From a virus, in the IMG/VR virus record IMGVR_UViG_3300043773_001503, positions 1 through 34,190 of that record: DNA of 34,190 bases. The stretch is one strand, 5' to 3'. A program made the position numbers and the translations under genes. Positions 1-34,190 of the stretch are shown here, piece after piece. The notes below the pieces were generated by a model, which ran no database searches, was not told the origin of the DNA, and saw only the letters and a list, made by a program, of their open reading frames with translations. How positions within the stretch are numbered: the stretch's first letter is position 1; each line of letters begins with the position of its first letter.

Positions 1-278
1 GGCGGCCCGCGGGGGGGGGGGGGGGCACGCGAGCCTACGCAAAACCGAAGTGATTTTCTTTCGGCGGGCCGTTCCAGCCCGTCGCGGTTCGCGCGCGATT
101 TCGTGCGCGTTCGCGCGGCGGCGGCGCGACCGGCAGCCTCCGCGGCGCTCGCGATCCCCTGCCCCTCGCCCGCGCGTCCGGCCCCGGCCGGCCAACGTTC
201 GCGCGCCGCGGCGGCTTCCCGAAACGGCCGCGGTATACTTGCCGCCTTCGGCGGCAACCGCGAGGCGGGCCGCCCGTG
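1..278. other. Non-coding leader upstream of terminase
   Basis: No convincing gene is seen. The stretch opens with a run of 15 G (11-25) and is extremely GC-rich. A TATACT hexamer at 234-239 resembles a sigma70 -10 element, but no good -35 lies 16-18 bp upstream. It runs into an 8-bp perfect inverted repeat with a TTC loop (239-257), which would lie near the 5' end of a terminase transcript. A small terminase subunit is expected just upstream of the large one, but none is encoded here. Confidence 0.4.
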
Positions 279-2435
279 ATGGCGAAGCGTGCCGCGGGCA
301 AAGCGAGCAAGGGGAAGCCGAAGCGCCAGCCGGCGAAGCCGGCCGAAGCCGCCCCCGCTGCCGACACCTTCAACCGGCAGCAATACGAAGCGCACCGCGA
401 GCGGATGGCGCGGCGGGCTGCGGAGATGTCGGAGAGCGGGCGCGACATTGGCGCCATTCCCGCGGTGGTCGATCCCGCGCGGAAGAAAAACGCCGCCCAA
501 TCGTTCCGCGCGTTTTGCGAATCGTATTTGCCGGCGACGTTCGCGCTAGAGTGGTCGCCCGATCATCTGCGCGTCATGGAGGCTATCGAATCGTCCGTGA
601 TGCGCGGCGACCTGTTCGCCTATGCCATGCCGCGCGGCAGCGGCAAAACGTCGCTTGCTGAAGCCGCCGCGTTGTGGGGAACCGTGTTCGGCTACCGCGA
701 TTTCGTCGCAATCATCGGCGCCGATGAGGAACACGCGCGCACGATGCTGGAGTCGATCAAGGTTGAATGCGAAACCAACGAACGGTTGCTAGACGATTTC
801 CCCGAAGCGATCTACCCGATTGTGGCGCTCGAAAACATTCACCAGCGCGCCGCGGGGCAACTCTACAAAGGCCGGCCGACGAATATCGTTTGGACGGCAA
901 ACGAAGTGCAGTTTCCCACCATCGAAGGATCGAAGGCGAGCGGCGCCATCATCCGCGTTGCCGGCATCACGGGCCGCATCCGCGGCATGAGCGCGAAACG
1001 CGCTTGCGACGGCCGCAAGGCGCGGCCGTCGCTGGTGCTAATCGATGATCCGCAGACCGACGAAAGCGCGGCTAGCCCGTCGCAAGTTGCCACCCGCGAG
1101 GGTGTGCTGAAGGGCGCGATATTGGGGCTAGCCGGCCCCGGTAAGAAAATCTCCGGCCTTTGCACCGTCACGGTGGTAAAGCCAGACGATCTAGCCGACC
1201 GGCTACTAGACCGCTCGCGCCACCCCGCGTGGCAGGGCGAGCGGATGCGGTTGGTTTACGATTGGCCGACCGCGGAAAACCTATGGGCGCAATACGCGGA
1301 ACTGCGCCGCGAGGGGCAGCGGACGGGCCGCGGCACCGCGGAGGCGACGGAGTTTTACGCCACGAACCGCGCCGCGATGGATGCCGGCTCCCGCGTGGCA
1401 TGGCAAGCCCGCCGCAACGAAGACGAATTATCCGCGCTCCAGCACGCTTACAACCTCCGCATTGACCGCGGCGAATCCGCGTTCGCGGCGGAATACCAAA
1501 ACGATCCAGTGCTAGAGCAAAACGAAACCGGCCGGCTACAGAAACGCGAACTAGCCGCGCGGGCTACGAACGTTCCGCGCGGCGTGGTGCCGCTGGGGCA
1601 TGACACGCTGACCGCGTTTATCGACGTGCAGGAGCGCGTATTGTTTTGGCTTGTGGCTTCGTGGTCGCAATCGTTCGGTGGTCACGTTGTCGCCTACGGG
1701 GCGCACCCCGAACAAGCCGTTTCGTTTTTCGAAGCGGCGCACGCCAAGCGCACGCTATCGATGGCGGCGAATGGCGCCGGGCTGGAGGCTTCGCTATCGG
1801 CTGGCCTTGAGGCGGCAACGGTGGCGCTGATGGGGCGCGAGTGGCCGCGCGAGGATGGGGCCGCGATGCGCATTCGGCAATTGATGGTAGATGCGAACTG
1901 GGGGCAATCGACCGCGACCGTGCGCACGTTCGCGCGGCGTTCCGCGTTCGCGGCGAGCATCCTGCCTAGCCACGGCCGCGGCATCGGCGCATCGGGGCAG
2001 CCGCTCACCGACAAGGGCAAGGCGCGCGGCGACCGCATGGGGCTGCATTGGCGCATCGGTCAAGTCAGCGCCGGCCAGCGCTCGGCGCTCTTCGATACGA
2101 ATTGGTGGAAAACGTTTGTCGCCGCGCGGCTGCGGCTGCCGCTTGGCGATCCCGAAGCCATCGCGCTATGCGCGGGGCAACACGAACTGCTAGCCGAACA
2201 CCTGACCGCGGAATACCCGGTTCGCACCGAAGCCCGCGGGCGAGTGGTCGATGAATGGAAAACACTGGGCCGGGATAATCACTGGTGGGATTGTCTGGTG
2301 GGCGCTGCGGTGGCGGCATCGATCGCGGGGCTATCCCCTGCGGCCACCGAAACCGGGCAGCGGCAGCGCCGCCGGGTGGAACTGCCGAAGGGCAGCGGGG
2401 GCGGGAAAATCACGGTGCGGCGGCGAACTGGCTAG
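279..2435 (+). CDS. terL: Phage terminase large subunit (GpA-like)
   Basis: This is the ATPase/nuclease motor that packages DNA into the prohead, 718 aa from the ATG at 279 (GTG at 276 is an alternative start). A basic, Ala/Lys-rich N-terminus precedes the ATPase domain. Walker A is PRGSGKTS (about residues 118-125) and Walker B is LVLIDDP (about 252-258). The C-terminal half has the acidic pattern of an RNase H-like nuclease: FIDVQ near residue 450, VDANWG near 570 and DNHWWDC near 677; the last is typical of GpA-type terminases. Length suits the family. There is no clear Shine-Dalgarno at normal spacing; GAGG at 261-264 is 11-14 nt away. No recognisable small subunit lies next to it. The downstream neighbours are small ORFans rather than the usual portal. 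Confidence 0.93.
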   Translation: MAKRAAGKASKGKPKRQPAKPAEAAPAADTFNRQQYEAHRERMARRAAEMSESGRDIGAIPAVVDPARKKNAAQSFRAFCESYLPATFALEWSPDHLRVMEAIESSVMRGDLFAYAMPRGSGKTSLAEAAALWGTVFGYRDFVAIIGADEEHARTMLESIKVECETNERLLDDFPEAIYPIVALENIHQRAAGQLYKGRPTNIVWTANEVQFPTIEGSKASGAIIRVAGITGRIRGMSAKRACDGRKARPSLVLIDDPQTDESAASPSQVATREGVLKGAILGLAGPGKKISGLCTVTVVKPDDLADRLLDRSRHPAWQGERMRLVYDWPTAENLWAQYAELRREGQRTGRGTAEATEFYATNRAAMDAGSRVAWQARRNEDELSALQHAYNLRIDRGESAFAAEYQNDPVLEQNETGRLQKRELAARATNVPRGVVPLGHDTLTAFIDVQERVLFWLVASWSQSFGGHVVAYGAHPEQAVSFFEAAHAKRTLSMAANGAGLEASLSAGLEAATVALMGREWPREDGAAMRIRQLMVDANWGQSTATVRTFARRSAFAASILPSHGRGIGASGQPLTDKGKARGDRMGLHWRIGQVSAGQRSALFDTNWWKTFVAARLRLPLGDPEAIALCAGQHELLAEHLTAEYPVRTEARGRVVDEWKTLGRDNHWWDCLVGAAVAASIAGLSPAATETGQRQRRRVELPKGSGGGKITVRRRTG

Positions 2436-2507
2436 CCGGGGCCGGGGGCCGGGAAACCGCGTTTCCCCCGCGAAAACCGGCCCCCCAAAAAATATTTGGT
2501 GGAGGGC

Positions 2508-2536
2508 TGGACACGGTATTGCCGATAGGATATATT
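2508..2536 (+). promoter_or_regulatory. Promoter P1, sigma70-type with internal dyad
   Basis: TGGACA (2508-2513), a 17-bp spacer, then TATATT (2531-2536). The spacer carries TATTGCCGATAGGATA, one of five copies in this window of a GCCGATNGGC-centred dyad. The predicted start near 2543 rules out the ATG at 2542 and supports translation from 2578. Upstream lies a C-rich block and an A/T tract (about 2486-2497) shared with the other copies. Confidence 0.78.
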
Positions 2537-2577
2537 AGGGCATGACGGGACACGAAACCAGCAACGGAGAACAAACG

Positions 2578-2724
2578 ATGAACGCAGTAAAAGAGATTAA
2601 CGGCAAACGGATTTGGTTCGTTGACGGTCGCGCGGCATTCGTTTGGGTTGAGGGGCATCGCAAAACGTGCGGCATCACTGGGCGGAAAATGGTCATTGCT
2701 GGACACTGGAAAAAAGCCAAGTAA
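2578..2724 (+). CDS. Small hypothetical protein (48 aa)
   Basis: A basic 48-aa protein of unrecognised function beginning MNAVKEINGKRIWFVDGRAA. The start at 2578 is chosen over the in-frame ATG at 2542 for two reasons: GGAG at 2566-2569 gives a good Shine-Dalgarno spacing of 8 nt, and promoter P1 would initiate near 2543. It is the first gene of an island of small early-type genes lying between terminase and portal. Predominantly beta-like with several aromatic residues; no motif is recognised. Confidence 0.6.
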   Translation: MNAVKEINGKRIWFVDGRAAFVWVEGHRKTCGITGRKMVIAGHWKKAK

Positions 2725-2740
2725 TCGCAGGGCGCAACCC

Positions 2741-3010
2741 ATGCCACGCATCACGCGAATCCACGTTAACCAACACGTTATCCGCCGCAACGCAAAGACC
2801 GGCGAGGCGGCGCCGGTGCTGACAGTCAAGGCGGGTGGCAGCAACACCTATTGCCACTCCGTGCAGATTCTTGGGCCTAGTACGGTGGTCTATTCGCCGT
2901 GCAAGCCGCTTTCGTGCGGGGCTAGGGTCTGGATCGAAACCACCGCGCCGGTTGTGCTGGATGGTGGCGCCGCGCCGGCCGGCGAGGGGGCCAGCGGCAA
3001 AAGTGGCTAG
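2741..3010 (+). CDS. Conserved hypothetical, 'IHVNQHV' family (89 aa)
   Basis: An 89-aa protein whose core (RIHVNQHVIRRNAKTGE near the start, then ILGPSTVVYSP and SCGARVWIETTAPVVL) strongly resembles a small uncharacterised family that I recall from planctomycetes and some mobile elements. That resemblance is from memory. The last ~17 residues are a low-complexity Ala/Gly/Ser tail. It begins 16 nt after the preceding gene with only a weak AGGG about 9 nt upstream, and is probably co-transcribed from P1. Function unknown. Confidence 0.68.
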   Translation: MPRITRIHVNQHVIRRNAKTGEAAPVLTVKAGGSNTYCHSVQILGPSTVVYSPCKPLSCGARVWIETTAPVVLDGGAAPAGEGASGKSG

Positions 3011-3082
3011 CCGCGAGCGACGGCCGGAACCCCCGCATTTCCCGGCCGAAACAGGGGCAAAAATAATTTTGGTTGGAGGGCT

Positions 3083-3111
3083 GGACAGGCTATTGCCGAT
3101 AGGCTATAGTA
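3083..3111 (+). promoter_or_regulatory. Promoter P2, sigma70-type with internal dyad
   Basis: TGGACA (3083-3088), 17-bp spacer, TATAGT (3106-3111). The spacer and -10 region read CTATTGCCGATAGGCTATA, matching P1 and the three minus-strand copies. An A/T tract (AAAAATAATTTT, about 3060-3071) sits where an UP element would lie. The predicted start (3118) is exactly the first base of the hairpin at 3118-3142. Confidence 0.82.
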
Positions 3112-3117
3112 GGGCAG

Positions 3118-3142
3118 TCGCGAGCAAATGAGACTCGCGACG
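3118..3142 (+). promoter_or_regulatory. 5' leader hairpin downstream of P2
   Basis: GTCGCGAG and CTCGCGAC form a perfect 8-bp stem around the 9-nt loop CAAATGAGA. The same stem and loop, with small changes, follow minus-strand promoters P3 and P4. Its position at the predicted transcript 5' end suggests an mRNA-stabilising or protein-binding leader. Confidence 0.65.
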
Positions 3143-3167
3143 GCCAACGCGAAAAGGAACCCAAGCA

Positions 3168-3380
3168 ATGACGAACCTCGCCAACAAGTTTTCCCGCCTG
3201 ACCGAAGGAACGCGGAACTGGGTCGCCGCGGAGGCTGGCCGGTTTCTTGATGCCTTCGCGCGTCAGGATTGGGCGACCGCTGACGTTGCCTATAGCAACG
3301 TCACGACATACATCCCGCTGGGAGGTATGCAGCCGGAAACGGAACTGGCTTGGGAGTTCCTCGCGGCAATCGCCGCGTGA
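3168..3380 (+). CDS. Small hypothetical protein (70 aa)
   Basis: A 70-aa protein, probably largely helical in its first half and mildly acidic, starting MTNLANKFSRLTEGTRNWVA. No domain is recognised. The leader GCGAAAAGGAACCCAAGCA immediately before the ATG is nearly identical to leaders of other small genes on both arms, and AAAAGGA serves as the Shine-Dalgarno. It is the first gene behind promoter P2 and the leader hairpin. Likely an early-expressed phage accessory protein, by position only. Confidence 0.65.
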   Translation: MTNLANKFSRLTEGTRNWVAAEAGRFLDAFARQDWATADVAYSNVTTYIPLGGMQPETELAWEFLAAIAA

Positions 3381-3396
3381 CGGCTGACAACACAAG

Positions 3397-3423
3397 CCCG
3401 GCCGGCCACGGTGGCCGGCCGGG
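3397..3423 (+). other. GC-rich intergenic hairpin
   Basis: CCCGGCCGGCCA / TGGCCGGCCGGG is a 12-bp perfect inverted repeat with a CGG loop. There is no T tract, so a classic intrinsic terminator is doubtful. It is followed by the shared start-associated leader of the gene at 3461. Confidence 0.6.
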
Positions 3424-3460
3424 AGGTACGATAGGAACCAACGCGAAGGGAACCCAAGCA

Positions 3461-3697
3461 ATGCAAAGCCAAAAATACATTGTGAAGCAAAAAGACTACG
3501 CGGGAGTTTACCGCAACCCATACATAAAAGGCGGGGCCGCAATGAAGTGGGGCAAATGGAGAACGCTGTCTACACACGACACGCTAGCGGATGCGCTCGC
3601 GGCGGCTACCGTAACGGCCGGCCTTTCGAAACGATCCGTTTTCTTTCGTGGCAAAAAGATTTCTAATGGAGAAAACCTGTTGCCGGTTGTGGATTGA
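3461..3697 (+). CDS. Small hypothetical protein (78 aa)
   Basis: A basic 78-aa protein (MQSQKYIVKQKDYAGVYRNP) with many Lys and aromatic residues, and no recognised domain. The start is fixed by the conserved leader GCGAAGGGAACCCAAGCA directly upstream, which supplies AAGGGA as the Shine-Dalgarno. It lies between two GC-rich hairpins in the P2-driven island. A nucleic-acid or host-protein binding role is possible from its charge, but this is inference. Confidence 0.63.
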   Translation: MQSQKYIVKQKDYAGVYRNPYIKGGAAMKWGKWRTLSTHDTLADALAAATVTAGLSKRSVFFRGKKISNGENLLPVVD

Positions 3698-3707
3698 ACG
3701 CACGCAA

Positions 3708-3732
3708 CCCCGGCGGCACGGTGCCGCCGGGG
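3708..3732 (+). other. GC-rich intergenic hairpin
   Basis: CCCCGGCGGCA / TGCCGCCGGGG is an 11-bp perfect stem with a CGG loop. It has the same placement, loop and lack of T tract as the hairpin at 3397, and is again followed by the AGGAACCAACGC leader. Confidence 0.6.
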
Positions 3733-3767
3733 CGGATCGACAGGAACCAACGCAAAGGGGAAACGCG

Positions 3768-4004
3768 ATGAAGGCTTTTGGATCAAACGACAATCCGGCG
3801 ATTAGCAATTTTGCGGAAGTGGTCGCCACCGGGCGCGAATACCGCGTGGCATTCGTCAAGGCGGATGGAACGTGGGACGTTGCGGAAACATTTATGGCGA
3901 TGACGCGCGAGGATGCCAACGCATACGCGGAACGGAACTACGCTGGCGCGGAATGGTATGTGCTGGACGATAAAGGCAGGAACATCAACGGCGGTTTGCA
4001 GTAG
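3768..4004 (+). CDS. Small hypothetical protein (78 aa)
   Basis: A 78-aa acidic, mixed alpha/beta protein beginning MKAFGSNDNPAISNF, with the central stretch EYRVAFVKADGTWDV and an Ala/Glu-rich helix after it. No family is recognised. The leader CGCAAAGGGGAAACGCG before the ATG is a divergent copy of the shared start-associated sequence (AAAGGGG as Shine-Dalgarno). It is the last gene of the early-type island; its stop codon abuts the CCACAGACC motif at 4005. Confidence 0.63.
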   Translation: MKAFGSNDNPAISNFAEVVATGREYRVAFVKADGTWDVAETFMAMTREDANAYAERNYAGAEWYVLDDKGRNINGGLQ

Positions 4005-4043
4005 CCACAGACCCGCAGGCCGCGCGGCCCCGCCGCGTAGCCT
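4005..4043 (+). promoter_or_regulatory. Late-type motif, copy 1 (CCACAGACC-N24-TAGCCT)
   Basis: CCACAGACC (4005-4013) begins at the base after a stop codon, and TAGCCT (4038-4043) ends exactly 7 bases before the A of the next ATG (4050). A -10 element there would give a leaderless transcript. The interval and flank also form a strong hairpin: CCCGCAGGC (4012-4020) pairs with the GCCTGCGGG starting at 4040, with an inner CGCGG/CCGCG stem. Four similar motifs occur at 4467, 14071, 24091 and 26053. Confidence 0.5.
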
Positions 4044-4049
4044 GCGGGC

Positions 4050-4466
4050 ATGGAATCGATTTCCCTAGTCGCCGCCGATGGGCTGGCCGAACCGGATGCC
4101 GTCGCCATCGTGCGCCGGCTCACGCGGCCCGGCAGCGAGTTTCAAATCGAAATCGCCGGCATCCTCTCCGGGGATGCGTCCAGCGTCACGCCGCTAGCCC
4201 TTTGGCATTCTCGCGGCTGCCTTGCCGGGTGGGCCTGTTCCCACCGCTGGCGCGAAATGCAGACGCTCGAAATGTTCACCGATCCCATGTTCCGCGGGCG
4301 CGGCATTGCGTCCGCGCTCGCCGGCTTTTTGCTCGCGGCCGGCATGATCGACCGAACGCAACCGCTCGCCGTGTTTAGCGAGACAACGCAACGCATCGCG
4401 GAGCGGATGCTGTTCCGCGACGTTCGGCGCTACCAGCGCAGCGGCGCGGATTGGGTTCGCTCATAA
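4050..4466 (+). CDS. GNAT-family N-acetyltransferase
   Basis: A 138-aa protein with the acetyl-CoA-binding signature of GNAT enzymes: FTDPMFRGRGIASALAGF, with the R-x-x-G-x-G/A-type loop at about residues 82-88. It follows a beta strand (TLEMF) and precedes a helix and the LAVFSETTQRIAERML segment typical of the fold's C-terminal half. The acceptor substrate cannot be told from sequence. There is no Shine-Dalgarno; the start lies 7 nt after the TAGCCT hexamer of the motif at 4005, suggesting leaderless translation. It sits between the small-gene island and the portal module, an unusual place for an enzyme, and could modify host or virion components. Confidence 0.82.
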   Translation: MESISLVAADGLAEPDAVAIVRRLTRPGSEFQIEIAGILSGDASSVTPLALWHSRGCLAGWACSHRWREMQTLEMFTDPMFRGRGIASALAGFLLAAGMIDRTQPLAVFSETTQRIAERMLFRDVRRYQRSGADWVRS

Positions 4467-4504
4467 CCACAGACCCATACGCGCGGGCCGTTCGCGCGTA
4501 GCCT
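4467..4504 (+). promoter_or_regulatory. Late-type motif, copy 2 (CCACAGACC-N23-TAGCCT)
   Basis: CCACAGACC (4467-4475) starts right after the TAA of the GNAT gene; TAGCCT (4499-4504) ends 8 bases before the next ATG (4513). Between them TACGCGCG/CGCGCGTA forms a perfect 8-bp stem with a 7-nt loop. As in copy 1, the following gene has no Shine-Dalgarno. Confidence 0.5.
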
Positions 4505-4512
4505 GTCGGAAT

Positions 4513-4710
4513 ATGAGCGAAGAAGTGCGCGAGGCGATCGAATCCACGGCGACCGGCCCCAAGCGGGTACGCACGGATGCCGGGGAAGTCGAGTCGCAGG
4601 ACATTTCCAAGCAGATTGAGGCGGATAAGTATTTGGCCGCGCGGGCTGCGGCCGGCACAAAGTCGCGCGGCCTGCGGTTCAACAAACTCATTCCGCCGGG
4701 GTCTGTCTAG
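4513..4710 (+). CDS. Small head-region protein, possible gpW-position protein (65 aa)
   Basis: A 65-aa acidic and helical protein (MSEEVREAIESTATGPKRVR... ending FNKLIPPGSV) directly before the portal gene. Its TAG stop overlaps the portal GTG by one base (TAGTG). In lambda this slot is held by gpW, the head-tail joining protein, but the sequence itself does not show a gpW domain that I recognise. Translation appears leaderless or nearly so, 8 nt behind the TAGCCT hexamer. A head assembly role is inferred from position. Confidence 0.6.
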   Translation: MSEEVREAIESTATGPKRVRTDAGEVESQDISKQIEADKYLAARAAAGTKSRGLRFNKLIPPGSV

Positions 4711-6140
4711 TGGGAATGCTTTCGCGCATGTTCGGCACGAAGCGGGCGCGGGTTGCGGCGCCGCCCGCTCGCGTGCGCGCCGGATTCGATGCGGAGGCAT
4801 CGACCGACGATCATCGGCACTGGGCGAATGCCGATTACCTTTCGATGGACGGGGCGCTAACCCCGCTGAAGCGGGCGCGCATGCGCAACCGCGCCCGCTA
4901 TGAGCGGATGAACAATTCGTATTTGGCCGGCATCGCGGAAACGCTCGCGGTTGATTTGGTGGGAACCGGGCCGCGGCTGCAACTCACCACCGGCTCACCC
5001 GAAGCCGATCGCGAAGTCGAAAAGCGCTTTTTCGATGATATGTGGCGGATCGACCTCCCCGGCAAACTCCGCACGATGCGGCAAGCGCGTCTAATCGACG
5101 GCGAAGCCTTCGCGCAGATGTTCACCAACCCGGCGCTTGACGGGGTGCAACTCGACGTTCGGCTCATCGAAGCCGAAATGGTCGCCACGCCGCTCGGCAT
5201 GGATGAGGGAGTAACGCCCGAAGGTTCCGCCGTCGATGGTCTGGAGTTTGACGCGGCCGGCAACGTGATTGCCTATCGCGTGCTGCGCTACCATCCCGGT
5301 TCCAACTGGTACACCGCGGCCACCGATTTCACGCGCGTAGACGCGCGAAACATGGTGCATTGGTTCAACCGCATCCGCCCGCAGCAAAACCGCGGGATGC
5401 CGGAAATCGCCCCTTCGCTGCGGCTGTTCGCCAACCTGCGCCGCTACACCGAAGCCACGATTGCCGCCGCGGAAACCGCGGCCGACCTCGCCGCGTTCAT
5501 TCATTCGAACAGCCCCGCCGCGGAAGTGGACGAGGTTACGCCGTTCGAATCGATGGACATTGAAAAGCGGTCGCTTGTCACCCTGCCGGAAGGGTGGAGC
5601 GTGTCGCAGTTGAAGGCCGAACAGCCGACGAACACCTATAGCGCCTTCAAGCGCGAAATCGTTGGCGAGATTGGCCGCAGCGTGGGCCTGCCGTTCAACA
5701 TGGCCGCGCTTGATTCGTCTTCCTACAACTACGCATCCGGCCGGATGGATTCGACCATCCATATCGCGAACACGCGGGTTATGCGCGACGAACTGGAGCG
5801 CATTTGTCTCGACCGCGTGTTCCTCGCGTGGCTGGACGAAGCCGCCCTAATCGAAGGCATGATTCCCGCCGGTCTTCCGCCGATCGCGGAATGGCAATGG
5901 GCATGGGTGTGGGACGGGCGAGAACACGTTGATCCGGCGAAGGAAGCCACCGCAACCGAAATCCGGCTGCGCACGAACACCACAACGCTTGCCGCCGAAT
6001 ACGCGAAGGCCGGCAAAAACTGGGAATCGGAACTGCGGCAGCGGGCCGCGGAAATCGCGCTCCAGCGGGAACTAGGGCTGCCGGAAGTGCCGGCCGCCGC
6101 GCCGACCGCGCAGCCTCAACAGGACACGCAAGACGCATGA
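4710..6140 (+). CDS. Portal protein (lambda gpB family)
   Basis: A 476-aa portal that forms the dodecameric DNA gate at the head vertex. The segment NNSYLAGIAETLAVDLVGTG (about residues 70-89) matches the start of the lambda-type portal domain. Further typical segments are RLIEAEMV, RNMVHWFNR, RPQQNRGMP and the central SYNYASGRMDS. The C-terminus is an Ala/Pro/Gln-rich tail. The GTG at 4710 overlaps the previous stop; ATG at 4716 is an alternative. The stop TGA overlaps the ATG of the protease-capsid gene (ATGA), indicating translational coupling in the head operon. Confidence 0.92.
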   Translation: MGMLSRMFGTKRARVAAPPARVRAGFDAEASTDDHRHWANADYLSMDGALTPLKRARMRNRARYERMNNSYLAGIAETLAVDLVGTGPRLQLTTGSPEADREVEKRFFDDMWRIDLPGKLRTMRQARLIDGEAFAQMFTNPALDGVQLDVRLIEAEMVATPLGMDEGVTPEGSAVDGLEFDAAGNVIAYRVLRYHPGSNWYTAATDFTRVDARNMVHWFNRIRPQQNRGMPEIAPSLRLFANLRRYTEATIAAAETAADLAAFIHSNSPAAEVDEVTPFESMDIEKRSLVTLPEGWSVSQLKAEQPTNTYSAFKREIVGEIGRSVGLPFNMAALDSSSYNYASGRMDSTIHIANTRVMRDELERICLDRVFLAWLDEAALIEGMIPAGLPPIAEWQWAWVWDGREHVDPAKEATATEIRLRTNTTTLAAEYAKAGKNWESELRQRAAEIALQRELGLPEVPAAAPTAQPQQDTQDA

Positions 6141-7978
6141 AAACGAAGGTTTGTTTTTCGGAAATGCCGGTTGAGTTCATCGCGGCTGCCGATGCCCCGG
6201 AGGGTGAGGGGGCTTCGGCCGGCCCGCGGAAGGTTCGCATTGTCGCCTACACGGGCGGCGCGATCCGGCAAGCGTGGTCGCGGGAGCCGATCGTCATTGA
6301 CCTTGCCGGCATGAAACTGCGGCAGCAAATCCCGATCGTGCTGGGCCACGATTACGCGCTCGGTTCCATTCTTGGGCAGACCACCGCGAACAGCGTGGAA
6401 GGCGGGCAGTTGATTGTGAATGCCGAAATGCTGGCTTCCACCGATAGCGCCGGCCGCGTTCTTGAATTGGCCGACAAGGGCTTTCGGTGGCAGGCATCGA
6501 TCGGCGCCGACGTGTCGCGCCATGAGCGCATCCCGGCCGACCAAACCGTAACCGTGAACGGGCAAGCCTTCCACGGCCCGATCCGAATCGTCAAAGCCTC
6601 GACGTTGCGCGAGGTTTCTTTCGTTACCCTTGGCGCGGATGACGCAACCGCCGTGCAGATTGCCGCAGACGCGGAGGAAACAACTATGGCGCACGACGCC
6701 AACGATACGCCCGTTGAGCCGATTTCGGCCGCAACGGAAGCCCCGGCGACGGTCGCCGTGGAGGTTCCCACCATCACCGCGAAGGCCGACGATTCCGCCG
6801 ACCTTAAGGCCGCGGTGGCTGCCCTTACGGAGAAGGTTGAAACCATGCAGAAGTTGCAGGCCACGCGCGAGAGTCGCGCCCCGGCTGTTCATGTTGTGGC
6901 CGATGCGGTCGATAACGGCCGCGTGGTCGAGGCGGCGCTGTGCTTGCAGGCTGGGCTTCCGAATGCCGACAAGGCTTTCGATGCCCGCACGCTTGAGGCG
7001 GCCGACAAGATCAAGCGCACGGTTTCGCTCGGCGAGGTTTTTGTCGAGGCTGCCCGCGCGAACGGCTACAACGGTTCGCACCGGATCAGCGCGTCCAACC
7101 TCCCGATGGTGATTCGGGCCGCCTTCGCCACGCACGCGATTTCCGACATTCTGTCGGCCGTCGCGAACAAGTTCCTCCTCTCCGGTTTCAACGCCGTGGA
7201 GCGGACTTGGGATTCCGTGTCGCAGACGCGCAGCGTTTCCGACCTGAAGGCTATCAACCTGTTCCGCCTCAACGGTTCGTTTAAGTTTTCCAAGGTGGGG
7301 AACGGCGGCGAACTGAAGTCGGCCGATGCGAGCGATAGCAAGCGGTCAGTTTCGGCGGATACCTACGGGGTCACGTCGAGCATCACCCGCACCGACCTCA
7401 TCAATGATGACATGAACGCGCTCAGCGCGGTCACGTCCAAAATTGGGAGAGGGGCGGCCCTTGCGATGAACGACGTGATTTGGGGTGAGTTCCAGAGCGG
7501 CAACAGCACGTTCTACAGCAAGGCCACGGCGGGCGCCGGTAATGCCCTGTCGCTGACCTCGCTGAAGGCTGCGGCTACTGCCTATCGGAAACTCACCGAT
7601 CCCGATGGCAACCCGCTCGGCATCGCGCCGCGCGTTCTTCTGGTTCCGCCGGAACTGGAGTTGACCGCTGCGGAGATGATGAGTTCGTCGCTCCTCATCA
7701 GCGGCAACACCACCGCGCAGGGTAACGCCAACGTTCTCGCCGGTCGGTATCGCGTGGTTTCGTCCGCGTATCTCTCCAGCGCCTCGACGTGGTGGCTGTG
7801 TGCGGATGCGGCCGACCTCCCCGCGATGGATGTTGTGTTCCTCAACGGTCAGCAGGCGCCGACCATTGAACAAGTGGAGGCCGACGCTTCCGTGCTGGGC
7901 GTGACCCTCCGCGGCTACATGGATTTCGGTTGTGCCAAGGGCGAGAGCCTCGCGGCCTACCGCATGGCGACCGCTTGA
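6137..7978 (+). CDS. Fused prohead protease and major capsid protein
   Basis: A 613-aa polyprotein. Residues 1 to ~180 look like a phage prohead serine protease: VLGHDY gives the catalytic His (71), WQASIGA the Ser (121), and LREVSFVTLGAD the conserved closing strand. Residues ~184-245 are acidic, Ala/Val-rich and end in a coiled helix (LKAAVAALTEKVETMQKL), as expected of a scaffold or delta domain. The rest (~250-613) looks like an HK97-fold capsid protein of the Mu gpT-like type (LGEVFVEAARANGYNG, SITRTDLINDDMNAL, RVLLVPPELE). It is usually two or three separate genes. An internal in-frame ATG (6686) with a strong Shine-Dalgarno could yield scaffold-capsid alone. The terminator-like hairpin at 7996 follows. 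Confidence 0.88.
   Translation: MKTKVCFSEMPVEFIAAADAPEGEGASAGPRKVRIVAYTGGAIRQAWSREPIVIDLAGMKLRQQIPIVLGHDYALGSILGQTTANSVEGGQLIVNAEMLASTDSAGRVLELADKGFRWQASIGADVSRHERIPADQTVTVNGQAFHGPIRIVKASTLREVSFVTLGADDATAVQIAADAEETTMAHDANDTPVEPISAATEAPATVAVEVPTITAKADDSADLKAAVAALTEKVETMQKLQATRESRAPAVHVVADAVDNGRVVEAALCLQAGLPNADKAFDARTLEAADKIKRTVSLGEVFVEAARANGYNGSHRISASNLPMVIRAAFATHAISDILSAVANKFLLSGFNAVERTWDSVSQTRSVSDLKAINLFRLNGSFKFSKVGNGGELKSADASDSKRSVSADTYGVTSSITRTDLINDDMNALSAVTSKIGRGAALAMNDVIWGEFQSGNSTFYSKATAGAGNALSLTSLKAAATAYRKLTDPDGNPLGIAPRVLLVPPELELTAAEMMSSSLLISGNTTAQGNANVLAGRYRVVSSAYLSSASTWWLCADAADLPAMDVVFLNGQQAPTIEQVEADASVLGVTLRGYMDFGCAKGESLAAYRMATA
6673..6688 (+). promoter_or_regulatory. Internal ribosome binding site and start inside the protease-capsid gene
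   Basis: GGAGG (6673-6677) lies 8 nt before the in-frame ATG 6686-6688, which is codon 184. This is the exact junction between the protease domain and the acidic scaffold-like linker. The geometry is better than at most gene starts in the window. A second product of 430 aa (scaffold plus capsid) would be made in excess of the protease fusion, as with the nested C/Nu3 genes of lambda. Confidence 0.62.
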
Positions 7979-7995
7979 GTGTGATTCGAAACGTA

Positions 7996-8029
7996 GCCAC
8001 CGCGGCGGCATAGGCGCCGCCGCGGTGGC
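7996..8029 (+). terminator. Strong hairpin after capsid gene (attenuator/terminator-like)
   Basis: GCCACCGCGGCGGC and GCCGCCGCGGTGGC form a perfect 14-bp stem with a 6-nt loop, starting 18 nt after the capsid stop codon. No T tract follows, so it may be an inefficient terminator or an mRNA 3'-end stabiliser for the abundant capsid transcript. The next gene starts 41 nt beyond. Confidence 0.55.
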
Positions 8030-8069
8030 ATGACTAACCAAAACCGAAACCGTAGAAAGAGGTTTTTCA

Positions 8070-8393
8070 ATGGCTGCGTTCAAGCAGGATGGCGACAAGT
8101 GGGATTACACGCCTAGTTCGGCTGTTGCCGTGGGCGACGTTGTGGCGCTGAATGACACGATTGCCGTGGCCGATCGCCCGATTGCGGCGAACGCGCTCGG
8201 TGCCGTGGCCGTCGAGGGGGTTTTCGAACTGCCCAAGGCTTCGGGTGCGATCGGTCAGGGTGCCGTGGTGTATTGGGATTCGACCAATTCCAACGTGACC
8301 ACCACCAGCAGCGGCAACAAGCGCGCCGGCAAGGCCGCCGCCGCCGCCGCCAGCGCCGACACGGTTGTGCGTGTCGCGCTGAACATGGGTTGA
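8070..8393 (+). CDS. Capsid cement/decoration-type protein (DUF2190-like)
   Basis: A 107-aa beta-rich protein. The pattern 'DKWDYTPSSAVAVGDVVALND', then 'VAVEGVFELPK', 'IGQGAVVYWD' and a C-terminal Ala run followed by 'VVRVALNMG', fits DUF2190-type proteins found next to capsid genes and thought to stabilise capsids. AGAGG about 9 nt before the ATG is the Shine-Dalgarno. Position directly after the major capsid gene corresponds to lambda gpD. Confidence in the family is good; the cement role comes from related phages. Confidence 0.8.
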   Translation: MAAFKQDGDKWDYTPSSAVAVGDVVALNDTIAVADRPIAANALGAVAVEGVFELPKASGAIGQGAVVYWDSTNSNVTTTSSGNKRAGKAAAAAASADTVVRVALNMG

Positions 8394-8411
8394 TTCCATT
8401 AGTTCCCACCG

Positions 8412-8455
8412 CAAGCCCCCGGTGGCTGCCCTAACCGGGCGCGCCGGGGGTCTTG
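8412..8455 (+). other. Branched intergenic hairpin
   Basis: CAAG+CCCCCGG (from 8412) pairs with CCGGGGG+CTTG (to 8455), with one bulged T, enclosing an inner GCCC/GGGC stem. It occupies nearly all of the gap between the decoration gene and the next gene. No T tract is present. Confidence 0.5.
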
Positions 8456-8476
8456 CGCGGGGACGGGAGCGCGGCA

Positions 8477-8845
8477 ATGGCAGACACAATCCGCAGCGGT
8501 GCCGCGTGGCTGGCCGATCAACTAAAGGCGAGCGCCGGGGCCGCGGTCGAGTATCGCCGCGGCACTGCCGTGGCGACGGCCACCGCGGTAGTGGGCCGCA
8601 GCGTGTTCGAATCGCAAGACCAAAGCGGCGTCACCGAATCGTGGGAATCGCGGGACTACATTTTCAAAACCGAAGACTTCCCGCACAGCGAGCCGAAGCG
8701 CGGGGATCGCATCGTGGAAACGCTGGCCGGCGAATCGATCGTTTTTGAGGTTGTATCCCCGCGCGGCGTGCCGCTGTTCCACAACGGCGATCCGTTCCAC
8801 CAGACAATCCGCGTGCATACGAAGCGCGTGGGCGTGACAACGTAG
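8477..8845 (+). CDS. Putative head completion/head-tail connector protein
   Basis: A 122-aa protein (MADTIRSGAAWLADQLKASA...) with an N-terminal helix followed by a beta-rich body containing YIFKTEDFPHSEPKRGDRIV and HQTIRVHTKRVGV. The arrangement and length match lambda gpFII-like or other neck proteins in the slot between decoration protein and tail genes. I do not recognise a specific family. The start at 8477 is preceded by GGGAG with about 8 nt spacing; upstream in-frame codons would run into the hairpin region. Confidence 0.6.
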   Translation: MADTIRSGAAWLADQLKASAGAAVEYRRGTAVATATAVVGRSVFESQDQSGVTESWESRDYIFKTEDFPHSEPKRGDRIVETLAGESIVFEVVSPRGVPLFHNGDPFHQTIRVHTKRVGVTT

Positions 8846-8854
8846 GAAGCAAAA

Positions 8855-9832
8855 ATGCCGTTCTATTCGATCGCCCCCGGTTGTCTGTTGGTCGAGGCCG
8901 CGAACGCGGCAGCGTTCCCGGCCACCGGCGCCGCCAACACCATCTACATCGCGCAGGATACTAACACGCTCTACCGCTGGACGGGGAGCGCTTATGTGGT
9001 GGTCAGCGCCTCCCCGGAGGAGGTTATCGAAGCGGCGAACCTCGCCGCGTTCCCGGCGACCGGCGAGGCCGGCAAACTGTACGTTGCGGCAGATACCGGG
9101 CTTGCCTATCGATGGACGGGGACTGTTTATGTCGAGGTGAGCGCGGCCCCCGTGCAAAGCGTGGCCGGCAAAACCGGCGCGGTGACGCTCGCGAAAAGCG
9201 ACGTTGGCCTAGGCAATGTGGACAACACAGCAGATGCAGACAAGCCGATCTCTACAGCAACGCAATCGGCCCTAGACGGCAAGGCTGCCGCATCGCACAC
9301 GCACGCGGCCGGCGACATTACTAGCGGCACGGTTGCCGCCGCGAGGCTCGGGAGCGGAACGGCCGATGCTACTACGTTCCTTCGCGGGGATGGAACGTGG
9401 GCCGCCGCCGGATCGACAAACGCGAGCGATTTAACTAGCGGCACGCTGGCCGCGGCCCGAATCGGCGCCCATGCGTCAAGCCACCAGACAGGCGGCAGCG
9501 ATGCCGTGTCGCCGGTTGTGGTCACGCCGGCCGCGCTGTCGGCCTCGCAGAATGACTACACGCCGGGGGTGTGCGACCTGTTGCGGCTTTCGTCCAGCAC
9601 GGCCGTCGATATTACGGGGCTGGCCGCCGGCGCCGTAGACGGCGCGCTGCGGCTACTGGTCAACGTCAACGCCAGCGGTGGCGCGGCGATCACGCTCAAA
9701 CATGAATCCGCGTCCAGCACGGCCGCAAATCGGTTCCGCAATGCCACGGGCGGCGATTACATCTTGGCGGCCGATGGCGGCTCCGCGGTGCTGACCTACT
9801 CCACGGCCATTAGCCGGTGGCGGATTCTATGA
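8855..9832 (+). CDS. Phage fibre protein with duplicated N-terminal domain
   Basis: A 325-aa fibre-like protein. Two ~45-residue repeats open it, each with an EAAN.AAFPATG motif, a .YxAxDT segment, Y/RWTG and YVxVSA. Next is the classic side-fibre signature VAGKTGAVTLAKSDVGLGNV, then 'DKPISTATQSAL' and 'HTHAAGDITSGTVAAARL' with 'TFLRGDGTW', all typical of trimeric tail or head fibres. The C-terminal third is a beta-rich tip (KHESASS, NRFRNATGGDYILAADG). The final ATGA overlaps the next gene. It is located between head and tail genes rather than after the tape measure, so it may decorate the capsid or neck. Confidence 0.82.
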   Translation: MPFYSIAPGCLLVEAANAAAFPATGAANTIYIAQDTNTLYRWTGSAYVVVSASPEEVIEAANLAAFPATGEAGKLYVAADTGLAYRWTGTVYVEVSAAPVQSVAGKTGAVTLAKSDVGLGNVDNTADADKPISTATQSALDGKAAASHTHAAGDITSGTVAAARLGSGTADATTFLRGDGTWAAAGSTNASDLTSGTLAAARIGAHASSHQTGGSDAVSPVVVTPAALSASQNDYTPGVCDLLRLSSSTAVDITGLAAGAVDGALRLLVNVNASGGAAITLKHESASSTAANRFRNATGGDYILAADGGSAVLTYSTAISRWRIL

Positions 9833-12597
9833 GCCGATGGCAAACGGCAATCACCAAAGCGAAGCAGTTTGACCCGCGCTCCGTTCCGGGGCTTGCGCTT
9901 TGGCTTGATGGCGGCGACACGCAATCGCTTTACACCACCGACGCAGGGCCGGTTGTGGCCGTGGCGTCACCGCTGGACATTAGCGGGTGCGTGGGGTGGT
10001 GGGATGCGAGCGATGCGGCCACGCTCAAGCAAAACAGCAACGGCACGACGGCGGCGAGTGCCGCCAACGATCCGGTTGGATATTGGGCCGACAAATCACC
10101 AAGCGCATTCAATGTCATTCAGTCAACGGCAGGCGCGCGGCCGCTGTATCGGCCAACGGGCATCAACGGCTTGCCGTCTGTCTTGTTTGATGGATCGAAC
10201 GATGTGCTGCGAGTGACGCCTGCAACTCCGGTTGGCGCCGCTGGCGTCACGGTGTTTTCGGTGTTTAGCGTTGTGACTGCCGGAACGTATGTTTTGCCGC
10301 CGCTACTTTTGGGTTCCGGCCCAAACGCTCGCCCCTACGATAGATACCAATCGGCGGGCAGCAACATCGTCAGCATCGGGAGCGCGTCTGCATCGGCATC
10401 GCTTCCATTGCGAACACAAACATCGCCGTTTATTCATTCAATGACCGTCCAGAAAGACGGCGCATCGACCGGCGTTCATAGGTTTCAAGAGTTTGCAAAT
10501 GGTGCCGGCTACGGCACGATCGACATAACTTCGACCTACTCGACGGCATCGCAGGTGATTGGCATCGGCGCTCGCGCAGACGGCGCGACTGTGCTGAACG
10601 CTCATGTTGCCGAAATCATTTTGTTCGACGGCGTGTTGTCGAGTGCCGATCGGTCGCGGGTCGAAGCCTACCTAGCCGCAAAATGGGGCATCGCTAACGT
10701 CCACGCGCAGGCGACCACCTCAAGCGCGCCGGTGGGCTATTGGGCCGACAAGAGCGGCAACGGTCGGCACGCCACGCAATCCACGGCGGGCAATCGCGTG
10801 GAGCGCGTCGCAAGCGACCTTGCCGGGCGCGCAACGTTACGCACCTACGGGGCAACGTCTTCGATGGCTGTTGCCGCGTGGCCTTACACGGCAGCGAACA
10901 CGGCCGTGTTTGTGTTTCGCGGCTCGGCCCTCAATCAAGGTATTTACCGGCGCGGCGGATTGAACAATGGGCCGCGGTCGGCATTGCAGGGGTCGCCATC
11001 TGTCACGCTTCGAACGACAATTCACGGCACGTCAAGCACGCAAATCAGCGCGCTGGCTGGCTATCCGCTAAACCAGTGGGCAGTAGGCGCGAGCATTGTT
11101 TCTGGCAGTTCCGTGCGCGCTTACGCGAACGGTATTTATTCGACGCAAGAGAACTACACCGGAGCGCTGTCGGGCAATTTTGATGCGCAATTGTTTGCGC
11201 TGAATAGTTCGGGGTTGTATCCGCTCAACGGCGGCATTGCGGAGTTTTTGTATTACGATCGCGAACTGAGCGCCGCCGAACTTGCCCGCGTTGCTGGCTA
11301 TTTGTCGGCGAAATGGAGGCTGCCGCTTGCGCCGCAAGTAAGCAACGCCGATGCGCAAGATTGGGTCAACCGCGTTTATGCCAACGGCGGCACAGTATCG
11401 GCCAGCACGGCGAGCGCGGTGAATACGTTTTGCAATGCCATCGACGCCGCCGGCATCCGCGATCGGTTCTATCGTTTGGGCATTTTCGCGGGGTCGAATC
11501 TTTCCGCCGCGCTGGTGCCGCTCTACCTAACTCCAGACAAGACAGTAACGAACCTGTTTCAGTTTGGCACCGACATGACCAACGCCGCATGGAGCGGCGG
11601 CGGAAACGGGAATGTTACCCGCGCCGTGTCTGCGGAGGCCGGGCCTTTGGGCTACGGGCGGGCAACCAAAATGACAACGCCCGCCGCCCCGTATGACTTC
11701 CGGCAACTGTACCAGTTTTTGCCGGCGACCGGCGCGCAGGTCACTGTTTCTGTGTGGATGAAAACCAACAGCGGCACAAAACAGATTCAGTGGCTTGCCG
11801 GCAACGCATATTCCGACACGGCTACGGTCACGACAACATGGACGCGCTTTACAAAGACTTTCACGCTGCCAACTTCCGGCGACACGCGAACGGGGATTTC
11901 CACCGTTTCGGAACTCAACGAGACTAGCCATATCCTCGCGTGGGGGATGCAGGCCGAATACGGGTCAACGGCGACCGCATACAACCAGCCGCGATACGGG
12001 AACCTAACCGATACGAATAACAATTTCGTGAACTCCGACTACACGGAAACAGGTTCCGCCGGCGGGCTTACTCCATTTGCTACTAATGCAAAGTGGCTGA
12101 ACACGGGTTTGAGTTTGGACACGCTGCCAATACTCGCCACGGGCCACCTTTCCGCGTATCGCGCTGCACATACCGGCACCGATGGGCAAATGATCGGCCT
12201 ACGAAACGCTGCGGGCGACCAACTCTACCGCCTCTACCATCGCGGTGGCGCTTCTCAACGCGGCGACGGGTTTTGGGGCGGCGGCGCTGCCGCCATCACT
12301 ACAGACAACAACGGCGTTGCCGGCTCGCAGATTGTGTCGCGCACTTCAGCGACAAGCGCCAAGGTTTTTACCAACGGAAGCGCCACCGCGACATTAGCCA
12401 CCAGCATTACGCCGGCATCTGTCGCGCGAAGTTTTCATGTGTTCGCAGACAACGATGGCAACGCCACACCAACCTCGCGATGGTTTGTCGGCGTTGCGCT
12501 TAGGGCGTATAGCATCGGCGACGGACTCACAGACGCGCAAGCGCTGTCGTTCCACAACGCACTAACAGCCTTTCAGGCATCGCTAGGTAGAGCATGA
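9829..12597 (+). CDS. Large LamG/concanavalin-like fibre or adhesin protein
   Basis: A 922-aa protein with tandem lectin-like (concanavalin A/LamG) modules. Module signatures occur twice: 'WWDASDAATL...PVGYWADKS...QSTAG' with 'LPSVLFDGSNDVL', then 'PVGYWADKSGNGRHATQSTAG'. Each module closes with an E-[IF]-L-[FY]-[FY]-D-x-x-L-S helix and the AKWxx segment. A further jelly-roll-like carbohydrate-binding region (around residues 590-730) contains VTVSVWMKTNSGTKQIQW, followed by a third beta domain. The start ATG overlaps the previous stop. The stretch is visibly less GC-rich than its neighbours, suggesting separate acquisition. Likely binds surface glycans; its tropism role is inference. Confidence 0.82.
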   Translation: MSRWQTAITKAKQFDPRSVPGLALWLDGGDTQSLYTTDAGPVVAVASPLDISGCVGWWDASDAATLKQNSNGTTAASAANDPVGYWADKSPSAFNVIQSTAGARPLYRPTGINGLPSVLFDGSNDVLRVTPATPVGAAGVTVFSVFSVVTAGTYVLPPLLLGSGPNARPYDRYQSAGSNIVSIGSASASASLPLRTQTSPFIHSMTVQKDGASTGVHRFQEFANGAGYGTIDITSTYSTASQVIGIGARADGATVLNAHVAEIILFDGVLSSADRSRVEAYLAAKWGIANVHAQATTSSAPVGYWADKSGNGRHATQSTAGNRVERVASDLAGRATLRTYGATSSMAVAAWPYTAANTAVFVFRGSALNQGIYRRGGLNNGPRSALQGSPSVTLRTTIHGTSSTQISALAGYPLNQWAVGASIVSGSSVRAYANGIYSTQENYTGALSGNFDAQLFALNSSGLYPLNGGIAEFLYYDRELSAAELARVAGYLSAKWRLPLAPQVSNADAQDWVNRVYANGGTVSASTASAVNTFCNAIDAAGIRDRFYRLGIFAGSNLSAALVPLYLTPDKTVTNLFQFGTDMTNAAWSGGGNGNVTRAVSAEAGPLGYGRATKMTTPAAPYDFRQLYQFLPATGAQVTVSVWMKTNSGTKQIQWLAGNAYSDTATVTTTWTRFTKTFTLPTSGDTRTGISTVSELNETSHILAWGMQAEYGSTATAYNQPRYGNLTDTNNNFVNSDYTETGSAGGLTPFATNAKWLNTGLSLDTLPILATGHLSAYRAAHTGTDGQMIGLRNAAGDQLYRLYHRGGASQRGDGFWGGGAAAITTDNNGVAGSQIVSRTSATSAKVFTNGSATATLATSITPASVARSFHVFADNDGNATPTSRWFVGVALRAYSIGDGLTDAQALSFHNALTAFQASLGRA

Positions 12598-12911
12598 CGC
12601 TTGCAGACCTTGATTTTCCGATTGGCATAGACGATGCGCGTAAATACGCGCTTGTGTTCACGCCAACGCTCGCCGCGCGGCTCGCGGAACTGCACGCGGA
12701 ACACGGCAACACGAATTGCGTGCCGATCCCGCGGATGCTCACCGATGGGCGGTTGATGCTGTGCGCCGACGTGCTAACCGAAGTCGAGCCGGGCGGGCTT
12801 TTGGCTGCCATGTGGAAGGCCGCCGACAAAGCGGTGCTGTTGCCGAACGTCGAGGTGATCCCGTGGGCCGATGCGGTGGCGTTGCTGCCGCCGGAAGTCG
12901 TGGAGGAATAA
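12594..12911 (+). CDS. Small protein coupled to the fibre gene (105 aa)
   Basis: A 105-aa protein (MTLADLDFPIGIDDARKYAL) whose ATG overlaps the TGA of the large fibre gene (ATGA). It has helical segments and an acidic C-terminus ending LLPPEVVEE. No family is recognised. Tight coupling to a fibre gene is typical of fibre assembly chaperones or short fibre-associated proteins, but nothing in the sequence proves this. Confidence 0.62.
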   Translation: MTLADLDFPIGIDDARKYALVFTPTLAARLAELHAEHGNTNCVPIPRMLTDGRLMLCADVLTEVEPGGLLAAMWKAADKAVLLPNVEVIPWADAVALLPPEVVEE

Positions 12912-12914
12912 CGC

Positions 12915-13358
12915 ATGGCTTCCCCCCTTCTCGCCATCTGTGACGCGCTCGCCGCCTCCCTCAATGCGTCGGCGCTGGAAATCGCAGGCACCACCGTACA
13001 TCGGCGGAACTGGGCCACCGTGTCGGCGGAAGAAATGTCGCAGCCCGTGGTCTTCGTGACCCCCGGCGGCATCCAATCGGAGCGCATCGGCCGCACGCAA
13101 CACCAGACCGATTACACGGCCAACGTGTTCATTGGCAGGCACGTTACCGCGGAAGCCGATGCCGATGGAATGCTCGACCTCGCGGAAGAAATCCTAACGC
13201 TGGTGCGGGCGCACAACTGGCCGGCCCCGTGGCCTTACGCCGTGACCTCGCCGATTTCCGCGGCTATCGAAATCAACCCGGACGATGCGCTAGACGAGCG
13301 CAACGTATGGCGGGCCGTGGTCAGCGCGACCTACCGCATCTGCACGACGGATACCTAG
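12915..13358 (+). CDS. Putative tail terminator protein
   Basis: A 147-aa protein (MASPLLAICDALAASLNASAL) with the layout of lambda gpU-like tail terminators: an N-terminal amphipathic helix, then a strand with 'VVFVTPGG', a YTANVFIG strand, a helix (DLAEEILTLVRAHN) and the C-terminal 'NVWRAVVSATYRI' strand. GGAGG lies 8 nt before the ATG. It is followed after 1 nt by the GTG of the joining protein gene. Function is inferred from fold-like pattern and position before the tail-tube genes. Confidence 0.66.
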   Translation: MASPLLAICDALAASLNASALEIAGTTVHRRNWATVSAEEMSQPVVFVTPGGIQSERIGRTQHQTDYTANVFIGRHVTAEADADGMLDLAEEILTLVRAHNWPAPWPYAVTSPISAAIEINPDDALDERNVWRAVVSATYRICTTDT

Positions 13359-13359
13359 C

Positions 13360-14070
13360 GTGGCGCGCGTACAGTCGCCCGAATATCAAGCGCGGCTAGC
13401 GATGCGGTTTCGCATGCGCCGCGGCTTTTTTGACACGGCCACCGTGCGCCGCACGCTGAATGATGCCATGTTCCGCGCGCTGAACAAGGCCGGCCACGAT
13501 GTGCGCGATGCCACACGCCGCGCGATCGGCCAGCGGGCGCCAAAGAAAACCAAAGTATGGCGCCGCAAATCACGCCAAGGCCGGCCCGTCGAGTTTATGG
13601 GCGGGCTTTACGAAGACATAACCCCATACGGCAGCGGCAAGCCCCGCGGTGCCGGCCAGCCGGCGAAATCGTGGGCGCCGAAACGGTTCCTATATCGCGA
13701 CGTTCGCGACTACTACGATTTCTCCAGCCGAAGCGTAGTTATCGGGCCGGAAAAGGCGGCGTGGCTGAATCAACTCCATGAGTTCGGCGGCACGCTGACG
13801 CTGACCGCATACCGCATCAACGTACGCGCCGCATGGATCGCCCGCGAGCGCCGCCGCAAAGGCCGGGCCTTGCCGCGGCTGCCCAACGGGCAGCCGAACG
13901 TCGGCGGGCTGTTGTGGACTAGCCGCGGATTCCGTTCGAAAAACTGGGAGCGCACCAGCATCACGCGACAGGCCCGCTACCCCGCTCGCCCGTACATGGG
14001 CAGCGAGAACGTGCAAAAGGCGCTACGCAAACTGCCGCAGTATTTCCGCGACAAGGTGCGTTCCGTTTGA
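13360..14070 (+). CDS. Tail completion / virion morphogenesis protein
   Basis: A very basic 236-aa protein starting at GTG 13360 directly after the preceding TAG. The pattern NDAMFRALNKAGHDVRDATRRAI, then 'VVIGPEKAAWLNQLHEFGG' and the C-terminal 'YPARPYMGSENVQKALRKLP' is that of HK97 gp10/Mu gpG-type proteins that join head to tail. The H-E-F-G-G and PARPYMG motifs are particularly characteristic. The stop codon abuts the CCATAGACC motif at 14071. Confidence 0.76.
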   Translation: MARVQSPEYQARLAMRFRMRRGFFDTATVRRTLNDAMFRALNKAGHDVRDATRRAIGQRAPKKTKVWRRKSRQGRPVEFMGGLYEDITPYGSGKPRGAGQPAKSWAPKRFLYRDVRDYYDFSSRSVVIGPEKAAWLNQLHEFGGTLTLTAYRINVRAAWIARERRRKGRALPRLPNGQPNVGGLLWTSRGFRSKNWERTSITRQARYPARPYMGSENVQKALRKLPQYFRDKVRSV

Positions 14071-14108
14071 CCATAGACCCGCGCGGGATTCCGCGTCCGC
14101 GATAGGCT
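14071..14108 (+). promoter_or_regulatory. Late-type motif, copy 3 (CCATAGACC-N23-TAGGCT)
   Basis: CCATAGACC (14071-14079) starts immediately after a TGA stop, with TAGGCT at 14103-14108. Unlike copies 1 and 2, the next gene starts 27 nt later and has a good Shine-Dalgarno (TAGGAG, 14122-14127). The spacer contains a short CGCGG/CCGCG dyad. It precedes the three tail-tube-like genes, which would need high expression. Confidence 0.5.
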
Positions 14109-14135
14109 CGCGGTATTGCCCTAGGAGCAATCTAA

Positions 14136-14459
14136 ATGCCATCGGCCACGATTACACTCGGAAAAGATGTGACCATCACGGGCGTTTCAAACGCGCGGAG
14201 TTGCACGGTTACGAACAGCGCCAGCGAAGTTGACGTTACCAAGTTCGGCGACACGTCGCGCCGGTTCCGAAAGGCGATGATTGAGCAGACCTGCGAAGTC
14301 GAGTGTGTTGACGATCCCGGCGTCGAGGCCGGCGACACGTTCACGCTTGGCGGAACCCAAACGGGTTCCGCGGACTACATCGTCACGTCCGTTAAGGAAG
14401 ACGATCCGATCGACGGCATCAAGACCTACACGGTTTCGGCTGCTCGCGCGATTCAGTAA
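14136..14459 (+). CDS. Tail tube-like protein, paralogue 1
   Basis: A 107-aa beta-rich protein (MPSATITLGKDVTITGVSNA) with 'EVDVTKFGDTSRRF' and a C-terminal 'DGIKTYTVSA' strand. This resembles short phage tail tube subunits. It is the first of three consecutive genes sharing the LGKD opening, an IDVT/IDID plus FG-type turn, and the closing '[ST]...DG..TFT' strand. TAGGAG lies 8 nt upstream. One copy probably builds the tail tube; the others may be minor variants. Confidence 0.72.
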   Translation: MPSATITLGKDVTITGVSNARSCTVTNSASEVDVTKFGDTSRRFRKAMIEQTCEVECVDDPGVEAGDTFTLGGTQTGSADYIVTSVKEDDPIDGIKTYTVSAARAIQ

Positions 14460-14495
14460 CCACACACCACACGCACGCAAAAGGGGAAAAGCCGC

Positions 14496-14816
14496 ATGGC
14501 TATTTCGCTCGGTAAGGACGGGACGGCGCCGCCGTTTGGCGACGGGATTATCAGCGCGTCATACACCGAAGACCAAGAGGTTATCGACGTTACGAACCGC
14601 GACAACTGCGGCGGGACGGCGGGCAATCCCGGCTATAAGGCCAATATGGCCGGATTCAAAACGAAAACGTGGGAAGTCGAGTGTCACGATCCGACCGGCG
14701 TGATTACTTCGCTGGAAGCGCAGGCCGCGTCGGGTCAGTTTTCCGTGATGAGCGTGAGCGAGAATATCGCCGTCGATGGCGCCGTTACGTTCACGCTGAC
14801 CATCAAGGAAGGCTGA
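14496..14816 (+). CDS. Tail tube-like protein, paralogue 2
   Basis: A 106-aa member of the same set: MAISLGKDGTAPPFGDGI, 'EVIDVTNRDNCGG', 'WEVECHDPTG' and a closing 'VDGAVTFTLTIKEG' strand. Its leader ACGCAAAAGGGGAAAAGCC resembles the start-associated leader of the small-gene arms. Sequence divergence from its neighbours is large, so duplication is old or the copies came from different phages. The function within the tail tube cannot be separated from that of its paralogues. Confidence 0.7.
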   Translation: MAISLGKDGTAPPFGDGIISASYTEDQEVIDVTNRDNCGGTAGNPGYKANMAGFKTKTWEVECHDPTGVITSLEAQAASGQFSVMSVSENIAVDGAVTFTLTIKEG

Positions 14817-14819
14817 ACC

Positions 14820-15173
14820 GTGGCGATTACGCTCGGCAAGGATTGCACCGTGTCGTGCGGTGGAAACATTGCCAGCGCCCGCAACGTGTCGTTTAGCACG
14901 ACGGCGCGCACGATCGATATAGACGAGTTCGGCGTGCGCGAGGCGGCCGTGTATTCGGTCGGCTGGGATGCGTCCGTAACAATTGATTTCAACGACAATG
15001 CCGATTTCGGCGCACTATTTGATGCGCTGACAGACGGAACCTTGATAACCGTTTCGGGCGGCGCCGCCGGGTGGTCTTTCCCCGCAATCGTCACCAGCAT
15101 TTCGGAAACCGATTCCATAGACGGGGTGGCAACCTTCACGGTCGAAGCAAAATTGGGCAAGCAGTTGTTTTAA
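14820..15173 (+). CDS. Tail tube-like protein, paralogue 3
   Basis: A 117-aa protein starting at GTG 14820, three bases after the previous stop. It opens MAITLGKDCTVSCGG, contains 'ARTIDIDEFGVREAA' and ends 'SIDGVATFTVEAKLGKQLF'. Of the three it most closely has the EF-G-turn and long core strand pattern of tube proteins. It is directly followed by the tail assembly chaperone, the usual position of the major tail protein, so this copy is a good candidate for the main tube subunit. Confidence 0.7.
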   Translation: MAITLGKDCTVSCGGNIASARNVSFSTTARTIDIDEFGVREAAVYSVGWDASVTIDFNDNADFGALFDALTDGTLITVSGGAAGWSFPAIVTSISETDSIDGVATFTVEAKLGKQLF

Positions 15174-15201
15174 CCGCGCCCATTTTGCAGGAGGTTTGCC
15201 C

Positions 15202-15780
15202 GTGATTGAGTTTCGCGACGATGAAGGCCGGCCGTGGCGGCTTGCATTGACGATCGGCGCCGCGCTTCGCGTGCGCGATATGGTTTCCATCGATAGCGTC
15301 GAGGAACAGCCGCAGGAAGACGGCAGCATCAAGCGCGTCCGGTCGCAAGCGCCATTCGATATTGGCGACGTTTCCACGATCGGGCAGACGTTTCAGATTC
15401 TCCGCTCCCAGTTCGTGAAGGCCGGGGAGGTGCTGTATGCGATCCTTCTGGCGCAGGTTGCCGAAAAGGGTTTGACGAAAGAGCAATTCCTAGACGGACT
15501 GCGCGGCGATTCGATGGAGGCGGCAACCAAAGCGCTCGAAAGCGAACTTGCCGATTTTTTCCCGCAGCGCCTCCGAAAGATGGTTCGGCTCATCGGCAGC
15601 AAGATGGACGAAGTAGCCGCCGAAATGCTCGACCGCGCGGAGGCGCAGGTAACGGAAGCGACGGCGGAAAGCCTCGCCGCACCATCTGGGATGCCGTCTG
15701 GGAAGCCGCCGGCATCATCGGATGCCACCCCGCCGAATGGACAATCCGCCAACTATTCGCCGCAAGGGATGCCCGTTTAG
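15202..15780 (+). CDS. Tail assembly chaperone (gpG-like)
   Basis: A 192-aa protein between tail tube and tape measure genes, the position of lambda gpG. It assists tape measure folding and tube assembly. An N-terminal beta region (IEFRDDEGRPWRLALTIGAA) is followed by long helices and a Pro/Ser-rich tail after residue ~155 that looks like out-of-frame sequence. GTG 15202 is chosen because AGGAGG (15189-15194) ends 7 nt upstream; the in-frame TTG at 15196 is too close. A -1 frame continuation encodes a gpT-like domain. Confidence 0.78.
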   Translation: MIEFRDDEGRPWRLALTIGAALRVRDMVSIDSVEEQPQEDGSIKRVRSQAPFDIGDVSTIGQTFQILRSQFVKAGEVLYAILLAQVAEKGLTKEQFLDGLRGDSMEAATKALESELADFFPQRLRKMVRLIGSKMDEVAAEMLDRAEAQVTEATAESLAAPSGMPSGKPPASSDATPPNGQSANYSPQGMPV

Positions 15781-15962
15781 AGAGTGATTGGTGGCATACG
15801 GCAAACCTGTTGGCGCAGTTCTACAACGCCCACAAGCCCGCCAGTAAACCGCCGGCCGAACCGTCGAAGTTCCACCCGTTCGTTGAGAAGGCAAAGCCAA
15901 AACAGGCAACCCCCGAAGACCTTAAACGGCTGTTTGGGCCGGATTGGCAAAGGTTCGCATGA
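15666..15962 (+). CDS. gpT-like extension expressed by -1 frameshift
   Basis: This reading frame has no start codon of its own but is open from upstream through the TGA at 15960. It encodes a convincing chaperone extension: TIWDAVWEAAGIIGCHPAEW, then QLFAARDARLESDWWHTANL and the C-terminal 'TPEDLKRLFGPDWQRFA'. It is one base back relative to the gpG-like frame, as in lambda G-GT. The coordinates give the convincing part only; the slip point is not fixed. The stop TGA overlaps the ATG of the tape measure (ATGA), as expected for the authentic downstream end. Confidence 0.72.
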   Translation, partial: GKPRRTIWDAVWEAAGIIGCHPAEWTIRQLFAARDARLESDWWHTANLLAQFYNAHKPASKPPAEPSKFHPFVEKAKPKQATPEDLKRLFGPDWQRFA

Positions 15963-18900
15963 GCGCATCTAAGGTACGAAGCGGGCAAGTTTACGTTGAA
16001 ATCGGCGCCGACCCTTCCAAGTTTTTCGGGGCGCTGAAAAAGATCAACGCCCGCATTGCGGGGCTGGGCCGCGATTTATCTTCGATCGGGGCGCGGCTGG
16101 GGGGCGCTGGCATTGGATTGGCTGCGCCGTTCATGGCGAGCGTGGCCGCGGGAACGAAGTTCCAAGATACGCTCCTCTCCATCCGCGCCTCGACGGGGGC
16201 GACCGCGGCGGAACTGGATGCCGTGCGGGCGGCGGCTATGCAAATGTCGCAGGCGCTCGGCATCGGCCCCACGCAGGCCACGCAGGGAATGTTGGAGTTG
16301 CTAAAGGCTGGCATGAGCCTTGGCAACGTTCTAGGCGGCGCCGGAAAATCGGCGATTGAGTTTGCGAAGGTTGGCGAATTGGACGTTGCCACCGCTGCGG
16401 TGGTTATGTCGGATGCCATGAACGTGTTCGGCGTGTCGGCGGAAACAGCCGCAAACACGTTGAGCGCCGCGGCGGATTCGTCCAGCACATCAATCGCGAA
16501 AATGGCCGAATCGTTTTCGATGGTCGCGGCCGTGGCGGCGCAGTCGAATCAATCGATTGGCGACGTTTCCGCCGCGCTCGCGGTTCTGGCTAATAACGGC
16601 ATCAAGGGCAGCGATGCCGGAACCTCGCTCAAAACGATGCTGTTGCGCCTCAAGGCGCCGGTTGACGAGGCCGAAGAAGCGTTAGCGCAGATGGGCCTTT
16701 CGGTTATGTCGTTCCGCAATGCGGACGGAACGATGAAGCCGATGGTCGAAATCATTCGCACGATTGCCGAAGCCACGCGCGGCATGGATGCCGCCATGCG
16801 CGACGATATTTTCCGGCGCGTGTTCGGGCAGGATGCAATCCGCGCCGCGGAAGTGTTTTCGCAGGTTGGCGTCGAGGGCTTCGAATCGATGACCGATGCG
16901 ATGGGCAACGCGATGCCCGTCGCGCAGAAGTTCCAAGCATTGATGAGCGGGCTTTCGGGCGCGGGAATCAAGATTGCCGCCGCGATGGAACGGCTGGCAA
17001 TTTCGATTACCGATGCGCTGGCCGGCGGCATTCAGGCGGCGCTGCCGCCGATGCTGGGTTTCATCAACGCAATTACGGCATTCGCCACCAAAAACGCCGC
17101 CCTAGTCGCCACGCTTTCCAACGTGGCATTCGGCGCGGTCGCGGTTGGCGGTTCGCTGGTGGGCCTTGGCGTGGTGCTGCAAGGGGTGGCCTTTGGCCTT
17201 GGCGGCGTGATGACCGCGGCGAAGGTTGCATTGGCTCCGCTGGGGCTTGTGGCGGGCCTTGCGGCCTCGCTGGCTACGGCAGCCGCCGGGGCGGCGGTTG
17301 GCCTTGGAACGGCCGCCGTGGGCCTTGGCGGCCGGATGGTATCCGCCGCCAACGCTGCGGCCGGGGCCGTGGCGGCAGCCTCCGGGGCGCTGTTGGCTGG
17401 GGTGCGGGCTTCGCTCGCGTTCGGGGCCGCCGGGGTGGGGGCGTTGCGGACGTTTGCGACCGTTGCCGCGTCTTCCGCTGCCGCGGCGTTGTCGCCGTTC
17501 GTTACATGGTTCAATCATTCGATGGCAGCCGGGCAAGGCTTTTTCGTCGCCATGACCCGCGGCCTACGCGCTCAAATCGCATCCGTTGCCATCCTTCGGA
17601 AATCGATGGCGGGCATTGGCGGATTCGGCTCGGCGCTGGTAAGCGACCTTGCCCGGCTCACCGGGCCGGTTCGCCGGCTGGCCGCCGATTTCGTCGCGAT
17701 GGGGGCTGCGATTGCCCGCGAGGCCGGAACCGCGGTTGCCCGGTTCGCGGTCGAATCCACGGCGGGGCTGCGGCGCTACATTGCATCCGTAGCCGCCGCG
17801 GTTGCCGCCACCGTGGCCGGCACCGCCCGCATGGTAGCCGCATGGGCAACGGACGTTGCCGTAGCCGTCGCCGGAACCGTGGCCGCCATTGCAACCGAAA
17901 TCGGCGCGTACATCGCGGCAGCCGCTTCGGCCGTCGCGGCCACGATCAGTAGCGCCGCCGCCATCGCGGGCGCGTGGCTTGCGAGCGCCTTCCCCGCGGT
18001 CACGGCATTTGCCGTGGCTGCCGGGCAGTCGCTCGCGCAATACATCGCACGCACGGCAGCCGCAGCCGCCGCAACAATTGCCAACGCGGCGCGGATAGCG
18101 GCGGCATGGGTTGCGGGAGGAATGCCGGGGCTGGCCGCGTTCGCCGGGGCTGCGGCTGCGGCCTTCGGTGGCTACCTTGCCGGGGCCGCTCGCGTGGTGG
18201 CCGGATCGGTTGCCAGCGCCGCCGCCGTGGCCGCGGCATGGTTGGCGCCGGCCGCGCCAATCCTCGCCGTGGGCGCCGCCATCGCTGGCGCCGGGGCGCT
18301 GGTCTATTCATTCGGCGGGCAGATTAAATCGGCGCTTGCGCCCGTGGGTGGGCTTGTCGGGCAGGCTGCCGAAGCGCTTGGCGGCGGATTCAACCAAGCG
18401 GTTGCCGATGCCACGGTTGTGATGGGCGACCTATACGGAACCGCCACCACAACGTTTAGCGGCATTTACGAAGCCATCACCGCGGGCGACCTGTCGGGCG
18501 CCATGGATATTTTGTGGGCGGGGCTTGTCGCCGGCTGGCTGCGCGGCGTTGAAGCGTTAATGTCCTATGTCGATTCGTGGATCACATCGATCCAAAACGT
18601 TTTCACCGACCTCGGGACAAATATCGCGATCCTTTGGGATCAAATGTGGACAACGCTCGCCACGACGCAAATCGGCGCAACGATCATCGGCGTTTTCGAC
18701 AACATCGCAAACACCGTAATGGCGACGTTTGATTGGTTGGTCGGCAACGTGCAAAAGGCATGGATTCGCGTTCAGGGGTTTATCACCGGGGCGAAGGATA
18801 CCGAAGAGCGCATAAAGGCTATTGACGATGAAAACGCGATGCGTGCCGAACAGCGGGCGCAGTCGCGGCCGGGGATTGAAGGCCGGCAGCGGGCCGCCCG

Positions 18901-19486
18901 CGAGCAAGGCGACAAGATGCTAGCCGATGCCGAACAGCGGCAAGGCGCAATGGCTGCCAACGCGGAAGGAATCAAGGCCGACCGCGAGCGCGAGAATCAG
19001 CGCCGCGCCGACGAGCGCCGCGCGGCCACGCAAGCCGCGGAAAGCAACCTAAACCAAAAAACGGCGGCGGGCCGGGAAAACCGCGTGATGCGCGAGCAGG
19101 CCACCGAACTAGAGCAAGGCATCGGCGCCGCGCAGACGATGGACGAACTGCACGACCTCGCCGCGCAACTGCACGCGCTCAATGCTGCGGGTCGGCTTAC
19201 GGAAGAAGAGTTCCTGCGGATGCAGGATCAACTCGGCAACAAGCAGGAAGAAATCGCCGCCCGCGATCAAGATGCCGCCGCCGCGCAGCGCAAGGCCACC
19301 GAAGAAGGCGCGAACGCTGCCGGCAAAGATTCCATGCAAAGCAAAGGCGAGGTTGCCGGAACGTTTTCCGCGGTGGCTGCCGCCGGCATGGGCTTCGGGT
19401 CAACGTTGCAGGAACGGATCGCGAAGGCCAGCGAAGAAACGGCGAAAAACACTCGCGGCATGACTAAACCCAAGGTTACAGAATAA
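15959..19486 (+). CDS. Tail tape measure protein
   Basis: An 1175-aa tape measure that sets tail length and is ejected with the DNA. Residues ~60-260 carry the TP901-type core: 'FQDTLLSIRASTGATAAELD', 'GIGPTQATQGMLELLKAGMS', 'DVATAAVVMSDAMNVFGVSA', 'GTSLKTMLLRLKAP'. The middle is a very Ala-rich hydrophobic region with four 44-residue tandem repeats (17771-18302). The C-terminal ~300 residues are highly charged coiled coil (Arg/Glu/Gln/Ala). ATG 15959 overlaps the TGA of the chaperone extension. By the usual ~0.15 nm per residue rule the tail would be around 170-180 nm, which is an inference. Confidence 0.92.
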   Translation: MSASKVRSGQVYVEIGADPSKFFGALKKINARIAGLGRDLSSIGARLGGAGIGLAAPFMASVAAGTKFQDTLLSIRASTGATAAELDAVRAAAMQMSQALGIGPTQATQGMLELLKAGMSLGNVLGGAGKSAIEFAKVGELDVATAAVVMSDAMNVFGVSAETAANTLSAAADSSSTSIAKMAESFSMVAAVAAQSNQSIGDVSAALAVLANNGIKGSDAGTSLKTMLLRLKAPVDEAEEALAQMGLSVMSFRNADGTMKPMVEIIRTIAEATRGMDAAMRDDIFRRVFGQDAIRAAEVFSQVGVEGFESMTDAMGNAMPVAQKFQALMSGLSGAGIKIAAAMERLAISITDALAGGIQAALPPMLGFINAITAFATKNAALVATLSNVAFGAVAVGGSLVGLGVVLQGVAFGLGGVMTAAKVALAPLGLVAGLAASLATAAAGAAVGLGTAAVGLGGRMVSAANAAAGAVAAASGALLAGVRASLAFGAAGVGALRTFATVAASSAAAALSPFVTWFNHSMAAGQGFFVAMTRGLRAQIASVAILRKSMAGIGGFGSALVSDLARLTGPVRRLAADFVAMGAAIAREAGTAVARFAVESTAGLRRYIASVAAAVAATVAGTARMVAAWATDVAVAVAGTVAAIATEIGAYIAAAASAVAATISSAAAIAGAWLASAFPAVTAFAVAAGQSLAQYIARTAAAAAATIANAARIAAAWVAGGMPGLAAFAGAAAAAFGGYLAGAARVVAGSVASAAAVAAAWLAPAAPILAVGAAIAGAGALVYSFGGQIKSALAPVGGLVGQAAEALGGGFNQAVADATVVMGDLYGTATTTFSGIYEAITAGDLSGAMDILWAGLVAGWLRGVEALMSYVDSWITSIQNVFTDLGTNIAILWDQMWTTLATTQIGATIIGVFDNIANTVMATFDWLVGNVQKAWIRVQGFITGAKDTEERIKAIDDENAMRAEQRAQSRPGIEGRQRAAREQGDKMLADAEQRQGAMAANAEGIKADRERENQRRADERRAATQAAESNLNQKTAAGRENRVMREQATELEQGIGAAQTMDELHDLAAQLHALNAAGRLTEEEFLRMQDQLGNKQEEIAARDQDAAAAQRKATEEGANAAGKDSMQSKGEVAGTFSAVAAAGMGFGSTLQERIAKASEETAKNTRGMTKPKVTE
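17771..18302 (+). repeat. Tandem 132-bp repeats inside the tape measure gene
   Basis: Four consecutive units of 132 bp (44 codons). Each has a Tyr codon at the same phase (17777, 17909, 18041, 18173) and the pattern [RAG]-Y-[IL]-A...(A/V)AATI..AA.IA.AW[VL]A. The aligned Trp recurs in each unit. Units are diverged, so this is an ancient internal duplication rather than an exact repeat. Such repeats commonly change tail length in unit steps. Confidence 0.8.
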
Positions 19487-20355
19487 TGCCGCTTACATGG
19501 GTTGAGGACAAGGCGAGCCGCGCGGCCACGATCGTGCGGGCCGGCACGCGCGGAACGGCCACCTATACGAAATCGTTCAAGATTTTCGGCAGCGACGATG
19601 ATTTAGAGGTACACGCCGACGTTTCGCAAAAGATCATGGCGGAACTGTATTTCTGGCAGTATCCGTATTCGACCGTGCAGTGTACGGTTGAATCCTACAC
19701 GCTCGCGTATTTGGGGGATCAATGCTGGCAACTGACCATCAACTACGAAAAGAAGGGCGCCGACGATGAGAACGAACCGGAGCCGCTGAAACGCGCCCGC
19801 AGTTTCGACACGGGCGGCGGCACGCATCACATTACGCAAGCGCTCGCGGAGTCGCGATTCGGCACGAATGCGCCAGACCAGAAAAAGGCGATCGGCGTTG
19901 ACGATGAGCGCGTAAACGGCGTTGATATTGTAATCCCGGCGCTGCAATGGTCGGAAACCTACGATGTGCCGGCCGCCTACGTTACGGCATCGTGGATCAA
20001 AAACGTTGCCAGCCTCACCGGCACCACCAATCAATCCGGCTTCCGCACGTTCGCGGCCGGGGAAGTGCTGTTTGTGGGATGCAGCGGGCAACAGGAATGG
20101 GACGAGAAAAAGGGCGACGGGCCTTGGTCGCTGGCGTTCAAGTTTATCGCATCCCCGAACGCGGGTTCCGGCGCCACGCTTCCGGCCCTGTCGGTTGGCG
20201 ACATAACCGGCATCCAGAAAAAAGGCCATGAATATATGTGGGTGCGATACGAACAAGACGTTTCGCAAAACACCGTCATTAAAAAGCCGCGGCACGTTTA
20301 CGTTAACAAGGTCTACCGCGACGGCGATTTTTCGGCGCTGGGGATTGGCTCATAA
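19486..20355 (+). CDS. Distal tail protein, uncharacterised (289 aa)
   Basis: A 289-aa protein (MPLTWVEDKASRAATIVRAG) starting in a TAATG overlap with the tape measure stop. Several beta stretches are seen (TATYTKSFKIFGSDDD, SWSLAF-like, YMWVRYEQDV) and a His/Gly segment 'GGGTHHITQAL'. Its slot right after the tape measure is where distal tail (Dit-like) or baseplate hub proteins are encoded, but no Dit motif is recognised. It ends in another TAATG coupling to the next gene, so the tail-tip genes form a translationally linked chain. Confidence 0.62.
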   Translation: MPLTWVEDKASRAATIVRAGTRGTATYTKSFKIFGSDDDLEVHADVSQKIMAELYFWQYPYSTVQCTVESYTLAYLGDQCWQLTINYEKKGADDENEPEPLKRARSFDTGGGTHHITQALAESRFGTNAPDQKKAIGVDDERVNGVDIVIPALQWSETYDVPAAYVTASWIKNVASLTGTTNQSGFRTFAAGEVLFVGCSGQQEWDEKKGDGPWSLAFKFIASPNAGSGATLPALSVGDITGIQKKGHEYMWVRYEQDVSQNTVIKKPRHVYVNKVYRDGDFSALGIGS

Positions 20356-21143
20356 TGGCGGCCCCCGATGGACGCATTGAGCGAGGGCAGCCGCTAGAGT
20401 CGGCCATTTCGGCCCGCGCGTGGAACCGCGCGCAGGATGCCGCCGACATTGTGCTAGGCGCACGGGTGGGAATGTCGGCGCTATCGCCGCGCACGCCGGC
20501 GCCGCCGTTCGTTTCGCTGCCATGCAAAAACGCATCGGGAATCGACGTTCCGCGTTTTGGCGTGCTGGCGGTTCGCGGGTTTGATTCGGTCGAAATCAAA
20601 CCAACGTCCAGCGCATCCGCCCCGGAAACGCTCCAGTTCCAAACGCATCCCGTGCTGCGCGGAACCGGGCCGGTCGCCGACGAAACGGTTGTGGCTATTG
20701 CCGTCGAGCCTATCCGATCCAATGCGGTCGGCATGGTGGCGTTGTCTGGAGTGGTGCAAGCAAAAATAGAAATTAAATCTACAACGCATTGGTTTGCCAC
20801 CACCAAAAACAACAACGTTTCCGAACTGAAGACGAGCGCCACCGAAGGGCTGCCGATCATCTGGAAGCCAAACGAAACCGGCGTCGGAAAGTTTGCGCTG
20901 GTGTGCGTGCAGCCGTTTGCGAAGCCGACGATGCGGCTAGGCAAAATTACGAACGGGTGGGCGAAGGGATCGACAAAGACCGTGACGAGATACAACGGCG
21001 ACGGCACCGAATTGGAGGATGGCGACCCCGTGCCGACGTTCGAAGCAATCAACAGGTTTGCAACGGTCGCCGCGCTGGATGAGCGTTGGGTAGCGTGCGC
21101 GCTCATCGATGAAACTTGGCATTTGGTGGCGGCCGAATGCTAA
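20355..21143 (+). CDS. Tail-tip region protein, uncharacterised (262 aa)
   Basis: A 262-aa beta-rich protein (MAAPDGRIERGQPLESAISA) with an N-terminal helix (ARAWNRAQDAADIVLGARVG) followed by strands such as FGVLAVRGFDSVEI and VGMVALSGVVQAKIEI. The helix-then-beta pattern looks like a minor tail protein that attaches by its N-terminus and carries a beta domain, but I recognise no family. It overlaps both neighbours (TAATG upstream, 7 bp downstream). Role inferred from context only. Confidence 0.58.
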   Translation: MAAPDGRIERGQPLESAISARAWNRAQDAADIVLGARVGMSALSPRTPAPPFVSLPCKNASGIDVPRFGVLAVRGFDSVEIKPTSSASAPETLQFQTHPVLRGTGPVADETVVAIAVEPIRSNAVGMVALSGVVQAKIEIKSTTHWFATTKNNNVSELKTSATEGLPIIWKPNETGVGKFALVCVQPFAKPTMRLGKITNGWAKGSTKTVTRYNGDGTELEDGDPVPTFEAINRFATVAALDERWVACALIDETWHLVAAEC

Positions 21144-23773
21144 CCGAACTGTTCGCCGCCATCGCGGCCGACCCGTCCGCGGTTCCGTTGTGGGCTGTTG
21201 TCGCGTTTGCCGTTGGTATGTACCCGGTGGGGTTCATGCTGGGGGCGCCGTGTAGCCCGTGCTGCGCGGCCTGCCCATGCGCGGAGGGCGAGGAATTGCC
21301 CGAAACCGTAACCGTTACCCTCGACGGGTTTACCGACAAATCACCGGGGCCGAATCTGTGCAACCTTTCCTTTTCTGCGTGCTTCGGAAGCGGGGCCGCC
21401 GGTCACGTTACCGCGCCCGGCGGCGACCCGGCCACCGATGCCGGCCCCGTGAGCGCGGTCACGCTGGACGATGCCGGCAGCGGCTACGCGAAGTTCGGCC
21501 GCGTGGCGCCGACGCTTGAGGCCAGCGGTTCTGGCAGCGGCGCGGAGTTCGTTGTAACCGTCACGCAATCGCAAAACGAATGCGGAGTAGATGAATGGGC
21601 AATATCGAAGGTCGAAATCACGAAGGGCGGCACCGGCTACGTTGACGATGAGCAATTGACCTTTACCGTGGCCGAAGGCGACACAATCGAAACCGCGGCA
21701 ACCGTGCGGCTAAAGACTGAACGCATTGAGCCGACCGCGACCATTGAGGTTGCATCGCAGGAAGGAACCGGCGCGGAATTGGAAGTTGTGTTTTCTTCGC
21801 TTGCCGGATCGCCGCCTTCGTGGAAGATCGATAGCGTAACGGTTGTGGACGGCGGCGATTTGTATGTCACCGGAGACACGCCAACGTTGACGCTCGGCGC
21901 CGACACGCTGGAATTATCGCCCGCGTCTTTTTTTGTAAAGGCCGCGCACGTTGAGCCTACTGTGTCGGCCGTGGTCAATTCATCGACCGGCAGCGGCGCG
22001 GCCGTGTCGGTTACGCTTACCCCGTTCGTGGCTGCCGATGTTTCCGATGTGTGGGCCGTGGATGCGATCACGGTCGATGCGCCGGGGACGGGCTATCAAG
22101 AGTGGGACGGGATTAACGTCGAAGTGGTCGATGGCATCGCGCGATTGGATTGCGCGGCCTACGTTGACGCTGTAGACGCAAACGGCGCGATTCAGTCTGT
22201 CGCGATCGGCCCCGGTCAGGGCGGCGAGTATTTGAAGGGCGGCCCAATAACCGAAGTGGTGGTCGATCCGCACGGGCAGTATTACGGCAATTCCGGCGTT
22301 GCCGATAGCGTGGAAATCGACAACGGCGGCGTTTACTACCGCGAGGATGAATCGCTCCCGCCATACGTTGCGGAGGTTTCCGTAGCCATTACGCAAACCC
22401 TGCCAAGCGCCGGCAGCGGCGCAGAGATTTCGGCGACCGTCAACGAAGACAAGGAAAGCCCCGATTTCGGGAAGATCGAAAGCCTGTCGATCGACAACGG
22501 CGGCGGAAACTATTTGGCATGGGAATGGCAGGCAAACGACTGTTGTGGCGTTTACTTGAATAGAAAGCCAATTGTTTTATCGCGGGACGGGTGCGTGTAT
22601 TCGCACACTGAATGCGGTGGATACTATTCGCCGGGGTACAATTCTCCGCTGCAACATACGGTTATCGTGGAATACAAAGGCGCGACGGTTCCGCCCACGG
22701 CAAAACTGATGAACGGCGCTTGCGCCGCGGCATCTGTTGCGTTCACTACGGAAACGCTGATAACAAAATGCAGCGAGTTCGCATTTTCGGCTGCATCCGA
22801 AAACGGGCAGACGATCAGCGTTGAGCCGGGCGGCGGGTACTACGATCCGCCATCTTCATACGATTGCTGCCATCCGTGCTGCCGTCGCGACGAAACCCCG
22901 CCGGAAGAAATCGCGCTTAATGTTGTGTGGGCAAACGATTTGCCGCCGACGTTTTACACGCGCTTTTCTAATTACCTAAACTTCACAGATGGCACATATG
23001 TATTGGCGCGTACGAACGGAGGCGGATGCTTAACATGGTCTGGCGGTGGTTTTGCCGTTAGCCTTGAAACGTGCGATGTTTCGTGCCAGCAGTGCGTAAA
23101 AAAGTGCAAGGTCACGATTTCGCATCCGTTCTTGATTGTGGTGCTGCGCGGCATGGGAAACACGGATTGGAGTGGCCCTTACCAACCACTGCAAGACGAG
23201 CGTTTCCTGTCGCTGCCGGCCCTTCCGCCAAGCGTCGAACCGACCGCGTGCGGTGAGGAGTGTGTTGATGCGTGCATTACATCAACCCCATCATGCTCGC
23301 CCGTTTCCGAAACGGAATACAAGTTCGGGTTTTGGGCATACAACGAGTTGTATTCAGTCGCGGTTGGCAATTGGCTAAACATTCCGTGGTGGCTGCAATA
23401 TGTGCGCGGCGGATATTCCGGCGATCCGTGCCAGTTTGCGAACGGATATTATGAATGGATGTATTCGCAAGTGCCGTGCAATGGCGGTTGCGATGGGCCT
23501 TTTGAGCAATGCTGCCAAGCGCCGGCGCCGTGGGATCAAAACGTCACGCTATACAACCCACTGGAGTATTTCAAAAATAATCCAAACTACGCGCAATCTT
23601 GGTACGGCCGCACCGGCGGCGGCAACTTCACGAATAGGACGCAGGCGGGATACGAAGAGTTCATGGAAAATGCCGCGGGCGGTTTTTACATTTTTGCGCC
23701 AACACCCGTTCCGCTTCCAAAATCGTTTCGGTGGAGCGGTATTGTCACCCTCACCATTTCCGACGCACAATGA
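21137..23773 (+). CDS. Large Cys-rich tail-tip/adhesin protein with N-terminal membrane segment
   Basis: An 878-aa protein, overlapping the previous gene by 7 bp. Residues ~18-37 (PLWAVVAFAVGMYPVGFMLG) form a hydrophobic helix followed at once by a CSPCCAACPC cluster. The first half has repeating beta modules with '[GS]TGY' and 'GSGA' turns, common in virion proteins. The second half holds Cys clusters (DCCHPCC, CDVSCQQCVKKC, CGEECVDAC, CNGGC...CC). I count about 33 Cys in total, very high for a phage structural protein. Disulfides or metal sites are likely. Base composition is less GC-rich than the core genes. Receptor binding is inferred from size and position. Confidence 0.68.
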   Translation: MLTELFAAIAADPSAVPLWAVVAFAVGMYPVGFMLGAPCSPCCAACPCAEGEELPETVTVTLDGFTDKSPGPNLCNLSFSACFGSGAAGHVTAPGGDPATDAGPVSAVTLDDAGSGYAKFGRVAPTLEASGSGSGAEFVVTVTQSQNECGVDEWAISKVEITKGGTGYVDDEQLTFTVAEGDTIETAATVRLKTERIEPTATIEVASQEGTGAELEVVFSSLAGSPPSWKIDSVTVVDGGDLYVTGDTPTLTLGADTLELSPASFFVKAAHVEPTVSAVVNSSTGSGAAVSVTLTPFVAADVSDVWAVDAITVDAPGTGYQEWDGINVEVVDGIARLDCAAYVDAVDANGAIQSVAIGPGQGGEYLKGGPITEVVVDPHGQYYGNSGVADSVEIDNGGVYYREDESLPPYVAEVSVAITQTLPSAGSGAEISATVNEDKESPDFGKIESLSIDNGGGNYLAWEWQANDCCGVYLNRKPIVLSRDGCVYSHTECGGYYSPGYNSPLQHTVIVEYKGATVPPTAKLMNGACAAASVAFTTETLITKCSEFAFSAASENGQTISVEPGGGYYDPPSSYDCCHPCCRRDETPPEEIALNVVWANDLPPTFYTRFSNYLNFTDGTYVLARTNGGGCLTWSGGGFAVSLETCDVSCQQCVKKCKVTISHPFLIVVLRGMGNTDWSGPYQPLQDERFLSLPALPPSVEPTACGEECVDACITSTPSCSPVSETEYKFGFWAYNELYSVAVGNWLNIPWWLQYVRGGYSGDPCQFANGYYEWMYSQVPCNGGCDGPFEQCCQAPAPWDQNVTLYNPLEYFKNNPNYAQSWYGRTGGGNFTNRTQAGYEEFMENAAGGFYIFAPTPVPLPKSFRWSGIVTLTISDAQ

Positions 23774-24090
23774 ATTGCGATTTCGACAATCCATCACAAA
23801 CCTGCCCGACGTGCGGATATAAAGCCAAGTCGCTGCCGACATTCCGCGAATGCCGGCCGCTTCCGGCTCCCCAATGGCGGCCGGTTGACGTTGGGGCGCT
23901 GGTGGAGCGCGGCCTAACGGCCATAGGCATCACGAAAGAGCGCGTCGAGAAGTTGACCCGAACCGCCGGAAAGCCGGGGGGCTGCGGCTGCGCGGCCCGA
24001 AAACGGTGGCTTACGGAAGCCGGGAACCGTGCGCAATATGCGGCCCGCGATGCCGCCAAGGCCGCGCAAAAGTTCTATTTCGGCGAGTAG
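23770..24090 (+). CDS. Small Cys-motif protein (106 aa)
   Basis: A 106-aa basic protein starting in an ATGA overlap. Residues 1-20 contain a CPTCGYKA zinc-ribbon-like knuckle with a second Cys nearby. The middle has a helix (ALVERGLTAIGITKERVEKL) and then 'GGCGCAARKRWLTEAGNRAQ', a CGC-x-x-R-K motif that I recall from uncharacterised phage and planctomycete prophage proteins. Possibly binds zinc. Coupling to the Cys-rich tail gene suggests a tail-related or assembly role, but that is inference. Its stop abuts the CCCTAGACG motif at 24091. Confidence 0.62.
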   Translation: MNCDFDNPSQTCPTCGYKAKSLPTFRECRPLPAPQWRPVDVGALVERGLTAIGITKERVEKLTRTAGKPGGCGCAARKRWLTEAGNRAQYAARDAAKAAQKFYFGE

Positions 24091-24129
24091 CCCTAGACGG
24101 GCCGGAATCATGCCGCCGCCCCGTATAAC
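24091..24129 (+). promoter_or_regulatory. Late-type motif, copy 4 (CCCTAGACG-N24-TATAAC)
   Basis: CCCTAGACG (24091-24099) starts one base after a TAG stop, and TATAAC is at 24124-24129, seven bases before the ATG at 24137. This is the most divergent left box but has the best -10 hexamer of the set. The following gene has no Shine-Dalgarno, as expected for leaderless initiation. Confidence 0.42.
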
Positions 24130-24136
24130 CGCGGCA

Positions 24137-24415
24137 ATGGCACGCACGCGGGCTATCTACGTTAACGGCGCCCGGTGGACGATCCGCCATTGCCGCGTGC
24201 CAAAAACGATTCACGGCGATTGTGACTACAACACGCGCACGATTCGCATTTCCAACAAACTGCACGGGGAAGATTTTCTAAACGTGTTGGTGCATGAATG
24301 GATTCATGCGCGCTGGCCGGATTTCTCCGAATCGGTGGTATCGGAATCCGCCGACGAACTGGCCGCCGTCATTCACGCTTACCGCTTCCGCCAGCCCGAC
24401 GAGCAAGAGGACTAA
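24137..24415 (+). CDS. HExxH putative zinc metallopeptidase (92 aa)
   Basis: A 92-aa protein with a clear zinc-protease helix, NVLVHEWIHARWPDFSE (HEWIH at residues 53-57), and a downstream acidic helix 'SESADELAAVIHAYRF' that could give the third zinc ligand (SprT/ImmA-like layout). The N-terminal part is two or three strands (YVNGARWTIRHCR, TRTIRISNKL). It has no secretion signal, so it probably acts in the cytoplasm or on virion proteins. The start at 24137 is chosen because it follows the -10-like TATAAC by seven bases; earlier in-frame ATGs lie within the preceding gene. It overlaps the next gene by TAATG. Confidence 0.75.
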   Translation: MARTRAIYVNGARWTIRHCRVPKTIHGDCDYNTRTIRISNKLHGEDFLNVLVHEWIHARWPDFSESVVSESADELAAVIHAYRFRQPDEQED

Positions 24416-25407
24416 TGCCGCTCGACCCGATCCAACGCATGGCGCGGAACATCATCGCGCGGCATCCAGACCATCCCGCGCGATCGATCGCGCGGGCATT
24501 GGTCGCGAAGTGCAAGGGGGCGATTACGCTGGACGCGGCACGCTCGCGGGTGCGCCGCGAACTGTCGGCGAACTATGCGAACGGCCGCAAGGCGCCGGCG
24601 TTCAAGCGGGCGCCGCGGGCTGCCGGCGAAACGCTCGCGCCGCCCGTGTCGATCGCAAAACCGTGGTTGCGGTTTGAGTTTCCGGCGGCCGGCCCTATCG
24701 GCATCCTGTCGGATATTCACATTCCCTACCATTCCAATTCCGCGCTTGCCGCAGCAATCGCCACGCTCAAGCGCGACAAGGTGCGCGGCATCCTCATCAA
24801 CGGGGATGCGGTCGATTTCTATTCCATTTCGCGGTGGGAGAAAAACCCCGCGGAGCGCGATTTCAAGCGCGAACTACAACAGGCCCGCGAGTTTTTCGCG
24901 TGGCTGCGGCAAGAGTTCCGCCGCATCCCAATCGTGCTAAAGACCGGAAACCATGAGGAACGTTGGTCGCATTGGCTTTTTCAGCACGCGCCCGAAATAT
25001 CCGATATGCCGGAAATGGGATTGGATAACTGGCTGCATTTAAAGCAACACGGCATCGATCTAGTCGAGGATCAGCGGCCCGTGATGCTGGGGAAACTCAC
25101 CGTGCTGCACGGTCACGAACTGCCGCGGCAACTAGCCTCCCCGGTGAACGCTGCACGCGGCGCGTGGGTGCGCACGAAAACGACGGTTCTAGTTGGGCAT
25201 CATCACCGCACCAGCGGTCACAGCGAGCCGAATATGTGGCATGAGGAAACGTTTTCGTGGTCGTGTGGCTGCCTTGCTGACCTCACCCCGGCCTATTCGG
25301 TTATCAACTCTTGGAATCATGGATTCGCCATTTGCGACGTTGCCGCGGATGGGTCTTTCGACGTTCACAATTACCGCATCGCAGACGGCGCGGTGCGGTC
25401 TTCGTAA
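24415..25407 (+). CDS. Metallophosphoesterase (calcineurin-like)
   Basis: A 330-aa protein with the full metallophosphoesterase motif set: LSDIHIPYH (D100, H102), INGDAVDF (D131), KTGNHEER (178-183), HGHE (232-235) and GHHHRTSGH (261-269). Residues ~10-60 form a helix-turn-helix-like N-terminal segment (SIARALVAKC...LDAARSRVRREL) often seen in phage members of this family. The substrate is not predictable; DNA or nucleotide phosphodiesters are plausible. TAATG coupling to the HExxH gene suggests they are co-expressed. No membrane segment. Confidence 0.86.
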   Translation: MPLDPIQRMARNIIARHPDHPARSIARALVAKCKGAITLDAARSRVRRELSANYANGRKAPAFKRAPRAAGETLAPPVSIAKPWLRFEFPAAGPIGILSDIHIPYHSNSALAAAIATLKRDKVRGILINGDAVDFYSISRWEKNPAERDFKRELQQAREFFAWLRQEFRRIPIVLKTGNHEERWSHWLFQHAPEISDMPEMGLDNWLHLKQHGIDLVEDQRPVMLGKLTVLHGHELPRQLASPVNAARGAWVRTKTTVLVGHHHRTSGHSEPNMWHEETFSWSCGCLADLTPAYSVINSWNHGFAICDVAADGSFDVHNYRIADGAVRSS

Positions 25408-25412
25408 TTGAT

Positions 25413-25440
25413 TTGCGCCAGCCGGCGGGCCGTGGATAAT
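25413..25440 (+). promoter_or_regulatory. Candidate promoter, TTGCGC-N16-GATAAT
   Basis: TTGCGC (25413-25418), a 16-bp spacer and GATAAT (25435-25440) lie in the 42-bp gap before the ATG at 25450, whose upstream lacks a Shine-Dalgarno. The predicted transcript would begin only about three bases before the ATG. It is unrelated in its left box to the CCAYAGACC set. Confidence 0.4.
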
Positions 25441-25449
25441 GGCAACGCC

Positions 25450-26058
25450 ATGAACCTTTCGAATGAATACTTCGCGCAGGCAAAGCAGCGGGCGCTCCGG
25501 TTTTGCGGATGCCTAGACGCGGGAACGTCTGGCACGCTCGCCGCCGATGTGCTGCGGCTACTCGCCTATATCGATGCCATGAAAAAGGAAACGCCACCCA
25601 TGCAAACCGACACGCCGGCCGGCATTGCCCCGAACGTTGCCGAAGCCGCAGCCGACACGCACCCCGCGGATTGGATTCTGCGCGGGGATCGGGAATTGCG
25701 TAGCCAGCGGTGCAGCCAGCCGGCCCCGGCCCCGGCCCGGCTGTTGGGCGACGGGATCGCCGCCGCGGGCGGCACCGAAAGCCACGCGGAACGGCTGTTG
25801 CGCACCGCGGCCGACACGACGCGCGAACGGCGGGCGAACTACTCGCCGCCGCGGGAGCATTTCGCGCGAACCGTTGGCGCCATCAACGCGATTTTCTCCG
25901 ACAAACTCCGCGAGCCGTTCACGCCCGCCGATTGGGCGCTCATCATGATTTTGGACAAGTGCGCGCGGCACCAAGGCGACCGCAAAACCGCGGATTCAAT
26001 CGTGGATATAGCGGGCTACGCTGGCTGCCTTGCCGAATGCGAAACCGACGAACCATAG
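25450..26058 (+). CDS. DUF6378-like phage protein (202 aa)
   Basis: A 202-aa protein. The C-terminal ~90 residues (ERRANYSPPREHFARTVGAI, then 'FTPADWALIMILDKCARHQG' and 'DSIVDIAGYAGCLAE') match the DUF6378 pattern that I recall from phage genomes, including the closing D-I-A-G-Y helix. The N-terminal ~50 residues are helical with 'FCGCLDAG', followed by a low-complexity Ala/Pro linker. The start at 25450 has no Shine-Dalgarno; an in-frame ATG at 25600 preceded by AAAAAGGA could give a shorter 152-aa form. The stop TAG is embedded in the CCATAGACC motif at 26053. Function unknown. Confidence 0.7.
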   Translation: MNLSNEYFAQAKQRALRFCGCLDAGTSGTLAADVLRLLAYIDAMKKETPPMQTDTPAGIAPNVAEAAADTHPADWILRGDRELRSQRCSQPAPAPARLLGDGIAAAGGTESHAERLLRTAADTTRERRANYSPPREHFARTVGAINAIFSDKLREPFTPADWALIMILDKCARHQGDRKTADSIVDIAGYAGCLAECETDEP

Positions 26059-26090
26059 ACCGGCCGCCGCCGGCCCGCCGCGCGTAGGCT
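26053..26090 (+). promoter_or_regulatory. Late-type motif, copy 5 (CCATAGACC-N23-TAGGCT)
   Basis: CCATAGACC (26053-26061) contains the stop codon of the preceding gene, and TAGGCT is at 26085-26090. Both boxes are identical to copy 3 at 14071 and the spacing is the same 23 nt, while the spacer sequence is unrelated. The next gene starts 20 nt later and has GGAGG. Confidence 0.5.
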
Positions 26091-26109
26091 GAACGCGGAG
26101 GCGCTGGTT

Positions 26110-26346
26110 GTGATTTCGCGTTGGAACCATTGGCGCCGTGGTGGCGCTGACGGGCGCGAAGCGATAGCCGCTGCCGGCGAATCGCAATCCGCGGTCAGCG
26201 ACTACACGGCAACCCAAGAGTTTTGGGGCAAGGTCACAAGCCGACCGCAGCCCACGCGCGGCGAACTGGAATATCTAGCGTGGAAACTCGGCTGTTCGGT
26301 TGACACTGTGAAACGCGCCATAGCGCAAGGGCTATTAAATGGCTGA
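26110..26346 (+). CDS. Small hypothetical protein with HTH-like C-terminus (78 aa)
   Basis: A 78-aa basic protein starting at GTG 26110, with GGAGG (26097-26101) 8 nt upstream. The C-terminal half 'GELEYLAWKLGCSVDTVKRAIAQGL' has the spacing of a short helix-turn-helix, though it is too brief to be sure. The N-terminal half is Arg/Trp/Ala-rich. Its stop overlaps the next start by 8 bp, so it is coupled to the two beta-rich paralogues downstream. Role unknown. Confidence 0.55.
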   Translation: MISRWNHWRRGGADGREAIAAAGESQSAVSDYTATQEFWGKVTSRPQPTRGELEYLAWKLGCSVDTVKRAIAQGLLNG

Positions 26347-26848
26347 GTCCACCAGCGACATTTTCAGCGGCACCGTGACAACGCGGGTTCAGTGGTCGCG
26401 CGTTGACACGCAGGAAAATGGCAGCGTTGCCAATCGGAACATCGTCACCGCGACCTACAGCATTAGCGACGGTTCCGGGGCGGGGGCCGCGGATATTGTG
26501 TGGGCCGATAGCCGCACGGTGCCGGCCGAATCCATCGATGCGATTGATTTACTGGCGCTGACGCAAACGACGCTTGGCGTTTCTGTGCCATGCACGATTC
26601 GCCAGTTGCGCGCGGTGAGGATCGTGAACACGGAAACGGACGCCGGGCTATCGCTCCGCGTGGGGGCCGATGCGACCGGGCAAACCTATGCGTTCGAAGT
26701 CGGCCCCGGCTCCGAAATGCTGTCGGTCAATAACGCGGATGCGTGGCCGGTCGATGCGTCAAACAGCCTGCTACGGATCGCCAACGTTCACGGCGACCCC
26801 ATCGCGTACAGCATCGTTCTCATCGGCACATCGGTGGCCGCGGAGTAG
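26339..26848 (+). CDS. Beta-rich virion-type protein, paralogue A (169 aa)
   Basis: A 169-aa beta-strand-rich protein (MAESTSDIFSGTVTTRVQWS) without signal peptide. It shares an architecture with the gene immediately downstream: an early strand region, 'IDLLALTQTTLGVS', a central 'LRAVRIVNTETDAGLSLRVG' strand pair, and a terminal 'HGDPIAYSIVLIG' strand. These look like single-domain beta sandwiches seen in phage structural or fibre-associated proteins. No precise family is named. Confidence 0.6.
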   Translation: MAESTSDIFSGTVTTRVQWSRVDTQENGSVANRNIVTATYSISDGSGAGAADIVWADSRTVPAESIDAIDLLALTQTTLGVSVPCTIRQLRAVRIVNTETDAGLSLRVGADATGQTYAFEVGPGSEMLSVNNADAWPVDASNSLLRIANVHGDPIAYSIVLIGTSVAAE

Positions 26849-26851
26849 CCA

Positions 26852-27352
26852 ATGGCATCGACGTTTTCCCTGACGGGCTTGCTGCGGTTGGTGCCGCGTT
26901 GGGTTGACGATTTGACCGCGACCGCGGTTACAGACACGGCAACCGTGGTGCAAAACGTCGCGCTTTCCAACGGCAGCGCGGCCGGGCAGGCGGATGCCTA
27001 CTGGCGCGATTTGCTCGCCATCCCGGCCGGCGACGATGCAACCATCGATTTGTTCGCGCTGCCCATGTCGGCCTTCGGCGGCAGCGGTTCAATCGCGCTC
27101 TACAAAATCAAAATGTTTCTGGTGGTCAACCGCTCCGAAACCGCCGCGATCACGTTCGGCGGCACGGCAACGAATCGGTGGAGCGGGTTTAGCGCCGGCG
27201 CGATTTCCATTCCGCCCGGCGGCACGCTGTTCGCGCTGGATACGGGCAACGGCTACGCGGCCAATGGATCATCGCGCAACGTTCACATTCAAAACGATTC
27301 CGCAACGGCTGCGGCATCGGTAGACGTTTACATCGTGGGGGTGCTGGATTGA
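26852..27352 (+). CDS. Beta-rich virion-type protein, paralogue B (166 aa)
   Basis: A 166-aa protein, 3 bases after its paralogue. It contains 'IDLFALPMSAFGGSGSIALY', 'KMFLVVNRSETAAITFGG', 'NRWSGFSAGAISIPPGG' and a closing 'AASVDVYIVGVLD'. The V-N-R-S/V-N-T core strand followed by a P-P-G-G turn is a pattern I recall in uncharacterised phage proteins across diverse hosts. Probably part of the virion surface or a fibre accessory, by pattern only. The stop overlaps the TTG start of the next gene. Confidence 0.6.
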   Translation: MASTFSLTGLLRLVPRWVDDLTATAVTDTATVVQNVALSNGSAAGQADAYWRDLLAIPAGDDATIDLFALPMSAFGGSGSIALYKIKMFLVVNRSETAAITFGGTATNRWSGFSAGAISIPPGGTLFALDTGNGYAANGSSRNVHIQNDSATAAASVDVYIVGVLD

Positions 27353-27720
27353 TTAGCGAAGCGCCGAACATGGCGGCACGGGATCAACTGGCCTTCGAAG
27401 ACAAGTTGGCCGCGTTTCTGTCGATTGCGCGGCTGAAGGCGCAAGGCGGAATCACGGTTGCGGAGTTTGGCGAATTGCTGGTTGCCGCGATGCGGTTCGC
27501 GGTGGCGGCCGTCGATTCGCTGCCGCAAACCGGAGCCGAAAAAAAGGCAATGGTTTTGGCCGCGGTCGGAATCGTATTCGACGGGCTGGCCGACTACATG
27601 GTGCCGGCGCTCGCCTACCCGTTTTGGGTTGTCGCCCGGCCCGCCGTGCGGGCGCTGGTGCTGATGTTTGCCGCCGGCGCGATTGAATCGCTGTTGCCGT
27701 TGGTGAGGCTCGCAAAATGA
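27349..27720 (+). CDS. Probable membrane-associated protein, holin candidate (123 aa)
   Basis: A 123-aa protein, best start TTG 27349 (overlapping the previous TGA), with ATG 27370 as an alternative. The N-terminal half is soluble helical (FEDKLAAFLSIARLKAQGGI). The C-terminal half contains hydrophobic stretches 'ALAYPFWVVARPAVRALVLM' and 'FAAGAIESLLPLVRLAK'. The gene opens a run of small membrane proteins leading to a cysteine protease. A holin-like role is possible, but no holin family is recognised and the hydrophobic helices carry Arg residues. Confidence 0.5.
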   Translation: MISEAPNMAARDQLAFEDKLAAFLSIARLKAQGGITVAEFGELLVAAMRFAVAAVDSLPQTGAEKKAMVLAAVGIVFDGLADYMVPALAYPFWVVARPAVRALVLMFAAGAIESLLPLVRLAK

Positions 27721-27965
27721 TAACGCTTGGATTGCTTGCGGCTGCGGTGGCTGTTGCGGTGTGGCCGGCGCGGGCCGGCGGGTTGTCGCTGGAATCCCTG
27801 CGGCCCATGCCGGCGGCGAAGCCGCACGCTACCTACGCGGAAGCGATCCACGCGCTTTCCGTTGTGCGCGGGCGGTTGCTGGCTACCGAATCGCTCACCG
27901 ACAAAGAGCGCGCCGCGGTCGATGCGCTGACGCTGGCGCTTGTCAACGGGAGCGACAAGGAATGA
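27717..27965 (+). CDS. Small protein with N-terminal signal or membrane segment (82 aa)
   Basis: An 82-aa protein whose first 17 residues (MITLGLLAAAVAVAVWP) look like a signal peptide or short anchor, followed by 'ARAGG' and a helical soluble domain (YAEAIHALSVVRGRLLATES). ATGA overlaps join it to both neighbours. It might be a spanin-like or exported lysis accessory, but there is no lipobox. Function is not established. Confidence 0.5.
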   Translation: MITLGLLAAAVAVAVWPARAGGLSLESLRPMPAAKPHATYAEAIHALSVVRGRLLATESLTDKERAAVDALTLALVNGSDKE

Positions 27966-28423
27966 ACCCGAAGACCCGAAAGATTCTTGCGGCTGCGCTG
28001 GCTGCCGGCGCGGCCATTTCGTATTTTCTCAACAGCGGAAGCCAAACCCCAACGCCGGCGCCGATGCCCGAATCCGACGTGAATCTGCGCGGCCGATTCA
28101 TCGGCCCCACGGCCGCCGCGGATGCGGCCACGCTGGCGGCGCTGACCGACGAACTTGGCGCCGTGGTCGAATACGATGGAATGCAGCCCGAACCGCGGTT
28201 GCGCACCGGGGCGGCGCTGGATGATTTGCGAATCTGCGCCCGCGAAATCCGCCTCCGCGGGGATTCGCTCGGCGCCCGGCAGCCGAAGGTCAAGGCCGAA
28301 ATCGATCGGTACATGACCGCGGCCCTAGGTACGGACGGCGGCCCGATTTCCCCGGAGCAGCGGGCGCAATGGGTTGCCGCGTTCCGCACAATCGCGAGGG
28401 CGGCGGCCGATGCGGCGCGATAG
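27962..28423 (+). CDS. Signal-anchored hypothetical protein (153 aa)
   Basis: A 153-aa protein with a Lys/Arg-preceded hydrophobic N-terminus (MNPKTRKILAAALAAGAAIS) and a Pro-rich linker (QTPTPAPMPES), then a soluble, mainly helical domain. This is the layout of a membrane-anchored periplasmic protein. AAGGA precedes the ATG, and it overlaps the stop of the previous gene by 4 bp. It sits one gene before the C1 peptidase and overlaps it by 14 bp. Possibly a lysis or virion-entry accessory; not recognised. Confidence 0.55.
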   Translation: MNPKTRKILAAALAAGAAISYFLNSGSQTPTPAPMPESDVNLRGRFIGPTAAADAATLAALTDELGAVVEYDGMQPEPRLRTGAALDDLRICAREIRLRGDSLGARQPKVKAEIDRYMTAALGTDGGPISPEQRAQWVAAFRTIARAAADAAR

Positions 28424-29522
28424 CCAGCCGGTTGATTGGCTGTTGATTCTCGCGGTTGCCGGCGGCATCGCGTGCGCCATCGTGGCCGGCGCCATGATGC
28501 GGCGGCTTGAATCGACCGTCGCCAACAATAATTTCGGCTACACGCCAAACCCTGAAGCCACGCGGCAGTTCCTCAAGGAACTCGACAAGCCGCGTTTCGC
28601 GCAGGCCGGCGCGGAAGTGCTGGCAAAAGCGCAAGGCCGCGATGCGTTTTTGTGGCGCTATGCCGACAAGGCGCACCGCGCCGTCTACGGAAGGCCGTTC
28701 GGGCCTTGGAAACAGGGCATCGGCGATTGCGTCAGTTTCGGCTGGGCTATGGGATCATTCGTAGGCCAGAGCGTAGACCATGCGCTAGGCCGGCTGCCGG
28801 AACCGCCGTTGCTGGTGGCAACGGAAGCCATCTATGGCGGGAGCCGTTGTGAATCCCGCGGCATCACGTTTGCGGGGTATATGGATGGTTCCTACGGGGC
28901 CGCCGCGGCCCGCTGGTGCGCCGGAATGAAATCCGGCATCGGCGGGATTCTCTACCGCAAGGATTACGGCAACGGGATTAATTTGACCGCATACGATCCA
29001 TCCCGCGCGAAGGATTGGGGCGCGTATGGATGCGGCGGGAAAAATGACGCTGGCCGCCTCGACAAGATCGCGAACGAACACCGCGCGCGAAACGTCGCCT
29101 TAATTGAAAATGTAGAGCAATGCGCAGCCAGTTTGGAATCGGGCTTCCCCGTGGTGATTTGCTGCGGCTTGTCGTGGTCTACTACGCGCGATGAGGATGG
29201 ATTCGCGAGGCGCACGCCGCAAGGATGGGCGCATTGCCAATGCGCGATTTCGGTTCGCTACGCGAAGAATGCCGCCGGCACGATGCGCAACCCGCGCGAC
29301 GGCATCCTTATCATCAATTCATGGGGTTCGAATTGGCAGGGCGGTGGCAAGAATCCAGCCGACCAACCGGACGGCTCCTATTGGATCACGTTTGAAGACG
29401 CGCAGCGCGCGTTGAGCGAGGGCGATAGTTTCTCCATTGCCGGCGTCGATGGTTTCAAGTTCCGCGTTTTGGATCATGGCGGCTGGGTGCAGCCGCCAAT
29501 CGATACGCTTTCCAACCGATAG
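28410..29522 (+). CDS. Membrane-anchored papain-type (C1A) cysteine peptidase
   Basis: A 370-aa protein. Residues ~10-29 are a transmembrane anchor (WLLILAVAGGIACAIVAGAM). The papain triad is complete: KQGIGDCVSFGW gives the oxyanion Gln (102) and nucleophile Cys (107), GWAHCQCAI the His (275), and IINSWGSNW the Asn (303) with the hallmark N-S-W-G. Gln-to-Cys spacing is five instead of papain's six. Extra Cys (CCG, GCGG, CESR) could form disulfides outside the cell. No lysozyme, amidase or transglycosylase is found in the window, so this enzyme is the best candidate for the lysis (cell-wall-degrading) enzyme, possibly against a proteinaceous envelope. That role is inference. Confidence 0.86.
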   Translation: MRRDSQPVDWLLILAVAGGIACAIVAGAMMRRLESTVANNNFGYTPNPEATRQFLKELDKPRFAQAGAEVLAKAQGRDAFLWRYADKAHRAVYGRPFGPWKQGIGDCVSFGWAMGSFVGQSVDHALGRLPEPPLLVATEAIYGGSRCESRGITFAGYMDGSYGAAAARWCAGMKSGIGGILYRKDYGNGINLTAYDPSRAKDWGAYGCGGKNDAGRLDKIANEHRARNVALIENVEQCAASLESGFPVVICCGLSWSTTRDEDGFARRTPQGWAHCQCAISVRYAKNAAGTMRNPRDGILIINSWGSNWQGGGKNPADQPDGSYWITFEDAQRALSEGDSFSIAGVDGFKFRVLDHGGWVQPPIDTLSNR

Positions 29523-29529
29523 GGCTTTC

Positions 29530-29793
29530 ATGGTCACGATTAAACCCCGCACGCTCGCGATCATCTGCGCCGCGTGTTTGTTTGTTGGGTGGTGGTATTC
29601 GTCCGCAAAGCCGCAGCCGGCGCCGCTCGCCGATCGGCCGTTTCTAAAGGCGCTCGCGCGGCTCGCGAAAACCGGCCTATGGATCATGCTTGTTGCCGAA
29701 CAGCCGCCGACCGATGAGGGGCAACCGCAGTTCGTACACGCGCACGCGAGGCCCGATGACGAGCGGACGCTACGGCATGGGGAGGGGTGGTAA
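29530..29793 (+). CDS. Small membrane protein (87 aa)
   Basis: An 87-aa protein with a basic start and one clear transmembrane helix (TLAIICAACLFVGWWYSS), a Pro-rich linker and a second amphipathic segment (FLKALARLAKTGLWIMLVAE). AGGG lies about 5 nt before the ATG. It lies between the C1 peptidase and a zinc-finger-like small membrane protein and is adjacent to the latter without a gap. Holin or spanin component is possible; no family is recognised. Confidence 0.55.
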   Translation: MVTIKPRTLAIICAACLFVGWWYSSAKPQPAPLADRPFLKALARLAKTGLWIMLVAEQPPTDEGQPQFVHAHARPDDERTLRHGEGW

Positions 29794-30144
29794 ATGTTCG
29801 CGTTGCTGTGGCGCTGGCTAACGGCCGTTCTCGTCTGGCTATCGGCAGACCCGGCCGCCATTGACGCGGAGGCGCCAAGGGCTGCCGCCGCGTGCGCCGT
29901 GGCCTATGCGGCATTCGCGGATGCCGCCGGCCCAGCCCCGGCCCCTGCCCCGCCAACCCCCGGCAAATGCTGCGACGATTGCGCAGGAACGGGCGTTATT
30001 CGCCACGGGGACGGCCATACTACCCCCTGCCCTTGCCCGTCTGGATGCAAATGCAAGGCCGGCAGGGCCGGCCCCAAAAACTGCCCCGGTGGCAATTGCG
30101 CCCCCGCCGCATCCCCCGCGCTTCGCAAACCGGCCAGCCTTTGA
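29794..30144 (+). CDS. Small membrane protein with DnaJ-type Cys repeats (116 aa)
   Basis: A 116-aa protein. The N-terminus (MFALLWRWLTAVLVWLSADP) is a membrane or signal segment. An Ala/Pro linker follows, then 'KCCDDCAGTGVIRHGDGHTT' with 'PCPCPSGCKCK', a pair of C-x-x-C-type knuckles resembling the DnaJ central zinc finger (C-x-x-C-x-G-x-G). GGAGG lies about 10 nt before the ATG. Probably a zinc- or disulfide-containing periplasmic domain. I recall similar proteins from planctomycete prophages, without known function. Confidence 0.62.
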   Translation: MFALLWRWLTAVLVWLSADPAAIDAEAPRAAAACAVAYAAFADAAGPAPAPAPPTPGKCCDDCAGTGVIRHGDGHTTPCPCPSGCKCKAGRAGPKNCPGGNCAPAASPALRKPASL

Positions 30145-30161
30145 ATAGCGGGAGGTTGCGC

Positions 30162-30551
30162 GTGGGGGATGCGGCGGGAACGCTAATCGGCCAGTTGCAG
30201 GATGAGGTACGTTCGCGCATCGGCCAGCCGGCCGAAGCGCTGGAGCATACCACCGACGTTATGGTGCAGGAGTGTTTGCGCTGGTTCCCGATCGCGCAAA
30301 TGACCATCCTCGCGCGCAAGCCGGAACCGCCGCGGGCCGGGGCCGATACGGTCGCGACGATTTCCGTTCTCACGGCGAAATGCCGCGAGCAATTGGAAGC
30401 CCGATGGGGCGCGAAGCCGGCCACCGTCCGCGCGATCGACCTACTGATGCGCGCCGTGGTGGTCGAGGTGTGTAACCTTTGGTTTGGCAGTAAAGAGGCG
30501 CGCCACGCTATTTGCCAATGCGTTGCCGCGGTCAGAAAGCCAGCGCCATGA
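30162..30551 (+). CDS. Hypothetical protein, last gene of the rightward unit (129 aa)
   Basis: A 129-aa mostly helical protein with several Cys. GTG 30162 is chosen because GGAGG (30151-30155) ends 6 nt upstream; a TTG at 30141 would overlap the previous stop but lacks a site. Segments such as DEVRSRIGQPAEALEHTTDV and 'DLLMRAVVVEVCNLWFGSKE' give no family match. Its last 20 bp overlap the convergent minus-strand gene at 30532. Confidence 0.55.
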   Translation: MGDAAGTLIGQLQDEVRSRIGQPAEALEHTTDVMVQECLRWFPIAQMTILARKPEPPRAGADTVATISVLTAKCREQLEARWGAKPATVRAIDLLMRAVVVEVCNLWFGSKEARHAICQCVAAVRKPAP

Positions 30552-30663
30552 TCGCTGCTATCGCATCGTGAACCGCGCGAGCGAGGCGGGAATCCGTTCC
30601 CAATTCCTGCCCAATGCGGATTAGCAAGAGCGCCCGCAAAACGGAATCGATTTGCGTTTTCAT
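30532..30663 (-). CDS. Tiny hypothetical protein (43 aa)
   Basis: A 43-aa helical, Ala/Leu-rich protein (MKTQIDSVLRALLLIRIGQE) whose ATG overlaps the TGA of the upstream minus-strand gene in an ATGA junction (30663-30660), strong evidence of translational coupling. It is the last gene of the leftward unit. Its 3' end overlaps the 3' end of the rightward gene at 30551 by 20 bp, marking the convergence of the two transcription units. Function unknown. Confidence 0.55.
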   Translation of the reverse strand: MKTQIDSVLRALLLIRIGQELGTDSRLARAVHDAIAAIMALAF

Positions 30664-30863
30664 GGGCGGCCGTCCTTCCCTACCCACCCGTCGCGCACGG
30701 GGTCAAACAAATCGCATTCCTCGCCGTCGCATTCGGCGGCTTCGGCGGCGCGGGCCGCATCGGCTGCGGCGGCTTCCGCATAGCAGCGGTCGAGGTTGTC
30801 GGCCCACGCTAGCAGCATGGCGGCAACTCCCGGCGAATCCCAGCGGTCGAATAGTAGCGGCAT
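30660..30863 (-). CDS. Small acidic hypothetical protein (67 aa)
   Basis: A 67-aa strongly acidic, Ala-rich protein (MPLLFDRWDSPGVAAMLLAW, then 'ECDGEECDLFDPVRDGW'). The AGGGGGG ribosome-binding stretch sits a few bases before the ATG, directly after the hairpin at 30878-30901. No family is recognised. Acidic small phage proteins sometimes mimic DNA, but that is only a possibility here. Confidence 0.55.
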   Translation of the reverse strand: MPLLFDRWDSPGVAAMLLAWADNLDRCYAEAAAADAARAAEAAECDGEECDLFDPVRDGWVGKDGRP

Positions 30864-30877
30864 CGTTAGCCCCCCTG

Positions 30878-30901
30878 CCCCGGCGGCGGATGCCGCCGGG
30901 G
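30878..30901 (-). other. GC-rich intergenic hairpin
   Basis: CCCCGGCGGC / GCCGCCGGGG is a 10-bp perfect stem with a 4-nt loop between minus-strand genes. It has the same design as the hairpins at 31859, 32225, 32989, 33317 and 33540 and carries no T tract. Confidence 0.6.
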
Positions 30902-30910
30902 CTTGTTGGT

Positions 30911-31210
30911 TTAGCGGCAGTCTCGCGCGTCAAGGTTGCCAAGCGCCACGGCAAACTTTCCGTTTAGGCTTGCGGTCATGCAGACGGTGCGCCCGCCGCG
31001 GCGCGAGTCGGCGCCGGTCAGTTCGTAGGCGCGGCGAATGTCGCGGTTTTCTTCTTCGGTCACGAACCATTGGCAGGCGCCAACGCCGGCCGCGCAAATC
31101 GTGTCGATGGCGGCTTCGAAGTGAGCCGTTGCCGTAGCGTAATCGTCATAGAAAAACGATTCGTAGCGGCTGGCGAACAGACAGGGGAAGTTTTCGGTGG
31201 CGGTCTTCAT
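30911..31210 (-). CDS. Hypothetical protein behind promoter P3 (99 aa)
   Basis: A 99-aa protein (MKTATENFPCLFASRYESFF) with a central helix (YATATAHFEAAIDTICAAGV) and a basic C-terminal part. The start at 31210 is chosen over in-frame 31261: the conserved leader GAAGGAACCAAAGCC lies directly before it, and the upstream ATG falls at the predicted transcript start itself. It is expressed from P3 through the leader hairpin at 31237. Function not recognised. Confidence 0.62.
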   Translation of the reverse strand: MKTATENFPCLFASRYESFFYDDYATATAHFEAAIDTICAAGVGACQWFVTEEENRDIRRAYELTGADSRRGGRTVCMTASLNGKFAVALGNLDARDCR

Positions 31211-31236
31211 GGCTTTGGTTCCTTCGGAAGTCTTGC

Positions 31237-31257
31237 CGCGAGTCTCATTCGCTCGCG
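31237..31257 (-). promoter_or_regulatory. 5' leader hairpin downstream of P3
   Basis: On the minus strand CGCGAG and CTCGCG form a 6-bp stem around the loop CGAATGAGA, starting about 4 nt into the predicted P3 transcript. It is the same element as at 3118 (plus) and 32468 (minus), with one loop change. Confidence 0.6.
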
Positions 31258-31267
31258 TCATGTTCCC

Positions 31268-31295
31268 AGTATATAGCCGATCGGCAATAGTGCAA
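31268..31295 (-). promoter_or_regulatory. Promoter P3, sigma70-type with internal dyad
   Basis: On the minus strand TTGCAC (31295-31290), a 16-bp spacer and TATACT (31273-31268). The spacer holds TATTGCCGATCGGCTATA, the perfect-core version of the dyad. The A-tract AAAAAAATCTAGATT lies upstream. The flanking gap 31296-31428 is otherwise GC-rich non-coding with C-rich/AA blocks shared with the other promoter modules. Confidence 0.8.
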
Positions 31296-31428
31296 GGCGC
31301 AATCTAGATTTTTTTCGGAACCCGTGTTTTCCCGCGGGAAACCGGGGTTTTCCGGGGGGCGGCCGGGGCGGCCCTTGGGGGCCGCTGGAGGCCCGGCAGC
31401 CCCGGATGGGCCGCCGGCCGGGGGCGGG

Positions 31429-31824
31429 CTAGGCCGGCCCGTAGGCGGCATCCTCCGCGGCCACGGCGGCAACCCGTAGGGCTTGCGCCTCCAGCGCCCT
31501 AGCCCGGTCGCGCAACTCGCGAGCGAGCGCCCCGGCAGCCTGCGCCCGCGTCTGGTAGATGCGGCTAGTCCGCGTGGCGCGTGGGCCGGATGCCGCGGCG
31601 CCGTCGAGGGGCTGCGCGTAACTCGCAAGCGCTTCTAGGCTGCGCGATTGACCGGCGAACGGCCACGAAAGCATTTTTGCCGCGATCGGCTCCGCGGTTT
31701 CGTCCGGGTTGGCCGGCACAATCCAAACCTCCGCGCCGGGGTGGATGAACGCCACGAATTGCCAATTCACGCCGCAGAGTTGCGCGGCCTGCCGCGCGGC
31801 TTGCTGAAGGTTTTTTAGTTTCAT
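31429..31824 (-). CDS. Hypothetical helical protein (131 aa)
   Basis: A 131-aa protein (MKLKNLQQAARQAAQLCGVN) with an N-terminal helix, a short beta hairpin ('WQFVAFIHPGAEVWIVPANP') and a long Ala/Arg-rich C-terminal helix probably forming a coiled coil (QAAGALARELRDRARALEAQ). AAAGGG lies about 8 nt before the ATG. It deviates from the shared AAAGGAACC leader. No family is recognised. Confidence 0.6.
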   Translation of the reverse strand: MKLKNLQQAARQAAQLCGVNWQFVAFIHPGAEVWIVPANPDETAEPIAAKMLSWPFAGQSRSLEALASYAQPLDGAAASGPRATRTSRIYQTRAQAAGALARELRDRARALEAQALRVAAVAAEDAAYGPA

Positions 31825-31858
31825 TTGCGCGGCCCTTTGCTTTTCATTGTAGCGGCCC

Positions 31859-31883
31859 CCCGCCGGCCAACGCGGCCGGCGGG
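31859..31883 (-). other. GC-rich intergenic hairpin
   Basis: CCCGCCGGCC / GGCCGGCGGG is a 10-bp perfect stem with a 5-nt loop, placed between the genes at 31896 and 31824. It belongs to the same hairpin series as the others on this arm. Confidence 0.6.
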
Positions 31884-31895
31884 CTATTCACTCGA

Positions 31896-32189
31896 CTACC
31901 AATCCCGGCGATCGGCCACGCCATCGGCCACGCGATCCGCCCAAACCGTTGGCGACATTGAATAGCGGCCGAACGGGCTGAACGTTTCCCGCCCGTTGTA
32001 TTCGCTCACCTTGCGGCGCTCAACGGTGGGGCCGCGGTCGCCTTCGTGGGCGATCCAGACGCTAGACGCGGTGCGGCGAACGATCGTAAAGCGCCATATG
32101 CAATTGTGGTCGCCAGCGCTTCGCGTGTAGTAGGTGGTGCCAACGGCGAACTTCACGACGGCGGGGGCGGTTGCGGTTTCGGTGGTCAT
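31896..32189 (-). CDS. Hypothetical beta-rich protein (97 aa)
   Basis: A 97-aa protein (MTTETATAPAVVKFAVGTTY) with strands VGTTYYTRSAG, CIWRFTIVRRTASSVWIAHE and a basic 'PTVERRKVSEYNGRETF' segment; it could be a small SH3- or barrel-like fold. The start 32189 is set by the leader AAAAGGAACCCCAGCC immediately upstream. No family is recognised. Confidence 0.6.
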   Translation of the reverse strand: MTTETATAPAVVKFAVGTTYYTRSAGDHNCIWRFTIVRRTASSVWIAHEGDRGPTVERRKVSEYNGRETFSPFGRYSMSPTVWADRVADGVADRRDW

Positions 32190-32224
32190 GGCTGGGGTTC
32201 CTTTTCTTTCGTGGGGTTGGGCTG

Positions 32225-32251
32225 CCCCCGCCGGCAACGTGCCGGCGGGGG
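32225..32251 (-). other. GC-rich intergenic hairpin
   Basis: CCCCCGCCGGCA / TGCCGGCGGGGG is a 12-bp perfect stem with a 3-nt loop between minus-strand genes. It resembles the plus-strand hairpins at 3397 and 3708 in stem length and triloop size. Confidence 0.6.
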
Positions 32252-32261
32252 TTTGGTTTGG

Positions 32262-32441
32262 TTAGGCTGCGGTGATGGTCGCAATGATTCGGCCGTCCAG
32301 CCGCACCTTGCAAACGCCGTCGATCCACTCGCCAACATCGGCCCGCCAGTTGACGCTAGGCCGATTCTGGATTTGCTGGCAAGCCACGATGAAGTTAATT
32401 CCGCTTTCCACCGTCCCGTTTGCGAAGGTGATTCGATACAT
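32262..32441 (-). CDS. Small hypothetical protein behind promoter P4 (59 aa)
   Basis: A 59-aa protein (MYRITFANGTVESGINFIVA) that reads as a small beta-alpha-beta unit with a C-terminal 'VCKVRLDGRIIATITAA' hairpin. The start 32441 follows the leader AAAGGAACCCCAGCC. It is the first gene downstream of promoter P4 and the leader hairpin at 32468. Function unknown. Confidence 0.6.
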   Translation of the reverse strand: MYRITFANGTVESGINFIVACQQIQNRPSVNWRADVGEWIDGVCKVRLDGRIIATITAA

Positions 32442-32467
32442 GGCTGGGGTTCCTTTCGTTTCCTTCC

Positions 32468-32488
32468 CGCAAGTCTCATTTGCTCGCG
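32468..32488 (-). promoter_or_regulatory. 5' leader hairpin downstream of P4
   Basis: On the minus strand CGCGAG pairs with CTTGCG (one G-U pair) around the loop CAAATGAGA, two bases into the predicted P4 transcript. The pairing-preserving change relative to the P2 copy supports a functional RNA structure. Confidence 0.6.
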
Positions 32489-32496
32489 TTGGTTCT

Positions 32497-32525
32497 AGTA
32501 TAGCCATTCGGCAATACGCTGTCCA
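32497..32525 (-). promoter_or_regulatory. Promoter P4, sigma70-type with internal dyad
   Basis: On the minus strand TGGACA (32525-32520), a 17-bp spacer and TATACT (32502-32497), with GCGTATTGCCGAATGGC as the spacer. The GGGC preceding the -35 and the upstream AAAACCCC / ATTTTTGG blocks match P1 and P2. The gap 32526-32609 holds this upstream module and no gene. Confidence 0.82.
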
Positions 32526-32609
32526 GCCCTTGAATCCAAAAATCTTTCGTGGGGTTTTCGGCCGGGAAACCGGGGGTTTTCCCCCGCGGCCCCCGGCCCC
32601 GGCAGCCGG

Positions 32610-32957
32610 TCAGGGGGTGGGGGTGGGGGGGGCGACCGGCTCGCGGCGCGAACGTGCAGCCGCCGCGCGGGCGTTGTCCGCGGCGGATTTCATTTCCTCC
32701 GCTGACCGATCAAGCCGCGAGGCGATAGCGTCCCATGCGCCCCCAATAGTCGGGAAAAGAAACTGCCCGTTAATCCACGCGAAACCGGAACCGAAATCTT
32801 TCTCGCTGTATTTGCAACGGTAGACGTTTTCGCCTTCGCGCTTCCTGCCCACAATCACGCGGCGCGGAATGCTGTGCAAAGACTCATTGGCACTAACGGC
32901 GAACATCCGGGCGCCTTCCGTTGCAATTCCAACTTCCGCTTTCGTTGCCTTCGCCAT
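32610..32957 (-). CDS. Hypothetical basic protein (115 aa)
   Basis: A 115-aa protein (MAKATKAEVGIATEGARMFA) with a mixed core ('RVIVGRKREGENVYRCKYSE', 'FAWINGQFLFPTIGGAWDAI') and a helical, Arg/Ala-rich C-terminus ending in Pro/Thr repeats. AAAAAGGAAAA precedes the ATG. It lies upstream of promoter P4, so it is served by P5 read-through. No family is recognised. Confidence 0.6.
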   Translation of the reverse strand: MAKATKAEVGIATEGARMFAVSANESLHSIPRRVIVGRKREGENVYRCKYSEKDFGSGFAWINGQFLFPTIGGAWDAIASRLDRSAEEMKSAADNARAAAARSRREPVAPPTPTP

Positions 32958-32988
32958 TGTGATTTTCCTTTTTGCTTGTGGTCGATTG

Positions 32989-33013
32989 CCCCCGCGGCCC
33001 AGTGCCGCGGGGG
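32989..33013 (-). other. GC-rich intergenic hairpin
   Basis: CCCCCGCGGC / GCCGCGGGGG is a 10-bp perfect stem with a 5-nt loop. The stem is identical to that at 33317-33342 while the loop differs, which points to duplication of the element or selection for pairing. Confidence 0.62.
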
Positions 33014-33021
33014 CTGCGGCG

Positions 33022-33285
33022 TTACATGCGCCACGCGGTAACGTCGCTGGGGTTGTCGAGTTCGTAATCGCGCCGCAGATCGGCAGCGCGGCGGGCCGCC
33101 CACAATTCCTTTTCGGCAGACTCCAGCGCCTTTATCAGACCGTCCGCGTCCATGCTGTGCGAGAAAATCGAAATCAGCAGATCGGCCACGTTGCAGTTCG
33201 GAAGCGTTGGCGCCTTGGCTGCACGATCGCGAAGGTTAAGCCGCGTAGCCTTATCGATCGCATCAAACATTTCGTTGCTATTCAT
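33022..33285 (-). CDS. Hypothetical helical protein (87 aa)
   Basis: An 87-aa, mostly helical protein (MNSNEMFDAIDKATRLNLRD) with 'LIKALESAEKELWAARRAAD' as a likely amphipathic helix. The leader ACACGAAAGGAACCCTAGCG precedes its ATG, a close match to the shared start-associated sequence. It is flanked by two hairpins with the same stem sequence. Function not recognised. Confidence 0.6.
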   Translation of the reverse strand: MNSNEMFDAIDKATRLNLRDRAAKAPTLPNCNVADLLISIFSHSMDADGLIKALESAEKELWAARRAADLRRDYELDNPSDVTAWRM

Positions 33286-33316
33286 CGCTAGGGTTCCTTT
33301 CGTGTCGATCGTTCCT

Positions 33317-33342
33317 CCCCCGCGGCGAAGTTGCCGCGGGGG
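33317..33342 (-). other. GC-rich intergenic hairpin
   Basis: CCCCCGCGGC / GCCGCGGGGG is a 10-bp perfect stem with a 6-nt loop, between minus-strand genes at 33351 and 33285. On the plus strand it is followed by CTTTT, but no plus-strand gene lies upstream that would need termination. Confidence 0.6.
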
Positions 33343-33350
33343 CTTTTGAT

Positions 33351-33509
33351 TCAGCCGCCAGCGTCACGCGGGCAACACCAAGTATTTTCATCGACAAAGC
33401 GGGTGAAGTCGCGCCATGTCGTGAAGCGATAGCCGCGCGGGCCGGCCGTCCAATACTCGCCGTCAACGTAGACCCAACGCACCCCGCAGTAGATTCCTTC
33501 GTTTTCCAT
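33351..33509 (-). CDS. Tiny hypothetical protein (52-54 aa)
   Basis: A 52-aa protein (54 aa if the ATG at 33515 is used) beginning MENEGIYCGVRWVYVDGEYW. It is rich in Trp, Tyr and Arg, with 'FTTWRDFTRFVDENTWCCP' near the end. The ATG at 33509 is preferred because AAGGGG lies 7 nt upstream; from 33515 the spacing is only 1 nt. It fills the gap between two hairpins and keeps the leader ACGAAACGAAGGGG. Codon use matches its neighbours, supporting a real gene. Unrecognised. Confidence 0.58.
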   Translation of the reverse strand: MENEGIYCGVRWVYVDGEYWTAGPRGYRFTTWRDFTRFVDENTWCCPRDAGG

Positions 33510-33539
33510 TGTCATGCCCCTTCGTTTCGTGGTTTCCGA

Positions 33540-33566
33540 TGCCCGCCGGCCCAGTGCCGGCGGGCA
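33540..33566 (-). other. GC-rich intergenic hairpin
   Basis: TGCCCGCCGGC / GCCGGCGGGCA is an 11-bp perfect stem with a 5-nt loop (CCAGT on the plus strand), the same loop as at 32989 with a different stem. Confidence 0.6.
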
Positions 33567-33577
33567 ATTTATTTTGA

Positions 33578-33793
33578 CTAGCCGCGATCAACATAGACGC
33601 GATGCCCGCCCGTGCCGCTGATCGCGCGGCGGGTTCCGTTTGCGAACACTTGCAGCATCATCACCGCGCCGCGCTCGCCTTCGATGATGCACTGCCGCAC
33701 GATGCCCAATTGTGCAGCGGTCGCCGGCCCAACGCCCAGTTCGTCGGTCACGCGGTAGGTGCGGCCAAGGAAGGTAATCGTTTCGTTCGTCAT
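33578..33793 (-). CDS. Small hypothetical protein behind promoter P5 (71 aa)
   Basis: A 71-aa protein (MTNETITFLGRTYRVTDELG) that reads as a small beta-rich domain with a helix (TAAQLGIVRQCII) and a C-terminal 'GTRRAISGTGGHRVYVDRG'. The ATG at 33793 directly follows AAAAGGAACCGAAGCC. It is the first gene behind P5. No family is recognised. Confidence 0.6.
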   Translation of the reverse strand: MTNETITFLGRTYRVTDELGVGPATAAQLGIVRQCIIEGERGAVMMLQVFANGTRRAISGTGGHRVYVDRG

Positions 33794-33824
33794 GGCTTCG
33801 GTTCCTTTTCTTTCGTGGGTTCCT

Positions 33825-33841
33825 CGCGGCCCGTTGCCGCG
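33825..33841 (-). other. Short leader hairpin downstream of P5
   Basis: CGCGGC / GCCGCG is a 6-bp stem with a 5-nt loop located 5 nt into the predicted P5 transcript, followed by the shared AAAAGGAACC leader. It occupies the position held by the CGCGAG hairpin in the P2-P4 leaders, with a different sequence. Confidence 0.5.
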
Positions 33842-33852
33842 TCATGTGTCCC

Positions 33853-33881
33853 AGTATATCCGATCGGCAATAGCCCGTCAA
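33853..33881 (-). promoter_or_regulatory. Promoter P5, near-consensus sigma70 with internal dyad
   Basis: On the minus strand TTGACG (33881-33876), a 17-bp spacer and TATACT (33858-33853); this is the copy closest to the sigma70 consensus. The spacer contains ATTGCCGATCGGAT with the GCCGATCGG core. An AAAAAATAATT tract sits just upstream. It would drive the minus-strand small-gene operon. Confidence 0.85.
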
Positions 33882-33925
33882 GCCCTTTAGCCGGAATTAT
33901 TTTTTCCCTTGAAATCCCAGCGGAA

Positions 33926-34177
33926 TTAGGGGGCTTTCCGGCCGGCCGGCTTCCCGGCCGGCTTGCTGGCCGCCTTCGCCGCCCGTGGCAGCCGGGGGCG
34001 CCCCATGTCGGAGCGCTGGTATTTCTCGACGGCCGTTCGCAGTGCGAACCATTGCCCGTCAATTTCCACGCCGGCAATGCGGCCGGCTTGCACCAGTTGC
34101 CGCATCCAAAACCTATCAACGTCCGCGAGTTTCGCGGCCGTGCCGATCGTCACATAGAGGGCGGGGTCTATTTTCAT
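33926..34177 (-). CDS. Excisionase/MerR-like helix-turn-helix protein (83 aa)
   Basis: An 83-aa protein. Residues ~8-52 follow the winged-helix pattern of small excisionase/MerR-type DNA-binding domains: 'YVTIGTAAKLADVDRFWMRQ', 'LVQAGRIAGVEIDGQWFALR', then 'TAVEKY'. The C-terminal ~25 residues are a basic Lys/Pro/Ala tail (SKPAGKPAGRKAP) suited to DNA contact. It could be a regulator of the promoter-operator set, an excisionase, or less likely a terminase small subunit; the sequence does not decide. The start lies 13 bp from the window edge, so its upstream signals are not visible. Confidence 0.65.
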   Translation of the reverse strand: MKIDPALYVTIGTAAKLADVDRFWMRQLVQAGRIAGVEIDGQWFALRTAVEKYQRSDMGRPRLPRAAKAASKPAGKPAGRKAP

Positions 34178-34190
34178 AACGGGATTATTG

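Follow-up and report, generated by a model that had tools for sequence, protein, structure and literature searches.

The protease-scaffold-capsid fusion gene of the phage genome studied here (IMG/VR virus record IMGVR_UViG_3300043773_001503; the window is the whole stretch of 34,190 nucleotides analysed) very probably gives rise to two in-frame products, i.e., a minority protease-scaffold-capsid protein and a majority scaffold-capsid protein that would start at an internal ATG; translation, product ratio, co-assembly and cleavage site are all inferred. Two products are the most likely outcome because almost all relatives, as well as further phage families that have this fusion, share the internal start together with its Shine-Dalgarno (SD) sequence.

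The fusion gene opens with an ATG that overlaps the stop codon of the portal gene as ATGA, which suggests coupled translation of the full-length product (Table 1). A sequence-only reading of the window had taken the gene as protease, linker and capsid in one frame, and profiles, structure model and fold matches bear this out. The AlphaFold2 model, computed from an alignment of 63 sequences (mean pLDDT 77.4), replaced a 15-sequence model that was too poor to use (pLDDT 45); it comprises a folded protease to about residue 165, disorder over residues 166–219, including Met184, a helix at 221–246, a disordered stretch at 247–258, and then the capsid. Structure prediction of the three segments, which the earlier reading had proposed as a check, thus returns a protease, a disordered-plus-helical linker and an HK97-fold capsid.

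Table 1 Predicted features of the fusion gene and its neighbors in the window
Feature	Position	Strand	Evidence
Lambda-type portal	4710..6140	+	PF05136 1.4e-53; TGA overlaps 6137 ATG (ATGA)
Protease-scaffold-capsid fusion gene, full-length product	6137..7978	+	613 aa; NF045541 E 2.8e-70, residues 31–602
Prohead protease domain, residues 1–165 (S78 / T4 gp21-like)	6137..6631	+	Fold match 5jbl; PF04586
His71 codon, predicted catalytic	6347..6349	+	Invariant in 63 sequences
Ser121 codon, predicted catalytic	6497..6499	+	Invariant in 63 sequences
Glu159 codon, predicted third triad member	6611..6613	+	Invariant in 63 sequences
Internal Shine-Dalgarno GGAGG	6673..6677	+	Anti-SD energy -9.5; conserved in relatives
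Nested frame, scaffold (delta-like) plus capsid	6686..7978	+	430 aa, MAHDAND...; ATG kept in 98/105, with SD in 97/105
Scaffold/delta-like segment, residues 184–247	6686..6877	+	AlphaFold2: disordered, then helix 221–246
Candidate maturation cleavage linker, residues 244–252 (RESRAPAVH)	6866..6892	+	R244 63/63, R247 62/63
HK97-fold major capsid domain, about residues 260–613	6914..7975	+	PF25209; fold matches
Head decoration / cement protein	8070..8393	+	PF09956 1.4e-26

The protease model (residues 1–166) superimposes on T4 gp21 (PDB code 5jbl) with a Z score of 13.4 and an rmsd of 2.9 for 143 aligned residues, and PF04586 (gathering score 21) scores 19.5 bits against the whole protein and 21.4 bits (E 3e-4) against residues 1–183. 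His71 and Ser121 had been numbered correctly in the sequence-only reading, and the spacing of His71, Ser121 and Glu159 is similar to that of the HK97 protease triad. The invariance of all three residues in the 63 sequences argues that the long product is also maintained, i.e., selected as a protease, just as conservation of the SD-ATG pair argues for selection of the short one. The linker, described earlier as acidic and coiled, is indeed net acidic over residues 184–258, but is modeled as disordered to about residue 219 and as helical only thereafter. For the capsid, the likeness to Mu gpT holds in that PF10124 is matched (4e-11); the better match, however, is PF25209, Phage_capsid_4 (5e-36, 125.7 bits against a cut-off of 27), and the fold aligns with HK97 (PDB code 1ohg) with a Z score of 13.6 over 225 residues and with encapsulins with a Z score of 15. 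Arg244 and Arg247 are retained even though the stretch 244–252 is largely predicted to be disordered, and this linker is, judged by its conservation, probably the best candidate site for scaffold removal.

Elsewhere in the window, a 926-residue protein that combines LamG-like and carbohydrate-binding-like domains with a GTA head-spike-fiber domain is encoded just downstream of the head genes (9817–12597). A 147-residue ORF without PHROG match (12915–13358) is preceded by a GGAGG that ranks among the strongest SD sequences of the window (-9.3), and possibly encodes another abundant structural protein. Adjoining metallophosphoesterase-like and phosphofructokinase-like ORFs follow the tail genes (24298–26058).

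The internal ATG (6686–6688) lies in frame, 183 codons downstream of the 6137 start, and is separated from the GGAGG by 8 nt; these positions, as well as the 430-residue product beginning with MAHDAND, agree with what had been read before. Its predicted anti-SD energy of -9.5 compares with -3.7 at the 6137 start, and the internal SD ranks with the strongest of those that precede likely gene starts in the window. Predicted mRNA structure is weakened only slightly near the internal ATG and was given no weight as evidence. In 72% of 99 relatives, the internal SD is stronger than the best N-terminal candidate; in some (e.g., L018, L019 and L058) the N-terminal SD is equal or stronger, and the ratio need therefore not favor the short form everywhere.

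Relatives were drawn from viral contigs and genome bins, the latter mostly of Planctomycetota, and protease and capsid share one frame in 123 of 131 loci. After removal of identical capsid ends, 105 fusions with identities down to about 32% were aligned, and an SD was counted if its energy was -5 kcal/mol or lower. The sequence-only reading had named loss of the GGAGG-ATG pair from relatives as an outcome that would speak against it; the column of Met184 holds ATG in 98 and ATG with SD in 97 of the 105 fusions. At any other column, ATG with SD occurs in at most 34 of the 105, and only 11% of the other in-frame ATGs in these genes (n = 1129) are preceded by an SD. Six fusions that lack Met184 (L024, L108, L110, L113, L121 and L122) carry a GTG 3–5 codons later with an SD of its own (GGAG or AGGAG), so that a start with SD is found in 103 of the 105 fusions if GTG within five codons is allowed; the exceptions are L100, which has the ATG and a weak SD, and L128, which is without any start. 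Since one of the six search peptides spans the internal start, conservation was recomputed on the loci retrieved by capsid-only peptides, 82 of 89 of which have ATG and SD at the Met184 column.

Split-gene relatives usable as a natural control were absent among the loci retrieved: L127 is a lone capsid with no protease detected, and L129, L132 and L133 appear to have undergone truncation or rearrangement. The stand-alone capsid homolog (L127:1574-2812) may stem from a prophage in decay or from a shell that has been domesticated. In L133 (1337–3193), a Planctomycetota contig, the portal (...LNMPF) is joined in frame to the capsid (SIDRRDLINDD), a chimera that may be a deletion or an assembly artefact. 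The closest cellular homologs (L105–L133, from genome_contigs) are almost all found in Planctomycetota MAGs, and on this ground the phage probably infects Planctomycetota.

The nested start is not confined to relatives of the window. In ClpP-type fusions (the mEp460/Gifsy-2/MD8 group), ATG and SD fall at one column in 65 of 65 sequences, most of which in the mEp460 set are more than 75% identical and so do not amount to 65 independent cases. ATG with SD is likewise present in all 15 sequences of the Shewanella 1/44-type and Vibrio group, and Rhodobacter RcC-type fusions have the ATG at one column in 73 of 73, with a strong SD in 55 (about 75%). The Bordetella-type fusions, which are more diverse and have a ragged linker, yield 60 of 66 with a wide window and, as a tighter figure, 71% against 7%. 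With windows of equal length, ATG with SD is found at the junction in 100% (ClpP), 100% (Shewanella), 75% (RcC) and 71% (Bordetella-type) of sequences, compared with 10%, 5%, 8% and 7%, respectively, in control windows elsewhere in the same genes. Rhodococcus phage RRH1 has an ATG with an AAGGA-type SD at its protease/scaffold junction and stays a single case, as a search of viral_contigs gave no further RRH1 relatives. In Lactococcus phage c2, codon 131 of gene l5 is an SD-preceded internal ATG; the record of a c2-like phage (eb1) annotates the capsid CDS from exactly this codon, and the Pfam lactococcal capsid model begins at residue 131 as well. Two further observations concern these groups. 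ClpP-type fusions have, about 35 residues ahead of the main nested start, a second Met that is preceded by an SD (...EETWM in MD8 and Gifsy-2; residue 185 in L137 and 186 in L141), and a gene for a GroES-like co-chaperonin lies a few genes downstream of the capsid in fusion-bearing Vibrio and Shewanella phages (L134, L135 and L140).

On the comparative evidence, the internal start is kept as nucleotides rather than as residues. Positions 182, 183 and 187 are each without any residue above 32%, while M184 stands at 93%, and the predicted N-termini of the nested product vary widely (MAHDAN, MEDKEV, MDFTTW, MPTTTP, MTTATN). When the upstream peptide is held fixed and codons are redrawn according to the usage of each gene, the mean SD energy is -5.1 kcal/mol, compared with -7.3 kcal/mol observed (60 unique sites; Wilcoxon p 4e-11, uncorrected for relatedness and hence inflated by the non-independence of the sequences). 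The SD thus arises in part from the Glu-Glu codons as such, and codon choice makes it stronger. These data bear on the proposal that Met184 and the preceding Glu pair are kept for protein reasons, such as processing of the linker by the protease, with the SD arising incidentally from GAG GAG. Conservation of Glu180 and Glu181 is fair, and the mean of -5.1 kcal/mol follows from the amino acids by themselves, yet codon choice goes beyond the synonymous null and the six relatives without Met keep a start and SD at a shifted position, which makes this the least probable of the alternatives, with hardly any weight left to it.

A marginally better, but still very poor, chance is given to a separate internal transcript from which the capsid-only product would be made, as for herpesvirus UL26.5; the SD would then be used on this separate mRNA. 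Such a transcript would yield the same two products and would itself need the internal SD; a scan of 6000–8100 found no sigma-70-like promoter, host- or phage-specific promoters lying outside its scope. Somewhat less improbable, though still unlikely, is a full-length fusion as the only product, in which the three parts are present 1:1:1, proteolysis solves the stoichiometry and the internal ATG is incidental. Most of the sequence records examined treat such fusions as single products, as do the fusion papers in the passages found, where one gene with three domains is described and a second start is not mentioned (PMC8508860, PMC7302621); moreover, a mature N-terminus of the c2 type arises by cleavage whatever the start. 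A single product, however, leaves unexplained why start codon and SD persist through amino-acid divergence, why the shifted GTG starts come with their own SD, and why fusions with unrelated types of protease share the arrangement at this junction.

The two-product reading, by comparison, suggests the following course of events. Weak initiation at 6137, where ribosomes that have passed the portal stop probably re-initiate, would provide the minority protease-scaffold-capsid protein, while ribosomes loaded by the strong internal GGAGG would start at 6686 and produce the more abundant scaffold-capsid protein, the counterpart of HK97 gp5 including the delta domain. Long and short forms would co-assemble through their shared scaffold and capsid segments, and the prohead would thereby incorporate the protease in low copy number. 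Once assembly is complete, the protease would cut the scaffold away, probably at the Arg linker (residues 244–252), and in doing so release itself and leave the mature capsid.

A full fusion would force one protease per capsid subunit, a proportion several-fold above that in phages with separate genes; conservation of a nested start accounts for the ability of such genes to function. We lean, by a little, toward the more general view that every functional protease-scaffold-capsid fusion of tailed phages, of S78 or ClpP type, requires nested initiation at the protease/scaffold border; the fusions would then really be two overlapping genes, arisen more than once, and nearly all annotations would omit the second and most abundant product, the true capsid precursor. 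From the nested start, the actual capsid precursor and its first codon are predicted for hundreds of genomes in which a long 'head maturation protease' is at present the only annotation.

Comparative sequence evidence strongly supports the earlier proposal of two products, with the corrections that the fusion is not unusual and that a nested start is classical, as in lambda C/Nu3. Protease-scaffold-capsid fusions are named in NCBIfam, i.e., NF045541 and NF045540 (prohead, or ClpP-like, protease fused to major capsid protein). The window has the domain order of NF045541, protease then capsid in one frame, and the profile spans nearly the whole protein; its score of 237.6 bits, however, lies below the curated cut-off (525) and places it outside the defined family. 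Members carry the same nested start as the window, whereas the family name suggests a single product. Papers describe fusions with this domain order for phages of Microbacterium, Pseudomonas, Rhodobacter and Paracoccus (PMC7302621, PMC8508860, PMC8601537, PMC6536676), and for the actinophage groups EE, AN, AX, FE, CW, DM and RRH1 (PMC7302621); the latter share the three-part order of the window, but have very small genomes and little sequence similarity to it. Both the fusion and a nested start of the lambda C/Nu3 kind are thus already known. On the sequence comparison, the extension of the nested product through the capsid would be new, as would the role of its start as a near-constant, standard part of such fusions; the open-access literature searched contained no report of an internal start in protease-capsid fusions, and an earlier report elsewhere is possible.

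In lambda, an in-frame internal start separates the protease-scaffold product gpC from the scaffold-only product Nu3 (Shaw & Murialdo 1980, as cited in PMC8508860). The window resembles lambda in that a conserved internal start, in frame and preceded by an SD, is predicted from sequence where protease and scaffold meet; in lambda, however, capsid E is encoded by a separate gene, while the nested product of the window includes the capsid. The lambda protease has a ClpP/S49-like fold, in contrast to the predicted S78 fold in the window. Herpesvirus UL26 and UL26.5 are nested in-frame protease-scaffold and scaffold-only products comparable with those of the window, but the shorter one comes from a separate internal transcript and the capsid lies outside the fusion, which in the window includes it. 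Gene l5 of phage c2, annotated in its record as a head maturation protease fused to capsid, has an internal ATG with SD as the window does, although its capsid belongs to a different family (PF06673). The mature capsid begins at codon 206 according to a note in the record, after an Arg, like the candidate Arg linker of the window, and the segment between nested start and this point is of similar length (75 residues, compared with about 64 from Met184 to the Arg linker). The HK97 delta domain, at 102 residues (PMC8508860), is longer. Protease and capsid folds both match those of HK97, and the nested product corresponds to gp5 (delta-capsid); in HK97, however, the gp4 protease and gp5 are encoded by separate genes, whereas the window combines them in one.
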